Shown in pieces: positions 1-64,000 of a stretch of DNA of 64,000 nucleotides (within the stretch, counting starts at the first letter, position 1; each line of letters opens with the position of its first letter). The translations under genes and the position numbers were made by a program. The notes beneath the pieces were generated by a model. The model did no database searches. It was not told where the DNA came from and was given only the letters and a program-made list of their open reading frames with translations. Source of the stretch: Lachnospiraceae bacterium (GTDB lineage: Bacteria > Bacillota > Clostridia > Lachnospirales > Lachnospiraceae); contig JALERL010000037.1 in the NCBI GenBank assembly GCA_022764465.1, positions 1 through 64,000 on the forward strand, given 5' to 3'.

Positions 1-69
1 TATTCTTTTGCTGTAACGGATATCATCGCCGCACTCTGTGGATTGATACTAATGAAAAAGCAGCTTTGA
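1..69 (+). CDS. C-terminal fragment of a probable MATE-family transporter (cut by window edge)
   Basis: Frame 1 is open from the first base to a TGA at 67-69 and encodes a hydrophobic segment followed by MKKQL. A last membrane helix ending in a short basic tail is typical of MATE drug/Na+ antiporters, but only 22 residues are visible, so the family is an inference. It is followed four bases later by a DUF6061-like pseudogene on the same strand. Another polytopic membrane protein is possible. Confidence 0.4.
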   Translation, partial: YSFAVTDIIAALCGLILMKKQL

Positions 70-73
70 AGAA

Positions 74-349
74 ATGACTACTAAAGTTGCAGATTGATCG
101 AACACGACAGAGATAAGAACAATATTTGCAGAATACAATCCACAGTGCAATAGTATTGATGTTTACACCTCTGCTGGCTATATGCTCCGCATTGATTGTT
201 GGGAAGCAGAAAAGAATTTAAAGACTACACCCGGATCAGACTGTGCATTAAATGCACTTGCCATTGATGAACCACTTGAATATGTACGATTATATTTGGA
301 TGGGAATATGCAGATATGGGTAGATGCAGAAGATTCACTCGAACTTTGA
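74..349 (+). pseudogene. DUF6061-like small protein with in-frame TGA
   Basis: From ATG 74 the frame reads MTTKVAD, a TGA stop at 95-97, then continues in the same frame to a TGA at 347-349. The downstream part (TIFAEYNPQC, GYMLRIDCW, ALNALAIDEPLEYVRLYLDG) resembles, from memory, DUF6061 proteins, which are small proteins of unknown function often found in Firmicute integrative elements. The stop at codon 8 probably inactivates it. The only later ATG in frame (181-183) would remove the conserved start. It ends just before a strong terminator and lies in a stretch full of other broken genes. Confidence 0.55.
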
Positions 350-360
350 AAAATGTTTAT

Positions 361-393
361 GAGGCTGCCATATCGCATGTGGCAGCCTCTTTT
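361..393 (+). terminator. Rho-independent terminator
   Basis: The arms GAGGCTGCCA (361-370) and TGGCAGCCTC (380-389) flank a short loop, followed by TTTT. It ends the plus-strand unit formed by the MATE fragment and the DUF6061 remnant, and separates it from the minus-strand genes that follow. Confidence 0.85.
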
Positions 394-418
394 CAGTGCA
401 TCAACTTCAATGTAAAAA

Positions 419-808
419 TCAATTATTCATATCGTAGGAAGCCATAGCTTCTCTTTTTTTCCAACTAATAAATCCATATAAATCATTGATGAAAAAAATC
501 ATAAAATTAAACGCAACTGGCAAATACACCGGATTTTTGAAGGAAGCCAGTATCCACAAAACAATCAAAACAATATCATTTGACGCATATCCCAGTGCAT
601 AGTACGAAGAACGCAGGAGTGTCAATGCTGATGCAAGAAAACTGGTGGTAATAGATATTGTACTAAATACAATATTCGGTGTGTTTAATGCACGAAGAAT
701 GAAATAAAATATCAGGGTTGTGAGAACGCCAAACATTATAAGTCCTGCAATATGTTTCCGTGTCAGTTTTTGAATAGCTACACTATTTCCACTTTCAGAT
801 GTTCGCAT
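419..808 (-). pseudogene. pnuC: PnuC nicotinamide riboside transporter, N-terminally truncated
   Basis: The 129-residue frame matches the C-terminal half of PnuC-type vitamin transporters. It has membrane helices and the family-typical segments YALGYASNDIVLIVLWILAS and FFINDLYGFISWKKRE (the last helix and its basic end). Full PnuC proteins are about 200-230 residues with seven helices; roughly the first 100 residues are missing. The bases upstream of ATG 808 encode no PnuC sequence before a stop. The start lies inside the B3/B4 frame, in another phase, with no ribosome binding site. A deletion has probably joined two gene ends. A full PnuC would import nicotinamide riboside for NAD synthesis; this remnant is unlikely to work. 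Confidence 0.75.
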
Positions 809-1272
809 TGAAAAATATTTTTCAAGAGGCTGTCCAGTTCTGCCTGTGCCTTTATCACGTTATCTTTGTTAAAATCGTTGAAACCATCTATCGGAAAAAA
901 GATATCTGACGAATCAGCTGTAATCTTGCCATGTTCGCTTTGTCTCCATGTCCATCGTCTTGTACGCACCTGCTGACCAACTGCATATACCACTTCACCA
1001 ACATCAGGTGTTTCCTCTATATCAGCACCAAATGGAAGAAATGTATCTCCAGCTTTTGCTAAGCGGATACAGATATCTTCACTGCTTCCACCTAAATCAT
1101 GCGCTCCCATTGGCAGTGTGTATTTCAACGAAACAGCATTTCCCAAATCTACAACCGGATTTATATATGGCATTCCCTTTCCTTTGGCAATCCGGGTAAA
1201 AAGAGCCTCAATAGAGCAAAGATATTTGTTCGGATTGATTCTAAGTGTACGGAATGCCTCTCTGTATGGCAA
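778..1272 (-). pseudogene. B3/B4 tRNA-binding domain protein, N-terminally truncated
   Basis: The product contains the core of a stand-alone B3/B4 domain (related to the editing region of phenylalanyl-tRNA synthetase beta): CSIEALFTRIAKGKGMPYIN, PVVDLGNAVSLKYTLPMGAH and DIFFPIDGFND. Such proteins are usually about 220-240 residues. Here the frame opens only 18 codons above the TTG at 1272, after a TAG at 1324-1326, and that extension has no family-like sequence and no ATG. About 60 N-terminal residues are missing. Its end overlaps the truncated pnuC by 31 bases in another frame. Function would be aminoacyl-tRNA or amino-acid recognition; probably a dead fragment. Confidence 0.7.
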
Positions 1273-1346
1273 AATCTCTGGTTCTTCCTTTACCTTTTTC
1301 CTTTCAAAATGTAATGCTGCTGTCTAATTCATATTAAATCCTCCAA

Positions 1347-2174
1347 TCAATTACATTTTACAGGAATACAGATTTCCGTTACAAATTTTTCCGGATCATT
1401 TGTGATTCCATAGTCAATCAGTGTTATCTCACGTGAAAATCCGACAATCTGCATCTGATGTTTTTTTATATAATCCAGTAATTTCTTATACTGTTCCGGA
1501 GCTTCTGCATGACTCCCCCGGAAGCACAAGCGGACACATAATGCTTCCTCCACAGGCATTGTCTCTCCATCATAGATATCTTCATCATCCAGTATTAAAA
1601 AGATACCGTCATATTTTTGGTATTCTGCCGTCTGTAAATGCTCTGAGGAAATTCCAAGTCCCACTTTACCAAGAAATACAACTGCCTCTGCCTTTGACTA
1701 ATCCAGCTTTCTAATAGGAGCTTCCATATCCTGCGAATCTTCTATTTTCAGAGGTGCTTCCACCCACACAACCCGGCTCGCTGGAAGCTGTACCAGTGTC
1801 ACAGTATCCAATGGTGTATTCTGTGCTTCTAATAAAACATTTAAACGATGGTTTATTTTTTGTTCAACTCGTTTTAATTCCTGCTGCTTTTCCAGAACAA
1901 TCTTTTTTTGCTGCATCAGCTTTTCCTCAATGCAGCTTATATCCTTATTTTTCAGAAAGTCTTCTATTTCAGCTAATGGCATATCTAACGCTCTTAAATA
2001 TCTGATAGTATTCAGTACCTCAAACTGTTCTGTTCCATAATAACGATACCCTGTATCTGGGGAAGTATATTCTGGGTGAAGCAGTCCAACATTCTCATAA
2101 TGCCGCAGGCTGCTGACACTTATATGAAAAAGTTTTGATACCTCACCTATAGAAAATAACCCTTTTCTGTCCAT
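1347..2174 (-). pseudogene. MerR-family regulator with GyrI-like effector domain, interrupted by in-frame TAG
   Basis: The N-terminal frame from ATG 2174 is a MerR winged helix (FSIGEVSKLFHISVSSLRHY) with a coiled coil at about residues 80-125. The frame stops at a TAG at 1698-1700 after APIRKLD. The same reading frame continues without shift (SKAEAVVFLGKVGLGISSEH) into a GyrI-like drug-binding domain ending at 1347. Removing the one stop gives a 275-residue BmrR-like activator of normal length. The gene starts four bases after the MATE pump it presumably regulates, and a MerR-type operator precedes the operon. A truncated DNA-binding/dimerisation product could persist, a GTG at 1664 could restart the sensor domain, or the TAG could be a sequencing error. 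Confidence 0.85.
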
Positions 2175-2178
2175 ATCA

Positions 2179-3534
2179 TCACACTTCCTTCTTTATCGGT
2201 TCTTTAGGATATATCACATAAAATGCAATCATACAAATTACCACTGATAATAACGAACCTGCCGCTGTTGCAAGTCCCATAGGAAACAATGTCGTTTTAA
2301 ATATTCTTGATGTCAGATAAACTCCCGGAATACGAACCAGTACAATTGCCAGAATGTTATGTAAGAATGACAGTCCGGATTTTCCACAGGCACAGAAATA
2401 GCCACTGCAGCTAAAATGAATACCTGCAAAAATACAGTCAAAGATATAACCTCGCAAATACTGACTGCCAAGCCTTATTACATCTGCTCCGGCTGATGTA
2501 TTTCCATCGGTAAATAAAGCAACGATTGATCCTGCAGTAAATTGAATTGTGATGGTTGCCAGTATTCCAAATCCAACTGCAATCAGTACAGCATACCGCA
2601 GGGTTGCAATAGCTCTTTCTGGTTTATTTGCTCCGATATTCTGTGCCCCAAGAGCTGAAACAGTTGATAACATTGAAGACGGAACCAGAAACAGAAAACT
2701 CATAATTTTCTCTACAATACCTACAGCGGCAGCATCATTTAATCCTCTCTGGTTTGCAATAATCGTTATTACTATAAAAGCCACCTGAATCAAGCCGTCC
2801 TGCACAGCGATTGGAATACCAATAGATAATATTTTTCCCATAACTGGTCTACGAGGTCTGAAATCTGTCTTAATAAGAGCAATGCTCTTCCTTTTTATAA
2901 TGACAATCAAAGACACAAGTACACTGATTGACTGAGAAATAGTTGTTCCAAGTGCAGCCCCCGCCGGACCAAGTTTAAATGCTCCCATAAAAAGATAATC
3001 CAATACAATATTGGCAGCACATGCCAAAGCTATAAAATACATCGGACTTTTACTGTCTCCCATGCCTCTGAAAATAGAGCTGATGATGTTGTATGCTGTG
3101 ATAAACGGAATACCAATAAAACAGATTGTCAGATATGTGACAGTACCATTTACAGCCTCAGCAGGAGTAGACATTACTGATACAATCGGGCGTACCAGCA
3201 TAAGCAGCAATGCCATTCCAACGATAGCAACTCCCATAAACAGAACTACTGTATTTCCAATAGCCTTAGATGCCTGTTTTTTGTTATTCGCTCCTATTGC
3301 CTGTGCAATACTTACTGTTGTTCCCATCGCAAGACCTACAATCATAACTGTAATCATATGCATAATCTGTGACCCAATGGATACTGCGGTAGTGCTTGCC
3401 ACACCATCGTATTGCCCGATGATAAACAAATCTGCCATTCCATAGAGTGTCTGCAAAAAATAGGAAAGCAGATACGGAAGTGAAAATAAAATTACATTTT
3501 TGAATACACTTCCGGTTGTAAGATTTTTTTCCAT
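2179..3534 (-). CDS. MATE family multidrug/Na+ antiporter
   Basis: The 451-residue protein has the about twelve hydrophobic helices of MATE exporters, with two homologous halves. Family-typical sequence includes LPYLLSYFLQTLYGMADLFI near the start, an AQAIGANNKKQASKAIGN loop at about 78-95, and the matching GAQNIGANKPERAIATLRYA in the second half. It would expel cationic drugs or toxins in exchange for Na+ or H+. AGAGGAAAATGTT precedes the ATG. It is the first gene of a two-gene operon with the damaged MerR regulator and has its own MerR-type promoter. It looks intact. Confidence 0.92.
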   Translation of the reverse strand: MEKNLTTGSVFKNVILFSLPYLLSYFLQTLYGMADLFIIGQYDGVASTTAVSIGSQIMHMITVMIVGLAMGTTVSIAQAIGANNKKQASKAIGNTVVLFMGVAIVGMALLLMLVRPIVSVMSTPAEAVNGTVTYLTICFIGIPFITAYNIISSIFRGMGDSKSPMYFIALACAANIVLDYLFMGAFKLGPAGAALGTTISQSISVLVSLIVIIKRKSIALIKTDFRPRRPVMGKILSIGIPIAVQDGLIQVAFIVITIIANQRGLNDAAAVGIVEKIMSFLFLVPSSMLSTVSALGAQNIGANKPERAIATLRYAVLIAVGFGILATITIQFTAGSIVALFTDGNTSAGADVIRLGSQYLRGYIFDCIFAGIHFSCSGYFCACGKSGLSFLHNILAIVLVRIPGVYLTSRIFKTTLFPMGLATAAGSLLSVVICMIAFYVIYPKEPIKKEV

Positions 3535-3567
3535 AACATTTTCCTCTTTCTATATTGATATGAGTAT

Positions 3568-3598
3568 ATCATAAACTCTACAACGATTGTAGAGTCAA
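3568..3598 (-). promoter_or_regulatory. MerR-type promoter and operator of the MATE operon
   Basis: On the minus strand TTGACT (3593-3598) and TATGAT (3568-3573) are separated by 19 bases, the overlong spacer typical of MerR-activated promoters. The spacer is filled by a perfect dyad, ACTCTACAA / TTGTAGAGT, at 3575-3595 with a three-base centre. This is the arrangement expected for a BmrR/MerR activator that twists the DNA to align the two boxes. The cognate regulator is the interrupted gene at 1347-2174. Confidence 0.88.
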
Positions 3599-3642
3599 TA
3601 TTTTTGTTAGAATTTAACTTATAAAATTTATTTTGAATGTTT

Positions 3643-4083
3643 CTAATAATATCCTCTGGCTTCCCGCCAGTCTTTTACATACCATCTGATTACAACATAC
3701 ACCAGTTGCACTAATAACAAGAGAAATAGCAGATTGATTGGCAATACTGTCTTTATCCAATCTCCAAAGTAGATTACTATTGCCATGCTTATAAGTGTTA
3801 CCAGTATGGTAATCATATCCCAGCAGTATTTCTTATATCCCCCCGCAATCTTTATTACGATGAATGCCAAAAGTATTCCCGCACCCACCAGACATCCACC
3901 GCAAACCAATATTCTTATCAGCCAGTATATAATTCCGGCAACGACAGGATTGGATATTCCATTACTAATCTGTGCCATATTCTTTCCTGTCAGTACAACC
4001 CAGCCAGCAATGGTCTGTGTAAAAGTTGCGATTGTAGCAAAGAATACCACGCAATCAGAAATAAATATTTTTGACCGTATCAT
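3643..4083 (-). pseudogene. C-terminal membrane half of a DUF6040-like protein
   Basis: The 146-residue frame has about four membrane helices and ends in DWREARGYY. Its pattern (IYWLIRILVCGGCLVGAG, ITILVTLISMAIVIYFGDWI, LPINLLFLLLLVQLVYVVIR) resembles, from memory, the C-terminal membrane part of DUF6040 proteins, carried by Firmicute integrative elements and normally preceded by a long coiled coil. Here the frame closes ten codons above the ATG, so that part is absent. On the same strand near 4125-4190 another short frame reads KPEIPETREKPMD before a stop, possibly a second scrap of element sequence. A complete small membrane protein of unknown function is the alternative. Confidence 0.5.
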
Positions 4084-4213
4084 CTGAAAAAGAGTAGTTG
4101 ATACAGAATACTATATCAGCAGAAACATCAATGTAACCGCCACCGTGTATCCATAGGCTTCTCCCTTGTTTCAGGAATTTCCGGTTTTGTAAAACAATTA
4201 TATAGTATTAACA

Positions 4214-4253
4214 ACAAAAAAAGGAAACCTCTAAATAAAAAGGTTTCCTTTTT
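4214..4253 (-). terminator. Terminator downstream of tRNA-Leu(AAG)
   Basis: A perfect 10-bp stem, AAGGAAACCT (4221-4230) with AGGTTTCCTT (4241-4250), is followed on the minus strand by a T run (4214-4222). It ends the minus-strand tRNA transcript. Confidence 0.85.
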
Positions 4254-4264
4254 CTCTCACATAA

Positions 4265-4349
4265 TGCGGAAGATGGGACTTGAACCCACACGCTCGCAAT
4301 GAGCACAAGATCCTTAGTCTTGCTCGTCTGCCAGTTCCGACACTTCCGC
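4265..4349 (-). tRNA. tRNA-Leu (anticodon AAG)
   Basis: The minus strand folds as a class II tRNA. Acceptor arms are GCGGAAG / CTTCCGC with discriminator A, the D stem is TCG/CGA, the anticodon stem CAAGA/TCTTG has loop CTAAGGA, there is a long variable arm, and the T loop is GGTTCAAGTCC. The loop gives anticodon AAG, reading CUU and, if A34 is deaminated to inosine, CUC and CUA. CCA is not encoded. It runs divergently from the tRNA-Leu(CAG) gene 177 bases away. Confidence 0.93.
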
Positions 4350-4526
4350 ATGTGCATCACATGTTCTTGCGACGACTTTGATATAATAACAAACCCCACC
4401 GTTTTTGTCAATGACTTTTTTTACTTTTTCTGTTTTTTCGATTTTTTTCCATTTTTTATTTTTTTCACTTGACATATGATACGAAAACAGATAGAATAGC
4501 TTTTGCAAGTTCACTTGCAGATGTTT

Positions 4527-4610
4527 GCAGAAGTGGCGGAATTGGCAGACGCGCAGGCTTCAGGTGCCTGTGGTAGCAATATCGTGTGGGTTCAAGTCCC
4601 ATCTTCTGCA
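4527..4610 (+). tRNA. tRNA-Leu (anticodon CAG)
   Basis: This is a class II tRNA with acceptor arms GCAGAAG / CTTCTGC, D stem GCG/CGC, anticodon stem CAGGC/GCCTG with loop TTCAGGT (anticodon CAG), a long variable arm and T-loop GGTTCAAGTCC, discriminator A, and no encoded CCA. It is followed 14 bases later by a terminator hairpin. Confidence 0.95.
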
Positions 4611-4624
4611 TTAACAGATAAGAG

Positions 4625-4659
4625 CAGAACCTATTGATTACTCAATAGGTTCTGTTTTT
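4625..4659 (+). terminator. Terminator of tRNA-Leu(CAG), overlapping the XRE gene end
   Basis: The perfect 13-bp stem CAGAACCTATTGA (4625-4637) / TCAATAGGTTCTG (4642-4654) with loop TTAC is followed by TTTTTA. The right arm also encodes the last codons of the convergent XRE gene (ending at 4638), so the hairpin probably serves both directions. Confidence 0.9.
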
Positions 4660-5054
4660 AATTCTTCATTGAATAAATCTTTCTTCAAAAATATATCCTG
4701 CAAGCCTCGCATCGCATCAACTGCATCCAGATTAATACTCTTTATAAACAATAAATATCTTGATACAATAGCTGAAATCTCGTCATCTTCATCCACCGGA
4801 ATATCATCTACCACCATCTGTTTTACCAATCTTATTAATCGGGCTGAAGCATCATTTTTCACTCTTCCAACGAGTTCATCCAAAGAAACATCAAAAATAT
4901 CAGCTAACAGCATAAGTTTTTCAAGTGTTGGTGTACTTTCTTCCTGTTCCCATTTTGTCACAGCCTGTCTTGACACATTACATTTCTCTGCTAATTCTTC
5001 CTGCGAAAGATGCTTTTCCATTCGAAACAACTGGATATTATACCCTAATTCCAT
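4638..5054 (-). CDS. XRE/Cro-CI family helix-turn-helix regulator
   Basis: This is a 138-residue cytoplasmic DNA-binding protein. Residues 1-60 form an HTH_3 domain (NIQLFRMEKHLSQEELAEKC, NVSRQAVTKWEQEESTPTLE, LADIFDVSLDELVG). The rest is an acidic helical region of unknown role. The start is fixed by a near-perfect Shine-Dalgarno, AGGAGGTGAT, seven bases upstream. Its target is not evident: it is monocistronic, its end overlaps the tRNA terminator, and the next minus-strand gene upstream is an exonuclease about 100 bases away. Confidence 0.9.
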   Translation of the reverse strand: MELGYNIQLFRMEKHLSQEELAEKCNVSRQAVTKWEQEESTPTLEKLMLLADIFDVSLDELVGRVKNDASARLIRLVKQMVVDDIPVDEDDEISAIVSRYLLFIKSINLDAVDAMRGLQDIFLKKDLFNEELKTEPIE

Positions 5055-5153
5055 ATGTTATCACCTCCTGATATTTACATTATCACTTAATTCGCCTGTT
5101 CACCATCAACCGGCACTATCAATTTTGCAACCACTGGTTGCATTTTATTTGAA

Positions 5154-5804
5154 TCATCCAATATTTATTTGCATCTTTTCAAGAAAATCACCAATTGTAC
5201 AGCTTAGATGCTCATTCGAATCCAATGAGGCATAATCAAACAATTGATAGTCCGGATCGAGTTCCAATTTTTGGATCAGTTTTCCCGTATTGACTGCATC
5301 ATCTAACCCATCATGGAAATTTCCCTCCGGTTCGACCTCAGCACGTTCCAGTGCTTCCTCTAAGCTAAACTGCCTGTCCAATTTGAATCTTTGCCTGAAT
5401 ACATCCTGATAATCCACCCAGCGATCCATTTCCATAAATGTATTTATGCATGCACTTTCAATATGTTTGGCTTTCAATTCACGTAAAAGCTGTCTTTGAT
5501 CCGAATCACTCCATGCAAAGATTTTGTATTCTCTTTCCCCGATCCATTCTGTCAGATGCTCCAATGCCTCCTTTAATCCCGGGGCTCTCTTGATATCATA
5601 ATTACGAATTCCCGTCATATGCTCTATGAAGTTATCCAACACCCCATACTCAGGATGAACATACTGACAAAGTGTTGCAATTCTTGAAAATTGTTCATCC
5701 AGAAGTACTGCTCCGATCTGAATAATTTCGCTTGCATATTTATAACTTCTGCAATAAAGTTTTGATACTCTGCACATTTCTAAATCAATTACCAGATAAT
5801 TCAT
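5154..5804 (-). CDS. DEDDh-family 3'-5' exonuclease
   Basis: The 216-residue protein carries all DEDDh metal ligands: D7-x-E9 in VIDLEM, an aspartate in FAWSDSDQRQLLREL (about 100-102), and H164 and D169 in NFHDGLDDA. This is the fold of the DNA polymerase III epsilon proofreading unit, RNase T, ERI1 and KapD. It should remove nucleotides from DNA or RNA 3' ends using two Mg2+ ions; the substrate cannot be told. ATG 5804 is preferred because GGAGG lies five bases before it; a GTG four codons upstream is in frame but would itself contain the GGAGG. The KapD/ERI1-like group fits the length best. Confidence 0.88.
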   Translation of the reverse strand: MNYLVIDLEMCRVSKLYCRSYKYASEIIQIGAVLLDEQFSRIATLCQYVHPEYGVLDNFIEHMTGIRNYDIKRAPGLKEALEHLTEWIGEREYKIFAWSDSDQRQLLRELKAKHIESACINTFMEMDRWVDYQDVFRQRFKLDRQFSLEEALERAEVEPEGNFHDGLDDAVNTGKLIQKLELDPDYQLFDYASLDSNEHLSCTIGDFLEKMQINIG

Positions 5805-6005
5805 ATGTACCTCCACTATTTAACTTCTATCCAACAGATCGGAGTTTGATCTTATACCTGCATTCAGCTTCTTTGTCTGATATAATTACAGATATCTTTT
5901 TTCAAATAAGGAATCAGATGCTTCCCCTCCGTTACTTGCTGATTTCATTTTACAATCCCAGACTATAATTTTCAATTTTCATATGTAGAATAAAAGTAGA
6001 CATCC

Positions 6006-6827
6006 TTATTCTTCCAGATATAATTCCATTGCCTTATATGCATTCAACGTATTCGTATCTGCATCATTAAAAGTGTCGGAATATGTCTGTAAACTGCCGG
6101 ATGGATTGGTTGCACAGTTTGTAAGTGATATATACGCATCATAGAGATCCGAAATCGCATCGTAGGCATCTTTGTATTCCTCTGGCGGATTTTTCAATTT
6201 CTTCATCAGTTTATTCACCGAATCCTGATTCTCTTTAATACTGCTTATCTGGCTACTAAAGCTTGCATCTGCGTACAGATTACTCATTGCGTCGTTAAAA
6301 TCAGATACGAAATATCCGTCAGGTCTGGTATATTTATCTGTTTTATCGTCTCTCTCCTCATAAATTGCATTGTACCATACCTCTTTCATCAGATTTGCAC
6401 TGGATTCTGCATCACTTGCCCCTGTCAGCATCGTGATCGCAGCTAATTTCAGATTATCGGAATACTCCTCTATCATTTGTGCATATTCATCGGCAGCTTT
6501 TTTCTTCTGATATTGTGTTATACCGAATGCTGCTGCTACACCCACAACCAGTAATACGATTAAGATTCCAATGATCGTTTTTACTTTCTTTGTAACCTTC
6601 ACACCTGTTACTTCAACCTTCTGTGGCTGACTATTTACTCCCTGCTCTAAAGAAGTCTCAACCGGACATCCACAATTCGTGCACTCGGTCATTCCCTCTT
6701 CAAGTTCTGCACCACACTCTGCGCAATGCTTCTTCTCCTCCGGTATCAATATCTCACCACAATGTACACATTTCTTTGCTTTTTCTGATATCTGTTCTCC
6801 ACAATGTGGACACACAATCATTGCCAT
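6006..6827 (-). CDS. Zinc-ribbon, single-span membrane protein of unknown function
   Basis: The 273-residue protein has two N-terminal zinc ribbons in series (CPHCGEQISEKAKKCVHCGE, then CAECGAELEEGMTECTNCG). A linker leads to one membrane helix at about residues 87-105 (IIGILIVLLVVGVAAAFGI). The remaining roughly 165 residues form a charged, helical, probably extracytoplasmic domain. The ATG at 6827 follows GGAGGATATTATT; an upstream extension to 6953 is open but crosses a terminator and has no such site. Zinc ribbons plus an anchored outer domain are common in Firmicute envelope-sensing proteins, but no specific role can be assigned. Confidence 0.82.
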   Translation of the reverse strand: MAMIVCPHCGEQISEKAKKCVHCGEILIPEEKKHCAECGAELEEGMTECTNCGCPVETSLEQGVNSQPQKVEVTGVKVTKKVKTIIGILIVLLVVGVAAAFGITQYQKKKAADEYAQMIEEYSDNLKLAAITMLTGASDAESSANLMKEVWYNAIYEERDDKTDKYTRPDGYFVSDFNDAMSNLYADASFSSQISSIKENQDSVNKLMKKLKNPPEEYKDAYDAISDLYDAYISLTNCATNPSGSLQTYSDTFNDADTNTLNAYKAMELYLEE

Positions 6828-6878
6828 AATAATATCCTCCTTCATCTTTATCACATCTGCTAATACTATCAATAGAAC

Positions 6879-6922
6879 AAAAAAGATCAGCGAAAAGGAT
6901 TTTTTCCTTTCGTTGACCTGAT
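6879..6922 (-). terminator. Terminator between the WYL regulator and the zinc-ribbon gene
   Basis: On the minus strand the arms ATCAGGTCAACGAAAGG and CCTTTTCGCTGATC flank a short A-rich loop and are followed by TTTTTT. It lies about 80 bases after the WYL stop and upstream of the zinc-ribbon start, so the two are probably separate units. Confidence 0.75.
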
Positions 6923-7001
6923 TATGCCAGATTGCAAGTCCATAAATCTCCACTTGTATCTCGAATTTATGTTCTTTTTTGCACTTTTGTAGGATTTTAT
7001 T

Positions 7002-8036
7002 CTATTTTTTGCTATATTGCTGTGCCAGACGACGGATCTCCTCCTGTATCTCCTCTACCAGACTTTCCGGGCCGGTAATCTTTGCCCTTTCACCCAATGC
7101 CATAATCCAGTGAATAAAATGCATACTTGCCGACACCTTCACAACAACCCTGAAATGATCTTCATCCACTTTTTGCATGCTTACATCCTTGCCAAACCGG
7201 TCGATCATAACTCCCGCAAGACTGTTTTCACAAAGAATTTCCACATACTGTTCCTCTCCACTGAACATGTGGAACATTTTCTTGGCATAAGCTGCCATAT
7301 CCAGTTCTTTGAACTTATATCTTCCCTCACGCCCCTTATTTTCGATTTTTATATGAAGCATCTTATCTACACGGTAATGCTTTATCAGATCGGCATCTGA
7401 ATCGTAACCTACCAGATAATAATTTTCATCATCCCAGGATAATCCCCACGGACTGATCTCATATCGCGCACCATCCCTTTTTAATTCCGGTTCCTTTTTC
7501 ACATTCCACGTAAAATACTGAAAGGAAATCTTCGCATTCTGTGCAATTGCATTATGGATTGCATCAACATTCTCCATAATATCATGATTCATGGACTTCA
7601 CCCGTCCTGCAACATACACCTGTCGTTGCAGCATGGCTGCGTCCTGTCTGCTCGCTAAATGCTCAATTTTCTTAATCAGTTCATTTGATTTTTCTTCGGT
7701 AATAAACTTCGCTGATGCAACAGAATCAACCAGAAGCTTTAACTCTGCCAGTTCAAAATCCCGGTTGATTACCTGATAATGATACGTCTTCCCATACTGG
7801 GTCTTTTTTATCTTGATTCCAAAATCATCAAGCTGTGCAATATCATCATACAGACTCTTTCTTTCCGCTGTTACGTTGTTTGCAGACAGCTTATCAATAA
7901 TTTCCTGCAAGGTGATATCGTGTTTTGCATCTGTATTCTCCAATAGAATTCTTGCCAGATAAAGAATCTTAAGCTTCTGGTTACTTCTTGCACCCCGTCT
8001 GCACTTCTCTACCTGTACTTCCAGTTCCTCTGACAT
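7002..8036 (-). CDS. WYL-domain transcriptional regulator
   Basis: The 344-residue regulator has a DeoR-like winged helix at about residues 20-85 (LKILYLARILLE, LQEIIDKLSANNVTAERKSL) followed by a WYL domain (about 140-240). The WYL core reads YEISPWGLSWDDENYYLVGY, with YYL in place of the canonical WYL, and DLIKHYRVDKML as the following conserved segment. A C-terminal WCX extension ends the protein. WYL proteins sense nucleic-acid or nucleotide ligands and often control stress or defence genes. GGGGGGA precedes the ATG. No defence genes are adjacent, so its regulon is unknown. Confidence 0.9.
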   Translation of the reverse strand: MSEELEVQVEKCRRGARSNQKLKILYLARILLENTDAKHDITLQEIIDKLSANNVTAERKSLYDDIAQLDDFGIKIKKTQYGKTYHYQVINRDFELAELKLLVDSVASAKFITEEKSNELIKKIEHLASRQDAAMLQRQVYVAGRVKSMNHDIMENVDAIHNAIAQNAKISFQYFTWNVKKEPELKRDGARYEISPWGLSWDDENYYLVGYDSDADLIKHYRVDKMLHIKIENKGREGRYKFKELDMAAYAKKMFHMFSGEEQYVEILCENSLAGVMIDRFGKDVSMQKVDEDHFRVVVKVSASMHFIHWIMALGERAKITGPESLVEEIQEEIRRLAQQYSKK

Positions 8037-8106
8037 AAAAAATCCCCCCGTATGTTGATATCTCGATTATATCAAAAATACCGGAGGATACAAGATTCCA
8101 ATACGA

Positions 8107-8334
8107 TTATTGTGGCATATTCAAATAATCTTTTAACAAATTTTCCACCTGTTCATATATCATTGGAATAATTTCTGTTGCATATATTCGGGATTTATCA
8201 CAAGTAAATTTTATATCCTGAAAATAAGAAATATATTCTTTCTTCTCCAATATTTTGCCAGAATTTTCTCCGCCAATTCCTCCAGCTTTTATATATGGCT
8301 CATATTCCCCATAAGCTGATGGTCTGCCATTCAT
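8107..8334 (-). CDS. Small hypothetical protein
   Basis: This 75-residue frame starts 15 bases after the stop of the VOC gene on the same strand. I do not recognise it. It is soluble, with a glycine-rich N-terminal part (YIKAGGIGGENSGKIL) and a C-terminal amphipathic helix (IIPMIYEQVENLLKDYL). No clear ribosome binding site precedes the ATG, so it may be translationally coupled, a fragment of a larger gene, or not expressed. It has no overlapping gene and ends before the WYL promoter region. Confidence 0.35.
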   Translation of the reverse strand: MNGRPSAYGEYEPYIKAGGIGGENSGKILEKKEYISYFQDIKFTCDKSRIYATEIIPMIYEQVENLLKDYLNMPQ

Positions 8335-8349
8335 TTATAGTGCCCACAC

Positions 8350-8733
8350 TTAAACCGTTATCTCGATCTGATTTTGTTCTACCGCAACAATACAGCTTTC
8401 ATAATAGCCATCCCCGGTTGTCCTTGGTCCGCTAATTACTTCGAACCCATCATCCAATAACCGCTTCGTAAGCTCATCCACCTTCGTCTTGCTTCCGACA
8501 GAAAAAGCAATGTGCGCATAGCCGGTACGGGCAGGATCTTTTGGCAGATCCTGCATTTTAGGCTTGTTCATAATTTCTAACCGTGCCCCATCCTCAAAGG
8601 AAAGAAAATAGGATCGGAATCCGGTTTTTACATTATAATATCCTTCATTTGAGACAGCATCCAGATATTTCAAGAAAAAATCTCTTACGCCCTCTAAATC
8701 ATTTACGTATATTGCAATATGTTCAATCTTCAT
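8350..8733 (-). CDS. VOC (glyoxalase/bleomycin-resistance) superfamily protein
   Basis: The 127-residue protein has the paired beta-alpha-beta-beta-beta modules of the VOC fold. The opening KIEHIAIYVNDLEGVRDFF carries the metal-ligand histidine, and ARLEIMNKP, GYAHIAFSVGS and QIEITV carry the later ligand positions. Members include glyoxalase I, dioxygenases and thiol transferases acting on small molecules. ATG 8733 is preferred over 8760 because GGAGAG lies just upstream and the fold begins there. The substrate is unknown. Confidence 0.88.
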   Translation of the reverse strand: MKIEHIAIYVNDLEGVRDFFLKYLDAVSNEGYYNVKTGFRSYFLSFEDGARLEIMNKPKMQDLPKDPARTGYAHIAFSVGSKTKVDELTKRLLDDGFEVISGPRTTGDGYYESCIVAVEQNQIEITV

Positions 8734-8828
8734 TTGAATCTCTCCTATTATTACATGCAATCAATTTCAATTACAACGATGTTCTTCCTCTATCTTATCT
8801 TTCCTAGTCAGATAACGCAACCAGATAT

Positions 8829-9992
8829 TTACACCTCCACCCCGAACTTATCCATTACATCACTCTTACATTCTAACCGCTGCTCGGTGACCGCGAGCGA
8901 ATTTAATCCCATGCAGGCAATAAACAGTTCACTGATATCCCAGTTCTCCATCGGCTGCCCGGCGAAATAAGCTGCCATCGGCACGTAGGTTCTGCCATCT
9001 ACTTTTGCCTGTGCAATATATGCATACAGGTACACCAGATAACTGCGGTAGTGCCTGACCTCATTGCATAGCTGCTCCTTCAGATAGCATTCCAGTCCAT
9101 CGAAAAACATCTTAGCATAAAAGCATTCAAATGCCTTCCGCTTTAGGGTCCGATATGCTTCCCTGAGGTTCTTCGGTCTGCCCAGAATCAGTCCTTCCTT
9201 GTAGCTTAAGATACGGATAAGCTGCATGCCGATTGTAGAGTGTCCCCGGAACAGAACCTTTTTTACAAGCCTGACAAACGTGTGGATCATCCGGCGGATG
9301 CGATGTCTTTTCCGCTTTGCCGCTGCATTGCCTCCTGTCTGATGCTCCTGCCGCCAGATATGGATATATTCCCGTGAAAGAAAGCTGTAGCTGTGTTTCC
9401 GTAAGAAGTAAGAATGATCTTCCATATCCACGATCAGTTCCAGCCGTCTCGCCAGTGCATCACTGTATGTAAACCTTGCATATGGGCAGATCCGCATGAT
9501 CCGTTCATACATATGGGAAAAGGAATAGAACTTTTCTTTGACCTTGAACATTCCATGAATGCATAGCCAGAACAACGTCCCGATCGCAAGCACTTCCAGA
9601 CCGCCATTGATCCACTTCCCATCCACCAACGGAAGTAGCCGGTAAAGCCTGCTCCGCAGCCAGTTTGTCCGCAAAAAAACTGCCAGCAGAACGCCCGCTA
9701 ATCGGTACTGCAAAAAACTCATATACAGCCAGTCGAGTAATTTATACCGGAACTTCCGTAAAAAGAGGATCCGTTTTTCATCCTTGGTAAAATACTCCTG
9801 ACATAAAAACAGGATCATGCACATTACAGCCAGAATCAGCCGTTTTGAGATCTTCTCATTATAAGTAAGACCAAACGAGCAGATATAGATCAGAATATAC
9901 TTCTGTTTTGTGCTGAATATTTTATAATTTAAAATCGCAATAATAAAAAACAGATAGATAAAAAACAGATTATCTCCAAATAGTCCTTCCAT
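8829..9992 (-). CDS. Divergent GT51-like peptidoglycan transglycosylase domain protein
   Basis: The 387-residue protein has three or four membrane helices in the first about 150 residues, then a region with the hallmarks of GT51 transglycosylases: DMEDHSYFLRKHSY at about 190 (compare EDxxFxxHxG, with the catalytic glutamate E191), GHSTIGMQLIRIL at 250-262 (compare GGSTITQQLVKN) and KRKAFECFYAKMFFDGLECY at about 284-303 (compare the RKxxE block). GT51 polymerises lipid II into glycan strands. No transpeptidase domain follows. The N-terminal multi-helix anchor and the substitutions HST for GST and GMQ for TQQ make it an outlier. It is monocistronic, on the minus strand. The alternative is a catalytically changed relative. 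Confidence 0.7.
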   Translation of the reverse strand: MEGLFGDNLFFIYLFFIIAILNYKIFSTKQKYILIYICSFGLTYNEKISKRLILAVMCMILFLCQEYFTKDEKRILFLRKFRYKLLDWLYMSFLQYRLAGVLLAVFLRTNWLRSRLYRLLPLVDGKWINGGLEVLAIGTLFWLCIHGMFKVKEKFYSFSHMYERIMRICPYARFTYSDALARRLELIVDMEDHSYFLRKHSYSFLSREYIHIWRQEHQTGGNAAAKRKRHRIRRMIHTFVRLVKKVLFRGHSTIGMQLIRILSYKEGLILGRPKNLREAYRTLKRKAFECFYAKMFFDGLECYLKEQLCNEVRHYRSYLVYLYAYIAQAKVDGRTYVPMAAYFAGQPMENWDISELFIACMGLNSLAVTEQRLECKSDVMDKFGVEV

Positions 9993-10130
9993 GTCACTCC
10001 TCTTTTCTGCGCATGCGCCTTGCCGATAACTATCATATCTATTTTTCTATAAATCTGCCTGTTTTTCAATCAACCATTTTCGACCTTTTTCAATAGGACA
10101 CAATTTCCTATTGCAAAATCAAGTGTGCGC

Positions 10131-10246
10131 TTACCGCACACTTTCGCGCCCGAGCGGATGCATCGCATAATCTTCCACTCTGCGAGGTGCGCATCTTAAC
10201 TTTTTGCTGTATAGGAATTCCAACGGAATTTCCTATACAGTAAAAA
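10131..10246. repeat. Multi-hairpin intergenic repeat, copy A
   Basis: This 116-base stretch fills much of the gap 9993-10311. It starts AAGTGTGCGCTT and ends in a hairpin, CTGTATAGGAATTCC / GGAATTTCCTATACAG. Almost the same sequence recurs at 55694-55845 (copy B), and a deleted version at 49119-49153 (copy C). The block contains nested inverted repeats (GTGTGCG/CGCACAC; GCGGATGC...), so it could fold strongly as DNA or RNA. No protein or transposase is encoded. The remaining part of the gap (about 9993-10130) holds nothing I recognise. Confidence 0.8.
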
Positions 10247-10273
10247 AGCATCAGCCAACCAAATGACTGATGC
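10243..10273 (-). terminator. Terminator of the HD phosphohydrolase unit
   Basis: On the minus strand GCATCAG and CTGATGC pair around a 12-base loop and are followed by TTTTTTA. It sits about 40 bases after the HD gene stop and abuts repeat copy A. Confidence 0.75.
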
Positions 10274-10311
10274 CCACAATATCTTCTCATATAATTTTTC
10301 AAAGCTCCATC

Positions 10312-10968
10312 TTATAAAACCTTGCGTCCGTTTACTGTCAGCTTAAACGTTGTTCCTAAGATCTCTGCTGATTTTCTGCAAAGCATCATACGTTCCAGAA
10401 AGATTTCAAAATAATCATACATGGAACAGATACTTTCATCGATCTGAAGATTTAATGCGATCACGGATTTATCCTTTGCAATTTTCAGCTTGGATTCCGT
10501 AACTGCATAATTCACCCGGTCGTGAATATCGAAGGATGACTTTTCCTTCTGACGCACCCTGCTTCTTCGTACATCGGTCTTATCTGCAATGATAAGTGCC
10601 GCAGAGATAACATCCTCCGGACCACCGGTTGATTCATCATGGTTTCCGATCGCAGATACGATCGTTACACGGTCCGCTAAAGGCAGATCTGTCTCTTTTA
10701 ACAGATCATTGGCAAGCAGTGCTCCATATTCCGCATGGTGTGTACGGTTGATCGCATTTCCGATGTCATGCATAAATCCTGCAATTTTCGCAAGCTCGAT
10801 CTCATGCTCCGAATAACCAAAACGCTCTAAGATCTTCCCCGCCTGACGCGCTACCTGCACGCAGTGTGCACTGGAATGATCCTTAAAACCAAGCTGCTTT
10901 AAGTTTGCATCTCCCTTTTTTAAATATGCATTGATTTCTTTATTACTGGTAATATCCTTATACTTCAA
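10312..10968 (-). CDS. HD-domain phosphohydrolase
   Basis: The 218-residue protein contains an HD fold. H49/H50-region metal ligands appear in KDHSSAHCVQVARQ, and the signature HD in AGFMHDIGNAINRTHHAEYG, with a second histidine cluster (VTIVSAIGNHDE) and D in LIIADKTDVRR. HD proteins hydrolyse phosphomonoesters or phosphodiesters of nucleotides. The start is probably a TTG at 10966-10968: a TAG precedes it directly, GGGGATC lies upstream, and the next ATG would delete the first ligand. The gene lies 29 bases after a small membrane protein gene and may be in an operon with it. The substrate is unknown. Confidence 0.85.
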   Translation of the reverse strand: MKYKDITSNKEINAYLKKGDANLKQLGFKDHSSAHCVQVARQAGKILERFGYSEHEIELAKIAGFMHDIGNAINRTHHAEYGALLANDLLKETDLPLADRVTIVSAIGNHDESTGGPEDVISAALIIADKTDVRRSRVRQKEKSSFDIHDRVNYAVTESKLKIAKDKSVIALNLQIDESICSMYDYFEIFLERMMLCRKSAEILGTTFKLTVNGRKVL

Positions 10969-10997
10969 CTACGTCTGATCCCCTTTTTCCATTCGTA

Positions 10998-11276
10998 TTA
11001 CAACTGTACTCCGTTTTTCTCCCAGTCATGTCCCGTTGTATTCCTCATCAGGAAAATACAGCCGCCTGTGAATCCTGGGAAGAAACCTGCATAGCCGGCA
11101 GTCAGAAGTGCATTCCATAATACTTCTGTTCCGAAGGGCTTTAAGCCAAGACTAATGATCATTCCAAGCAGAAATGCTGCCAGTGACCATATTCCGGTAT
11201 TTAAGATCAGAAAAACTCTCTGTTTTGTTTTCGCCTTTTTACATTTTTCTTCTACAAACTTCCATAAGCCACGCAT
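10998..11276 (-). CDS. Small two-helix membrane protein
   Basis: This 92-residue protein has two membrane helices (GIWSLAAFLLGMIISLGL and LTAGYAGFFPGFTGGCIFLM), a basic N-terminal segment and a charged tail. I do not recognise the family. The start is supported by GGAAAGGAAG upstream of the ATG. It precedes the HD phosphohydrolase by 29 bases on the same strand and is probably co-transcribed. Confidence 0.65.
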   Translation of the reverse strand: MRGLWKFVEEKCKKAKTKQRVFLILNTGIWSLAAFLLGMIISLGLKPFGTEVLWNALLTAGYAGFFPGFTGGCIFLMRNTTGHDWEKNGVQL

Positions 11277-11419
11277 ATTCCCGCTTCCTTTCCTGTCCGG
11301 ACGAATGCCCCGGTACAGCCATATGTAATCACATCTTTTCTTTACAATTACATATTACGGTTGCCTGCGCTTACCTGCTATCAAGTTTGTGTAAAAGAAT
11401 GTAAAATCCCTGTAAAACC

Positions 11420-11848
11420 TTAATCTGCTTTCTTTTGTCCCGCCTTAAGCAGATCAAGCAGTCCCTTCGCCTTTATGATCGCAATGCCCTGTGCTTCATC
11501 TCCGAGGACAACAAGGTTATCACCGGGCTTTATATCGAAGATCTTTCTTGCCTTGGCAGGGATCACGATCTGCCCCTTTTCTCCGACCTTCACCATTCCA
11601 AACACATGCTTTCCCTTTGGCGGAACGCCAAGTCCAAGGTTGTCCCTGTCATCCTTGTCATAGTTTACAAAATCATCCATCGTCACACCGAAAATATCCG
11701 CTAAAAGCTTGCAACGCTCAATATCCGGCAGGGATTCTCCCGTCTCATACTTTGACAGGGTCTGTCTGGTTACCCCGATCTTATCGGCTAATTCATCCTG
11801 CGAATAACCATGCATTTTCCGCAGGGCGATCAGATTGTCCTTAAACAT
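11420..11848 (-). CDS. XRE helix-turn-helix fused to SpoVT/AbrB domain regulator
   Basis: The 142-residue regulator joins two DNA-binding modules. Residues 1-58 are an HTH_3 domain (NLIALRKMHGYSQDELADKI, GVTRQTLSKYETGESLPDIE); about 85-130 are a swapped-hairpin AbrB/SpoVT domain (KVGEKGQIVIPAKARKIFDI, KPGDNLVVLGDEAQGIAIIK). ATG 11848 has AGGAG seven bases upstream. It overlaps the end of the acyltransferase gene by eight bases, implying translational coupling. AbrB-type proteins control transition-state or stress genes. Dual-domain forms like this occur in clostridia, and the target here is not known. Confidence 0.9.
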   Translation of the reverse strand: MFKDNLIALRKMHGYSQDELADKIGVTRQTLSKYETGESLPDIERCKLLADIFGVTMDDFVNYDKDDRDNLGLGVPPKGKHVFGMVKVGEKGQIVIPAKARKIFDIKPGDNLVVLGDEAQGIAIIKAKGLLDLLKAGQKKAD

Positions 11849-12929
11849 GTTTTTTCTCCTTTTTGATTCCAAGTACACACCACCGGATCACCGGGATCCG
11901 ACTAATCACCTCATTTAAAACAAATGCACCAAGAAAAGCACTGATACCGGTCAGCAGATAGATGCATACCGGTGGCAGCTTTGGTGCATACTGCATCAGA
12001 TAATAAGCCGCCATGGCAAGCGGCAGATAATGGAATATATACAGTCCCCATGACTTTCCTGCCATCCACTGCGTAAACGGATTCGATCGATCTCCATACT
12101 TTTTCATAGTTGCAAGCACTGCAAGAATAGCGATCCAGCAGTATACACAGGCGGGTAGATTATTCAGCACCGGTGCTGCTGCGTAATTTTCTCCAAAATA
12201 GTGGACTGTATAAGCTATGCCAAGTACAACGGCTGCAACATCAAGCACCTGCCACCATCTGCTTAACCGCTCGATCACCTCATCATGGGAGAAAATAAAA
12301 TATCCCACGAAAAAACTAAAACCATAAATACCAAAGCGGTAAACCGTAATGACCGGTGTATTCAGGATCTGTGCACAGCCATACACACAAACGGTCAGAA
12401 GAAGCAAAAACCACACAGGTGTCTTCACGCCCAGTCTCCAGAGACGATCCTTTTCTATTTTTCTTACCAGTAAAAGCAGCATTGAAAAGATCCACAGCAT
12501 CTGGATATACCATAATACTCCGATTCCGGATAACGCCATGATAATATATAGTACCGGTCCCGGCACCGCAGTCATCTGATCAAAGCCCCCTCCGATCTTC
12601 ATATTATAGTAGCCTAAGATCCAGTGGAATACAAAGATTCCGATCGTCGATGGCACAAGCAGCTTTCTCGTCTTATCCCTGACATATGATTTCGTGTCAT
12701 GCCCACTCAGATAATACCTTGCACTCATGCCGGATACCACAAAAAGTAATGCCATAAACCATGGATACACGAGATACTGGAATCCATCCTGTAACTGGTT
12801 CTCATGAAAAGCCCCGATCACGCCAAACGGCTGTACCCCATTAAACATATAGATCACGTGATAGATTACTACGATCACAACCGTGATCCAGCGAATATTA
12901 TCCAGATAGAGTCTTCTTTCGTTTTTCAT
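11841..12929 (-). CDS. Acyltransferase 3 family membrane protein
   Basis: The 362-residue, about ten-helix protein matches acyltransferase-3 (OatA/NodX type). The N-terminal block is RRLYLDNIRWITVVIVVIYH with the invariant histidine of helix 1, followed by VSGMSARYYLSG and RDKTRKLLVPSTIGIF (conserved R-K-R segment), and a late IFHYLPLAM. These enzymes move acyl groups, often acetyl, across the membrane to sugars of peptidoglycan, exopolysaccharide or antibiotics. There is no extracytoplasmic SGNH domain. It is first in an operon with the XRE-AbrB regulator. Confidence 0.88.
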   Translation of the reverse strand: MKNERRLYLDNIRWITVVIVVIYHVIYMFNGVQPFGVIGAFHENQLQDGFQYLVYPWFMALLFVVSGMSARYYLSGHDTKSYVRDKTRKLLVPSTIGIFVFHWILGYYNMKIGGGFDQMTAVPGPVLYIIMALSGIGVLWYIQMLWIFSMLLLLVRKIEKDRLWRLGVKTPVWFLLLLTVCVYGCAQILNTPVITVYRFGIYGFSFFVGYFIFSHDEVIERLSRWWQVLDVAAVVLGIAYTVHYFGENYAAAPVLNNLPACVYCWIAILAVLATMKKYGDRSNPFTQWMAGKSWGLYIFHYLPLAMAAYYLMQYAPKLPPVCIYLLTGISAFLGAFVLNEVISRIPVIRWCVLGIKKEKKHV

Positions 12930-12961
12930 ACAATTCCCACCTTTGCAATTATTCTTAACAT

Positions 12962-12970
12962 ATTATAGCA
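12962..12970 (-). promoter_or_regulatory. Probable extended -10 promoter of the acyltransferase gene
   Basis: On the minus strand TGCTATAAT (extended -10) lies about 32 bases before the ATG. A convincing -35 box is not seen; the region upstream is the terminator hairpin of the preceding unit. Confidence 0.4.
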
Positions 12971-12974
12971 TAAA

Positions 12975-12999
12975 GAAAGCTGGTACACGACCAGCTTTC
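12975..12999 (-). terminator. Terminator of the diguanylate cyclase gene
   Basis: A perfect 10-bp stem, GAAAGCTGGT / ACCAGCTTTC, with loop ACACG lies 50 bases after the GGDEF gene stop. The T run is short (TCTTTA). Confidence 0.7.
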
Positions 13000-13048
13000 C
13001 TTAACACTTTTTCTCTGTTTCTGTTAAAAATCATTGCTTTTCTGAGTG

Positions 13049-14719
13049 CTAGGATCGACCAGCCTTCATTGCTTTTTTACAATCATACATCAGATTATCC
13101 GCTTCACGGAAAATGTCATCAATCTTTCCCGATTCTCCCTCTGCGACACCGGATGCAACACTATAGACTTTGATATCATTACTGATCTTCATAACATTCT
13201 CACGCATGGTCTTTCTGCATTCTTCAAAGACCGGGCGGCTTACATTTTCTGCAAGTACACAGAATTCATCCCCACCGATCCGGTAACACTTACCAACATC
13301 CCGAAAAGATTCTTCTAATAATTCCGCCGTCTTACAGATGATCTGATCCCCATAGGCATGTCCGAAATTATCATTTGCATGTTTTAAACCATTCATGTCA
13401 GCGACAAGAATGATCACAGGTGTATGCTCCTGCTTCTCGAGTCTTGTCTTTTCCTGTTCATATGCAAAACGGTTGCCCAGATGGGTCATTCCATCGGTAT
13501 AAGCCATTGTCTGCAGGATTTCTTTTTCAAAATCCTCTCTTCTAAGCCTCTTTCCTTCGCGGACAACATCTATTCCGACCTTGAAAATAAACAGACACAG
13601 ACCAAAACGCAGGATATTACCACTGTTTTCCTTATTCACAAATACAAAATATCCAAGCTCCAGAATCGTACTTACGACCAGGATCAGCACTCCGCTATAA
13701 AGCGTCTTCCTCTTCTGCGCTTTTTCAATCTTATGAATGGAAAAGAGTGCTGCAAGCAGACCTAATACCGTCAGGCTCAGATAAACACGGTTCGTCCACT
13801 GTGATTCAAACTGGGAACAGATTCCGGTTGCCGCAAACACAAGCTGAACCAGATTCAATACAATGCCAAGCAGATATAAGACCTTCAGATATATTTTATC
13901 CGAAAACTCCTCATAACTTAACAAAAACCGTACCAGAAGTACCGGCATCAGCCCGTAGGTAAGATAGCTGAGATAGATACCAAGCACCAGATTATTCATA
14001 AACAGTTCTAACACATGACACTCGATGAACATCCATAATCCGGTATCTGCTGCAAAAAGTCCAAGGAACAGCATCTGCCCCGCCTTTTTCCGGTGGATTG
14101 CAAATAATCCATGCACCATATCATAAATACCAATCAGAATCAGGATCAGACTTGGAATCAGCGACCAGACCGCTCTTTCTAAGATCATCGAAATAAAGGA
14201 AGCCTGTGTTCCAAAATACACTCCCGGCAGATAACCGGATACTGCCGCAAGATCATATCCCGGCTGTAATTCAATCGTCAGTGTCTTTCCATCATAATTC
14301 TCACCTAAATGCAGACTCTTCCAGAACGATCCATATCCCATTGGAAATGGCTTTGTAAAAGCTTCTCCGCTGTCGAAGATCAAATCGCCATCCAGATAGA
14401 CTTTCGCACGACTTTGTCTGCTCCGGAACAGAATACTGTCTCCCTTTCCTAAGATCTCCTTATGAAGTACCGTTGTCAGATAGATATTCTCCCTGTCCGG
14501 ATTATCGATCATACCCGGAAGTATTGTCTTTGTCTCCTGATCTCCCCAGCTTACGGTAAAGGTATCTTCCATCTTCTGACACTGATCGATGTGAAAGCCC
14601 TTATAATCAAGTGGTCTGCACAAGCAGGCTGCGATAAACCCGATCAAAAATAAAATCCCAAGCACACCAAATGCCCGGTCTGAATATTTTCTCTTTTTAT
14701 CATCTTTACTTTCCTGCAT
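13049..14719 (-). CDS. Membrane-bound diguanylate cyclase (7TM sensor plus GGDEF)
   Basis: The 556-residue protein has an N-terminal signal anchor, an extracytoplasmic beta-rich domain (about 50-190), seven membrane helices (about 190-390) in 7TMR-DISM style, and a C-terminal GGDEF domain (about 400-556). The catalytic motif is intact (YRIGGDEFCVL, about residue 483), preceded by AYTDGMTHLGNRFAYE. It should make cyclic di-GMP from GTP in response to an outside ligand. The RxxD inhibitory site is missing: the position reads RDVG. ATG 14719 has AAAGGAG upstream. No EAL or PilZ genes are nearby. Confidence 0.9.
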   Translation of the reverse strand: MQESKDDKKRKYSDRAFGVLGILFLIGFIAACLCRPLDYKGFHIDQCQKMEDTFTVSWGDQETKTILPGMIDNPDRENIYLTTVLHKEILGKGDSILFRSRQSRAKVYLDGDLIFDSGEAFTKPFPMGYGSFWKSLHLGENYDGKTLTIELQPGYDLAAVSGYLPGVYFGTQASFISMILERAVWSLIPSLILILIGIYDMVHGLFAIHRKKAGQMLFLGLFAADTGLWMFIECHVLELFMNNLVLGIYLSYLTYGLMPVLLVRFLLSYEEFSDKIYLKVLYLLGIVLNLVQLVFAATGICSQFESQWTNRVYLSLTVLGLLAALFSIHKIEKAQKRKTLYSGVLILVVSTILELGYFVFVNKENSGNILRFGLCLFIFKVGIDVVREGKRLRREDFEKEILQTMAYTDGMTHLGNRFAYEQEKTRLEKQEHTPVIILVADMNGLKHANDNFGHAYGDQIICKTAELLEESFRDVGKCYRIGGDEFCVLAENVSRPVFEECRKTMRENVMKISNDIKVYSVASGVAEGESGKIDDIFREADNLMYDCKKAMKAGRS

Positions 14720-14840
14720 AGGAGTCTCCTTTCCGACTCTCATCTTACCCTTATGTATCTTATTTACGTTTTATATTTTAGCACAATCACTTCCGGGTAC
14801 GCAAGACCACCCTTGCAAGTGTCTGCCTGCTTCCTATACA

Positions 14841-15092
14841 GATTCGGGTGTCAAAAGATGTTTTATAAAAATTAAAAGGGCAAAATGCAAAAAAATGTAA
14901 AGCAAACTTTTATTTGCGCTTTTCGCTGCGAGTGAAATCCACTGCTTACGAAAACCACAAGTGAAGCCTCCTCTGAACTTGTATGGTTGTAGTTGGCAGT
15001 TAGTTCACGATGAGCGTTGCAAATGTTTGCGGAACATCTTTTGTGCATTTTGTCAATTACAAAATTTGAAAACATCTTTTGACACCCGAATC
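14841..15092. mobile_element. MITE-like element with 24-bp perfect terminal inverted repeats
   Basis: The ends GATTCGGGTGTCAAAAGATG (14841 on) and its complement up to 15092 form perfect 24-bp inverted repeats. The similarity continues inward imperfectly (GCAAAATGCA, GCAAAC, TTTGC on both sides), so the 252-base unit is one long hairpin. CTATAC flanks it on both sides (14834-14839 and 15093-15098), as a target duplication would. It encodes no transposase; the open frame across it is fortuitous. It sits in the 433-base gap 14720-15152. Its end sequence recurs at 31672-31692. Confidence 0.7.
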
Positions 15093-15099
15093 CTATACC

Positions 15100-15143
15100 A
15101 TAAAAAAGCACATGAACCAGTAATCCCGGTCCACATGCTTTTA
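15100..15143 (-). terminator. Terminator of the Na/Pi cotransporter gene
   Basis: On the minus strand AAAAGCATGTGGACC pairs with GGTTCATGTGCTTTT across a short loop and is followed by a T run. It lies ten bases after the stop codon, before the MITE-like element. Confidence 0.75.
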
Positions 15144-15152
15144 CATCTCTCT

Positions 15153-16943
15153 TTATTTTTCCTTTTTCTTTGGCTTCCGGTATGCGTTGATATCGTACTT
15201 CTCCTCGTATTCTTCCAGACACCGGATATACTCTTCGTTCTTCATCTCTTTGACACTCTTTAAATACTCATGGGTATCAAAGTCGGCTGCCTCTAACTCG
15301 ATCATTGCAACCGCAACATTCGAACAGTGGGCTGCGATTCGCTCATAGTTCGTAAGCAGATCGTTAAACACGAAGCCCTGCTTCATCTCACATTTGCCGG
15401 CTCTTAACCGGGCGATATGGCGAAGCTTTAATTCATCACAGAGAATACCAATAAGCTCACGCAATGGCTCTACACGTGCTGCTGTACGCAGATCGTCCTC
15501 AATAAAGGCATTGACTGACAGATCAACCACTTCTTTTACGGCTTCTTCCAGTACATTCATCTCGTACTTCGCTTCCTCAGAAAATGTGATCTTCTTCTCG
15601 TTTAATTCCTGTGCAACCTCGGAAATATTGACTGCATGGTCACCCAGACGTTCGAAATCTCCGATCGTATGTAAGAACTTCGATACCTGCTTCGTCTGCG
15701 GCAGCGTCATCTCCCGTCCGGTCAACTGCATCAGATAGGTACCAAGCTTATCCTCGTACTTATCGATCAGATTCTCCTTCTCCTGTACCTTTGCAAATTT
15801 ATCCGCAGAAAAAGAATGTAACAGTCCAAAAGATCTCTGTAAATTCTTTCTTGCCTTTTTTGCCATACCATTCATGGCAAGGTGGCTCTGTGTGATCGCA
15901 AGATCCGGATAAGCCACAAAACGCTCCTCTAACAGATCGAAATCTGCCTGCTCTTCCATATCCTCTTCCGTATCCTTGACCAGCACAAATACCAGCTTCT
16001 CAATAGCATGGATAAATGGAAGCAGTATCAGGATCGTAGCGATTCTAAATACCGAGTTCAATAATGCGATCTTAACCGGACTCATCACCATATCCATAAA
16101 CCGGAAATGTACAAAGGCATTCACCGAATAGAATACGATCGACCAAAACACCATTCCAAATAAATCATTGAGCAGATAGATCAGTGCCGTTCTCTTTCCG
16201 TTCTTATTCGTTCCGATGGAGGAAAGAAGTACCGGACATGCTGCACCGACACCAATACCCATCGTGATCGGCAGTGCCGTAGCAAAAGAAATTGTTCCGG
16301 TTACGGAAAGTGCCTGTAAAATACCAACCGACGCAGATGCGCTCTGTAAAACCGCAGTAAAAAGAATACCTGCGATAATACCTGCAGCCGGATTTTCAAA
16401 CATCGTCAACAGATGTACAAAATGCTGATTATCCTTCAGTGGAGAAACTGCTCCACTCATTGTCTGCATACCGATCATCAGAATCGAAAAACCAAGCATG
16501 ATATCTCCGACATTCCGATAACTTGCTTTCTTGACAAACATTCGGAAAATAATACCGATGATGGCAACAATCGCTGAAATTGTCGCTGTTGAAAGTAACT
16601 GGGCGATTCCACCCTGACCATCAATATAGGACAGACATAAAATCCAACCGGTGATACTGGTTCCGATATTTGCACCCATGATGATACCGATTGCCTGCGC
16701 AACCTTCATCATTCCTGAATTTACAAATCCGACAACCATGACAGATGTCGCTGAAGATGACTGAATGATTGCTGTAACCACTGTACCTAAAAGCACACCC
16801 TTGATCGGAGTATTCGTCAGCTTATACAGAATCAGCTCCAGCTTGTTTCCTGCTGCTTTCTTCAGTCCGTCACCCATCAATGACATTCCGTAAAGGAACA
16901 GGGCAACACCACTAAGCAACGATAAAACCATTGTAATTCCCAT
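15153..16943 (-). CDS. Na/Pi cotransporter family protein with PhoU-like domain
   Basis: The 596-residue protein has the two inverted Na/Pi repeats with the QSSS/QSAS signatures TAIIQSSSATSVMVVGFVNS (about 57-76) and TAVLQSASASVGILQALSVT in the second half, across about eight helices. A cytoplasmic PhoU-like helical domain follows (about 340-560). It is expected to import phosphate with Na+, the PhoU part gating or sensing. A good promoter and AGGAAAAATGAT precede the start. No pst or pho genes are adjacent. Confidence 0.93.
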   Translation of the reverse strand: MGITMVLSLLSGVALFLYGMSLMGDGLKKAAGNKLELILYKLTNTPIKGVLLGTVVTAIIQSSSATSVMVVGFVNSGMMKVAQAIGIIMGANIGTSITGWILCLSYIDGQGGIAQLLSTATISAIVAIIGIIFRMFVKKASYRNVGDIMLGFSILMIGMQTMSGAVSPLKDNQHFVHLLTMFENPAAGIIAGILFTAVLQSASASVGILQALSVTGTISFATALPITMGIGVGAACPVLLSSIGTNKNGKRTALIYLLNDLFGMVFWSIVFYSVNAFVHFRFMDMVMSPVKIALLNSVFRIATILILLPFIHAIEKLVFVLVKDTEEDMEEQADFDLLEERFVAYPDLAITQSHLAMNGMAKKARKNLQRSFGLLHSFSADKFAKVQEKENLIDKYEDKLGTYLMQLTGREMTLPQTKQVSKFLHTIGDFERLGDHAVNISEVAQELNEKKITFSEEAKYEMNVLEEAVKEVVDLSVNAFIEDDLRTAARVEPLRELIGILCDELKLRHIARLRAGKCEMKQGFVFNDLLTNYERIAAHCSNVAVAMIELEAADFDTHEYLKSVKEMKNEEYIRCLEEYEEKYDINAYRKPKKKEK

Positions 16944-16990
16944 ATCATTTTTCCTTTTCTTTGTGCAAGACTTTTTTGCAAACTGATTTC

Positions 16991-17019
16991 ATTCTATCAT
17001 AGAACTTTTTATTTGTAAA
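16991..17019 (-). promoter_or_regulatory. Sigma-A promoter of the Na/Pi cotransporter
   Basis: On the minus strand TTTACA (17014-17019), a 17-base spacer and TAGAAT (16991-16996) lie about 50 bases upstream of the ATG. Confidence 0.65.
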
Positions 17020-17037
17020 AACTTTTTTACATGGAAT

Positions 17038-18543
17038 TTACGATTTATTTACATTACGGTCCATCTCAAGCTCGTTTAAAATCTCTGCACGTTTCCGGTC
17101 TGTCAGGAATTCTTCCCGGTATTTTAAGTATCTCTCGCAGCTGTGATTGGCTAAAAACATGGCAGAATCCGGGTTCATGGTAAGCTCTGTCACAAAGACA
17201 ACTAATTCCTGCCCATGTTCAAAGGCACGCTCCATAAAATCAAAGGCATGCTCTAATTCCGTGGAAGACTGCTGCCACTCCTGTTCCATTGCCGCACAAT
17301 GTTTATCAAATCCGGCCTTCGCCTGCAAGAAGCACTCATTGGCTTCCTTCGCCTGTGGGATATATTCTAAAATCCGCTTTAAAAGTTTCTGCTGCACGGC
17401 TGCCTGTTTTCTCGTGAAAAATCCGGCCTTTTCCTGTGTGACAACCCAGTTTTTCCGCTCCTCTGATAATTCGAGATACCGTGCTTTCGGATCTTCGACC
17501 TGTTCTAAGCCATTGCGATATTGTTTTAAAAAGGCAAACCATGCATCGGCAAGCTCCTTGCTGCTTCTGATCTTCGCGAATCCATTCTGTAGTCCCTCTA
17601 AGATCAGGTTCACGACACAGATGCGTTCATCAAACGCTGCCTGATCAATTCTTGCAAACAGCTCCGGCGGCTGGTGTCCCTTTAAGATCTCTGTGATTCC
17701 GTAATCATCCCGGTACTTCTGATACAGATCATAATATGCAAAAAAGTCTTCTGCCACATCGGTATGATGCAAAAATTCCGCGATCAGCTCCTGTCCTACC
17801 GGAATTTCTAATGATTCATAAGTATCTAACAGATTACTCAGATCCTCCCAGCCTCTGGCTGTTACAAACTGCATGCCATCTACATCCGCCTGTACCCGGT
17901 AAAAGCTGCCCGGATGAAGTTCCAAGTAGCTTAAAATACACTGGCTGATGTGTTTTGCATTTGCATATTCTCTCCATACAGACAGATCCGCCTCGATCTG
18001 CATATAGCGGACACGGTCTAGTGTCACCATATCAAAGTCCCGGACGGACTTGTTATATTCCGGCGGATTACCGGCTGCCACAATGATCCAGCCCTCCGGT
18101 ATCTTCTGGTTTCCAAAGGTCTTACACTGTAAGAACTGAAGCATCGTCGGTGCAAGTGTCTCAGAAACACAATTGATCTCATCGATAAACAGGATTCCTT
18201 CCCGGTTTCCGCTCTCTTTGATCGTGCGATAGATGCTTGCAATAATCTCACTCATCGTATATTCCGTTACCGAATATGTTTTCCCATCAAACACTTCTTC
18301 CTTAATAAACGGCAGTCCGACCGCACTTTGCCTGGTATGATGTGTGATCGTATACGAAACCAGTCCGATCTTACACTCCCTTGCGATCTGTTCCATGATC
18401 TGTGTCTTTCCAATCCCCGGAGGTCCCATTAAAAGCACCGGACGCTGACGGATCGACGGAATCTTATAGACACCATTTTCATCCTTACTTAAATATGCCT
18501 GTACGGTATGTATGATTTCTTCCTTTGCCTGCTTAATATTCAT
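17038..18543 (-). CDS. MoxR-like AAA+ ATPase
   Basis: The 501-residue protein has an N-terminal AAA+ module of the MoxR/AAA_5 type: Walker A GPPGIGKT at 40-47, Walker B ILFIDEIN at 117-124, sensor-1 VAAGNPPEYN at about 150. After it come an arginine-rich helical lid and a long helical C-terminal part (about 300-500). MoxR ATPases work as chaperones that remodel partners together with vWA-domain proteins. Its start overlaps the stop of the vWA gene by four bases (ATGA), so the two are translationally coupled, the usual MoxR-vWA arrangement. Confidence 0.9.
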   Translation of the reverse strand: MNIKQAKEEIIHTVQAYLSKDENGVYKIPSIRQRPVLLMGPPGIGKTQIMEQIARECKIGLVSYTITHHTRQSAVGLPFIKEEVFDGKTYSVTEYTMSEIIASIYRTIKESGNREGILFIDEINCVSETLAPTMLQFLQCKTFGNQKIPEGWIIVAAGNPPEYNKSVRDFDMVTLDRVRYMQIEADLSVWREYANAKHISQCILSYLELHPGSFYRVQADVDGMQFVTARGWEDLSNLLDTYESLEIPVGQELIAEFLHHTDVAEDFFAYYDLYQKYRDDYGITEILKGHQPPELFARIDQAAFDERICVVNLILEGLQNGFAKIRSSKELADAWFAFLKQYRNGLEQVEDPKARYLELSEERKNWVVTQEKAGFFTRKQAAVQQKLLKRILEYIPQAKEANECFLQAKAGFDKHCAAMEQEWQQSSTELEHAFDFMERAFEHGQELVVFVTELTMNPDSAMFLANHSCERYLKYREEFLTDRKRAEILNELEMDRNVNKS

Positions 18544-19877
18544 CGTTGTTCTTCCTTTCTCTCATCCGTCCCCTGCTCTTGGAATTCTTCCATTTCAAGC
18601 GATAAACTGATCGCCCAGGGTGGAACTGCTGCCTGATCGTATTCATTTAAAAATAAGAAAGCACTCTTGTAATCCGGCCTTTTTTTCGGATAAGTTCCTT
18701 TTCCATCCGTAAAGTACAAAAGTCCGCACAGATCGGTAAATTCGCCATTTTCGATCAGTGTATTTACATAAGTAAATGCCGGGCGGAAATCCGTACCGCC
18801 ACCACCTAGTAAGGTATAATCCTGTATCATTGCCTCTAATTCATCCAGATTCGTAATCTTACGGTCGCCACGCACCTGGTTGTCACAGGAAAGGATACGG
18901 ATATGGCATTTCCGGAAAAAGTTATCCCGTTCTGTCAGGATCGCATACGTCTCCCTTAAGAACTGTTTTACCAGTTCTCCACTTGTCGAATAACTGGTAT
19001 CTATGACGATCACAAATTCCTGTATTTTTCTTACCTCTTTACTTTCCACCGGTTCGATCAGCGGCATATTCCGATAGATCCGAAGTCCGTAGGTATAATA
19101 ATTCAGATCAAAGGTATCCGGGTCACATACCAGTTCTTCCCGCATAACGGAAAACTGCCGCAGGAAGTCCCGATAACTTCTCCTGCTCTGACTCACTTTC
19201 ATCTGGGCTGCAAGCAGCGTCTCTTCATCGGATTCTGTTGTCCCACGCTTCTTCTGTTCGATCTTCGTCTGTCTTGCGATCTGGTTCCACTGCTTTGCAG
19301 CCGGCTGGTTCATCGCCTGCTCCTGCTGCTCCTTTGGCCAGTAGGAATGATCATCCGTATAGAACTCCCGCGCTGTCTGCGCAAGCTGCTCCTCCGGTAT
19401 CTTTTTTAAATACCGGTAGACCAGCACCGCTGAAATTCCCGTCTTTTCCTGCTCAAGCTCTGTATAGATCTTTTGTCTGATCCAGCTTAACGCCCGCTTC
19501 GTACAACGCTTATCCATATGGTCGATCGTATATTCCACTGCAATATCACAGGCAATATTCCACCGGTAACGCTCTCTCTTCCCGGCTGTCCACAGATGAA
19601 AGAACAGGCAGTGCAATACCACATGCAGATATGCCCGGTCTAAAAAAAGCGGATTCGAACGGAAAATACGCATCACATGTTCCGGTGCATACAGCAGGTA
19701 TCTGCCATCGGTTGCCAGTGCAAGCAGCCTGTTATCCTGTTTCCATTCCAGTGCCGATAATGCCACACCAAAGTAGCGCAGATCCAGATAGACATCATTT
19801 CTTATGTACGACAGGATCTTTTCTGCCATCTGCACTTCCCACTCTTCCTGTGTCTGAATGTGCATCTTTCTAACCAT
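18540..19877 (-). CDS. vWA-like domain protein with putative metallopeptidase-like N-terminus (DUF2201 type)
   Basis: The 445-residue protein has an N-terminal half resembling the putative metallopeptidase domain of DUF2201 proteins (HVVLHCLFFH at 85-94, then an R/D-rich helical stretch). A C-terminal vWA domain starts at about 285 with a MIDAS motif, VIDTSYSTSG (D293, S295, S297), and continues with GGGGTDFRPAF as the threonine/aspartate part. It is the natural partner of the adjacent MoxR ATPase. The first zinc-ligand helix lacks the classic HExxH glutamate, so peptidase activity is doubtful. It lies nine bases after the LRR gene. Confidence 0.85.
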   Translation of the reverse strand: MVRKMHIQTQEEWEVQMAEKILSYIRNDVYLDLRYFGVALSALEWKQDNRLLALATDGRYLLYAPEHVMRIFRSNPLFLDRAYLHVVLHCLFFHLWTAGKRERYRWNIACDIAVEYTIDHMDKRCTKRALSWIRQKIYTELEQEKTGISAVLVYRYLKKIPEEQLAQTAREFYTDDHSYWPKEQQEQAMNQPAAKQWNQIARQTKIEQKKRGTTESDEETLLAAQMKVSQSRRSYRDFLRQFSVMREELVCDPDTFDLNYYTYGLRIYRNMPLIEPVESKEVRKIQEFVIVIDTSYSTSGELVKQFLRETYAILTERDNFFRKCHIRILSCDNQVRGDRKITNLDELEAMIQDYTLLGGGGTDFRPAFTYVNTLIENGEFTDLCGLLYFTDGKGTYPKKRPDYKSAFLFLNEYDQAAVPPWAISLSLEMEEFQEQGTDERKEEQR

Positions 19878-19886
19878 GCCTTTCTC

Positions 19887-20864
19887 TTAAAACTCATCAA
19901 AGGAATACATCGAAGCAATTCCGCCTGACATACGCACTCTCTTCTGTTCGATCAGATAAGAGGATCCATGTACCCAGCCAGCCGATGCTGCCAGTGTAAT
20001 TCCCTGCTCATACATCGCAGGATCCACATAACCATGTTCCGACAAAAATGAAACTACAGTCAGATCCTGTTTGTTCATACCTTCCAAAAAAAGTACCCCG
20101 GCATGCTCCCCCAGATAATGTTCATATGCTTCCCGCTGGTCCATCTCAAGGTCAACCGGATAACGGAGCCTGTCGTATGCCATCCGGCAGAGTGTCCGCT
20201 CCGATTCTTCGATACATGCCTGTGCAAAAATACCATCATAAGAAGACAGCATTACCACTTCATCTGCAAAAGACTGTCTTGCACGGAAGCCCTCTCCGGT
20301 AATCTTTCTGCCGAAGATATGTGCCGGGGCGATCTCATCATAGCTTTCCGTATACTCCGGATAAAAGATCACAGCCTGTGTCTGTCCCTGTCTGCAAAAA
20401 AATACCTCGATGTCTGATGTGATCTGGGCGAGGATCTGTCTGAGTGCACCCGGTTTTTTATAATCTGCTTCAAGCTGCAATTCCGATAATCTGATGCAGT
20501 TCATAAAGCAGTCGCTGCCCACTTCCGTGATGCCATCTCCTATGATAAGCTTTTTTAACCGGCTGCAATTATAGAATGCATAACGGCCTAACTTTTTTAC
20601 TGTATCCGGCAGTTTTACAGACGTTATATATCTTCCCGCCTGTTCATGCAGTTCACACTGCCCCTCATCTGCCGGAATACAGGTTGTCAGATAATCTTCT
20701 TCTGCCGGCAGATGCAGCGCCTGCGAGAAACAGTAATCCGCGATCTCTGTTACCGGTACTCCGGCAATCTGCTCCGGGACAACTGCTTCACCGTTCTCTC
20801 CATAGATGCGTAACAGCCGCGCAGTCTGATCTTCCCTTTTCTGCCACAGACATTTTATGTTCAT
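19887..20864 (-). CDS. Leucine-rich repeat (BspA-type) protein linked to the vWA-MoxR pair
   Basis: The 325-residue protein contains BspA-like LRR_5 units at about residues 30-140 (IADYCFSQALHL, LPDTVKKLGRYAFYNCSRLK, KLIIGDGITEVGSDCFMNCI). A C-terminal region without repeats follows. There is no signal peptide or membrane helix, so it is probably cytoplasmic, unlike most surface BspA proteins. ATG 20864 has GAGGA six bases upstream. It lies 33 bases after pyk and nine before the vWA gene, all co-directional. It may be the recognition or adaptor element of the MoxR-vWA module; that is inference. Confidence 0.8.
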   Translation of the reverse strand: MNIKCLWQKREDQTARLLRIYGENGEAVVPEQIAGVPVTEIADYCFSQALHLPAEEDYLTTCIPADEGQCELHEQAGRYITSVKLPDTVKKLGRYAFYNCSRLKKLIIGDGITEVGSDCFMNCIRLSELQLEADYKKPGALRQILAQITSDIEVFFCRQGQTQAVIFYPEYTESYDEIAPAHIFGRKITGEGFRARQSFADEVVMLSSYDGIFAQACIEESERTLCRMAYDRLRYPVDLEMDQREAYEHYLGEHAGVLFLEGMNKQDLTVVSFLSEHGYVDPAMYEQGITLAASAGWVHGSSYLIEQKRVRMSGGIASMYSFDEF

Positions 20865-20897
20865 TTCATCCTCATTTCTGTACACACAACCGTCCTG

Positions 20898-22316
20898 CTA
20901 TTCGACTACGTGTACCTTCATCATATTTGTTGTGCCGGAAAAGCCAAGCGGCACACCGGATGTTAAAACGATCACATCATCCTTTTTCACCAGTCCGCTT
21001 TCCTTCGTAACTTCTACTGCATGTGTAAACAGTTCGAATATATCCTGCTTTTCTTCTAATAATACCGGTGTCACGCCCCAGGATAAGTTCAGCTGTCTCC
21101 ATACCTTTTCCGTAACTGCACAGCCGACAACGGCACATGCCGGACGGTAACGGGAGATCATTCTTGCGGAACGGCCGGACTTTGTGACCGTTACGATTGC
21201 CTTGGCATTCAGGTCATAGGCGGTCGTACAGGTCGCATGGCTGATCGCATCGGTAATATCCGGGTTGGCACTTCTGTCATGTCCAAAGAAACGCTTTTTA
21301 TAATCAATATCACGTTCTGTCCGCTCTGCGATCCGTACCATCATCGCAAGGGATTCTACCGGGAACTTTCCTGCCGCTGTTTCTCCGGATAACATGATCG
21401 CACTCGTTCCGTCATAGATTGCATTGGCAACATCTGTCGTCTCCGCTCTCGTCGGTCTTGGATTCTTCATCATGGAGTCTAACATCTGTGTTGCGGTAAT
21501 GACCTGTTTTCCTGCTTCATAGACCTTTTTAATGATCATCTTCTGGACAACCGGCACTTCTTCCTCCGGAAGCTCCACACCCATATCTCCACGCGCGATC
21601 ATGATACCATCCGATGCCGCTATGATCTCGTCAATATTGGCAACACCTTCTCCATTTTCGATCTTTGCAATGATCTTGATCATCTGACCGCCATTTGCAT
21701 CTAACAGCTCACGGATCTGCTTTACATCTGCCGCACAGCGCACAAAGGAAGCTGCTACAAAGTCAACATCCTGCTCGATACCAAACAAAAGATCTGCACG
21801 ATCTCTCTCGCTGATGTATGGAAGATTGACATGTACGTCCGGAATATTGACTCCCTTATGGTTCGAGATCACACCATCGTTAATGACATGGCAGTGGATA
21901 TCCTGCCCTTCGATGGAATCTACGATCATTTCTACCAGACCATCATCGATCAGAATACGGCTTCCGATCTTCACATCCTCAGCAAGGTGTTCATATAAGA
22001 CCTGTACTTCCTTTTCATTTCCTAATACTTCCCGTCCGGTCAATGTAAACTGATCTCCCGAAGAAAGCTGGATCCTATCGTGTTCAAAATTGCCGATACG
22101 GATCTCCGGTCCCTTCGTATCTAACAGAATGGCAACCGGCTTTTGCACCTGCTTACGGATTGCTTTTAACCGATCCATTCTCCGCTTCTGTTCTTCATGT
22201 GAACCATGCGAAAAGTTAAATCTTGCAACGTTCATTCCCACTTCTACAAGCTTCTCTAAAATACCCTCCCGGTCGGTTGCCGGTCCCATTGTACAGATAA
22301 TTTTTGTTTTTCTCAT
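20898..22316 (-). CDS. pyk: Pyruvate kinase
   Basis: The 472-residue enzyme converts phosphoenolpyruvate and ADP to pyruvate and ATP, the last step of glycolysis. It shows the N-terminal RKTKIICTMGPATD and FNFSHGSHEE, the active-site MIARGDMGVELP and the signature TQMLDSMMKNPRPTRAETTD / GTSAIMLSGETAAGKFP. Length fits the classical three-domain form; the extra C-terminal PEP-utiliser-like domain of Bacillus is absent. AAAGGAC precedes the ATG. The LRR-vWA-MoxR genes follow at short spacing, so they may share its transcript. Confidence 0.98.
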   Translation of the reverse strand: MRKTKIICTMGPATDREGILEKLVEVGMNVARFNFSHGSHEEQKRRMDRLKAIRKQVQKPVAILLDTKGPEIRIGNFEHDRIQLSSGDQFTLTGREVLGNEKEVQVLYEHLAEDVKIGSRILIDDGLVEMIVDSIEGQDIHCHVINDGVISNHKGVNIPDVHVNLPYISERDRADLLFGIEQDVDFVAASFVRCAADVKQIRELLDANGGQMIKIIAKIENGEGVANIDEIIAASDGIMIARGDMGVELPEEEVPVVQKMIIKKVYEAGKQVITATQMLDSMMKNPRPTRAETTDVANAIYDGTSAIMLSGETAAGKFPVESLAMMVRIAERTERDIDYKKRFFGHDRSANPDITDAISHATCTTAYDLNAKAIVTVTKSGRSARMISRYRPACAVVGCAVTEKVWRQLNLSWGVTPVLLEEKQDIFELFTHAVEVTKESGLVKKDDVIVLTSGVPLGFSGTTNMMKVHVVE

Positions 22317-22408
22317 TCTGTTTGTCCTTTCTTAGTTAATATATGTATGTCCATCTTTTCCACTTCTATTCTGCAAAATACTACTGATCTGACACCACAG
22401 CTTCTATT

Positions 22409-23404
22409 TCACACTACGCCTTCACCGTCAAATTCCGGTATAAAGGATTCCTTTGCGGTCTCCCCCTCCTGGATAAAACCATTTTCGATTCCCTGTGCGA
22501 TCGCATAATCGATCAGCTCCTCGTACTCCTCTCCGGTAACGGTACGCATAAGCTCCGGATATGCTTCTAAGGAATTACACGGTGTATACTGGTTCATCAG
22601 ACTGATAAAAATCTGTGATCCATATGTCGTAAGCAGATAGTCCACAACCCGCTTCGAATCCGCAAGTCCCTCTGGCATCAGAAGGTGGCGCACGATCGTT
22701 CCCTTTACCATGATGCCATCCCCGTCATGTGCTTCGGAATACGTCTGGTAATCTTCTGCCGTCATCTGCTGTTCCTTCCAGTTTCCTTGCATGATCGAGT
22801 GCTCCGGTACAAAACAGACCTCCCCGGTCTGTCTTACCATCTCTGCGATTGCCTGTGAAGCACATGCAAAGTAATCGACTGCATGGGAATACGTTTTACT
22901 GCGCCTTTCATCCACATATTTCAGATCCGGCAGATAGATATCCACATATCCTTCTAACCTGCGGATCGTATCGACGGTTTCATAGCTGCTGGTATTATAG
23001 ACGACCGGGATCGAAAGTCCCTGCCTTTTTGCACGATCCAGTGCCTGTATAATCTGTGGCACGAACTGTCCCGGTGTCACTAAGTTAATATTATTTGCCT
23101 TCTGCTCCTGTAATTCCAAAAAGATCTCAGAAAGCCGTTCAACGGAAATCTCTATCCCTGCCGTTCCGTTTGCAATATTCTTATTCTGGCAGAATACACA
23201 GTGCAGTGCACATCCGGAAAAAAAGACCGCACCCGAACCATTCTTCCCGGAGATACAGGTTTCTTCCCACATATGAAGGGCTGCCCTTGCCACCTTAAGG
23301 CTTGCGGTCTGTCCACACACACCGGTCTGCTCTAAGCGGTTGACACCGCAGTTTCTCGGACATAACCGGCAGTCTTTCATATCCTGTTGTAACTTTTTAT
23401 TCAT
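22409..23404 (-). CDS. PflX-like radical SAM protein (COG1313)
   Basis: The 331-residue protein resembles uncharacterised PflX-type activating-enzyme relatives. It has an N-terminal cysteine block (CRLCPRNCGVNRLEQTGVCG) and a radical SAM site, VFFSGCALHCVFCQNKNI, with CxxxCxxC binding a 4Fe-4S cluster, then a TIM-barrel segment with NLVTPGQFVPQI. Relatives are annotated as pyruvate formate-lyase activase-like, but the substrate is unknown and no glycyl-radical enzyme gene is nearby. ATG 23404 is chosen because AAGGAA lies just upstream and the cysteine block begins soon after. Confidence 0.88.
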   Translation of the reverse strand: MNKKLQQDMKDCRLCPRNCGVNRLEQTGVCGQTASLKVARAALHMWEETCISGKNGSGAVFFSGCALHCVFCQNKNIANGTAGIEISVERLSEIFLELQEQKANNINLVTPGQFVPQIIQALDRAKRQGLSIPVVYNTSSYETVDTIRRLEGYVDIYLPDLKYVDERRSKTYSHAVDYFACASQAIAEMVRQTGEVCFVPEHSIMQGNWKEQQMTAEDYQTYSEAHDGDGIMVKGTIVRHLLMPEGLADSKRVVDYLLTTYGSQIFISLMNQYTPCNSLEAYPELMRTVTGEEYEELIDYAIAQGIENGFIQEGETAKESFIPEFDGEGVV

Positions 23405-23505
23405 CGCATTCCTTTTCCCTTTTCTTCTGCTCACATTCTAGCTGTTTTTTTATTAAAAATCTACCTGTATTTCGAAATCCATCCTTCTTTTCCCAAAATA
23501 CCTAC

Positions 23506-23534
23506 TTGTCAATGCAGATTTTATCCGATATGAT
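23506..23534 (+). promoter_or_regulatory. Sigma-A promoter of the phosphofructokinase gene
   Basis: TTGTCA (23506-23511), a 17-base spacer and TATGAT (23529-23534) lie about 95 bases upstream of the start, leaving a moderately long leader in which I recognise no riboswitch. Confidence 0.75.
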
Positions 23535-23627
23535 GATACTGGAATAAATTGATTTTATCTGGCATCCGTGCGCTCCGCTGTCAGATATAATATAAGAAAA
23601 GCTCTGGGCGCAGAAATGAGGATTTAT

Positions 23628-24860
23628 ATGTCAAATTGTATGGTTGCACAATCAGGTGGTCCAACCGTTGCCATCAATGCCAGCCTTGCCGGCGTTATAA
23701 AGGGAGTTACTGACTCTGCCAAATATGAGACTGTCTATGGTTCTGTCAATGGAATCTTAGGTATCTTAAACGATCACATCTTAAACCTGAGTGAAGAAAT
23801 GGCAAAGGATGCTTCCTATCTGGATACCTTAAAGCACACGCCTGCCATGTTCCTTGGCTCCTGCCGCTTTAAGCTGCCGGACTTTTTAGATGATGATTCT
23901 TCTTACAGCTTTATTTTCAAGCAGTTTGAACGGTTAGACATCGGTGCATTTTTCTATATTGGCGGAAATGATTCCATGGATACCGTATTAAAGCTTTCTG
24001 ATTATGCCAAGCGCATCGGCAGTGATGTCCGTATCATCGGTATTCCAAAGACGATCGATAATGATCTTATGGTAACCGATCATACACCGGGCTTTGGGTC
24101 TGCTGCGAAGTACATTGCAGCAAGCATGCTTGAGATTGCCCACGATACGTTCATCTATGCGGTAAAAAGTGTAACGATCGTAGAGATCATGGGACGTGAT
24201 GCCGGATGGCTGACTGCTGCTTCTGCACTTGCACGGAATGGCTACTCCACCGCTCCGCATCTGATCTACCTTCCGGAAACAGATTTTGATGAGAAGGAAT
24301 TCCTTGCAGATGTACGTGACCTTCTGGAAAAACAGAATAATGTCATCGTTGCGATCTCCGAAGGAATCCATGATGCCGATGGAAACTATATCAGTGCCGG
24401 TGAAAGCCAGGCAGATTCCTTTGGTCACAGCCAGTTAAGTGGTGCCGGAAAAGCTTTGGAATATCTGATCAAGGATAATATCAATGTGAAGGTCCGTTCC
24501 GTCGAGATCAATGTATTACAGCGTTGCGCTGCACATCTTTCATCACAGACCGACTTAGATGAGGCTTTCGCACTTGGTGAAAAGGCAGTTGCCTATGCTG
24601 CCGAAGGTGTAACTGCTTCTATGGTTACCATGAACCGTACCAGCGATGCACCTTATACGATCGACTACCAGTATGCTGAGATTAAAAATATCGCAAATGA
24701 AGCAAAATCCGTTCCAAGAAGCTGGATCAACGAACGCGGCAATGATGTGACCGAAGAGATGATCACTTATCTGTCTCCACTGATCCAGGGTGAGCCAGCG
24801 ATCCGCTATGAGAACGGACTGCCGGTTTATATGGATGTGTCACATCTGACCAGACATTAG
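23628..24860 (+). CDS. pfp: 6-phosphofructokinase, probably pyrophosphate-dependent
   Basis: The 410-residue protein has the PFK fold: QSGGPTVAINASLAGVIKG at 8-26, FYIGGNDSMDT at 109-119 and IGIPKTIDNDLMVTDHTPGF at 138-157. In ATP-dependent PFK the second block is GGDGS and the third PGTIDND. Here D115 replaces the glycine and K141 replaces glycine, the two changes that mark PPi-dependent enzymes (fructose-6-phosphate + PPi to fructose-1,6-bisphosphate + Pi). N114 stands at the usual aspartate of GGD, which is odd. The start is ATG 23628 with GAGGA six bases upstream. It is monocistronic. Confidence 0.93.
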   Translation: MSNCMVAQSGGPTVAINASLAGVIKGVTDSAKYETVYGSVNGILGILNDHILNLSEEMAKDASYLDTLKHTPAMFLGSCRFKLPDFLDDDSSYSFIFKQFERLDIGAFFYIGGNDSMDTVLKLSDYAKRIGSDVRIIGIPKTIDNDLMVTDHTPGFGSAAKYIAASMLEIAHDTFIYAVKSVTIVEIMGRDAGWLTAASALARNGYSTAPHLIYLPETDFDEKEFLADVRDLLEKQNNVIVAISEGIHDADGNYISAGESQADSFGHSQLSGAGKALEYLIKDNINVKVRSVEINVLQRCAAHLSSQTDLDEAFALGEKAVAYAAEGVTASMVTMNRTSDAPYTIDYQYAEIKNIANEAKSVPRSWINERGNDVTEEMITYLSPLIQGEPAIRYENGLPVYMDVSHLTRH

Positions 24861-24960
24861 ACATGTATAAAGAAAAGATAAAAAATCTTTTCGGAAATGA
24901 AATAGAAATATGTGTCTAAGAATAAATAGATTGCATACTTAAAATATATTTGCCATACGT

Positions 24961-25171
24961 ATAAAAGCTTATGGATTTGTTCCGTATTACGAATCTAACA
25001 TTTTCTAAATGTTCTGTCAGATTCTTTTCTTCTCCAGCAACCACAAAAGACGTGGCGTCCATGCCCCGGCTTTTGTTTGCATCAACATCCCTGTTGCTGC
25101 ATTGCTGGATATTCTACAGAACATTAAGAAAATCTAAGATTCTCCATAGTCACAAATTCATAAGCTTTTAT
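24961..25171. mobile_element. Second MITE-like long inverted repeat
   Basis: The ends ATAAAAGCTTATGGATTTGT (24961-24980) and ACAAATTCATAAGCTTTTAT (25152-25171) are inverted copies with one mismatch. The pairing continues inward imperfectly (GAATCT..ATTTTCT, then ATGTTCTGT, on both sides). The 211-base unit is therefore a long hairpin with no coding capacity of its own; its ends differ from the element at 14841. It occupies the gap 24861-25301. The rest of that gap (25172-25300) is AT-rich with nothing recognised. Confidence 0.65.
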
Positions 25172-25301
25172 CCTATATGGCATTTATATTTAATCAGAAC
25201 TTTTATACCATATCATTCAAAATCGGCCTATCTTATTCATCTTTTCTTTTTCAAAAACTTCTAAACCTCTTAATAAAATCACAAAATATATTCTATCTTG
25301 C

Positions 25302-26240
25302 TTATTCACTTTCTTCCGGAACTTCTCCCCGCAGGATCTCTATAAACTTTCCTACCTCTGCCCATGCACGCTTAGACTCCGGCATCAATAGCATTGCCAT
25401 CTGAAAGACATGGAACATCCCTTCGTACACACTCAGCCGTACCTTTACCCCTGCTTCCTTTGCCTTTTTTGCTACCGTCAGGGAATCACTGAGTAACATC
25501 TCATACGATCCAACCTGTATGAGCATTGGCGGAAAGTCATCAAAGCTGCCAAATGCCGGTGAAATATACGGCTCTTTTGGATTACATGTTCCCACATAAT
25601 CCCGGTTATAGACCAGACTGTCTCTCGTTCCACCAAACAAAGGGTCTTTGTCGAAGTTCGTATCATACGAAGAACCACTTGATGTCAGATCTGTCCATGG
25701 CGACATTGCAACCACACCGCATGGAAGTTCATAATCATGGTCACGCAGATACATCGTAAGTGCCAGTGCCAGGCCACCGCCTGCTGAATCTCCCGCCACG
25801 ATGATCTGGTCTGCACGGTATCCCTTTTTGATCAGCCAGAAATATGCCGTCACTGCATCCTCTAATGCTGCCGGATACGGATGCTCCGGTGCGACACGGT
25901 AATCGATCGTCAGCACACTGATGCCCTTTCCGACCTCACTGTAGAGTCCCGCAAAGCTGCGGTACCCATTGTGCAGTGTTCCGACGTATGCACCACCATG
26001 AAGCTGCAGAACCACCTTGCTGCGATCCGGATTCTCTTTTAATTCCAGATACTCCATCGTGAACTTTTCTAAATGAATGATATAGCGTGAAAAACACTCC
26101 GGACATTTCCATGGCGGCTCTTTTAAGTTCCTGCGGAGTTCTCCGCTTTTTATTTTTTTTCCTATCAGATTATCATTTGCAGCCCTCGCGATCAGATCCC
26201 GGATCACACGGCCGCGGACACTTGTTTCATTTTCCGTCAT
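25302..26240 (-). CDS. Alpha/beta hydrolase (hormone-sensitive-lipase type esterase)
   Basis: The 312-residue protein has the HSL-family oxyanion motif LQLHGGAYVGT, the nucleophile elbow AGDSAGGGLAL, a DPLF-like loop, and the C-terminal acid (SYEMLLSDS region) and histidine (GMFHVFQM). It should hydrolyse short acyl esters in the cytoplasm. TGGAGTAACAA precedes the ATG. It is the last gene of a three-gene unit with a DUF6320 protein (gap 11 bases) and a condensation-domain acyltransferase, which suggests a role in making or trimming an acylated product. Confidence 0.92.
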   Translation of the reverse strand: MTENETSVRGRVIRDLIARAANDNLIGKKIKSGELRRNLKEPPWKCPECFSRYIIHLEKFTMEYLELKENPDRSKVVLQLHGGAYVGTLHNGYRSFAGLYSEVGKGISVLTIDYRVAPEHPYPAALEDAVTAYFWLIKKGYRADQIIVAGDSAGGGLALALTMYLRDHDYELPCGVVAMSPWTDLTSSGSSYDTNFDKDPLFGGTRDSLVYNRDYVGTCNPKEPYISPAFGSFDDFPPMLIQVGSYEMLLSDSLTVAKKAKEAGVKVRLSVYEGMFHVFQMAMLLMPESKRAWAEVGKFIEILRGEVPEESE

Positions 26241-26251
26241 TTGTTACTCCA

Positions 26252-26917
26252 TTATCTTACATGAAATCTTCTCTGTAACTCGATCCTTGCCCTCCGGTCT
26301 CCGATGATCAGTGTTCCGAGGAACAAAAAGACAGAGATTGCAAATGTTATGAGACTAAGCATCGGCTTTGTAATAATGCCTACACCCCAGAGAATTAAGG
26401 TAACACCTGCGAGCACGATCATACCGATCTGAAACAGCAGATAACTCTGCCAGTTTCTATGATTGATCAGCATTAAAATCACAATACTCAGATCAATAAG
26501 CAGGATTCCGCTTGGGATCACATAATTGACCGACCATCCGCGGTAGCCGATGACAAAATCGATCAGTATGACCATCGCGACCCCACAAATTGTAAGCACC
26601 ATCAGCTTTAGCCGGTATCCGGCGTCATCTAAGACAGCAAAGCGCAGGATCAGATACAGGTAAAACAGCGATGCAACCACGATCGCACTCCACCAGATCC
26701 CATGGTACATCTCATAATTCAACGCAATTAAAAACACACTGACTGCAAGTGTTAAAAACAGATAAATCCGTCCTGCCAGCATCAGCCTTCTTGTCTTGAT
26801 CCGGACATCCGGATAGGTATCTTTTCCGTCCCCTTCCGGCTCGATCACGCAATGACACAACGGACATACATGTGTTTCGTCTTTTATTTCTATCTTACAT
26901 TGTCTGCATTTACTCAT
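26252..26917 (-). CDS. DUF6320-type zinc-ribbon membrane protein
   Basis: The product (221 residues from ATG 26917; an in-frame ATG at 26929 would add four) has an N-terminal zinc ribbon, CRQCKIEI...CPLCHCVIEP, then six or seven membrane helices (about 45-205) and a basic tail. This matches, from memory, DUF6320, a family of unknown function. The start region overlaps the stop of the upstream acyltransferase gene, and the hydrolase follows 11 bases later, so the three are tightly linked. A membrane anchor or partner for the acyltransferase is plausible. Confidence 0.8.
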   Translation of the reverse strand: MSKCRQCKIEIKDETHVCPLCHCVIEPEGDGKDTYPDVRIKTRRLMLAGRIYLFLTLAVSVFLIALNYEMYHGIWWSAIVVASLFYLYLILRFAVLDDAGYRLKLMVLTICGVAMVILIDFVIGYRGWSVNYVIPSGILLIDLSIVILMLINHRNWQSYLLFQIGMIVLAGVTLILWGVGIITKPMLSLITFAISVFLFLGTLIIGDRRARIELQRRFHVR

Positions 26918-28334
26918 AATATACACCATTACTTTCTATTTCTACATCAATGCCATCCTCTGCCAGTCTGCGGAAGAATCCACGCTGTACGGACGTATCC
27001 CGCAGCACGGAGCTGAAGGAAAAGACCAGTGTATCCTGATACGAACAGATCGTTCCCTTTAGGTTCTGTCCCTTTGACATGGCAAGAAAGGCATAAAACA
27101 TTTTTACATACGGCTGATATTCTTCACGGATCACCTGATTGCCGATATTTGTGACCGTTGAAGTATTTGCCAGTGCCGCTGAGGTATAGACATAGCGGAT
27201 CGCCAGATTTTTCAAAACAAGCGGCACCGCTCTTGCGATCAGAAGCTTTTCATTCGAAACATTATAGGAAAACAGTTCCTCTAAATGTTCCTTTGTGATC
27301 TGGCTACGCAGGCTGTCCTTTACGATCTCCACAACCTCTGCAAAGGTATAATCCTCCTTTGTCGGTCCAAACTCCGCTGATACCATGGTAAAAAAGTTCT
27401 TCGTTGTAACCGAGTTAAAGTATGGACGAAGGTTCACCGGCACAGCCACACGGATCGGACGTCTGCCCGGGATCCCATGCATGCATTCTAAAAAGACACT
27501 CCAGACGAATGCAGATACCAGATATTCATTGATACTGACACCATAACTGTGACAGACTTTCTTTAACTGTGGAATGTTCATATAGCCATGCATGACACCG
27601 AACTCACCCTTGCGCAGCCGCTCGCCGCGCAGCAGATATGCCTTCTGTGTTTTATAGCCCTTCGCATGACTGTGCTTGTAGTTCCGTAAAAAGCTGTCCT
27701 CCCGGTTTAAGGAGGTATCACTGCTTAAGTGATCCCCTAACTTCTCCCTGAGTTCCGGGTGTACCAGACGCAGATACTGATAAGTCAGTTCCTTTAAAAA
27801 ATTCGTGCCGCCCATACCATCCGTTAAGACATGGAACACCTCTAAGTTTATTCTGCACCCATAATACGTCACACGAAACAGATAGCTGTTATTCTTATTC
27901 TGTACAATGTACTGACACGGATAGGTGTTTTCTTCCCGCACCCGTGGCGCAGGCTTTCCATTCTCTTCAAAATAATACCAGAAGATTCCCTGCCGCAGTC
28001 TTAAGTTAAATCCATCGAACTTCGGAAGCACCATATCGAGTGCCTGCTGTAACGGTTCTCTTTGCACCTCTTCGTTTAAGGTAACCGAGATCCGGTATAC
28101 ATTACTCATGGATTCTCCGGCGATCACCGGGAACAGATGTGCGGTATTATCTAACTTATCCCAGCGGATATCCATACCCCTGCGCTTTCTCTCTTTTTCC
28201 TTCTGAAGCTTACGCTCTTCTTTCTTTTTTTGCTTTCTGGTCTGACTTTCTATCTTTTTTTCTTCCTTCACTCTCTGCTTTTGCAGCTTTTTTTCCTCTT
28301 TTTCCATATTAAACCATATCTTTCTATCTATCAT
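26910..28334 (-). CDS. Condensation-domain / alcohol acetyltransferase-like protein
   Basis: The 474-residue protein has a K/E-rich, probably coiled N-terminal segment (about 11-53), then a chloramphenicol-acetyltransferase-like condensation fold. The catalytic HxxxDG is FHVLTDGMGG (H168, D172, G173), and PIRVAVPVNLRPYFNSVTTK matches the conserved latch region. Such proteins join an acyl-CoA or thioester to an alcohol or amine (AATase, PapA, NRPS C domains). It is the first gene of an operon with DUF6320 and an esterase. The start is uncertain: ATG 28334 or 28307, neither with a strong ribosome binding site. The substrate is unknown. Confidence 0.82.
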   Translation of the reverse strand: MIDRKIWFNMEKEEKKLQKQRVKEEKKIESQTRKQKKKEERKLQKEKERKRRGMDIRWDKLDNTAHLFPVIAGESMSNVYRISVTLNEEVQREPLQQALDMVLPKFDGFNLRLRQGIFWYYFEENGKPAPRVREENTYPCQYIVQNKNNSYLFRVTYYGCRINLEVFHVLTDGMGGTNFLKELTYQYLRLVHPELREKLGDHLSSDTSLNREDSFLRNYKHSHAKGYKTQKAYLLRGERLRKGEFGVMHGYMNIPQLKKVCHSYGVSINEYLVSAFVWSVFLECMHGIPGRRPIRVAVPVNLRPYFNSVTTKNFFTMVSAEFGPTKEDYTFAEVVEIVKDSLRSQITKEHLEELFSYNVSNEKLLIARAVPLVLKNLAIRYVYTSAALANTSTVTNIGNQVIREEYQPYVKMFYAFLAMSKGQNLKGTICSYQDTLVFSFSSVLRDTSVQRGFFRRLAEDGIDVEIESNGVYYE

Positions 28335-28450
28335 TCATGCAAAATAGCATGTAAAACAGTCCCCGCTTTTTCAAAAAGATATTATAGCCGAGATTGATGC
28401 AAAATACAATCTTGCTTTTTTCCTTTGTTCCATGTAAAATTTTCTTGGCA

Positions 28451-28472
28451 TCTGGTATATCCAGTGACCAGA
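28451..28472 (+). promoter_or_regulatory. Possible autoregulatory operator of the GntR gene
   Basis: The inverted repeat TCTGGT (28451-28456) / ACCAGA (28467-28472) lies about 25 bases upstream of the GntR start, in the position of an autoregulatory site. FadR-type regulators commonly bind TGGT/ACCA half sites, although usually with closer spacing. Confidence 0.45.
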
Positions 28473-28495
28473 GAATGAATCACACCGGAGGGCTT

Positions 28496-29200
28496 ATGGA
28501 ATTTAAAAAATTAAATGCTCCGACCTTAAAGGAGCTTTTTGTTACAGAACTTGAAAATATGATATTGTCCGGAAAGTTAGAGATCGGAAGCAAGCTTCCA
28601 TCCGAGCGCGAACTGGCTACCTCGATGCAGGTCAGCCGCGCGGTCGTAAATTCCGGTATTGCAGAAATGGAGGCCAAGGGCTTTCTAGTTGTAAAACCGC
28701 GTGTTGGTACCTTTGTTGAGGATTACCGCAGAAACGGTTCGTTAAGCACCCTGATGTCCATTATGAATTACAATGGCGGCATGCTCCGCAAAAATGAGAT
28801 CCGTTCGATTTTAGAAGTACGCATAGTATTAGACCGCCTTGCCGTAGAACTGGTATGTAAGGATTCTTCCGACGAAGAGATTGCAACGCTTGCCACTTAT
28901 GTCGATGCACTCCGTGCATGTGAAGATTCCGCACAGGCGGCAGAGCTTGCCTTCACCTTCCATCACGAGCTTGGATTTATTTCCGGCAACACCTTGCTCC
29001 CACTCTTTTTTGTATCCTTCCGCAATCCGGTCATCAGTCTGTGGATCCGCTTCTGTAACCATTATGGTATTGAAGCACTTTATGACAATACGGCAACACT
29101 TTATGAGCACATAAAAAAGCGGGATTCAAAAAATGCGATTGCATTTATTGAATCCTCGCTTGGAGATACGATCAACGGAAGCAGAGAAATCTACCGGTAA
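28496..29200 (+). CDS. GntR/FadR-family transcriptional regulator
   Basis: The 234-residue protein has an N-terminal winged helix (LKELFVTELENMILSGKLEI, GSKLPSERELATSMQVSRAV, KPRVGTFVED) and a C-terminal helical FCD domain (about 95-225) with the ligand-binding pattern of FadR-type regulators (RSILEVRIVLDRLAVEL; FHHELGFISGN). Such repressors respond to organic acids or similar metabolites. ATG 28496 has GGAGGG upstream; earlier ATGs have none and would pass through the possible operator. It lies divergent from the acyltransferase operon and convergent with the amino-acid ABC genes; it may regulate the former. Confidence 0.9.
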   Translation: MEFKKLNAPTLKELFVTELENMILSGKLEIGSKLPSERELATSMQVSRAVVNSGIAEMEAKGFLVVKPRVGTFVEDYRRNGSLSTLMSIMNYNGGMLRKNEIRSILEVRIVLDRLAVELVCKDSSDEEIATLATYVDALRACEDSAQAAELAFTFHHELGFISGNTLLPLFFVSFRNPVISLWIRFCNHYGIEALYDNTATLYEHIKKRDSKNAIAFIESSLGDTINGSREIYR

Positions 29201-29235
29201 TACTCTGCTCTTCCAATTTCATTCGATTCTATTTT

Positions 29236-30000
29236 CTATTTTGCAGCAAACCGTGCGAGGAACTGTCTGGTACGTTCCTCCTTCGGATGCTCGATCACAT
29301 CCTTCGGATTTCCTTCTTCAATGATATATCCGCCATCCATAAAGATCACATAATCTGCCACATCCCTTGCAAATGTCATCTCATGCGTCACGATCACCAT
29401 TGTCATCTTCTCTTCCGCAAGCTGGCGGATAACCTTTAAGATCTCACCTGTCAGCTCCGGGTCTAGGGCAGAAGTCGGTTCATCAAAAAACAGGATCGAT
29501 GGATTTAACGCAAGTGCTCTTGCGATCGCAACACGCTGCTGCTGTCCACCAGATAACTGGCATGGATAATAACCTTCCTTATCTTCGAGTCCCATCTTTT
29601 TTAACAGCTCTCTTGCCTGTGCATAGACTTCCTTCTTATCCCTTTTCTGAATATGGATCGGTGCATCTGTAATATTCTTCATCACAGAATAATGCGGGAA
29701 AAGATTAAAGTTCTGGAATACTAATCCAAAGTAACCCTGAATCTTTTTTAACTGCTTACTGTCTGCATAAACTGCCTTTCCGGCCTCATTATTGGTAACT
29801 GCGGATTCCCCGACATAGGTCAGTTCCCCGCTGTCCATCGTCTCAAGCATCGTTGCACAACGAAGCAGCGTCGATTTTCCCGATCCGGATGGGCCAATGA
29901 TCGCAACAACCTGTCCCTCTTCGACTGAAAGTGAAATATCGTGGAGGACATCGAGATTGTCAAAGCTTTTTTTCAGATTATTGATTTCTAATAATTTCAT
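29236..30000 (-). CDS. Polar amino-acid ABC transporter ATP-binding protein
   Basis: The 254-residue ATPase has Walker [10 protein letters not shown] loop [11 protein letters not shown], signature [15 protein letters not shown], Walker [12 protein letters not shown] and switch [14 protein letters not shown]: a complete GlnQ/HisP-type subunit. It powers import of a polar amino acid with the permease and binding protein encoded upstream. GGCAGGG precedes the ATG, 27 bases after the permease stop. Confidence 0.96.
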
Positions 30001-30027
30001 AATAAAACCCTGCCTTTCTTTGTCCTC

Positions 30028-30678
30028 TTACTTATAATAATCCAGTCGTTTTTCTATGTATCCCATCACACCGGCTACGATCAGGTTAAAGATATAATAA
30101 AACAGTCCGGCGATAAACAGTGGGACAATACTTGTCTGGGAAGCAGCAATCTGTTTTGCAAGGGTAAACATCTCCGCATATGCAAGCACAAATGCAAGGG
30201 AAGTATCCTTTACTAATGTGATCACTTCATTCGTTACAGACGGCAGCACACGCTTTACCATCTGTGGGAAAATGATCTTGCCAAAGGTCTGCACCTTCGA
30301 ATAACCTAACACCTTCGCAGCCTCATACTGACCAACCGGAATCGACTGGATACCGGAACGGTAGATTTCTGCAAAATATGCTGCATAGTTGATCGCAAAT
30401 CCAATAATCGTTGCTGTAAACTGATAGCCTGCCGGCAGCTTGATATGGAAAATATAATACGGTCCATAATATACCACCATAAGCTGCAACATCAGCGGTG
30501 TACCACGCATAATGGAAATATAGAACTTCATCAGATATTGAAGCGGTTTAAACTTCGCCATTCTTCCAAATGCGACAAGCAGACCAAGTGGCATGGAAAA
30601 AACCAGTGTTAAAACAAATATGGATATGGTTGCCAGCATACCTGTTGCCAGCTGCTGTAAGATTGCTGCTAATGACAT
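30028..30678 (-). CDS. Polar amino-acid ABC transporter permease
   Basis: The 216-residue inner-membrane protein has about five helices and the His/Glu/Gln/Arg/opine permease signature. The typical RGTPLMLQLMVVYYG segment is present, and the EAA loop contacting the ATPase reads GQYEAAKVLGYSKVQTFGKI. GAGGTGAAAGGG precedes the start, 24 bases after the binding-protein stop. Confidence 0.96.
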   Translation of the reverse strand: MSLAAILQQLATGMLATISIFVLTLVFSMPLGLLVAFGRMAKFKPLQYLMKFYISIMRGTPLMLQLMVVYYGPYYIFHIKLPAGYQFTATIIGFAINYAAYFAEIYRSGIQSIPVGQYEAAKVLGYSKVQTFGKIIFPQMVKRVLPSVTNEVITLVKDTSLAFVLAYAEMFTLAKQIAASQTSIVPLFIAGLFYYIFNLIVAGVMGYIEKRLDYYK

Positions 30679-30702
30679 TACCCTTTCACCTCGTACCTGC
30701 TG

Positions 30703-31590
30703 TTATTTTTCAAGACAGATCATTTCAGACAGATTATAATCCGAATACTTCTCTGCGATCGCATTAAAGGTTCCGTCTGCTACCATCTCATATAAAGTCT
30801 CCTGAACCTTGTCACGAAGACTTGTATTACCAAGCTTAAATCCAACACCGTACTGCTCAGTTGAGATCTGGTCATCTAAGATCTTAAATCCATCTCCTCT
30901 TGAACCAAGCTGGTATTTTGCGACACCAATATCAAGAACAACTGCATCCACTGCTCCGGACTCTAAGTTCATAAAAGCGGTATTGTAATCTGCAACCTGC
31001 TGTAATTCCTTAAAGGTAGCTGTTAAAGCTAAGTTCTCATCATTGTCCTCTTCGGAAGTCAGTGCAGAAAGTCCCGAAGAATCTGCCTGAACTGCAACGG
31101 TCTTACCTGCAAGATCTGCCTTTGTCTTAATATCAGAATCTGCTGCTACAACAATGACGATACTGTTATCAATATATGGATCACTCCAGGTATAATCATT
31201 CTCACGTCCGGTCATGGTAAATCCATTCCAGATACAGTCGATGGAACCGGAATTTAATTCCATATCCTTCGAATCCCAGTTGATCGGTTTTTTCACCAGT
31301 TCCCAGCCATTTCTGTCACAGACTTCCTGTGCCAGGTCTAAGTCAAATCCGGTATAGTCTCCGTTATCATCCATAAATCCGTATGGCGGGAACTCTGCAT
31401 CAAAGCCTACGGTAAACGTCGTACGGTCTGCTTCTGCACCTGAAACTGACGCAGCATCCGTTGATAACTCTGTATCCTTTCCGGCATCCGTCTTTGCATT
31501 GTCACTTGTCTTTGTATTGCTGCCTCCGCATGCAGTCATAGTCACTGCCATTGCAGCTGTTAAAAATAAAGCAATTACTTTCTTTTTCAT
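30703..31590 (-). CDS. Polar amino-acid ABC transporter substrate-binding lipoprotein
   Basis: The 295-residue type II binding protein has a lipoprotein signal with lipobox MTACGG (Cys at about 21), a threonine/serine-rich linker, then a SBP_bac_3 domain: FTVGFDAEFPPYGFMDDNGD, DLDLAQEVCDRNGWE and a late AEKYSDYNLSEM. It binds an amino acid outside the membrane and delivers it to the permease. The first gene of a three-gene operon, with a sigma-A promoter and GGAGGA leader. The exact ligand (cystine, glutamine or other) cannot be read from sequence. Confidence 0.95.
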   Translation of the reverse strand: MKKKVIALFLTAAMAVTMTACGGSNTKTSDNAKTDAGKDTELSTDAASVSGAEADRTTFTVGFDAEFPPYGFMDDNGDYTGFDLDLAQEVCDRNGWELVKKPINWDSKDMELNSGSIDCIWNGFTMTGRENDYTWSDPYIDNSIVIVVAADSDIKTKADLAGKTVAVQADSSGLSALTSEEDNDENLALTATFKELQQVADYNTAFMNLESGAVDAVVLDIGVAKYQLGSRGDGFKILDDQISTEQYGVGFKLGNTSLRDKVQETLYEMVADGTFNAIAEKYSDYNLSEMICLEK

Positions 31591-31632
31591 AATGATAGGT
31601 TCCTCCTCATAAATCTCGCTTCATACTTTAGT

Positions 31633-31661
31633 ATACTACCATGATAAAATAACGATGTAAA
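31633..31661 (-). promoter_or_regulatory. Sigma-A promoter of the amino-acid ABC operon
   Basis: On the minus strand TTTACA (31656-31661), a 17-base spacer and TAGTAT (31633-31638) lie about 45 bases upstream of the binding-protein ATG. Confidence 0.7.
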
Positions 31662-31671
31662 CTGTTTTTTC

Positions 31672-31692
31672 GCGATCTTTTGACACCCGCAT
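31672..31692. repeat. Solo copy of a MITE end (TCTTTTGACACCCG)
   Basis: This stretch matches the last 20 bases of the element at 14841-15092 at 18 positions. Only one end is present, and no second end was found nearby. It provides the TTGACA used by the DUF4250 promoter. Confidence 0.5.
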
Positions 31693-31708
31693 CAAAATGT
31701 GCTATTTT
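31680..31708 (+). promoter_or_regulatory. Probable promoter of the DUF4250 unit
   Basis: TTGACA (31680-31685), a 17-base spacer and TATTTT (31703-31708). The -35 box lies within the MITE-end sequence. The start codon is about 115 bases downstream. Confidence 0.5.
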
Positions 31709-31822
31709 TTTCACACAGCTACTTGTGCCATAGATGTCACAAACCGGCTGCTAAGACAAAACAACTCCGAGGATATGCCTGTAATTTTCAGGCGTAAAAT
31801 CGTCTGTGGATTGGAGATTCTT

Positions 31823-32008
31823 ATGACAAATACAAACTTACCAAATGACCCTGTGATGCTGCTTAGCTTCGTCAACACACAACTTCGTGACTTTTATTCC
31901 TCCTTAGATGACTTCTGCGGTGCCTTTCATATTGAGGCAGCTTCTCTTTGTGAAAAGCTATCAGCCATTGATTATGAATACGATGCTGCCACAAACCAGT
32001 TCCGGTAA
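31823..32008 (+). CDS. DUF4250 protein
   Basis: This 61-residue protein (NLPNDPVMLLSFVNTQLRDF, DYEYDAATNQF) matches the short DUF4250 family of unknown function, common in Firmicutes and Bacteroidetes. It is soluble and mostly helical. ATG 31823 has TTGGAG just upstream; the longer frame to 31697 would translate through the promoter region. The stop lies 11 bases before the next gene, so the two are probably one unit. Confidence 0.82.
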   Translation: MTNTNLPNDPVMLLSFVNTQLRDFYSSLDDFCGAFHIEAASLCEKLSAIDYEYDAATNQFR

Positions 32009-32019
32009 AAGAGGTTCTT

Positions 32020-32856
32020 ATGTCACTGTATGATGAATTAACGCAGTATCAGATCCTGCCAACTGCATATGAAGACTGGGCAGGGTACCGGCAGGCGGTC
32101 ACGGATTATATCCTTGCAAATACCAGCCCGGATACTACACTTGCGATTTTCGGTGCCGGACGCTGCAATGACATAGATCTTTATCGGCTGTCTACACATT
32201 TTTCTTCGATCACACTGCTCGATGCCAACCACCCTGCCATGAAGGAAGCTGCCATGCGCTATGGCTTATCGAGTGATCCGAAACTGTTCTGTAAAGAGGC
32301 AGACTTTTCCGGCATCTCACCCGAAGATTACCGCGCACTTGGTGATGAACTGACAGCTCTTTATAATGTAAGCGGAAATGAAACACGGATCGAGGTACTC
32401 GAAGACTTTATGTGCTTTAAATTAGACCGGCTCTATCGGAAAGCAGATGCCTATACCATGGATTTTGACATCAATACCTTCGACTATTCGATGGCATTTG
32501 GTGTTCACAGCCAGATCAACAACATGGCCTCGTGGATGTTTTCTGCCTTTGAAGAGAACATCCATGCGCACAGCTCTCTTGTCACCAAACGGATCCGTGC
32601 TGCCAATGACCGTATGGTTCCTAAGTTTAACACCGCGATCTTAGCTGCAACAAAAAAAGCAGCATTCTTCGGCTGTGAGCGAATAAATACTGCTTCTAAT
32701 GAGCCGGTAGAGGGCGCATACCAGTGTATCATGGATCTGAAGAATCGTGGCATCGTCACTTCACAATCCCTGACCCTCTGGCCTTTTTACCCTGCCGGCA
32801 ACCGTTATTATCAGATGCTGATCCAGTGCTGTGATCCATCCGGTATTCCCGGATAA
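32020..32856 (+). CDS. Rossmann-fold, methyltransferase-like protein of unknown function
   Basis: The 278-residue protein has a glycine-rich strand-loop at about residues 42-50 (TLAIFGAGRCNDIDL) followed by ITLLDANHPAMKEAA, the pattern of a SAM-binding methyltransferase motif I with an acidic motif II. The later region (SQINNMASWMFSAFEENIHA; LTLWPFYPAGNRYYQMLIQC) is not a known catalytic block to me. AGAGG precedes the ATG. It is paired with DUF4250. Methyltransferase activity is an inference; a nucleotide-binding protein without activity is possible. Confidence 0.75.
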   Translation: MSLYDELTQYQILPTAYEDWAGYRQAVTDYILANTSPDTTLAIFGAGRCNDIDLYRLSTHFSSITLLDANHPAMKEAAMRYGLSSDPKLFCKEADFSGISPEDYRALGDELTALYNVSGNETRIEVLEDFMCFKLDRLYRKADAYTMDFDINTFDYSMAFGVHSQINNMASWMFSAFEENIHAHSSLVTKRIRAANDRMVPKFNTAILAATKKAAFFGCERINTASNEPVEGAYQCIMDLKNRGIVTSQSLTLWPFYPAGNRYYQMLIQCCDPSGIPG

Positions 32857-32867
32857 CACACCGGTTC

Positions 32868-33107
32868 TTACATTCCCTGAGCGATCTCTTTTAACGTCGC
32901 AACCAGCTGCATATCGTCAGCCGTCACCCGGATATTGGAACTGATGTTATCTCCTTCCGGTGTCGTAATCGTCATCTCAATAATACTTCCCTCACGGATG
33001 CTGTCTGTTCCAACCGCCTGTAAGAACTTTGGGAACTTCGGGTGATTGGTGGTAAAGCGATCCCAGAGGGACTTGATCTGTAATAATTTCATTGGATTGA
33101 TTGCCAT
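32868..33107 (-). CDS. Small conserved protein downstream of the ABC exporter
   Basis: The 79-residue protein (MAINPMKLLQIKSLWDRFTT, then beta-rich EGSIIEMTITTPEG) is unrecognised but looks like a short conserved Lachnospiraceae protein. ATG 33107 has AGAGGAG upstream. The frame remains open to 33218, but that part overlaps the hairpin downstream of the exporter genes and lacks a site. It lies on the same strand as the exporter, after the hairpin, and so may be expressed by readthrough. Confidence 0.65.
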   Translation of the reverse strand: MAINPMKLLQIKSLWDRFTTNHPKFPKFLQAVGTDSIREGSIIEMTITTPEGDNISSNIRVTADDMQLVATLKEIAQGM

Positions 33108-33154
33108 CTTTTTTCTCCTCTTTTCTTTATCTGTGCTTTGTGCATTCGCACTAT

Positions 33155-33214
33155 CAAAAGAGGAACAGACAAAATATACCCTGCAAGCAGGCTGTTTTGT
33201 CTGTTTCTCTTTTG
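33155..33214 (-). terminator. Long hairpin between the ABC exporter and the 79-residue gene
   Basis: The 20-bp stem (33155-33174 with 33195-33214, one mismatch) has a 20-base loop. It lies ten bases after the exporter stop. The T run is short (TTTTG), so it may be a leaky terminator or processing stem rather than a full stop. Confidence 0.65.
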
Positions 33215-33224
33215 GCACTGCTCA

Positions 33225-34988
33225 TTATTTCGCAAACTGACTATTGTACAGGTTATAGTAGAAGCCGCCTTTGGCTAAGAGTTCTTCGTGATTGCCCTGC
33301 TCGATGATATGTCCGTCTTTCATTACAAGGATGATATCTGCTTCCTGTATGGTGGACAGACGATGTGCTACGATAAAGCTCGTTCTGCCTTTCATCATCT
33401 TCGCAAATGCACTCTGGATACGCTGCCCGGTTCTTGTATCGATCGATGAGGTTGCTTCGTCGAGGATCAGCATCGGTGGAAGTGCAAGCATGACTCTCGC
33501 GATACAGAGTAACTGCTTCTGTCCCTGTGAAAGGCTTCCGCCATCTTCTCCGATCACGGTGTCATAACCATGTGGAAGTCTTGTGATAAAGCTATGTGCA
33601 TGGGATGCCTTTGCTGCCGCGATCATTTCTTCTTCGGTTGCATCCGGCTTGCCCATCGTGATATTTTCACGGATCGTTCCCTGTTTTAACCAGGTCTCCT
33701 GAAGCACCATGCCATAGGAACTGCGGAGACTCTCCCTTGTCAGATGACGGATCGGTTCTCCGCTGACTAAGATCTCACCGCTGTCGGTATCATAAAAGCG
33801 CATCAGCAGATTGATCAACGTTGTCTTACCACATCCGGTCGGTCCGACGATCGCTACACGCTGTCCCGGCTTTACGTTCAGATTAAAGTCTTCGATCAGC
33901 TTACGGTCCGGTGTATAGGAAAAGTATACATGCTTCAGATCTACACTTTCATCCACCTGCTCTAATACAACTGCATCTTCATCCTCTGCAACCTCCGGCT
34001 CTTCCTCGATGATCTCAAAGATACGTGCCGCACAGGCAAGTGCATTTTGTAACTCGGTCACAACACCGGAGATCTCGTTGAAAGGCTTTGTATACTGATT
34101 CGCATAACTTAAGAAGCAGGATAACTGTCCGACACTGATACCTCCCATGATCGCAGATAACGCACCTGCTACGCCGACACCTGCATATACCAGTGAATTA
34201 ATAAAACGCGTAGACGGGTTTGTGATACTTGAGAAAAAGATCGCACGCAGGGAATATTTCTCTAATCTTCCATTGATCTCATCGAACTTCTCTAATGCCT
34301 CATCTTCATGTCCGAATGCCTGTACGATCTTCTGGTTTCCGATCATCTCATCGATCAGTGCAGTCTGTTCTCCTCTTGTTACAGATTGTAACTGGAACAT
34401 GGAAAATGTCTTTTTGGCAATAAAGCCGGCCACCACAAAGGAAAGCGGTGTGATCAATACAACTACCAGGGTGATCTTAACGTTTACACTTAACATAAAA
34501 AGCAGTGTTCCGATGATCGTGATCACTCCGGTAAAAAACTGCGTAAATCCCATTAAAAGGCCGTCTGCAAACTGATCGACATCTGCGATGACACGGCTTA
34601 CAATATCTCCATAGGAATTACTGTCTAAGTAAGAAAGCGGCAGGTGTTCGATCTTCTCGAAGGCTTCCATACGGATATCTCTTACCACATGATAGGTCAT
34701 CCGGTTATTGCAGACATTCATGATCCACTGTGCCACTGCCGTGATCAGAATGATAACCGCCATCTTTCTTAAGATCGCAAAGATCGAGGCAAAATCAACC
34801 TGTCCCTTTCCGATGATATAATCAATCGCATCTCCGGTCAGGATCGGAAGATACAGTGTCAGTACGACACTGACTGCGGCAAGTATAATGGAAAGCACCA
34901 GATAGAACCAATACTTTTTGATATAGCGTAAAACCTTTGAAAGCGTATCCTTTTGTTTTTCTCTTTTCTTATTCTGTGTCTGTGCCAT
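33225..34988 (-). CDS. ABC exporter half-transporter (second subunit)
   Basis: The 587-residue half-transporter has a six-helix ABC_membrane domain (about 25-310) and an ATPase with Walker A GPTGCGKTT, signature LSQGQKQLL, Walker B MLILDEATSSID and a complete switch (VAHRLSTIQEAD). It is paired with the gene just upstream (gap two bases) as a heterodimeric exporter of the TM287/288 or LmrCD type, which expel drugs, lipids or peptides. The LSQGQ signature is one of the two asymmetric forms expected. AGGAGG precedes the ATG. Confidence 0.95.
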   Translation of the reverse strand: MAQTQNKKREKQKDTLSKVLRYIKKYWFYLVLSIILAAVSVVLTLYLPILTGDAIDYIIGKGQVDFASIFAILRKMAVIILITAVAQWIMNVCNNRMTYHVVRDIRMEAFEKIEHLPLSYLDSNSYGDIVSRVIADVDQFADGLLMGFTQFFTGVITIIGTLLFMLSVNVKITLVVVLITPLSFVVAGFIAKKTFSMFQLQSVTRGEQTALIDEMIGNQKIVQAFGHEDEALEKFDEINGRLEKYSLRAIFFSSITNPSTRFINSLVYAGVGVAGALSAIMGGISVGQLSCFLSYANQYTKPFNEISGVVTELQNALACAARIFEIIEEEPEVAEDEDAVVLEQVDESVDLKHVYFSYTPDRKLIEDFNLNVKPGQRVAIVGPTGCGKTTLINLLMRFYDTDSGEILVSGEPIRHLTRESLRSSYGMVLQETWLKQGTIRENITMGKPDATEEEMIAAAKASHAHSFITRLPHGYDTVIGEDGGSLSQGQKQLLCIARVMLALPPMLILDEATSSIDTRTGQRIQSAFAKMMKGRTSFIVAHRLSTIQEADIILVMKDGHIIEQGNHEELLAKGGFYYNLYNSQFAK

Positions 34989-34990
34989 TT

Positions 34991-36721
34991 TTACGCCTCC
35001 TTTTTCTGAAACTGTGAATAGTAGATTTCCTGATATACTTCACAATCACGAAGCAGTGATTCATGCGTACCGATTCCGGCAACCGCTCCATCGTCTAACA
35101 CAACGATCTGGTCTGCATGCAGGATCGAAGCTGCACGCTGGGATACAATAAATACCGTAGGATCTGACTTCATACTGCGGATCGACTGACGAAGCTTTGC
35201 ATCCGTCGCATAATCTAAGGCGGATGCGCTGTCATCTAAGATTAAGATCTCCGGCTGTTTTACGAGTGCTCTTGCGATCGTAAGACGCTGTTTCTGACCA
35301 CCGGAGAAGTTGCGTCCTCCCTGTTCTACCTCAGCATCTAATCTGCCATCCTTCTGTTCCACGAATTCGGATGCCTGTGCAAGTGTCATTGCCTCCCAAA
35401 TCTCTTCATCTGTTGCATCCTGTTTTCCCCATTTCATATTATCGCGGATCGTTCCGGCAAACAGGACTGCCTTCTGTGGGACGATACCAATCTTATCACG
35501 CAGTCCCTCGAAGGTATACTCTCGGACATCCTGACCGTCGACGAGTACGCGTCCTTCGGACGTATCGTAAAAACGGGGGATCAGATTGATGATCGTTGAC
35601 TTACCGGAACCGGTACCACCGATAATTCCGACCGTCTCTCCATGTCTGACCTTAAAGTCAATGCCACTGACCGCCGGTGCTCCACCGGACTGATAGCGCA
35701 TTGCCACATTTTCAAATACAACCGCATAATCCTCGCTTTTTTCCTCTGATGATGTTACTCCAGAGCCTTCGTTCATGGTCGAATGGATCTCCATGATGCT
35801 TTCAATACGGTTTCCACAGGCAACCGATTTCGTGATCGTGATGATCAGGTTTGCCAGCTTTACCAACTCGACTAAGATCTGTGACATATAGTTGACTAAC
35901 GCTACGACTTCACCCTGCGTAATATTGCCGCTCTCTACCCGAAGCGCACCGGTCCAGATCAGGACTACAATCGCAACATTGATGATAATATAGGTAACCG
36001 GATTCATCAGAGCAGAGATCCTTCCGACAAACATCTGAAGTGCGGTCAATGTCTGATTCTTCTCACGGAACTTCTCCGTTTCTTCCTTTTCCTTATGGAA
36101 TGCACGGATCACACGGCTTCCTGTCAGATTTTCTCTGGTTGTCAGTAAGACATCATCGAGACCACCCTGTACCTTTTTATAAAGTGGGATACTGACTAAC
36201 ATAATACCGAATACCACAATAGCAAGCAACGGGATCGTCACAACGAAAATCAGTGCTGCCTTTACATCGATCGTAAATGCCATGATCATCGCACCGAATA
36301 CGATGAACGGGGAACGTAAAAACAGCCGCAGTACCATGTTGACACCTGTCTGCACCTGATTGATGTCACTCGTCATCCGTGTGATCATCGTGGATGTTCC
36401 GATCTCATCCATTTCCGAATAGGACAGGCTCTGTATGTGGGAAAACAGGGCATGTCTTACCTTTGCCGCAAAGCCGACTGCTGCCTTTGCAGAAAAGTAC
36501 TGTGCGGTAATGGAACAGGTCAGACCGATCACTGCAAGCAGGATCAGCATACCGCACATCTTCATAATATGTGTCCGGTCACCATTGGCAATACCGACAT
36601 CAATAATGGATGCCATGACTAACGGCACAAATAATTCAAAGGAAGCCTCTAACATTTTAAAAAGTGGTGCTAACAGACTCTCCTTCTTATAGTCCTTCAG
36701 ATACACGAGCAATTTTCTCAT
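34991..36721 (-). CDS. ABC exporter half-transporter (first subunit)
   Basis: The 576-residue half-transporter has six helices and an ATPase: Walker A GGTGSGKST, signature FSGGQKQRL, Walker B ILILDDSASALD with aspartate in place of the catalytic glutamate, and VSQRAASILHADQI with glutamine in place of the switch histidine. These losses mark a degenerate ATP site, as in heterodimeric exporters where one site is inactive. The partner downstream has the canonical residues. GAGGAAAAAAG precedes the ATG. Confidence 0.95.
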   Translation of the reverse strand: MRKLLVYLKDYKKESLLAPLFKMLEASFELFVPLVMASIIDVGIANGDRTHIMKMCGMLILLAVIGLTCSITAQYFSAKAAVGFAAKVRHALFSHIQSLSYSEMDEIGTSTMITRMTSDINQVQTGVNMVLRLFLRSPFIVFGAMIMAFTIDVKAALIFVVTIPLLAIVVFGIMLVSIPLYKKVQGGLDDVLLTTRENLTGSRVIRAFHKEKEETEKFREKNQTLTALQMFVGRISALMNPVTYIIINVAIVVLIWTGALRVESGNITQGEVVALVNYMSQILVELVKLANLIITITKSVACGNRIESIMEIHSTMNEGSGVTSSEEKSEDYAVVFENVAMRYQSGGAPAVSGIDFKVRHGETVGIIGGTGSGKSTIINLIPRFYDTSEGRVLVDGQDVREYTFEGLRDKIGIVPQKAVLFAGTIRDNMKWGKQDATDEEIWEAMTLAQASEFVEQKDGRLDAEVEQGGRNFSGGQKQRLTIARALVKQPEILILDDSASALDYATDAKLRQSIRSMKSDPTVFIVSQRAASILHADQIVVLDDGAVAGIGTHESLLRDCEVYQEIYYSQFQKKEA

Positions 36722-36827
36722 TCTTTTTTCCTCATTTACTTTCTCTTACTTCTGTATAACCCATATGGCGTACTCACCGCGTCCATCATACAACATTTTC
36801 CCATTTTTCGCAAATCTCCGCGAAAAG

Positions 36828-36867
36828 AAACAAGACTGCCCGGCTTTACTTCCAGACAGTCCTGTTT
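36828..36867 (-). terminator. Terminator of the lytic transglycosylase gene
   Basis: On the minus strand AAACAGGACTG pairs with CAGTCTTGTTT and is followed by a short T run (CTTTTC). It lies about 15 bases after the stop. Confidence 0.65.
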
Positions 36868-36880
36868 GATTTTATTTCCA

Positions 36881-37372
36881 TTATTTTCCATGTAACCGCT
36901 CTAACTGTGAGGTTCTAGCGATAATCGATGAAGCATATTCCGTATAATCTCCGCTTTCTCCACGCTCTATTGCATGAGAAGATCCGTTATACACCATAAG
37001 AACCGTTCCCATGTCACCGTATTCCGTAAAAAGATCGGACAGATAATCTGCCGCTACCAGTATGTTTCCATAGGGATCATAGATGTCTGCAACTCCCAGT
37101 CTGATCATACGGTTCTTGTGATATGGTTCATTGATCTGCATCAGACCCTTGCATGCACCGTTAGAAACCCATGGTTCGCCCCAGGATTCCCTTTCCATCA
37201 TTGCCATTAACAGTTCCGGTACGATCGCATACTGTTCGCCTGCCTGCACACAATAATTCCGGTACTCTTCCGGTATCCACGTATCCACATCTGCATCCGC
37301 AGCATCTAAGGTACTACCTGTCCCAAGAACTACCATACAGACCAGTAACAGGGCTGTTATGAATTTTTTCAT
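36881..37372 (-). CDS. Lytic transglycosylase (SLT-type)
   Basis: The 163-residue protein has a signal peptide (MKKFITALLLVCMVVLGTGS) and an SLT goose-lysozyme-like domain. The catalytic glutamate lies in MAMMERESWGEP, followed by GLMQINEPYH and the repeat-typical NILVAADYLSDLFTEYGD...MVYNGS. It cleaves glycan strands of peptidoglycan to 1,6-anhydro products outside the membrane. ATG 37372 has GTGAGG upstream; a start five codons earlier is less likely. It is short and single-domain, like spore-cortex or conjugation SLTs, but no such genes are adjacent. Confidence 0.9.
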   Translation of the reverse strand: MKKFITALLLVCMVVLGTGSTLDAADADVDTWIPEEYRNYCVQAGEQYAIVPELLMAMMERESWGEPWVSNGACKGLMQINEPYHKNRMIRLGVADIYDPYGNILVAADYLSDLFTEYGDMGTVLMVYNGSSHAIERGESGDYTEYASSIIARTSQLERLHGK

Positions 37373-37513
37373 TTCCTCACTCCTCATTTCATAAAAACAA
37401 AAATCAAGCTACAAACTCTTATATATGCAAGTATTTTCATTTTTATGACTGATTAGTCAGGGAATTTTTTTTCTTTCATATATGCAAAATTACACAATCA
37501 ATAGAATTTTATT

Positions 37514-38935
37514 CTAATTGTTCTTTTTTTCCAGCTTCACCTGGTCTAAATATTTCTTCGTCTCTGCTACAACAACTCCGCTTAGTGCCACGATTGCAAC
37601 CAGGTTCGGAAGTGCCATCAGTCCGTTAAAAATATCTGCTATCGTCCATACTGCAGATACGGTCATAAACGGTCCGATAAAGACGCAGAGGATATAAAGC
37701 CAGCGGTATCCCTTTACGATCTTTCTTTTACCGCCTACGAGATATTCCAGACAACGCTCACTGTAATAATCCCATCCGAGGATTGTGGTAAAGGCAAAAA
37801 ATACCAGACATACCATCAGGATAAAGGATGCCACCTGTGGTGGAAATGGAAGTCCCATCTGAAATGCCTTCGTGGTAACTGCCACACCTTCTAAGCCCAT
37901 ATCCCATGCTCCGGTAATGACGATCGCAAGACCTGTCATCGTACAGATAATGATCGTATCGATAAATGTTCCAAGCATGGATACCAGTCCCTGCTTTGCC
38001 GGGCTGTCGGTCTGTGCTGCTGCTGCCGCGATCGGTGCGCTACCAAGTCCGGCTTCGTTTGAGAAAATACCACGCGCAATACCTTTTTGCATCGCAACGA
38101 TCATTGCTCCGACAGCACCGCCTGCTGCTGCCCGCAGTCCGAATGCAGACTCCACGATCTCTACGATCGCAGCCGGGATTGCAGTTAAGTTTGTCAGTAA
38201 AATAATTAAAACGGTAACGACATAAGTAAGTGCCATAAATGGTACGATAACCTGTGCAACCGATGAAATCCGCTGTAAGCCACCGATAATAACAAGGGCT
38301 ACACAGATCGTCAGAAGGATTCCTGCAATGATCACGGTCCAGGAATAGGTTCTGCCGAACAGATCCACCGTCCAACTATTGTCCGGATCAAAGAAATCAT
38401 TGACTGCACTTGTGATACCATTGATCTGTGTAAAGGTACCGATTCCCATAAGACCTACACCTACACCGAAAAATGCGAAGATCTTACCAAGCCATTTCCA
38501 ATTTTTACCCATCCCATTCTCAATATAATAAAATGGTCCGCCGATGATATGTCCGTCATCTGCCACTACACGATACTTCACCGCAAGCAGACATTCGGAA
38601 TACTTTGTAACCGTTCCGACGAGTGCTGCTAACCACATCCAGAACAGTGCGCCCGGTCCTCCGGCTACCAGTGCGGTTGCAACACCGACGATATTACCGG
38701 TTCCGATCGTTGCCGACAATGCGGTACAAAGTGCTGCAAAGCTCGATACCTCGCCATGCTCGCCTGTTTTCTCATTGGCAACCATATGCCGGATTGCAAG
38801 CGGAAGCTTCGTGATCTGTAAGCCCCGTAAGCGGATCGTCATAAACACACCGACTGCTAAAATCAATACGATAAGCGGGATTCCCCAGACGAAATTGTCC
38901 ACCTGTTTCAATAAATTGTTTACCTGGTCTAACAT
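37514..38935 (-). CDS. Sodium:alanine/glycine symporter (AgcS family)
   Basis: The 473-residue, about eleven-helix transporter has the AgcS signature FSNEAGLGSAPIAAAAAQTD and GTGNIVGVATALVAGGPGAL. It imports alanine or glycine with Na+. A glycine riboswitch lies in its leader, which supports glycine as a substrate. AGGAGAGAAAAA precedes the ATG. It is monocistronic; the next upstream minus-strand gene is the M23 peptidase. Confidence 0.96.
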   Translation of the reverse strand: MLDQVNNLLKQVDNFVWGIPLIVLILAVGVFMTIRLRGLQITKLPLAIRHMVANEKTGEHGEVSSFAALCTALSATIGTGNIVGVATALVAGGPGALFWMWLAALVGTVTKYSECLLAVKYRVVADDGHIIGGPFYYIENGMGKNWKWLGKIFAFFGVGVGLMGIGTFTQINGITSAVNDFFDPDNSWTVDLFGRTYSWTVIIAGILLTICVALVIIGGLQRISSVAQVIVPFMALTYVVTVLIILLTNLTAIPAAIVEIVESAFGLRAAAGGAVGAMIVAMQKGIARGIFSNEAGLGSAPIAAAAAQTDSPAKQGLVSMLGTFIDTIIICTMTGLAIVITGAWDMGLEGVAVTTKAFQMGLPFPPQVASFILMVCLVFFAFTTILGWDYYSERCLEYLVGGKRKIVKGYRWLYILCVFIGPFMTVSAVWTIADIFNGLMALPNLVAIVALSGVVVAETKKYLDQVKLEKKNN

Positions 38936-38994
38936 TTTTTCTCTCCTTAGTATTGTTTTCTTTTGTTGAACATACTTTTTACTGCTTTTTGGCA

Positions 38995-39026
38995 GTAAAA
39001 AAGAGCTGATATAACATCAGCCCTCT
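38995..39026 (-). terminator. Intrinsic terminator in the AgcS leader (riboswitch expression platform)
   Basis: On the minus strand AGAGGGCTGAT / ATCAGCTCT forms a hairpin followed by TTTTTT, 24-30 bases after the end of the glycine aptamer and before agcS. This fits transcriptional control: glycine binding would decide whether the hairpin forms. Confidence 0.75.
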
Positions 39027-39049
39027 AAAGAGTAGAACATGCACCTGAA

Positions 39050-39131
39050 TGCTCTGTCCTTTTGCCTGAGAGATTGGCAGCTTCCTGCCGTACACCTTCG
39101 GCGCTTCTATTTCAAAGACTCTCCAGAGTTC
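39050..39131 (-). ncRNA. Glycine riboswitch (single aptamer)
   Basis: On the minus strand CTCTGGAGAG is followed by CGCCGAAGG and then CTCTCAGGCAAAAGGACAGA, the conserved core of the glycine aptamer. Only one aptamer is seen; the flanking stretch up to about 39165 (AACTGGTTCTGATACGAACC) may form the kink-turn or a remnant stem. It controls agcS. It occupies much of the 350-base gap 38936-39285. Confidence 0.93.
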
Positions 39132-39285
39132 GACTGGTTCTGATACGAACCAACGAATAATAGCCTATCACGATTTCTCCAAAGAATCAATGCATACTTC
39201 GCTTTTTTGTGCAAAATACCTCTTTTTCGTAATTTTCACAATTCAGTTCATAGAAGCCCTGCGGGAAGCCGCATACCGGACACTG

Positions 39286-40560
39286 CTAAGGGGCAACCAG
39301 CAGTGTCTCCTTTTCCTGCCTGCCGCCTTCCGTACCCTGCTCCTCTTTTAACCTTTTTAAGAGCTTTATGGATTTTTTGTCCTGCAAGAATTTCTCCACC
39401 GCAGGGTCTTTAATCGGATTGACGGCTGCCCATTCCTTCGTATCCCCCTGCTTTGCAGCCTCTGCCCGGTTATGGCTTAAAAACCGTGCAAGCTGGTATG
39501 CATCAATCCAGATCTCACTACAGCCCTCCTTTTGTGACTCATCAAAAATCAACTGGATACCGAAATGCAGATGCACCTCATCGATATTATTTACATTTTC
39601 CGTGGAACTGTATCCGGTGTGTCCCATATACCCGATCACACTTCCTGCGGTTACTACGCTTCCAACCGCAAGATCCTTCGCATACGGATAATTCTGCCGC
39701 AGGTGTGCATAGTAGTAATAACGTCTGCCATCGAAACTGCGGATACCGATCCTCCAGCCGCCATAGCGGTTCCAGCCAAGTGCTTCCACATAGCCGCTTT
39801 CGACTGCAATCACCGGTGTTCCGATCTGTCCGAGCATATCATGCCCAAGATGTTCTCTTTTATATCCAAAGGTACGGGATGCCCCAAAGTCATCGTAATC
39901 CCGGTATTCAAAGCCCTTTGCGATCGGTGAATATGCCTTTAATCCATAACAGGTTTCCCATGTCTTTTTCCCCGCTTCATCCACCTTCTGTATCTCATAT
40001 TCCCCGATATATCCACCAAGAACTGCCGTGTATGCTTCCTTATAATAAGAGTAATACTTCAGATCTGCCGCAAGCTTTTCCATCGTAAGCGACGCTTCCG
40101 CTTCTTTTGACTCATCTAGTCCGGTCAGCTTTTGTATCGTCTGATCCATGTCCCGCAGGGCTGACTGCGGGAATTCACCTCCGGTTTTTGCCGCCGTATA
40201 TGCCAGAAGTTCGATCCAGTCTAACGGATGCTTTGTCGCATGGGAACAGATATCTGCTTCCATTGCCTTGCAAAGTGCCTCATAGGACACCTTAAAATCC
40301 ACCCATTTGATATAGGCATTACTGCTTGCTGTACGCGCCATTTCCTCTTCTTTGCTTCTAGTTCCCGCAAACAGGAACAAAGCGAAGATCCCAAGGCATA
40401 CAACGATTGCCTGCAAAAACAAACGTATGCTTCGTGCACTCCTGCAATCAAGCTTTTTATGATGTAAAAAAACTGCACGCTGCGACCATCCGGTATGTGA
40501 TGTTGTCACTGCGTGCAATTTATTTATCTGCAAATTATTTTCCTGCTTCAACGCTTCCAT
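39286..40560 (-). CDS. M23 family metallopeptidase with N-terminal membrane anchor
   Basis: The 424-residue protein has one membrane helix at about residues 48-70, a helical extracytoplasmic part, and an M23 (lysostaphin-like) domain. The first zinc ligands are in REHLGHDMLGQIGTPV (H and D) and the last in DEVHLHFGIQL (HxH). It should cut peptidoglycan cross-bridges; its location outside the membrane fits. ATG 40560 is preferred; a GTG at 40629 would overlap the upstream SseB-domain gene. The C-terminal about 60 residues are charged and of unknown role. Confidence 0.88.
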   Translation of the reverse strand: MEALKQENNLQINKLHAVTTSHTGWSQRAVFLHHKKLDCRSARSIRLFLQAIVVCLGIFALFLFAGTRSKEEEMARTASSNAYIKWVDFKVSYEALCKAMEADICSHATKHPLDWIELLAYTAAKTGGEFPQSALRDMDQTIQKLTGLDESKEAEASLTMEKLAADLKYYSYYKEAYTAVLGGYIGEYEIQKVDEAGKKTWETCYGLKAYSPIAKGFEYRDYDDFGASRTFGYKREHLGHDMLGQIGTPVIAVESGYVEALGWNRYGGWRIGIRSFDGRRYYYYAHLRQNYPYAKDLAVGSVVTAGSVIGYMGHTGYSSTENVNNIDEVHLHFGIQLIFDESQKEGCSEIWIDAYQLARFLSHNRAEAAKQGDTKEWAAVNPIKDPAVEKFLQDKKSIKLLKRLKEEQGTEGGRQEKETLLVAP

Positions 40561-40615
40561 CCACACACATCTTTTTCTAATGTATATGATATGTGGTATG
40601 GAAAAATGTATCTTC

Positions 40616-41506
40616 CTAGATATTCTCACCTACAAGCTCCATGATGCGGGTAAGCTCTGCACCCTCTACCGGAGCTTCTTCCAGATTGGTATGCTTTCCT
40701 TCCTGATCTACGCATCCTAAGCGCAGCTTCTTCTCTCCCGGAAGCTGTTCGATCGTATAATAACCTGCCTTCTGTTCCTTCGGATTCCAGGTAATGTAGA
40801 CACGTACACAATATGGGGAAATCGGCTGTCCTGCCGGCATATCGATACGGATCAGTAACAGTGTCTCACTGATCGTCAGTGCCATGACACCAAACTGCTT
40901 CTTCTGATATGGACTGTTTTCCTTGAAGCCCTTGCGGAATAATTCTTCTACAGCCTCTTCCTTCTGATCACAGATACTGTTTACAAAGCTCTCGCCCTCT
41001 GTATAAAGACGCTGCGGCAGTACCCCGAACTCGATCTGGTTTCTCATGTACTGTACATACTGCTCCGGAGTCAGATTCTGTCTGCGCTCCTTCATCTTTT
41101 TAGCAAGCTCTTTATCTGCCTCGTGAAGCTGGCTGATCAGCTCTGTCTTTAAGATCAGATTATCTGTATATGGATTGATGACCATTCCCTTTAATCCGAA
41201 CTGCTCATTTGCCACGATACTGTTACATACCGTAAACGGCATGATCATCACGGACTTCTGCTTCACCTCGTCCGGTGCCTGATCCCTGCTTGTAAAAACT
41301 GCAAGATACTGATCTCCCTCTGCACTCTTTAAAAAATATGGAACCGGCTTCTTCTCTTCATTTAACATTGCCGGCACAAAAAGTCCCGATGGACGGAGCA
41401 GATTCACGATCTTCGCTAAGTTCTCCTTCGTGCGTTCCTGTCCATAATCCTTGATCGCCTGTTCTGCTTTCTCATTTGATATATTTGGTATTTGTCTCTT
41501 TTCCAT
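40616..41506 (-). CDS. SseB-domain protein
   Basis: The 296-residue cytoplasmic protein has an N-terminal SseB domain (about 40-130: GLFVPAMLNEEKKPVPYFLK, QYLAVFTSRDQAP, MPFTVCNSIVANEQFGLKGM, VINPYTDNLILKTELI) and a second helical domain of the SseB C-terminal type. Such proteins are common in Firmicutes, with unknown function; the name comes from enterobacterial sseB. TGGAG lies six bases before ATG 41506. The M23 gene follows at 56 bases, so co-expression is likely. Confidence 0.85.
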   Translation of the reverse strand: MEKRQIPNISNEKAEQAIKDYGQERTKENLAKIVNLLRPSGLFVPAMLNEEKKPVPYFLKSAEGDQYLAVFTSRDQAPDEVKQKSVMIMPFTVCNSIVANEQFGLKGMVINPYTDNLILKTELISQLHEADKELAKKMKERRQNLTPEQYVQYMRNQIEFGVLPQRLYTEGESFVNSICDQKEEAVEELFRKGFKENSPYQKKQFGVMALTISETLLLIRIDMPAGQPISPYCVRVYITWNPKEQKAGYYTIEQLPGEKKLRLGCVDQEGKHTNLEEAPVEGAELTRIMELVGENI

Positions 41507-41635
41507 TTTAATCTCCATTCCTACGCTGTCTTTTGTGCATATCAACTATGCAGACTGTAGTTATATTCTACCATCTCTGTGACTTGAATGCTATCTTTTT
41601 TTCGATTATTCCCGTTTTTCACTGCAAGATAAGAA

Positions 41636-41664
41636 TTGCGGATTCACGGATTATAAGGTAAAAT
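41636..41664 (+). promoter_or_regulatory. Probable promoter of rlmD
   Basis: TTGCGG (41636-41641), a 17-base spacer and TAAAAT (41659-41664) lie about 35 bases upstream of the start codon. Confidence 0.5.
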
Positions 41665-41699
41665 AGGCAAAGAAAACAGCAATAGAAATGAGGATCAAC

Positions 41700-43118
41700 A
41701 TGAAAAAAGGACAGGTATTCGAAGGAGTGGTTGCATATACAGACTTTCCCAACAAAGGTGTGGTGGAAGTTGAAAATGAAACACGCTCCGTCATTGTAAA
41801 AAATACAATTCCCGGACAAACGGTTTCTTTTTCCGTAAATAAACTCCGGAAAGGAAAAGCGGAAGGAAGACTTCTTGAAATCCTAGAAAAAGCTCCGGCA
41901 GAATTGGATACTCCATACTGTGAGCACTTTCGAAGCTGTGGCGGTTGCACTTATCAGAGTCTCCCATATGAAGAACAGCTTGCGTTAAAGTCCACCCAGG
42001 TACAAAAGCTTTTAGCACCGGTGATCACGAACTGGTCCGATACACTTTTTGAAGGTATCAAACCAAGCCCGAACCAGTTTTCTTACCGCAATAAAATGGA
42101 GTTTACCTTTGGCGATGCCTATAAGGATGGCCCGCTTGCACTCGGTATGCACAAGCGTGGCAGCTTCTATGATATTGTCCCGGTCAGTGGCTGTCAGATC
42201 GTAGATGAGGATTACCGGAAGATCTTAGCCTTTGTGCAGGAATACTTTGACACACATAAAATCCCATTTTACCATAGACTGCGCCATACCGGCTATCTGC
42301 GTCATCTTCTGGTGCGGAAGGCTGTAAAAACCGGTGAGATCTTAATCGATCTTGTCACTGCTTCCGAATCGGAGCTTCCGGAAAATACCCCTGACGAACA
42401 GACATTACTAGACGGTATGACAAAGGGATTATTGGCACTTGATTATACCGGCAAGGTCACCGGAATCCTTCATACCAGAAACACCGGTGTTGCAGATACG
42501 ATTGCAAATGAAGGCACAGATATCTTATACGGTCAGGATTACTTTTTCGAGGAGCTTCTCGGTCTGAAGTTTAAGATCTCTCCGTTCTCCTTCTTCCAGA
42601 CGAATTCCCTCGGTGCGGAAGTTCTCTATGAGACTGCCCGCGACTATATCGGAAGTTCCTTAGATGACAATGCCGATCAGGTCGTATTCGATCTCTACAG
42701 TGGTACCGGAACGATCGCACAGATGCTCTCTCCGGTTGCCAAAAAGGTCGTCGGTGTCGAGATCATCGAAGAAGCGGTAGAAGCTGCAAAGGAGAATGCC
42801 GTTTTAAACGGATTAACGAACTGTGAGTTCATCGCCGGAGATGTCTTAAAGGTCTTAGATGAGATTGCTGAGAAGCCGGACTTTATCGTACTTGATCCGC
42901 CAAGAGACGGTATCCATCCAAAGGCGTTAGAGAAGATCATCCGCTATGGCGTAAAGCGCATGGTCTATATCTCCTGCAAGCCAACCTCACTTGCGCGCGA
43001 CCTTGAGACCTTACAGGCAAGAGGCTACGAGGTAAAGCGTGTGTGCTGTGTGGACATGTTCCCAGGTACGGTACATGTAGAGACAGTTGTTCTTTTATCC
43101 CAAAGCAATGATTTATAG
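41700..43118 (+). CDS. rlmD: 23S rRNA (uracil-5-)-methyltransferase, RlmD/RlmCD type
   Basis: The 472-residue enzyme methylates a uridine of 23S rRNA at C5 using SAM. It has an N-terminal TRAM domain (about 1-55), a 4Fe-4S cluster site (CEHFRSCGGCTYQ plus SGCQIVD), SAM motif VVFDLYSGTGTIAQ, LDPPRDGIH and the catalytic MVYISCKPTSLARDL. In Firmicutes one RlmCD enzyme modifies both U747 and U1939. ATG 41700 has GAGGA five bases upstream; the ATG four codons earlier would contain the site itself. Confidence 0.94.
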   Translation: MKKGQVFEGVVAYTDFPNKGVVEVENETRSVIVKNTIPGQTVSFSVNKLRKGKAEGRLLEILEKAPAELDTPYCEHFRSCGGCTYQSLPYEEQLALKSTQVQKLLAPVITNWSDTLFEGIKPSPNQFSYRNKMEFTFGDAYKDGPLALGMHKRGSFYDIVPVSGCQIVDEDYRKILAFVQEYFDTHKIPFYHRLRHTGYLRHLLVRKAVKTGEILIDLVTASESELPENTPDEQTLLDGMTKGLLALDYTGKVTGILHTRNTGVADTIANEGTDILYGQDYFFEELLGLKFKISPFSFFQTNSLGAEVLYETARDYIGSSLDDNADQVVFDLYSGTGTIAQMLSPVAKKVVGVEIIEEAVEAAKENAVLNGLTNCEFIAGDVLKVLDEIAEKPDFIVLDPPRDGIHPKALEKIIRYGVKRMVYISCKPTSLARDLETLQARGYEVKRVCCVDMFPGTVHVETVVLLSQSNDL

Positions 43119-43182
43119 ATATTGATTTCGATGATACGGGATGAGGGTAAAGTGATCATTATTTTGAAAAGGGACAAAAATA

Positions 43183-43872
43183 ATGTCAAAGTATAAGTAT
43201 TTATTATGGGACATTGACGATACAATTCTTGATTTTAAGACTGCAGAAAAAACAGCTATTCAAAGCTTGTTCGAAAAATATCAGCTAGGTATTTGTACAG
43301 ATGAAATGCTGCATCGATATTCTCTGATCAACAAGCGGTATTGGCAGGCACTTGAGCGGGGTGAAATGTCAAAAGAAGCTATTTTAACAGGCAGGTTTAA
43401 AGAATTCTTTTCATCTGAAGGACTTGATGATAGTATAGCCTTGGATTTCAATAATGACTATCAGTTGACCCTTGGAGATACTATCATATTTCATGATGAT
43501 GCCAAAAACATCCTTTTAGATATGAAAAAAAGATATAAGCTTGTGGCTGTAACAAACGGAACTGCTGTTGCACAGGAAAAAAAAATAGTAAATTCCGGTT
43601 TATCAGACATAATGGATGCAGTGTTTATTTCTGAAAAAGTTGGCTATGAAAAGCCGAATTCCGCTTTTTTCACCGCAGTTTTTGATGAACTTAGAATTAC
43701 TGATTTATCAGAAGTCCTGATTATCGGAGATTCGCTTTCGAGTGATATTCAAGGAGGTATTCATGCCGGAATAGATACCTGTTGGTACAACCCTGGTAAT
43801 ACTCCCAACACAAGTGACTTGAATCCAACCTACATTATAAGTGACCTGCACGAACTGACAGATATTTTATAA
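43183..43872 (+). CDS. HAD-family hydrolase (YjjG-like pyrimidine nucleotidase)
   Basis: The 229-residue protein has HAD motif I LLWDIDDTILDF, motif II VAVTNGTAVAQ, and motifs III/IV GYEKPNSAFF and LIIGDSLSSDIQGG. The two aspartates with DxDDT-type spacing and the YjjG-like cap fit nucleotidases that clean up non-canonical pyrimidine nucleotides. AAAAGGGAC precedes the ATG. The gene is visibly more AT-rich than its neighbours, which may mean recent transfer. Confidence 0.88.
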   Translation: MSKYKYLLWDIDDTILDFKTAEKTAIQSLFEKYQLGICTDEMLHRYSLINKRYWQALERGEMSKEAILTGRFKEFFSSEGLDDSIALDFNNDYQLTLGDTIIFHDDAKNILLDMKKRYKLVAVTNGTAVAQEKKIVNSGLSDIMDAVFISEKVGYEKPNSAFFTAVFDELRITDLSEVLIIGDSLSSDIQGGIHAGIDTCWYNPGNTPNTSDLNPTYIISDLHELTDIL

Positions 43873-43928
43873 TCGCAATCAATGCACTTAACAGCGTTCC
43901 GACTAAATACTTTTATAAACTGATACAA

Positions 43929-43961
43929 AAGCCCCTCCGCCGGATTCCGGTGGAGGGGCTT
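43929..43961. terminator. Bidirectional terminator between the HAD gene and a small membrane gene
   Basis: The 15-bp stem (AAGCCCCTCC...GGAGGGGCTT, one mismatch) with a three-base loop lies between converging genes. The minus strand is followed by TTTTG. Confidence 0.85.
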
Positions 43962-43976
43962 CTCATTCCTATTCCA

Positions 43977-44258
43977 TTAGTCCTCTGTTGTCTCGTCCTC
44001 GTCTTCATCATCGAAGAAATCATCTTCGAAGTCGTCATCGAAATCATCTTCGAAATCGTCCAGATAATCCGGTGCGAAGAAACGATATAAACCATATGCT
44101 GCTGCGGCAACAACAGCGATCACGCCAACGATTGCAAGAATGATACAAACAGGTGATTTTTTCTTTTCCATCTCTTCCTTCTCCTTCTTGTTCAATAACT
44201 CAGAAACCTTTGAAACATTTGCTGAAAGCAAATCACGTAATTCATCTACTTTATTCAT
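43977..44258 (-). CDS. Small membrane protein with highly acidic C-terminal tail
   Basis: The 93-residue protein has an N-terminal coiled segment (about 1-32), one membrane helix (PVCIILAIVGVIAVVAAAAY) and a C-terminal tail of repeated DDFEDD-type units (about 69-93). I do not recognise a named family; similar small proteins are common in Lachnospiraceae. AAAGGAGAGGAAATAC precedes the ATG. The acidic tail, cytoplasmic or external, could bind metal ions or a basic partner. Confidence 0.75.
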   Translation of the reverse strand: MNKVDELRDLLSANVSKVSELLNKKEKEEMEKKKSPVCIILAIVGVIAVVAAAAYGLYRFFAPDYLDDFEDDFDDDFEDDFFDDEDEDETTED

Positions 44259-44373
44259 GTATTTCCTCTCCTTTACACAAATTATTCGTACACTTTGAAT
44301 TTATAAATAGTATAACACATTCCATGCGCTTCTACTATAAAAAAATACAATTTCATAAAAAATTTATATCTTT

Positions 44374-46629
44374 TTAGAGCTTCTGAAGCTTTGCAAAAGA
44401 AGCAAACATCTTCTTTACCCCTGCCCCGTCAAATTCCACGGTAACCTCATAATCCCTGCCGCCTTCCACGATCTGTTTTACCGTGCCTTCACCGAACTTT
44501 ATATGCTTTACACGGTCCCCGGCAGCATAATCTAAGGCTGCCTTACTGGCTGTTCCGGTGAAGTTTTTCGCCTGAAAGGCATCCGGCACACCCACTCTTG
44601 TCATCGCCACCGGCTTGGAACGGAATGCCTTTTTCGCAAGCTGGCTGACAGACGGCTGATAACTCTCCGGCTCTCTCTCCTTGCGGATCTCCCCTGCAAG
44701 AAGCTCTCTTGGGATCTCTTTTACAAAGCGGGATACTTTATTGTACTGCGTCTCGCCACGGATCATACGCTGTCTTGCACAGCTGATCGAGAGCCGTTCC
44801 TTGGCTCTCGTAATACCAACATAACAGAGCCGCCGCTCCTCTTCGATCTCTTCTGCGGAATTATCCGAACAGATGGACATATAGCTTGGGAAAAGTCCGT
44901 CTTCCATACCCGCTAAATAGACCTGCGGGAACTCTAAGCCCTTTGCACTATGCAAGGTCATAAGAACCACATAGTTCTGCTCATCGTCCACCGAATCGAT
45001 GTCTTCCACCAGTGCGACTTCCTCTAAAAAACCGCTTAACGATGCCGGTTCTCCCGCATCCTCTGCCTCTGTTTCATATGCCACGACCTTCGAGATCAAC
45101 TCATCGATATTCTGGATACGCTGCTCTGCTTCTTCCGTATTCTCTGCTTCTAATTCTGCGACATAACCGGTCTCATCAATAATCTCCTGCAACAGTTCCG
45201 AGATACTGATGAATTCCAGCTTACTTCGCATTGTCTGGATAAAGGTAACAAACGGCCGGATCTTAGCTGCTGCCCTGCCAAGTGACGGAATATCCCCCGC
45301 CATCTTAAGTGCCGTATAAAAGCTGATATTCTCCTGGACCGCATAATCCTGTACACGCGTCAGTGTCGTCGCACCGATCCCGCGCTTTGGTACATTGATG
45401 ATCCTTCGTACCGCAAGATCGTCTCTCGCGTTATCGATCGTCTTCAGATACGCAAGCAGATCCTTGATCTCCTTTCTGGCATAGAAGTTCACTCCACCAA
45501 CGATCTTATATGGGATATTGGAACGGATAAACCGCTCCTCGAATAAACGGGACTGTGCATTGGTACGGTATAATACCGCACAGTTGCGGTACTCATATAC
45601 GCCTTCTTTGACCTTCGACATGATGTCCCGCGCCACATAATCCGCTTCATCATATCCGGTCTCAAACTGATGAAAAGCAATCTTCTCTCCCGTATCATTA
45701 TCCGTCCACAGACGCTTCGCTTTTCTTCCCTGATTATTGGCGATCACACCGTTTGCAGCATCTAAGATATTCTGCGTGGAACGGTAGTTCTGCTCTAGCT
45801 TGATCGTCTTCGCATCCGGAAATTCCTTTTCAAAGTTTAAGATATTATAGATATTCGCACCGCGGAACTTATAGATCGACTGGTCATCATCACCAACGAC
45901 ACAAAGATTCCGGTACTTTCCGGCTAAGAGCTTGATCAGCATAAACTGCGCCGTATTCGTATCCTGATACTCATCAACCATGATATAGCGGAAACGCTCC
46001 TGATAATAGTCTAAGACCTCTGCATCCGCCTGAAACAGTTCCACGGTCTTTACGATCAGATCATCAAAGTCTAATGCATTGTTTTTCCGCAGGTTCTCCT
46101 GATATTCCCGGTATACCTCCGCCTGCTTCATCTTCGTAAAATCACCCTGTGCACGCAGTGTATACGCCTCCGGACTGATCAGTTCATCCTTCGCAGAAGA
46201 GATCACGCTTAAAAAGGTGCGTTCCTTGTAGATCTTCGTATCAATATTCAGCCGCTTGCATATGTCCTTCATCAAAGACTTCTGATCGTCTGCATCATAG
46301 ATCGTAAAATTCGTATCAAAGCCGATCCGGTCAATATGACGTCGTAAAATACGGACACAGGTCGAATGAAAGGTCGATACCCAGATGCTCTCCGATCCGT
46401 AACCTACCATATCATCAATACGCTCACGCATCTCCCCTGCTGCCTTATTCGTAAAGGTGATCGCCATAATATTATAGGGATTCACACCCACTTCTTCGAT
46501 CAGATAGGCAGTCCGGTGCGTCAGCACTCTTGTCTTACCGGAACCTGCCCCTGCTAAGATCAGCAGCGGTCCCTCTGTATGAAAAACAGCTTCCTGCTGC
46601 ATATCGTTCATTGTCTCATAAGATGACAT
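44374..46629 (-). CDS. pcrA: ATP-dependent DNA helicase PcrA/UvrD
   Basis: The 751-residue SF1 helicase unwinds DNA 3' to 5' in excision repair and removes RecA and stalled polymerases. It has Walker A ILAGAGSGKTRVLTHR, motif II VDEYQDTNTAQF, motif III VGDDDQSIYKFRGA, QNYRST, motif V LMTLHSAKGLEFPQVYLAG, VGITRAKERL, and the C-terminal tudor-like AGDRVKHIKFGEGTVKQI that contacts RNA polymerase. Length is normal. GAGGTAAGAAG precedes the ATG. Confidence 0.97.
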   Translation of the reverse strand: MSSYETMNDMQQEAVFHTEGPLLILAGAGSGKTRVLTHRTAYLIEEVGVNPYNIMAITFTNKAAGEMRERIDDMVGYGSESIWVSTFHSTCVRILRRHIDRIGFDTNFTIYDADDQKSLMKDICKRLNIDTKIYKERTFLSVISSAKDELISPEAYTLRAQGDFTKMKQAEVYREYQENLRKNNALDFDDLIVKTVELFQADAEVLDYYQERFRYIMVDEYQDTNTAQFMLIKLLAGKYRNLCVVGDDDQSIYKFRGANIYNILNFEKEFPDAKTIKLEQNYRSTQNILDAANGVIANNQGRKAKRLWTDNDTGEKIAFHQFETGYDEADYVARDIMSKVKEGVYEYRNCAVLYRTNAQSRLFEERFIRSNIPYKIVGGVNFYARKEIKDLLAYLKTIDNARDDLAVRRIINVPKRGIGATTLTRVQDYAVQENISFYTALKMAGDIPSLGRAAAKIRPFVTFIQTMRSKLEFISISELLQEIIDETGYVAELEAENTEEAEQRIQNIDELISKVVAYETEAEDAGEPASLSGFLEEVALVEDIDSVDDEQNYVVLMTLHSAKGLEFPQVYLAGMEDGLFPSYMSICSDNSAEEIEEERRLCYVGITRAKERLSISCARQRMIRGETQYNKVSRFVKEIPRELLAGEIRKEREPESYQPSVSQLAKKAFRSKPVAMTRVGVPDAFQAKNFTGTASKAALDYAAGDRVKHIKFGEGTVKQIVEGGRDYEVTVEFDGAGVKKMFASFAKLQKL

Positions 46630-46814
46630 TCTTCTTACCTCGTCTTTGTCTGATTGTTTCTCCGAAAAGATTCTGTATCTACCCTAACATTTTCTATAAT
46701 TAGTGTCAATTCTTTTCCACAATATTTTCGAACATATTTTCGCATTTTGTAAATCAAAAGCATCTGTAATTTGCATCATCTAGTACATACATGTCAAAAA
46801 CATTTATACCGGAC

Positions 46815-46843
46815 TTGTCATCTAGTTTTAAATACTATATAAT
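46815..46843 (+). promoter_or_regulatory. Sigma-A promoter of the DUF1836 gene
   Basis: TTGTCA (46815-46820), a 17-base spacer and TATAAT (46838-46843), about 78 bases before the start codon. Confidence 0.82.
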
Positions 46844-46920
46844 ACAGAAGACAGACGTTACATTTCAGATAAAACAAACGTAGAAATTGCACCGAAACGT
46901 GTGCAGAAATGGGGATTATT

Positions 46921-47583
46921 ATGACGATTGACACACATGATTTTCTAAACAGTATCCTTGCAAGTCTCTCACGCATTGATTACATTAAGCCGGACAGCAT
47001 TCCGAACATTGATTTATATATGGATCAGATCACGACCTTTATGGACACCCAGTTAAGCAAGTCCAAACGCTACGAAGACGATAAGGTGCTCACCAAGACC
47101 ATGATCAATAACTATGCCAAGAATAATCTTCTCCCACCGCCGGTGAAGAAGAAATATTCCAAGGAACATGTGCTGACACTGATCTTCATCTATTATTTTA
47201 AAAACATCTTAAGCATCAGTGACATCCAGAGCATCCTGCATCCGCTGACAGAAAAATACTTTGCATCAGATTCCGATATCGACCTGACTGCGATCTATGA
47301 AGAAGTCTTTAGTCTTGAAAGCGATGAAGTGAAAAATCTGATGAAGGACATCACGAAAAAGTTTAATACCAGCTTCGAGCAGACCTTCTTAGATGCACCG
47401 GAGGAGGAGCAGGAATTCTTACACACCTTCTCCTTTATCTGTATGTTAAGCTTTGATGTATTTGTGAAAAAGATGCTGATTGAAAAGATCATCGATGAAG
47501 TAAATGCAAGGGAAGCAGAAAAGAAAGCCACGGAAAAGGCTGAGAAAAAATCTGCAGAGCACGAGAAAAAAACAGAAAAATAA
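46921..47583 (+). CDS. DUF1836 protein
   Basis: The 220-residue protein matches DUF1836 (helical; KVLTKTMINNYAKNNLLPPP, VKKKYSKEHVLTLIFIYYFK, LSISDIQSIL), a Firmicute family resembling a MerR-like helix-turn-helix, of unknown function. The C-terminus is a charged lysine/glutamate helix. The start at ATG 46921 has GGGGA upstream; the ATG four codons earlier is less well placed. Monocistronic. Confidence 0.88.
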   Translation: MTIDTHDFLNSILASLSRIDYIKPDSIPNIDLYMDQITTFMDTQLSKSKRYEDDKVLTKTMINNYAKNNLLPPPVKKKYSKEHVLTLIFIYYFKNILSISDIQSILHPLTEKYFASDSDIDLTAIYEEVFSLESDEVKNLMKDITKKFNTSFEQTFLDAPEEEQEFLHTFSFICMLSFDVFVKKMLIEKIIDEVNAREAEKKATEKAEKKSAEHEKKTEK

Positions 47584-47591
47584 GGAACACA

Positions 47592-47636
47592 AAAAGGAAC
47601 GATCAGATTCTTCTAAAATATAAATCGTTCCTTTTC
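47592..47636. terminator. Bidirectional terminator between DUF1836 and YerC genes
   Basis: AAAAGGAACGAT pairs with ATCGTTCCTTTT across a 19-base AT-rich loop, between the two converging genes. Confidence 0.8.
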
Positions 47637-47647
47637 CATTGCATGAC

Positions 47648-47950
47648 CTATTCTCCGTCTGGTCTTACATTCGTTCTTGCAAATACCATGTCATATCCGT
47701 CACAGCCATAATTCAGGGAACGGTTGACTCTGCTGATCGTTGCTGTCGATGCTCCGGTCTTCTCCGCTATATCCAGATATGTCTTCTGCTCTCTTAACAT
47801 CTTCGCAACTTCATAACGCTGCGAGAAAGCCAGTAACTCATTTACGGTGCATACATCCTCGAAAAACTTGTAACATTCCTCTTTATTCTCAAGGCTTAAG
47901 ATTGCATCAAACAAATGATCTACTGCTTCTGTTCTGACATTCTTACTCAT
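47648..47950 (-). CDS. YerC/YecD-family TrpR-like DNA-binding protein
   Basis: The 100-residue protein belongs to the YerC group, related to the tryptophan repressor TrpR. It has LLAFSQRYEVAKMLREQKTY followed by the helix-turn-helix LDIAEKTGASTATISRVNRS. The fold is helical and dimeric. Function is unknown; it may regulate transcription. AAGGAGACAGGCAT precedes the ATG. Confidence 0.92.
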   Translation of the reverse strand: MSKNVRTEAVDHLFDAILSLENKEECYKFFEDVCTVNELLAFSQRYEVAKMLREQKTYLDIAEKTGASTATISRVNRSLNYGCDGYDMVFARTNVRPDGE

Positions 47951-48096
47951 ATGCCTGTCTCCTTTTCCATTGATATTAAAATTTTAACATATTAAAGTAT
48001 GAAAGTAAATATTTTCTTTTTCAATTCCTGTTTTTTCTATACACTCTTTTTTCCCTTTTTCATAAAATAAACCAAAAGTTTTGAACTGGAATCCAC

Positions 48097-49119
48097 ATGA
48101 AAAAAAGATCCTTACAAAAAATCGGTGTGTTTACCCTGCTTGGTGCTTCGATGCTCCTGCTTTTTGCCGGCATCACTGCCTGCAAGAAGAAAACAGCCGA
48201 TCCCACAACACCTGTTACCCTCAACGAAGTTGCACATTCTATCTTCTATGCTCCGATGTATGTTGCGATGGAAAACGGTTATTTTTCCGAGGAAGGCATT
48301 GATCTGACACTTGTGACCGGCTTTGGTGCCGATAAGACCATGACCGCCGTTGTCTCCGGCGATGCCGACATCGGCTTTATGGGAACGGAAGCAAGTATCT
48401 ATGCTTATGCCGAAGGTGCCAAAGACTATGTGATCAACTTCGCCCAGCTTACCCAGCGTGCCGGCAACTTTCTGGTTGCAAGAGAACCAAATGATTCCTT
48501 TGACTGGAATACGCTAAAGGACACCGATGTGCTTGGTGGAAGAGCCGGTGGCACACCGGAGATGGTCTTCGAATACATCTTAAAGCAAAAGTGCATCGAC
48601 CCGGCCAAGGATCTTCGGATCGATCAGAGCATTGACTTTGGTTCTACTGCTGCCGCTTTTTCCGGTGGTCAGGGCGATTATACGATCGAATTCGAGCCGG
48701 GTGCAACTGCACTTGAAAAAGAAGGTGCCGGATACGTCGTTGCTTCTCTTGGGGTAGAATCCGGTTATCTGCCATATACCGCCTTCTCTGCGAAAAAGAG
48801 TTATATGGAAAAGAATCCAAAGGTCATCGAGGCCTTCACAAAGGCACTGCAAAAGGGTATGGAATATACTTCCAAACACACACCTGCCGAAATCGCTGCT
48901 GTGATCCAGCCACAATTTAAAGACACAGATCTTGAGACGATCACAACGATTGTTACCAGATATTACGATCAGGATACCTGGAAAACCGATCTGATCCTGA
49001 CAAAAGACAGCTATGAACTGATGACCGGTATCCTAAAAGATGCCGGTGTATTAGATACCGATGTCCCTTATGAGAAGCTCGTAACAACCGAGTATGCAAA
49101 AGAAGCCCTAAAAAAATAA
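48097..49119 (+). CDS. NMT1/THI5/SsuA-like ABC substrate-binding lipoprotein (orphan)
   Basis: The 340-residue protein has a lipoprotein signal with lipobox AGITAC (Cys at about 29) and an NMT1/SsuA-type binding domain: LNEVAHSIFYAPMYVAMENG, YFSEEGIDLTLVTGFGADKT, AVVSGDADIGFMGTEASIYA. Such proteins bind thiamine precursors, sulfonates, nitrate or riboflavin-like ligands. The ABC permease and ATPase that usually follow are absent here; the next genes are convergent. Only a weak GGA lies before the ATG. It may use a distant transporter. Confidence 0.88.
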   Translation: MKKRSLQKIGVFTLLGASMLLLFAGITACKKKTADPTTPVTLNEVAHSIFYAPMYVAMENGYFSEEGIDLTLVTGFGADKTMTAVVSGDADIGFMGTEASIYAYAEGAKDYVINFAQLTQRAGNFLVAREPNDSFDWNTLKDTDVLGGRAGGTPEMVFEYILKQKCIDPAKDLRIDQSIDFGSTAAAFSGGQGDYTIEFEPGATALEKEGAGYVVASLGVESGYLPYTAFSAKKSYMEKNPKVIEAFTKALQKGMEYTSKHTPAEIAAVIQPQFKDTDLETITTIVTRYYDQDTWKTDLILTKDSYELMTGILKDAGVLDTDVPYEKLVTTEYAKEALKK

Positions 49120-49153
49120 AGTGTGCGCTTGATTGCTTGCTTTTCCTATACAG
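49119..49153. repeat. Multi-hairpin intergenic repeat, copy C (internally deleted)
   Basis: AAGTGTGCGCTTG joined to GATTGCTTGCTTTT and TCCTATACAG matches the two ends and the middle junction of copy B (55694-55845) with the interior removed. It starts right at the stop of the lipoprotein gene. Confidence 0.6.
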
Positions 49154-49160
49154 CAAACAA

Positions 49161-49213
49161 AACGTCCTGTCATGTATCCGGACACTCCATACGATACATT
49201 GCAGGACGTTCTT
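49161..49213. terminator. Bidirectional terminator between the lipoprotein and small export genes
   Basis: An 18-bp imperfect stem (49161-49178 with 49193-49210; AACGTCCTG / CAGGACGTT at the base) is followed by CTTTT on the plus strand, between converging genes. Confidence 0.8.
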
Positions 49214-49684
49214 TTAAAACAGACTGAAAATTCCCACACTTCCGATCATCATTAAGACACCGGCAAGTAAAACTCCAAGCATAACTGCTGCCACACTCGA
49301 CTTAAAATCCATATCGAGGATACTTGCAGCTAAGGTTCCGGTCCATGCTCCGGTTCCCGGAACCGGGATGCCGACAAAAAGAAGCAATGCTAAAAACAAT
49401 CCTCTTCCAGCCTTTGCCTGTAACTTCTGACCGCCCTTTTCTCCTTTTTCCAGACACCAGCTAAACGGCTTTCCGATCACCGGCTTATCTGCGCCCCAGA
49501 TCAGTACCTTTCTTGCGAAAAGATAGATGATCGGAACCGGAAGCATATTACCAATGATGCTGATAATATAAGACGGAAGGATCGGCAGATTCATCGTTGG
49601 AAGCTGTGAAATCGGAATGGCACCACGAAGCTCCACAAGCGGAACCATCGATACCAGAAATACCAGTAAATATTTTTTTAACAT
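49214..49684 (-). CDS. Small multidrug export family protein (COG2426)
   Basis: The 156-residue, about four-helix membrane protein matches the COG2426 (Sm_multidrug_ex) family: VSMVPLVELRGAIPISQLPT, LFVGIPVPGTGAWTGTLAAS. These are of unclear function and are named as putative export proteins. AAAGGT precedes the ATG at some distance. Monocistronic or co-transcribed with hisC, whose stop lies 53 bases upstream. Confidence 0.87.
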   Translation of the reverse strand: MLKKYLLVFLVSMVPLVELRGAIPISQLPTMNLPILPSYIISIIGNMLPVPIIYLFARKVLIWGADKPVIGKPFSWCLEKGEKGGQKLQAKAGRGLFLALLLFVGIPVPGTGAWTGTLAASILDMDFKSSVAAVMLGVLLAGVLMMIGSVGIFSLF

Positions 49685-49736
49685 CGGATAACAATACCTT
49701 TCTATGTTCTTATTCTATACAATAGCCAAAGCTTTC

Positions 49737-50795
49737 TTACGCAAGATAGTTCTTCAAAAATGCGATCAGTGCATCCATCTCTGCATCCGTACCGATCGAA
49801 ATACGAAGATAATTGCGGATACGCTCCGGATGCGTAAAGTGGCGGACATAAATATTCTGCTCTCTGAGTGCACCCATCAGTTCTTCTGCGGAAACCTTTG
49901 GATGGGAAGCGAAGATAAAGTTACTCTTCGAATCGCCAAACACAAATCCGAGTGCTGCTAATTCCTTCTTCGTCCGTTCTCTGGTTGCAATAATCTTATT
50001 CCGTGTCTCATCAAAATATGCCCGGTCTGCCAATGCTGCTGCACCTGCTGCAAGCGTAAGCTGATTCATCGTATAGGAATTAAAGGAATACTTCACATCA
50101 TTCATATAACGGATCAGCTTGGGCTGTGCCATGGCATATCCGATACGCATTCCTGCAAGGGAACGGGACTTCGAGAACGTCTGTACCACGATCAGATTGT
50201 CGTACTTTTCGATCAAAGGCAATGCAGATACTCCGCCAAAATCAATATATGCTTCATCCACAACCACGATCACATCCGGATTCGCCTGAATGATATCCTC
50301 GATCTCGGAAAGCTCCATGATAATACCTGTCGGCGCATTCGGATTCGGGAAGATCACACCTCCGTTTTCCTTGTAATAATCACTCTTATTGATCGTAAAA
50401 TCATCATTAAGCGGCTGTACCTCATATGGAACCCGGAATTCATCTGCCCACACATCATAAAACGAATAGGTAATATCCGGGAAAAAGATTGGCTTATCTG
50501 AGTTAAAGAAGGTCAGATAGATCATCGCAAGTACATCATCCGATCCAACACCTACAAAGATATTCTCCGGCTTTAAACCATACTCTGCTGCTAATGCATC
50601 CACTAAGATCTTTGCCGTCGGGTCCGGATATAATCTTAACCGGTCTGTGTCAAAGCTTTTGATCGCATCGACAACACCCGGTGCAGGTGGATACGGATTC
50701 TCATTGGTATTTAACTTTATCATATCTGGCTGATTCGGCTGTTCACCCGGTACATACGGAACAACCTTTCGTATATTTTTCTCCCAAGCTTTCAT
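49737..50795 (-). CDS. hisC: Histidinol-phosphate aminotransferase
   Basis: The 352-residue class I/II PLP enzyme converts imidazole-acetol phosphate and glutamate to histidinol phosphate. It has KLNTNENPYPPAPGVVDAIK, FPNPNAPTGI, VVDEAYIDFGG, and the PLP lysine in VVQTFSKSRSLAGMRIGYAM. Length is normal. No other his genes are in the window, so the gene is separated from a his operon; some HisC-like proteins also serve aromatic amino acids. Confidence 0.94.
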   Translation of the reverse strand: MKAWEKNIRKVVPYVPGEQPNQPDMIKLNTNENPYPPAPGVVDAIKSFDTDRLRLYPDPTAKILVDALAAEYGLKPENIFVGVGSDDVLAMIYLTFFNSDKPIFFPDITYSFYDVWADEFRVPYEVQPLNDDFTINKSDYYKENGGVIFPNPNAPTGIIMELSEIEDIIQANPDVIVVVDEAYIDFGGVSALPLIEKYDNLIVVQTFSKSRSLAGMRIGYAMAQPKLIRYMNDVKYSFNSYTMNQLTLAAGAAALADRAYFDETRNKIIATRERTKKELAALGFVFGDSKSNFIFASHPKVSAEELMGALREQNIYVRHFTHPERIRNYLRISIGTDAEMDALIAFLKNYLA

Positions 50796-50877
50796 TTACA
50801 TTCAAACCTGTGTTTTACACACTTTTCCTTTCCTATACTATTCACAACTTTACTACATTTATCCGGTAAAGTAAAGA

Positions 50878-50908
50878 ATAAGCACACAGTTTTTCGCTGT
50901 GTGCTTAT
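50878..50908. terminator. Terminator downstream of galT
   Basis: AAGCACACAG / CTGTGTGCTT with loop TTTTTCG lies 18 bases after the galT stop. The T run is weak (ATTCTTTA on the minus strand). Confidence 0.65.
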
Positions 50909-50925
50909 CTGTGCTTCGTATGTAT

Positions 50926-52458
50926 TTACTGATTTACCGCATCGATAAAACGTGCAAAACCGGCACGTCCTGCTTCGTCACATTTGTATACGCCGGCATC
51001 CTTTAATACCTCACAAAAGACCAGTCCGATCTCCTTGTGTAAAATATCATCGATATTATCCGGTGTAATGTTCTCATACTTTGGAAGGAACTCTTCTACC
51101 CAGTCTGCATGCTTTTCAAGTGCAGGATTACTTCTTAAGTCATCTCCGTTTAAGACGGCTTCCTTTAATGCTGCCATCTCATCCTTTAATCTTGCCGGAA
51201 GAACTGCTAATCCCATAACCTCGATCAGTCCGATGTTCTCTTTTTTGATATGGTGCAACTTTGCATGTGGATGATAGACTCCAAGCGGATGCTCTGCCGT
51301 TGTAATGTTATTCCGAAGTACCAGATCAAGTTCAAATGCATCGCCACGTTTTCTTGCGATCGGTGTGATCGTATTGTGCGGCTCTCCATCCGTCTCGGCA
51401 TAGACAAAGGACTGTTCATCCGTATAACCACGCCAGCAGGTCAGGATCTTGTCTGCAAGTTCGATCAGTCTGTCTGTATCTGCTCCGCTTAAGCGGATTA
51501 CGGACATCGGCCATTTTACGATTCCTGCCTTGATATCTTCGAATCCTGCAAATGTAACTTCCTTTTCGATCGGAGCCTTTGCCATTGCAAATTCATAATG
51601 ACCGCCCTGGAAGTGATCGTGGCTTAAGATCGATCCACCTACGATCGGCAGATCGGCATTTGATCCGACAAAGTAATGTGGGAACTGTTTTACAAAGTCA
51701 AGCAGCTTTCCAAAGGTCGCACGCTCGATCTTCATCGGTGTATGCTTCGCATTAAACACGATACAATGCTCATTATAGTAGACATACGGGGAATACTGCA
51801 TAAACCAGTCACTGTGATTGATCGTCACCGGAATAATTCTGTGATTCTGTCTTGCCGGATGATTGATCCGTCCTGCATATCCCTCATTCTCCTTACACAG
51901 CAGGCACTTCGGATAACCGCTCTGCTTTGCAAGCTTTGCTGCTGCAATCGCCTTCGGGTCTTTCTCAGGCTTAGAAAGATTGATCGTAATATCTAAGTCA
52001 CCGTACTCGGTATCTGCCGTCCACTTCAGATCCTTTTTCACACGATACCGTCTGATATAATCACTGTCACGGCTTAACTTATAAAAATAATCGGTAGCAT
52101 CAACCGGATTCTTCTCGTATAACCGGTAAAACTTTTTCCGTACATCCGATGGACGCTCCACGAGTAATCCCATGATCTTCGTATCAAAAAGATCCCGGTA
52201 TACCACGCTGTTTTCTTCGATCAGTTCATGCTCACAGGCATAATCCAAAAGATCCTTTAAGATGCCCTCTAAGGCATCCTCTGCCTGCTGCTGATCCATC
52301 TTCGGTCTGTCTGCCCAGCTGCTTTCGATCTCTTCCTCAATCTCATCTAGAGCAAAAAGCTCTAACAGACGGTTGATCGTATAGCGTCTGTCCTCCGGCT
52401 CGATCAGTCCGGTAGCTTCTGCATAATCCGTCAGTGCTAAAATAGACTCCTGTACCAT
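50926..52458 (-). CDS. galT: UDP-glucose--hexose-1-phosphate uridylyltransferase (class II GalT)
   Basis: The 510-residue enzyme is the long Firmicute class II form (class I is about 350 residues). It transfers UMP between UDP-glucose and galactose-1-phosphate in the Leloir pathway. Conserved segments include CLLCKENEGYAGRINHPARQ, the active-site-like GSILSHDHFQGGHYEFAMAK, and YHPHAKLHHIKKENIGLIEV. AAGGTGGAG precedes the ATG, 17 bases after galK. Confidence 0.96.
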   Translation of the reverse strand: MVQESILALTDYAEATGLIEPEDRRYTINRLLELFALDEIEEEIESSWADRPKMDQQQAEDALEGILKDLLDYACEHELIEENSVVYRDLFDTKIMGLLVERPSDVRKKFYRLYEKNPVDATDYFYKLSRDSDYIRRYRVKKDLKWTADTEYGDLDITINLSKPEKDPKAIAAAKLAKQSGYPKCLLCKENEGYAGRINHPARQNHRIIPVTINHSDWFMQYSPYVYYNEHCIVFNAKHTPMKIERATFGKLLDFVKQFPHYFVGSNADLPIVGGSILSHDHFQGGHYEFAMAKAPIEKEVTFAGFEDIKAGIVKWPMSVIRLSGADTDRLIELADKILTCWRGYTDEQSFVYAETDGEPHNTITPIARKRGDAFELDLVLRNNITTAEHPLGVYHPHAKLHHIKKENIGLIEVMGLAVLPARLKDEMAALKEAVLNGDDLRSNPALEKHADWVEEFLPKYENITPDNIDDILHKEIGLVFCEVLKDAGVYKCDEAGRAGFARFIDAVNQ

Positions 52459-52475
52459 AATGCTCCACCTTCTTT

Positions 52476-53639
52476 CTATAATCTTACCGGACCGTCACCG
52501 ATCTCTACTACATAGAAATCAGCCGCGTAACCGATCTTTGCTTCATATGCTGCTCCAACCTTTGCAATAAAGTTATCGACTGCATCATCTTCTACGATAC
52601 TTACGGTACAGCCACCAAAGCCTGCACCGGTCATACGTGAACCGATCACGCCCTCTACCTTCCATGCTTCCTCCACTAAGGTATCCAGTTCCACACCGGT
52701 TACCTCGTAATCATCACGCAGGGATACATGGGATTCATTCATCAGCTTTCCAAACTTTGTAATATCATTCTGTTTTAAGGCATCTACTGCCTGGATCGTT
52801 CTCTGGTTCTCATAGACGGCATGCTTTGCACGTTTTCTGCATACTTCATCGGTAATGGCATCCTGATGCTCTTCGAATTCTTCGATTGTAAGATCACCAA
52901 GACTGTTAATATCGATCACTTCCTGAAGCTGTGCAAGTGCCTTTTCGCATTCACTGCGTCTCTCATTATACTTTGAATCACCCAGTCCACGCTTTTTATT
53001 GCTGCATGAGATTACGATCTTTGCATTTTTCAAGCGGATCGGTGCATACTCAAACTGTAAGGTTGCAGTATCTAAGAAAATTGCATGCTCTGCCTTTCCC
53101 ATTGCGATTGCAAACTGATCCATGATACCACAGTTGACACCGTTGAACTTGTTCTCGGAATACTGACCGATCAGTGCCAGATCCTGATTCGTCACTTCAA
53201 AACCGAACAGATCCCGTAAAATAAATCCTGTTAATACCTCTACGGAAGCGGAAGAAGATAATCCGGAACCATTTGGGATATTTCCAAATAACAGCAGATC
53301 GAATCCGCTATCCGGCTGCATGCCCTTCTCCTGGAACGCCCAGATCACTCCCTTTGGATAATTCGTCCAGTCTGCTTCCTTCTCCGGCTTTAATCCCTCA
53401 ATGGATGACTCTAATACGCCAAGCTGCTCAAAGTTCATGGAATAAAAACGAAGCTTGTTATCCGTACGTTTTCTGGCAATTCCATAGGTACCGATCGTCA
53501 ATGCACATGGGAAAACATGTCCTCCGTTATAATCGGTATGCTCACCGATCAGATTCACACGTCCCGGTGCAAAATAGGCACGGATATCGCCTCCTTTGCC
53601 AAACAGCTCCTCGAACTTCTCAATTAACCTCTTTTCCAT
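52476..53639 (-). CDS. galK: Galactokinase
   Basis: The 387-residue GHMP kinase phosphorylates galactose to galactose-1-phosphate. It has the signature APGRVNLIGEHTDYNGGHVF (about 24-43), the ATP loop NGSGLSSSASVEV and the C-terminal RMTGAGFGGCTVSIV. AGGAGAAGCTG precedes the ATG. It is first in an operon with galT; galE, galM and a transporter are not adjacent. Confidence 0.97.
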   Translation of the reverse strand: MEKRLIEKFEELFGKGGDIRAYFAPGRVNLIGEHTDYNGGHVFPCALTIGTYGIARKRTDNKLRFYSMNFEQLGVLESSIEGLKPEKEADWTNYPKGVIWAFQEKGMQPDSGFDLLLFGNIPNGSGLSSSASVEVLTGFILRDLFGFEVTNQDLALIGQYSENKFNGVNCGIMDQFAIAMGKAEHAIFLDTATLQFEYAPIRLKNAKIVISCSNKKRGLGDSKYNERRSECEKALAQLQEVIDINSLGDLTIEEFEEHQDAITDEVCRKRAKHAVYENQRTIQAVDALKQNDITKFGKLMNESHVSLRDDYEVTGVELDTLVEEAWKVEGVIGSRMTGAGFGGCTVSIVEDDAVDNFIAKVGAAYEAKIGYAADFYVVEIGDGPVRL

Positions 53640-53700
53640 ACAGCTTCTCCTTTCTTACCCACCGTTTCTGCAACATGATTGCAAATTTATCTTTATTTAC

Positions 53701-53728
53701 ATTATACTTCGTATCTTGATATTTTCAA
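53701..53728 (-). promoter_or_regulatory. Promoter of galK-galT
   Basis: On the minus strand TTGAAA (53723-53728), a 16-base spacer and TATAAT (53701-53706) lie about 62 bases upstream of galK. Confidence 0.65.
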
Positions 53729-53794
53729 TAAGTCAGCCTGTGTTAGCAACATTTCAGAAATACATTTGCAACATTTTTACATGTTATGGAATAA

Positions 53795-55624
53795 CTAGCG
53801 GAAGAAGCCGATTGCCTCCTTTAACTGCTCTGCAATCTCGTCTAAGCTCTTCGCAGAAGCTGCCAGTCCGCTGATATTCGAATCCAGATCCTGCATCGAT
53901 GCATTCGTCTCCTGCGTCGAAGCTGCATTCTCCTCCGAAATCGCAGAAAGATTACTTACGACATCATTGACACGGTTCTTTGATTCATCACAGACATCTG
54001 CACGCTCTTTTACCTTGGCAATATCCTGCTCCGTAGTGATGATGCGCTCATTGACGATCCGGAACTTCTCTCTTGTCTCCTGTAACTTCTCCTGCTGTTC
54101 TGCGGTAAGACTTGATACATTACCCATGATCTCTACCATCTCTTCCGACTCCTGGATCAGGGTGTTGATAATCTCTTCAATACTTGCAGCGGATTCACTC
54201 GACTGTTCCGCTAACTTCTTGATCTCATCTGCTACCACTGCAAATCCCTTTCCGGCTTCTCCGGCACGGGCTGCTTCAATGTTTGCATTCAGACTGAGCA
54301 GATTCGTCTGGGATGCAATATTTGTGATCAGTTCCGTTGCATCCTTGATCTTTTGTACCGAATCGTAGGTCTTCTGGATCTGTCCTGCAACCTGTCTGAT
54401 CGCGGTCGTAGTCTGGTCATTGGACGCATTTAATTCCTGCATGATATCTGCGGAGTTCTGACCTGCCTGCTTCATCTCCTGTGACAGATTCCGGATCTGT
54501 TCTAGTTCTTCATTCATCTTGCCAAGCACTTCATCCATCGTCTCGACTTCTCTGGTTGCATTCTCAATCTCTTCCGCCTGTGAAACAGCTCCCTTTGAGA
54601 TTCCATCCACTGCCTGACTGATGCCATCCGATACCTGGTTACTACGTGCTGCCATCTCATTAACATTATGACCTGCGGTTGCGATCTGGTCGGAGGATGA
54701 TTTAATCTCACCAACAATATGATCCATCGATTTTTGCAGATGCTCCATGCTTCGTCCCAGTTCTCCCATCTCATCCGGCATTGCTAAGACATCCTGACTT
54801 ACTTCAAACTGTAAGTCACCATCTGCAAACTTCGTCAGATTATCACTGACACTCTGGATCGGCTTTAAGATTCTTCTTGCTGCCCTGCGGCTTAAAATAA
54901 TACAGATAATACACATCAATACCGTAATGGCACTCTGAATATAAATATTCTGATAGTAGATTCCCCGGATATAACCGTTGGCATATGCCTTTGCTTCCTC
55001 AATATCATCTACATAATTACCGGTTGTTACCACCCAGTTCCATTTATCAAAGCCCTGGGAGTATGCAATCTTTGGAGCAACCGTCTTTCCATCCGACTTG
55101 GTAAAATAGAATTCATTGTATCCACCGCCTTCGGATGCACTCTTTAAAATATTCTGGATGATCATGACACCATTCTGATCCTCTAAGTTCTTACGGTTCG
55201 TACCTTCCTTATCCGTTAGAATCGGATGCATGACCAGATTATAATCCGTATCATCGATCCAGAAGTAACCGTCTCCGATACCGTCTCCGTCAAGGTCTTC
55301 GCCATAACGCATACCACGTACGACTTCCTTGGCGCTTTCCTTTGCTTCTTCCTCGGTCATCTCCCCTTTATCCGCCATATCTGAATAAGTCTGTAAAACA
55401 GAAACGGCTGTCTCTACCTGCGCCTTGATCTGATCATTATACCCCTGATCTGCCGCATCTTCATATTCCCTCATAGCAATATTCTGCATCCGCAGCATTC
55501 CACTGATACCGACTCCTCCGATCGTCATCACACCAACCATGGACATGCCTACACACACCAGCAGAACCATCTTCCTTACAGACATTCTCTTTTTTCCTTT
55601 TTCACTCTTTGTGTCTTTCTTCAT
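53795..55624 (-). CDS. Methyl-accepting chemotaxis protein with Cache sensor
   Basis: The 609-residue receptor has TM1 at about 17-40, an extracytoplasmic sCache-type domain (about 45-215: [37 protein letters not shown]), TM2 at about 222-245, a HAMP segment and a signalling domain with the tip [20 protein letters not shown]. It should sense a small molecule, perhaps an organic acid or amino acid, and control CheA and flagella. GGAGGAATAG precedes the ATG. No che or fla genes are adjacent. No clear sigma-D promoter was found. Confidence 0.95.
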
Positions 55625-55693
55625 CTTTCTATTCCTCCCACTTCACATAACTGCCATGAAATCCATGCAGACATGCTGCATTTCAAATAAAAT

Positions 55694-55845
55694 AAAGTGT
55701 GCGCTTGCCGCACACTCTCGCGCCAGAGCGGATGCATCGCATAATCTTCCACTCCGCGAGGTGCGCATCTTGCGATCAAGCATACGTGCTTGATTACTTA
55801 CTTTTACTGTATAGGAATTCCAACGGAATTTCCTATACAGTAAAA
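55694..55845. repeat. Multi-hairpin intergenic repeat, copy B
   Basis: This 152-base copy is the longest seen. It starts AAGTGTGCGCTTGCCGCACA, contains GCGGATGCATCGCATAATCT as in copy A, then a GATCAAGCATACGTGCTTGATTA hairpin-like segment that copy A lacks, and ends in the CTGTATAGGAATTCC / GGAATTTCCTATACAG hairpin. It fills most of the 329-base gap 55625-55953 between the MCP and the L,D-transpeptidase genes. Nothing else recognisable is there. Confidence 0.8.
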
Positions 55846-55953
55846 CAGTATGTGATATTGTACAATCGTCCGCATATCACAGACATCTGTATTATACCAC
55901 ATACTGTTTTTGATGTATATTTTTTGACCTTCTCTTAAGAAAATCTTATAATT

Positions 55954-57789
55954 TTAGGATTCTGTTAATGCCTTATAATCACTCTCTGCTTTTTCAAGAT
56001 CCGCATAATTCGATACATAGGCCTTTGCCATGTCAGACAATCCATCATAAGCACTTCTCGCCGCTTCGATTCCTGCCTTACTGTCCTTCGTAACCGTACC
56101 AAGCCCTGCGATCTGATTAATCACTGCCTGCGCCTGCATCTGCGCATCCGTCTGTGCCTGCTGTTCTGCTGCCTGCTGCTGTAACTGTGCATAGGCTGCT
56201 TCTGCTGCGGTAAGGATGTCCAGATTCTTGACATAGCTCTTTGCCGTGTCATCTAAGGCATCATAGGAAGCTCTGGCTGCTGTGATCGCCGGTTCACTTT
56301 CTATGGTTACGTCTCCGATCGCTTTAATAGCTGCATCCGTTGCCGCTGCCGCATCTTGTGCGATTCCTTTGGCACTCTCTGTTCCCGGAAGCTCATAGAC
56401 AAGGACCGGATAGCCCGCTTCGATATTTTCAAATATCGTCTTTGCCACACTTGCCGGAAGGTTCACACAACCATGGGAACCATTCCGCTTATAGATACTG
56501 CCACCAAAGTCACTTCTCCAGGTTGCATCATGCATTCCGACATCATTACAATATGGCATCCAGTAAGTCACCTTGGATTCATATCCCGGTCCACGAAGTG
56601 TTGCATCCTTCTGCTTATAAGTTACTGCATAGGCACCAACCGGTGTATTATGCCCCTTTGAAATATCACCCGATACAAAATCAGAATCTACCAACAGGGA
56701 ACCGTTCTTATAAAAGTACAGATGCTGTGCCGTAAGATTGATCTCTACATAGGTATTGCCGTAATCATGCTCTCCGTGACTGTTTGCCGTCTGTGCATAA
56801 ACCGGCTCACGCTCTACATCCTCTCCGGCTTCAAGATCTGCTAAGATCATCTCTTTTTCCGCATCATTATCAATCTTCCAGCCATAATCCCCTCCCTGGA
56901 TGGAAACGGTCTGTCCATAGGAAGTATCTAAGGATCTTTGACGGTATACCGTATTATATTTTTTCGCCAATCCCTTGACATATTCCGCTACCGCAGCCTC
57001 ATCAATGGAAACCTCTGCCTTATCATCCACAGAAAGCCAGTTATGGATCTCTTCGGCATCTAATTTTTCCACATTATCGTCCACATCATATGTAATCGTA
57101 ACATTCACATACCGGTTCATCTTCTCCTGGGCTGCTACTAACTCCTTCGACTCACTGGTGATGGCAGGATCTTCATAACAGCCTTCCTCAGACAGATCTA
57201 AGCTCTCTTTTAACTCCGAAACCGCCGTTCCTGCCTCTTCGATCAGCTTATCCCGGTTGATCTGTGTTCCATATACCTCCGGAATGATCTGATAACCATC
57301 CTGCGTATACTCTGAGATCTTTGCATTTTCTGACTGTTTCTGACCTTCCTGCTTCATACAGTCTAATGCATCGATTACTGCATCTAACTTTTCTTCATCA
57401 TAGGTGATCACTGCATCGGTGCTCAGATTCTGTCCCACAATCAGATAATACGGCCAAGCAAATGCATTCTGCTTTTTTAACATATCCTGCACTTCTCCAT
57501 GAAAAGACGGTGCAAGATCAATATCTGCGCCTTTGATCTTCTCGGTCTGATCCTCACGCTCGTTCAGCACTAACTCATAGCCCTTCATCTCTTCCGCGAT
57601 CTTCTCTTCCGTCTTTGCTGCCGATGCCCCCGATACGGACACATGATTTACCATCGTATGAAAACAAAAATGTTTCTGAAAATATACTGCAAACACCAGA
57701 TACACTGCCAGCAACACAAGTAAAACAGTAAGGATACTGACTCCTGCGATCCACTTTCCGGAATGACCGGATACTTTCTCTTTTTTCAT
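55954..57789 (-). CDS. L,D-transpeptidase (YkuD) with C-terminal repeats
   Basis: The 611-residue membrane-anchored enzyme has a helix at about 11-35, a PG_4-type region (about 45-330), and a YkuD domain (about 346-471) with the catalytic KRNGSHGCVNLPA, cysteine 441. Two C-terminal repeats follow (about 485-545 and 565-611: ARASYDALDDTAKSYVKNLD and ARSAYDGLSDMAKAYVSNYA), separated by a Q/A-rich linker. It forms 3-3 peptidoglycan cross-links or attaches proteins outside the membrane. GAGGA precedes the ATG. Confidence 0.93.
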   Translation of the reverse strand: MKKEKVSGHSGKWIAGVSILTVLLVLLAVYLVFAVYFQKHFCFHTMVNHVSVSGASAAKTEEKIAEEMKGYELVLNEREDQTEKIKGADIDLAPSFHGEVQDMLKKQNAFAWPYYLIVGQNLSTDAVITYDEEKLDAVIDALDCMKQEGQKQSENAKISEYTQDGYQIIPEVYGTQINRDKLIEEAGTAVSELKESLDLSEEGCYEDPAITSESKELVAAQEKMNRYVNVTITYDVDDNVEKLDAEEIHNWLSVDDKAEVSIDEAAVAEYVKGLAKKYNTVYRQRSLDTSYGQTVSIQGGDYGWKIDNDAEKEMILADLEAGEDVEREPVYAQTANSHGEHDYGNTYVEINLTAQHLYFYKNGSLLVDSDFVSGDISKGHNTPVGAYAVTYKQKDATLRGPGYESKVTYWMPYCNDVGMHDATWRSDFGGSIYKRNGSHGCVNLPASVAKTIFENIEAGYPVLVYELPGTESAKGIAQDAAAATDAAIKAIGDVTIESEPAITAARASYDALDDTAKSYVKNLDILTAAEAAYAQLQQQAAEQQAQTDAQMQAQAVINQIAGLGTVTKDSKAGIEAARSAYDGLSDMAKAYVSNYADLEKAESDYKALTES

Positions 57790-57982
57790 AATTTATCCTC
57801 TTTTTCTTTCTTTTCTCTGATTTCACTTTACTTATTATAGGTATGCACTTTTCTTTGTCAACCGAATCCGGAAAATGTAATATTTATTTAAAATCTTTAT
57901 TGTCTAATTGCACAAACCGGCAAATAAAAGCAGATTGATTTATTAATTTTTTCCTAATTTTTTTAAAGTTCATGGAAATCCG

Positions 57983-58011
57983 TTGTTTCACAAAAAAGCA
58001 TGTGCTATAAT
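57983..58011 (+). promoter_or_regulatory. Sigma-A promoter of the PAP2 gene
   Basis: TTGTTT (57983-57988), a 17-base spacer and TATAAT (58006-58011), about 52 bases before the TTG start. Confidence 0.7.
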
Positions 58012-58062
58012 CCCACAAGAAACATATTCTAGTTAATATCATAGGTAAGGAAGGCGATTTTT

Positions 58063-58749
58063 TTGTTGCAGAAAGCAAAAAAAACAGCATTAGAACTGAT
58101 CCAAAAATACAAACATGCCTGGGTGCTGCTCTACGTCTTGATCTATTTTCCATGGTTTCGTTATCTTGAGACACATGTTACCACCCAGTTTAATGTGATC
58201 CATATGAAGATCGATGATTACATTCCGTTTATTGAATATTTTATTGTCCCTTATTTATTATGGTTTGGATACGTCGCTTATGCCGTTTTGTATTTCTTTT
58301 TTAAAAATAAAAATGACTACTATAAGCTTTGTACCTTTCTGATCACAGGAATGACCATTTTTCTGATCGTTTCGACCCTCTACCCGAATGGTCAGCACTT
58401 ACGGCCGCAGAGCTTTGCACACGATAATATCTTTGTGACACTCGTCCAGTGGGTATATGAAACCGATACTCCGACGAATCTGTTTCCAAGCATCCATGTG
58501 TATAATTCGCTCGGTGTCCACTTTGCGATTATGAACAGTGAATGCTTTCGTAAGAATAAGCCGGTACGGATCACATCCTTCGTGCTGATGACGAGCATTA
58601 TCTTAGCAACGATGTTCTTAAAACAGCATTCCGTATTCGATGTGATTACTGCATTCTTACTTGCGATCGTCATGTACTCTTTCGTCTATGGCAAAGGCTT
58701 CGCATTCAGCAGACAGAAGTCCTTTGAAGATCTTGCACATCATATTTAA
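58063..58749 (+). CDS. PAP2-family membrane phosphatase
   Basis: The 228-residue protein has about six helices and PAP2 motifs: a lysine/arginine block is weak, but NLFPSIHVYNSLGVHFAIMN (motif 2, with SxH) and LKQHSVFDVITAFLLA (motif 3, HSxxD) are clear. Such enzymes dephosphorylate lipid phosphates such as phosphatidic acid or undecaprenyl pyrophosphate, or transfer inositol phosphate. The start is a TTG at 58063 or 58066, with AAGGAAGG upstream; no ATG is close. Motif 1 could not be confirmed. Confidence 0.82.
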   Translation: MLQKAKKTALELIQKYKHAWVLLYVLIYFPWFRYLETHVTTQFNVIHMKIDDYIPFIEYFIVPYLLWFGYVAYAVLYFFFKNKNDYYKLCTFLITGMTIFLIVSTLYPNGQHLRPQSFAHDNIFVTLVQWVYETDTPTNLFPSIHVYNSLGVHFAIMNSECFRKNKPVRITSFVLMTSIILATMFLKQHSVFDVITAFLLAIVMYSFVYGKGFAFSRQKSFEDLAHHI

Positions 58750-58759
58750 TTATTTAATA

Positions 58760-58805
58760 AAACACCAGCGGTCGTCCGTATCTGGATCAACCGCTGGTGT
58801 TTTTG
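58760..58805. terminator. Bidirectional terminator between the PAP2 and nadE genes
   Basis: ACACCAGCGGT pairs with ACCGCTGGTGT, followed by TTTTTG on the plus strand, between the two converging genes. Confidence 0.88.
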
Positions 58806-58831
58806 CTTCTCTATCTTCTATATAAGCTCCA

Positions 58832-60748
58832 CTATGCAAGTGTATTTAATTCATCCATCCAGATCCGTACCGATGCATCACTCGGCATACGGAGATCTCC
58901 ACGCGGAGATACGGCTACCGTTCCTACCTTCGGACCATCCGGCAGACAGGATCTCTTAAACTGCTGGGAGAAGAATCTGCGGTAAAAGGTCTTCAGCCAT
59001 TTTAAGATCGTCTCTGCATCATACGTTCCCGCAAATGCATATTTTGCAAGGCGGTAGATCTTTGCCGGCGGACATCCGAAACGCATGACATAATACAGAT
59101 AAAAATCATGCAGCTCATACGGTCCCACAATATCTTCTGTCTTCTGCGCGATCTTGCCATCCTCCGGTGGAAGCAGTTCCGGACTTACCGGTGTATCTAA
59201 GACATCATATAACACATCAGACAGTACCTGATCCTTACAGGTGTCCGCATAATAGCGTACCAGATGACGGACAAGGGTCTTTGGTACTGATGCATTCACA
59301 CCATACATGGACATATGGTCTCCATTATAAGTTGCCCAGCCGAGTGCCAGTTCTGACATATCCCCGGTTCCGATCACCATTCCATTCTGCTTATTGGCAA
59401 TATCCATCAATATCTGGGTACGTTCCCTTGCCTGTCCATTCTCGTAGGTCACATCATGGCAGCTCTCTTCCTGCCCAATATCCCGGAAATGCACACGGAC
59501 AGCATCACAGATATTCACTTCCTTAAGAGTCGCCCCAAGTCCTCTTACCATACTAAGGGCATTCTCATAGGTACGGTCTGTCGTACCAAATCCCGGCATC
59601 GTCACCGCCGTGATCTTCGTCCGCTCTAACCCCAGCAGATCAAATGCACGCACGGTAACAAGCAGTGCCAGTGTAGAATCCAGCCCACCCGATATACCGA
59701 TCACGGCACTCTGGCACCCGGTATGCTCTAAACGCTTTTTCAGTCCCATGGACTGGATCGCAAGGATCTCCTCACAGCGCTTGTCACGGTCATTCTTATT
59801 CCCCGGTACAAACGGTGCAGGATCTACAAAACGTGTCAGCTTTGTTTCTGTAACATCTAAGCTGAACGGAAGGTACTGATAGTCTTCCTTGGTACTGCTT
59901 ACAAAGGTGGACATTCTTCTGCGTTCCGCAGACAGACGCTTTACATCCAGTTCGGTATAGATGGTCTCATTGGTAAAACGCTTCGACTCTGCGAGCATCG
60001 TTCCGTTTTCTGCGATCAGGTTGTGTCCGGAATAGACCACATCCTGCGTAGACTCTCCATCTCCGGCACTGGCATAGATATATCCGCAGATCAGTCTTGC
60101 AGACTGTCCCTCCACCAGATTCTTCCGGTAGACATCCTTGCCGGTTGTCTCGTCACTGGCAGAAAGATTCACGATCACCTGCGCTCCTGCCAGTGCATGT
60201 GCAATACTTGGCGGCTGTGGTGTCCAGATATCCTCACAGATCTCTGCTGCAACCGTAAGTTCCGGCAGCTCCGTGCAGGTAAAGATCAGATTCGTTCCCA
60301 TCCAGGCATCGACCCCGTCTGCAATTGTAACCTTTTCCGGGATCTGCATACCCGGTGTAAAATATCTTGCCTCATAAAATTCATTATAATTCGGAATATG
60401 ACGCTTTGGCACGAGTCCAAGAATTTTTCCCTTACAGATGGCCGCCGCCACATTGTATAACTTGCCCTGTACGGTAAACGGAAGTCCTAACCAGATCATG
60501 GCGTCTGTCTGCTTTGTTTCTTTTACAAGCCACAGCAGCTGCTTTTTGGATTCTTCTAATACAGATTCCTGCCAGAACAGATCCCCACAGGTATAACCGG
60601 AAATACAAAGTTCCGGGAAAACAATGAGCTTTGCATCTTCCTTTTCTGCCTCTTTGATCTGTGCAAGGATCCGCTTTGCATTTTCCTTCGGATCTGCCAC
60701 AACAATCTTCGGTGTTGCAGCTGCTACCTTTACATATCCGTGCTTCAC
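58832..60748 (-). CDS. nadE: NAD+ synthase, glutamine-hydrolysing
   Basis: The 638-residue enzyme has an N-terminal nitrilase-type glutaminase with catalytic E (LIVFPELCISGYTCGD), K (LGLVPKRHIPNYNEFYEARY) and C (VAAEICEDIWTPQ), and a C-terminal synthetase with GISGGLDSTLALLV and GTGDMSELALGWATYNGD. It makes NAD+ from nicotinate adenine dinucleotide, glutamine and ATP. The start is a GTG that overlaps the hslO stop (GTGA), preceded by AGGAGATAAG. Confidence 0.97.
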   Translation of the reverse strand: MKHGYVKVAAATPKIVVADPKENAKRILAQIKEAEKEDAKLIVFPELCISGYTCGDLFWQESVLEESKKQLLWLVKETKQTDAMIWLGLPFTVQGKLYNVAAAICKGKILGLVPKRHIPNYNEFYEARYFTPGMQIPEKVTIADGVDAWMGTNLIFTCTELPELTVAAEICEDIWTPQPPSIAHALAGAQVIVNLSASDETTGKDVYRKNLVEGQSARLICGYIYASAGDGESTQDVVYSGHNLIAENGTMLAESKRFTNETIYTELDVKRLSAERRRMSTFVSSTKEDYQYLPFSLDVTETKLTRFVDPAPFVPGNKNDRDKRCEEILAIQSMGLKKRLEHTGCQSAVIGISGGLDSTLALLVTVRAFDLLGLERTKITAVTMPGFGTTDRTYENALSMVRGLGATLKEVNICDAVRVHFRDIGQEESCHDVTYENGQARERTQILMDIANKQNGMVIGTGDMSELALGWATYNGDHMSMYGVNASVPKTLVRHLVRYYADTCKDQVLSDVLYDVLDTPVSPELLPPEDGKIAQKTEDIVGPYELHDFYLYYVMRFGCPPAKIYRLAKYAFAGTYDAETILKWLKTFYRRFFSQQFKRSCLPDGPKVGTVAVSPRGDLRMPSDASVRIWMDELNTLA

Positions 60749-61614
60749 TGTCTTATCTCCTTTAATTCCTCGACTTCGAATTTATAATTCTTTTTACAGA
60801 AATGACACTTTACTTCAATCGGTTCATTATCTGCGATCATGTCATCGAGATCTTTTTTACTAATCGTTGCAAGTGCCTTTGCGATCCGTTCCTTCGAACA
60901 ATCACAACGGAATCCGGTTTCGAGCTTATCGGTAATCTCCACACCAAGATCTCCTAAAAGCTCCTCTAAGATATTCTCCGGTGTCATGCCATCCTCTAAC
61001 ATCTCAGTCACAGACTTGATCTCGGAGATCTTCTCTTCTAACTTTGCAATGACTTCTTCGGAAGTATCCGGCATCAGCTGGATAATAAAGCCACCTGCCT
61101 GTTTTACCGTATTTTCTTTTGTCATCAGTACACCAAGACCGACTGCAGAAGGAACCTGCTCGCTCGTTGCAAAATAGTATGTGAGGTCTTCCGCGATCTC
61201 ACCAGTCTGTAACGCTGTCTGTCCGACATACGGCTCCTTTAAGCCCATATCCTTGATCACGGTTAAGATACCGATTCCGACTGCACCACCTACATCTAAC
61301 TTGCCCTGTGCATTTGCCGGAAGGTCAACCTGCGCAACCTGTGGATACCCCTTCACAAAGCCTCTGGCATCTGCGGTTACTGTCATTCCCTTTAACGGGC
61401 CGCTTCCATTGATCTGAAGTGTAAGCAGATCCTTCTCCCCCTTCATCATCGTACCCATCATTGCACCTGCACTTAACAGTCTGCCGAGTGCTGCGGTAAC
61501 AACCGGGCTTGTATTATGTGCCTCTCTTGCAGTCTCTACCATCTCTCTTGATGTAATGGCAAATGCCCGGATCTGATTTGCTGCTGCTGTTGCTCTTACA
61601 ATATAATCTGTCAT
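60745..61614 (-). CDS. hslO: Hsp33 redox-regulated chaperone
   Basis: The 289-residue protein has the Hsp33 substrate domain and a C-terminal zinc switch with CxC (FRCDCSKERI) and CxxC (VKCHFCKKNY). Under oxidative stress it loses zinc and holds unfolded proteins. AGAGGAATAAAG precedes the ATG. It overlaps nadE by four bases and follows a methyltransferase gene by 15. Confidence 0.97.
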   Translation of the reverse strand: MTDYIVRATAAANQIRAFAITSREMVETAREAHNTSPVVTAALGRLLSAGAMMGTMMKGEKDLLTLQINGSGPLKGMTVTADARGFVKGYPQVAQVDLPANAQGKLDVGGAVGIGILTVIKDMGLKEPYVGQTALQTGEIAEDLTYYFATSEQVPSAVGLGVLMTKENTVKQAGGFIIQLMPDTSEEVIAKLEEKISEIKSVTEMLEDGMTPENILEELLGDLGVEITDKLETGFRCDCSKERIAKALATISKKDLDDMIADNEPIEVKCHFCKKNYKFEVEELKEIRQ

Positions 61615-61629
61615 CTTTATTCCTCTTTT

Positions 61630-62403
61630 CTATTCTTTGGTACATGCTTCTTTTTGCTTTCCATGTTCTCTTGCAAGGAAATATACCTTCTCACTGTCCG
61701 CACGTACCGGACCGCTGTCCGATACGTCATAGACACCCAGAAATTCCATGCCTGCCTGTGCTAACAATTCCTTGATCCGTTCGATCCGGTATGCACGCTG
61801 GAAATGTGTTTCCTCGTACTTACAGTAGAGATCGTCTTCTTCCCGGATAAACAGAGTCAGATCATACTCATTGATTTCTTCTTCCTTATCATAATAATTT
61901 TCCCAGATGAAACTGCCTTCCTCTCTGTTTTCACAGATCGTATTCTCTGCAAGCAGGTTCTCATACTTATACATTGTGTTCAGATCAAACAAAAATATTC
62001 CACCCGGATCTAAGTAATTGTTCGCCAGTGAAAACACCTGTAAAAGATCCTTGTCCTCTAAAATATAATTCATCGAATCGCACACGCTGATGATAGCCCG
62101 TACTGTTCCATAAAGTTCGAACTCCCGCATATCCTGCTGCAGATACAGGATACCATCTTCCAAGGTCTGTTCCTCCCTTGCGATCATCAGCATCTCATCC
62201 GACAGATCGATTCCGATCATATCATAACCTTCCGCTGCAAGAAGCCTTGTCATCTTCCCGGTTCCACAGCCAAGATCTAAGATGATCCCGTCTTCTATAT
62301 GTTCCTTTTTCAGTTCACGCACGATATAATCCCGCCATGCTTTGTATGGAACATTGTCCATGAACATGTCATATACCTGTGCAAATCCTGTATACGCTTC
62401 CAC
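61630..62403 (-). CDS. Class I SAM-dependent methyltransferase
   Basis: The 257-residue protein has SAM motif I GIILDLGCGTGKMTRLLAAE, motif II IGIDLSDEMLMIARE, and VRAIISVCDSMNYILEDKDL as motif III/IV. The substrate is not evident. GTG start with GGGAGGATAAC upstream. It is first in an operon with hslO and nadE. Confidence 0.92.
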   Translation of the reverse strand: MEAYTGFAQVYDMFMDNVPYKAWRDYIVRELKKEHIEDGIILDLGCGTGKMTRLLAAEGYDMIGIDLSDEMLMIAREEQTLEDGILYLQQDMREFELYGTVRAIISVCDSMNYILEDKDLLQVFSLANNYLDPGGIFLFDLNTMYKYENLLAENTICENREEGSFIWENYYDKEEEINEYDLTLFIREEDDLYCKYEETHFQRAYRIERIKELLAQAGMEFLGVYDVSDSGPVRADSEKVYFLAREHGKQKEACTKE

Positions 62404-62472
62404 GTTATCCTCCCACTATATGTCAGACTATGCTCTTCCGGCACACCGGATGGCACTGATATAGCACTTATC

Positions 62473-62501
62473 ATAGTATCAACTTTCCTCTTAAAAAGCA
62501 A
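62473..62501 (-). promoter_or_regulatory. Possible promoter of the methyltransferase-hslO-nadE operon
   Basis: On the minus strand TTGCTT (62496-62501), a 17-base spacer and TACTAT (62473-62478), about 70 bases upstream of the GTG. Confidence 0.5.
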
Positions 62502-62510
62502 GCCGCACGC

Positions 62511-62539
62511 TTGATTATTTCGCCCCCAACCCTTATACT
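62511..62539 (+). promoter_or_regulatory. Sigma-A promoter of the DUF6709 gene
   Basis: TTGATT (62511-62516), a 17-base spacer and TATACT (62534-62539), about 29 bases upstream of the start codon, divergent from the methyltransferase promoter. Confidence 0.65.
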
Positions 62540-62567
62540 AAAAAGCAGTAAAACGTTTGGAGGAATT

Positions 62568-63611
62568 ATGACTGAATACCTGAAACACTACATCACGCGA
62601 AGCATCAAAAGCGTTTACCGGAGAAAGCTCTTTTCTCCGATCATATACCTGATCCTTTTGCTGGTACTCTGGATCGCACTTCCCTTAAGTTCGATCCTCT
62701 TTCCTACGAAGATCAGCGATTCGGACAGCCTTGACGAACTTTATCAGGACAACGATCAGTATATCCGTACCACACTGACGGATCTGCATTTTACCGGATA
62801 TACCCAGACACTGTTTGGGCATACCTCCGGATACTATTATTACACCATGCGGGATGATACCTGTACAATGGTACTGCTCTCTCCGCGCAGCAGTGAGGAG
62901 GGACTCCCAGAGATCAAACATATCACGGTCAATGCCAAGCTGGTACGCAGCAATGCAAGCTTTCATGAACTGCTGACAAAGATTGCTTCCGATCTGCACT
63001 GGACGACAACCGGTATTACGGAAAAGGTAAGTCCTTATACCATCAACGAACCGGGCTTCCGCCGGGTTCCGAGCATGATCCTGATCGTTGTATTTGCCGT
63101 AACCGGAATCTATTCGATCATTTCGATCCTGCTTTGTATTATCTATTACTTTTTCCCGGTACTGTCACCGCCATGCCAGCAGCTTGCACTATTTGGCAAG
63201 CCGTCCGAACTGCTCGCGCAGGCAGAGGAAGAGCTTGCGACACTGCCACAGCTTGCAACCGAGGATATGTTTATTACGGAGCATTACTTCATTGCGATCG
63301 CTTCCTCCGGAATCGCGATCGTTCCGATCCAGGAGATCATCTGGATCTACAAGCATTCCACCCTGCATAAGCTGTTCTGGTATCATTTCAGTATCTCGTA
63401 TACACTGCATATCACAGCCAACAAGCACCTGTATATCCAGTGTCCGAAGAACTTAAAGTCTGATATTGACGGTATCATGGATTACCTTGCAGAAGCGAAC
63501 CACAATATTCTAGTCGGTTTCAGTGAGCAAAACCGCTTAAAGGTACAGCAGATCCAGGGCAAGCCACTCCAGTTCGAAAAACTGATCTCTCTTTTAAAAA
63601 AGCGTATCTAA
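62568..63611 (+). CDS. DUF6709-type membrane protein
   Basis: The 347-residue protein has an N-terminal helix (SPIIYLILLLVLWIALPLSS), an extracytoplasmic region of about 130 residues, a second membrane pair at about 172-200 (ILIVVFAVTGIYSIISILLC), and a C-terminal cytoplasmic part (HYFIAIASSGIAIVPIQEII, WIYKHSTLHKLFWYHFSISY). It resembles, from memory, DUF6709, unknown function. GGAGGAATT precedes the ATG at 62568. Monocistronic. Confidence 0.78.
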   Translation: MTEYLKHYITRSIKSVYRRKLFSPIIYLILLLVLWIALPLSSILFPTKISDSDSLDELYQDNDQYIRTTLTDLHFTGYTQTLFGHTSGYYYYTMRDDTCTMVLLSPRSSEEGLPEIKHITVNAKLVRSNASFHELLTKIASDLHWTTTGITEKVSPYTINEPGFRRVPSMILIVVFAVTGIYSIISILLCIIYYFFPVLSPPCQQLALFGKPSELLAQAEEELATLPQLATEDMFITEHYFIAIASSGIAIVPIQEIIWIYKHSTLHKLFWYHFSISYTLHITANKHLYIQCPKNLKSDIDGIMDYLAEANHNILVGFSEQNRLKVQQIQGKPLQFEKLISLLKKRI

Positions 63612-63645
63612 AAAAGTGTGCCATATAAACGGCACACTTTTTTTG
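63611..63645. terminator. Bidirectional terminator downstream of the DUF6709 gene
   Basis: AAAAAGTGTGCC pairs with GGCACACTTTTT around an eight-base loop, followed by TT on the plus strand. Confidence 0.88.
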
Positions 63646-63686
63646 CAATCCTTTTCATTTTCTATCTCCGGATATTCTCTGTTACA

Positions 63687-64000
63687 TCAGGAAAATAATC
63701 CGGCAAAAAAGTTTTTCACGGTATCAATAATATTCGAAAAGAAGTTCTTGATCGCCGCTCCGATTCCACTGTCCGATGAGGTATCGATTCCCCAGTCTGA
63801 AAGCTTATCATAGATCGTCTGTGCCTGATTTAACAGGGTATCAACGTCAAGATTCAGATCCTTGATCTTCAGCAGCAGATCGATCAACTGGCTCTTTTCT
63901 TCATCGGATAACGACACATCAAACTGCTTACAGGCATCATCGATTGCCTGGCTGATGCTGTTCTCATCCTCTAAGGCACCTTCTGCTACCTTCTGCTTTA
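63687..64000 (-). CDS. DUF1002 protein, C-terminal part (cut by window edge)
   Basis: The frame is open from the window edge (first complete codons read KQKVAEGALEDEN) to a stop at 63687. The visible about 104 residues (ISQAIDDACKQFDVSLSDEE, KIKDLNLDVDTLLNQAQTIY) match, from memory, the helical C-terminal part of DUF1002 secreted proteins, followed by an amphipathic tail ending in NFFAGLFS. The GTG at 63917 is internal. Function is unknown. Confidence 0.7.
   Translation of the reverse strand, partial: KQKVAEGALEDENSISQAIDDACKQFDVSLSDEEKSQLIDLLLKIKDLNLDVDTLLNQAQTIYDKLSDWGIDTSSDSGIGAAIKNFFSNIIDTVKNFFAGLFS

Follow-up and report, generated by a model that had tools for sequence, protein, structure and literature searches.

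Analysing a window of 64,000 nucleotides from a Lachnospiraceae bacterium, by which we mean the whole stretch of DNA studied here, reveals three neighbouring minus-strand genes which, judged by their arrangement in this genome and in its relatives, form one coupled operon. They encode an O-acyltransferase of the condensation/CAT fold (T), a DUF6320 zinc-ribbon membrane protein (D) and an esterase of the HSL family (E). These proteins probably work together as a membrane-associated acylation/deacylation unit on a bulky hydrophobic alcohol, in which T is docked to D and E reverses the reaction. At the level of sequence a conserved unit, natural T-D fusions, two esterase recruitments and intact catalytic motifs are found.

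The T gene (26910..28334, minus strand, 474 aa) is followed on the same strand by D (26252..26917, 221 aa counted from M5, six predicted TM helices) and E (25302..26240, Abhydrolase_3, 312 aa), and thus all three ORFs named in an earlier sequence-only reading are indeed present. The ORF of D already opens at 26929. Because M5 (26917) is invariant in relatives, the overlap of the D start with the T stop, which had been recognised correctly, comprises 8 bp and not 20. An overlap of this kind occurs in 65 out of 75 relatives, with a median of -8. Between D and E lie 11 bases, exactly the spacing that had been claimed.

The conservation of this unit was studied in 200 sampled Lachnospiraceae genomes, in which the counts were not selected for T. 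DUF6320 is present in 109 and T in 115 of these genomes. D lies within 3 kb of T at 111 out of 117 retained T loci, while D is missing beside six, and 111 out of 113 D loci have T beside them. An HSL esterase, either E or a member of a second lineage (E2), is adjacent to 83 of the 117 T loci (71%) and none was detected at 34 (29%), therefore E is not essential. The neighbourhood survey which the sequence-only reading had suggested hence finds the triplet conserved: the three families do not occur mostly apart, and the esterase is not absent from relatives possessing the pair. A scan of genome contigs gives 80 close T loci, of which nearly all adjoin D and about half E, with varied flanks. Among the close T relatives without adjacent D four out of five genomes carry D elsewhere, and at four loci (L220, L232, L233 and L234) esterase and T are kept together without an adjacent D. 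In a class-level sample 88 out of 391 genomes and in a phylum-level sample 13 out of 300 were above the cut-off; outside the class Clostridia the order esterase (E2)-T-D is found in seven out of ten loci.

When the neighbours were clustered to see whether the loci have a further pathway enzyme in common, nothing recurrent beyond the triad appeared. Substitute hydrolases were looked for beside T-D pairs lacking E: none of the nine scanned neighbours is an HSL, and one is pectinacetylesterase-like, next to a glycosidase-like protein. Three of the esterase-less pairs (L173, L175, L178) have common flanks, and that of L173 has a GH120-insertion/beta-helix protein on one side and a pectinacetylesterase-like protein on the other. 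Two Roseburia-like genomes harbour unrelated ORFs between T and D (L015, 2675-3760; L020, 7319-8182), by eye membrane permease-like and GNAT-like proteins.

The catalytic motif of T, H168-V-L-T-D172-G173 (27816..27833, minus strand), had been read as HxxxDG and taken to mark a CAT-like acyl-transfer fold. It lies where it had been placed; H168, D172 and G173 show a conservation of 1.00 in 110 aligned relatives, and 212 out of 215 T proteins contain HxxxDG. The fold assignment agrees with an AlphaFold2 model based on the window T and 68 family sequences (pLDDT 76, pTM 0.76), whose low-confidence stretches include residues 170-174 within the active-site motif. Comparing this model with the PDB by Foldseek gave 240 matches at E <= 0.001; those listed are of the condensation type, with TM values of about 0.4-0.58, and include PapA5, WS/DGAT and NRPS condensation domains (E about 1e-11 to 1e-9) as well as TRI101. 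By its motif and its predicted two-lobed fold T is a member of the condensation/CAT-fold acyltransferase superfamily. It was the fold comparison alone that revealed these relatives, since a PDB sequence search with T or the T profile found none. The Pfam family AATase (PF07247, gathering cut-off 22) does not match the window T at E 0.1, and is just passed by the relatives L199 (27.2), L182 (22.8) and L189 (22.4). T is a single-copy gene in the genome of the window. Its K/R/E-rich N-terminal extension (residues 1-55, 28170..28334, minus strand), predicted to form a long helix (4-52 in the model), exists as the sequence-only reading had it, but is confined to the Roseburia/Eubacterium clade, where it is variable, and is absent elsewhere.

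D matches DUF6320 (PF19845) with 194.6 bits (1.8e-57; gathering cut-off 29.9). The zinc ribbon consists of C8, C11, C22 and C25 (26855..26908, minus strand), four Cys residues which are 100% conserved in unfused close relatives. A membrane motif, D124-x3-G128-x3-W132-S133-x5-P139 (26513..26560, minus strand), is retained even when fused and divergent proteins are taken in: in a set of 85 sequences conservation is 0.95 for D, 0.93 for G, 1.00 for W, 0.96 for S and 0.99 for P, and the best conserved positions in this set are W132, P139, P40, S133, D124 and G128. Because of these conserved membrane positions, D may do more than anchor. In the structural model of D (pLDDT 81) six long helices follow the ribbon; a fold search with this model found no solved relative of the membrane part and zinc-finger matches only at chance level. 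The N- and C-termini of D probably both lie on the cytosolic side, because the number of helices is even, the C-terminal tail is positively charged and the N-terminus can be fused to T, which itself has no membrane segment.

Natural T-D fusions have a length of about 600 aa. They appear in three separate places on the T tree, on which the fused label needs four changes. In all 19 fusions examined the ribbon is absent at the junction, and the simplest reading would be that D is docked to T by its ribbon and can do without it once both are covalently joined. Ribbon loss does not need fusion, however, as four DUF6320 proteins of 187-191 aa (L164, L167, L174, L176) are unfused yet have no zinc ribbon. 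This ribbon-less group clusters with the fused L163 on the T tree.

E matches Abhydrolase_3 (PF07859) with 160 bits (8.9e-47; cut-off 25) and is of the HSL type, carrying the oxyanion HGG (residues 81-83) and GDSAG, the latter in the nucleophile elbow GDSAGG (S152; 25776..25793, minus strand), which is invariant in aligned relatives. Solved relatives of E include the HSL esterases EstD11 and E40. The nearest NCBIfam model of E is that of the GESAG HSLs (NF058651; 215.6 bits, below the cut-off of 430) and that of E2 is LipP1. By sequence both are clear members of the superfamily to which EstD11, E40 and LipP1 belong, but neither reaches the cut-offs set for the named NCBIfam subfamilies, and both are tied to a dedicated acyltransferase.

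Using the window E as query and counting matches above 250 bits as strong, 32 out of 33 strong E-type matches lie downstream of T-D in the same orientation; of these, 30 are within roughly 1 kb of where T ends, a distance that includes D. Weaker E homologues near T are found upstream of it, 12 in divergent and 11 in the same orientation, and the matches remote from T are, with few exceptions, weak. For E2 the query was taken from L189, and all 28 matches above 290 bits lie directly upstream of T, within about 60 bases of its start; the next match has 143 bits. In the esterase tree unlinked HSLs fall between the E and E2 groups, and one clade of all T-linked esterases is rejected (p-AU 0.0047, for a quick tree and a group set by linkage before tree building). 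The T tree comprises two large clades, one with all E2-linked rows and the other with nearly all E-linked rows. Taken together, gene positions and trees indicate that two separate HSL lineages were recruited to T, on different sides.

One member of the T family has been purified. Clo1313_1074 of Clostridium thermocellum (WP_003519433.1) is reported as an alcohol acetyltransferase whose gene shares an operon with that of an esterase/lipase (PMC8112048). Both cloning primers given there exactly match the two ends of the T gene of L146, which belongs to an E2-T-D operon, therefore Clo1313_1074 is a T of this family from an esterase-T-D operon. The enzyme converts acetyl-CoA and 2-phenylethanol to 2-phenylethyl acetate and is inactive on linear C2-C10 alcohols, with acetyl-CoA as the sole donor tried; 0.5 mg enzyme, 48 h and 50 C were used and D was not included (PMC8112048). 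D is consequently not needed for the basal chemistry, and because of the forcing conditions 2-phenylethanol may not be the true substrate. Clo1313_1074 shares with the window T the family, the HxxxDG motif and the kinds of operon partners, but its esterase is of the other lineage (E2) and located upstream, and this T has no charged N-terminal extension. The identities between the window and the L146 locus are 32% over 427 aa for T, 27% for D and 26% for the esterases. A DUF6320 partner is not mentioned in the passages considered from the C. thermocellum paper (PMC8112048). That no pathway of this make-up has been described, as the sequence-only reading supposed, is thus correct only in part: a family member has been assayed, whereas DUF6320 is not mentioned in the literature searched, in which most subscription journals are not covered.

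Divergently from T a GntR/FCD regulator is encoded (28496..29200, plus strand; GntR 4.4e-16, FCD 4e-11), with the ATG at 28496, preceded by GGAGGG, as the better start. The region between both genes contains the dyad-like element TGGCATCTGGTATATCCAG (28446..28464, plus strand), the probable GntR operator. The derived pattern has no other exact match in the genome of the window (86.8% complete), where matches with three mismatches are near the control level, and similar elements precede T in most other GntR-linked loci. A single-copy operator-like element common to GntR-linked relatives suggests an autoregulated local switch. This fits with GntR as a candidate local regulator of T-D-E and of itself which is present in few relatives. 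The divergent gene and its dyad had both been recognised before, but with linkage to T in only 7 out of 80 close relatives the regulator stands outside the conserved unit. Further along the window, a 278-aa ORF without Pfam match at E 0.001 (32020-32856, plus strand) is located downstream of a DUF4250 ORF on the same strand (31697-32008).

In the mechanism we propose, T would be a cytosolic CAT/condensation-fold enzyme that by means of H168 transfers the acyl group carried by CoA onto a bulky hydrophobic alcohol, at its hydroxyl. The acyl group is most likely acetyl, which is also the only donor tested in the T family. As integral membrane subunit D would dock T at the inner membrane face, by the ribbon if the proteins are separate and covalently if they are fused, and its D-x3-G-x3-WS motif might also help to present a substrate or product dissolved in the membrane. 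In the cytosol, the HSL-type esterase E would take the acyl group off and thereby set the level or clear wrong products. We infer that T and D form a complex, that the ribbon serves for docking and that E acts on the product of T, the last of these from genetic linkage. A small dedicated acyl-transfer unit had been proposed before; transferase, membrane partner and esterase do form one unit, but rather than contributing a biosynthetic step E more likely reverses or edits the product.

The best functional analogy for the triad, which is not meant as a family assignment, is the sterol acetylation-deacetylation cycle of yeast, Atf2/Say1, described as a detoxification system (PMC4076087). As proposed for the triad, an acetyltransferase acting on hydrophobic alcohols is paired with a membrane-associated deacetylase, but the yeast genes are separate and eukaryotic. 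We know of no DUF6320-like subunit in the Atf2/Say1 system.

A widespread and so far undescribed Clostridial T-DUF6320 complex and its esterase might reversibly esterify an endogenous membrane lipid or lipophilic alcohol, resulting in a tunable short-chain ester lipid. Butyroyl lipids are known from Butyrivibrio. Rather doubtful is a PapA-like acylation of envelope lipids or glycolipids, in which T would acylate a membrane glycolipid, a lipid alcohol or a polyprenol precursor that D recognises and E trims. In fold and HxxxD chemistry T resembles the PapA acyltransferases, of which PapA5 ranks among the best matches of the T model (TMt 0.58). PapA_C is matched, if weakly, by more T members than any other Pfam family (20 out of 68), and in D there is an integral membrane protein dedicated to T whose membrane motif is conserved. 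However, PapA_C (cut-off 30) does not match the window T, the best relative scanned singly reaches 19.8 bits and no scanned T passes; a polyketide synthase context was not seen at the T loci, and no recurrent glycosyltransferase or lipid-synthesis gene stands beside the triad, whose neighbours were mostly clustered, not annotated.

We consider it unlikely that the operon encodes a detoxification pair, in which T acetylates toxic aromatic or hydrophobic alcohols such as fermentation by-products, plant phenolics or antibiotics for exit, and E spares useful compounds in the manner of the yeast sterol cycle. The sole activity known for the family is the acetylation of a membrane-active alcohol, 2-phenylethanol (PMC8112048), and E2 proteins reach 181-198 bits on a chloramphenicol hydrolase model, though its cut-off is 500. 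Against this, the triad is mostly single copy and chromosomal, has very different neighbours without a consistent efflux or resistance gene, and is broadly distributed across the class Clostridia. Acylation of bile acids was also considered and is not favoured, as the triad is also found in C. thermocellum, a non-gut thermophile, and the literature search gave no lead.

Wax ester or triacylglycerol storage, with T as a divergent WS/DGAT and E as the lipase mobilising the store, seems highly improbable. T shares the fold of wax ester synthases (6chj, 7nxg) and is weakly matched by TIGR02946 (1.8e-5) and WS_DGAT_C (0.046), but the window T stays under both cut-offs (23.8 versus 309.95 and 14.2 versus 20.7), and the assayed homologue is inactive on linear alcohols up to C10, with acetyl-CoA as sole donor tried. 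Least of all do we believe in an incidental linkage of an ordinary esterase and an ordinary acetyltransferase acting on different molecules, for which the T loci without adjacent esterase speak, but against which stand the independent ties of two HSL lineages to different sides of T and the persistence of the esterase-T pairing where D is not adjacent.

The reversible acylation unit proposed here is not categorically new, since chemistry of this kind is known and an assay exists for one member. What is new is that DUF6320 accompanies the T acyltransferase as a near-obligate partner, repeatedly fused to it, and that HSL esterases were recruited to T more than once. Three genes which are otherwise annotated apart are now tied together in a set carried by many gut and soil Clostridia. 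For DUF6320, a domain which roughly every second Lachnospiraceae genome in the sample carries, this provides a functional hypothesis which is testable in a tractable organism. Should the substrate be an endogenous lipid, an ester lipid made by common gut bacteria would have been missed so far.
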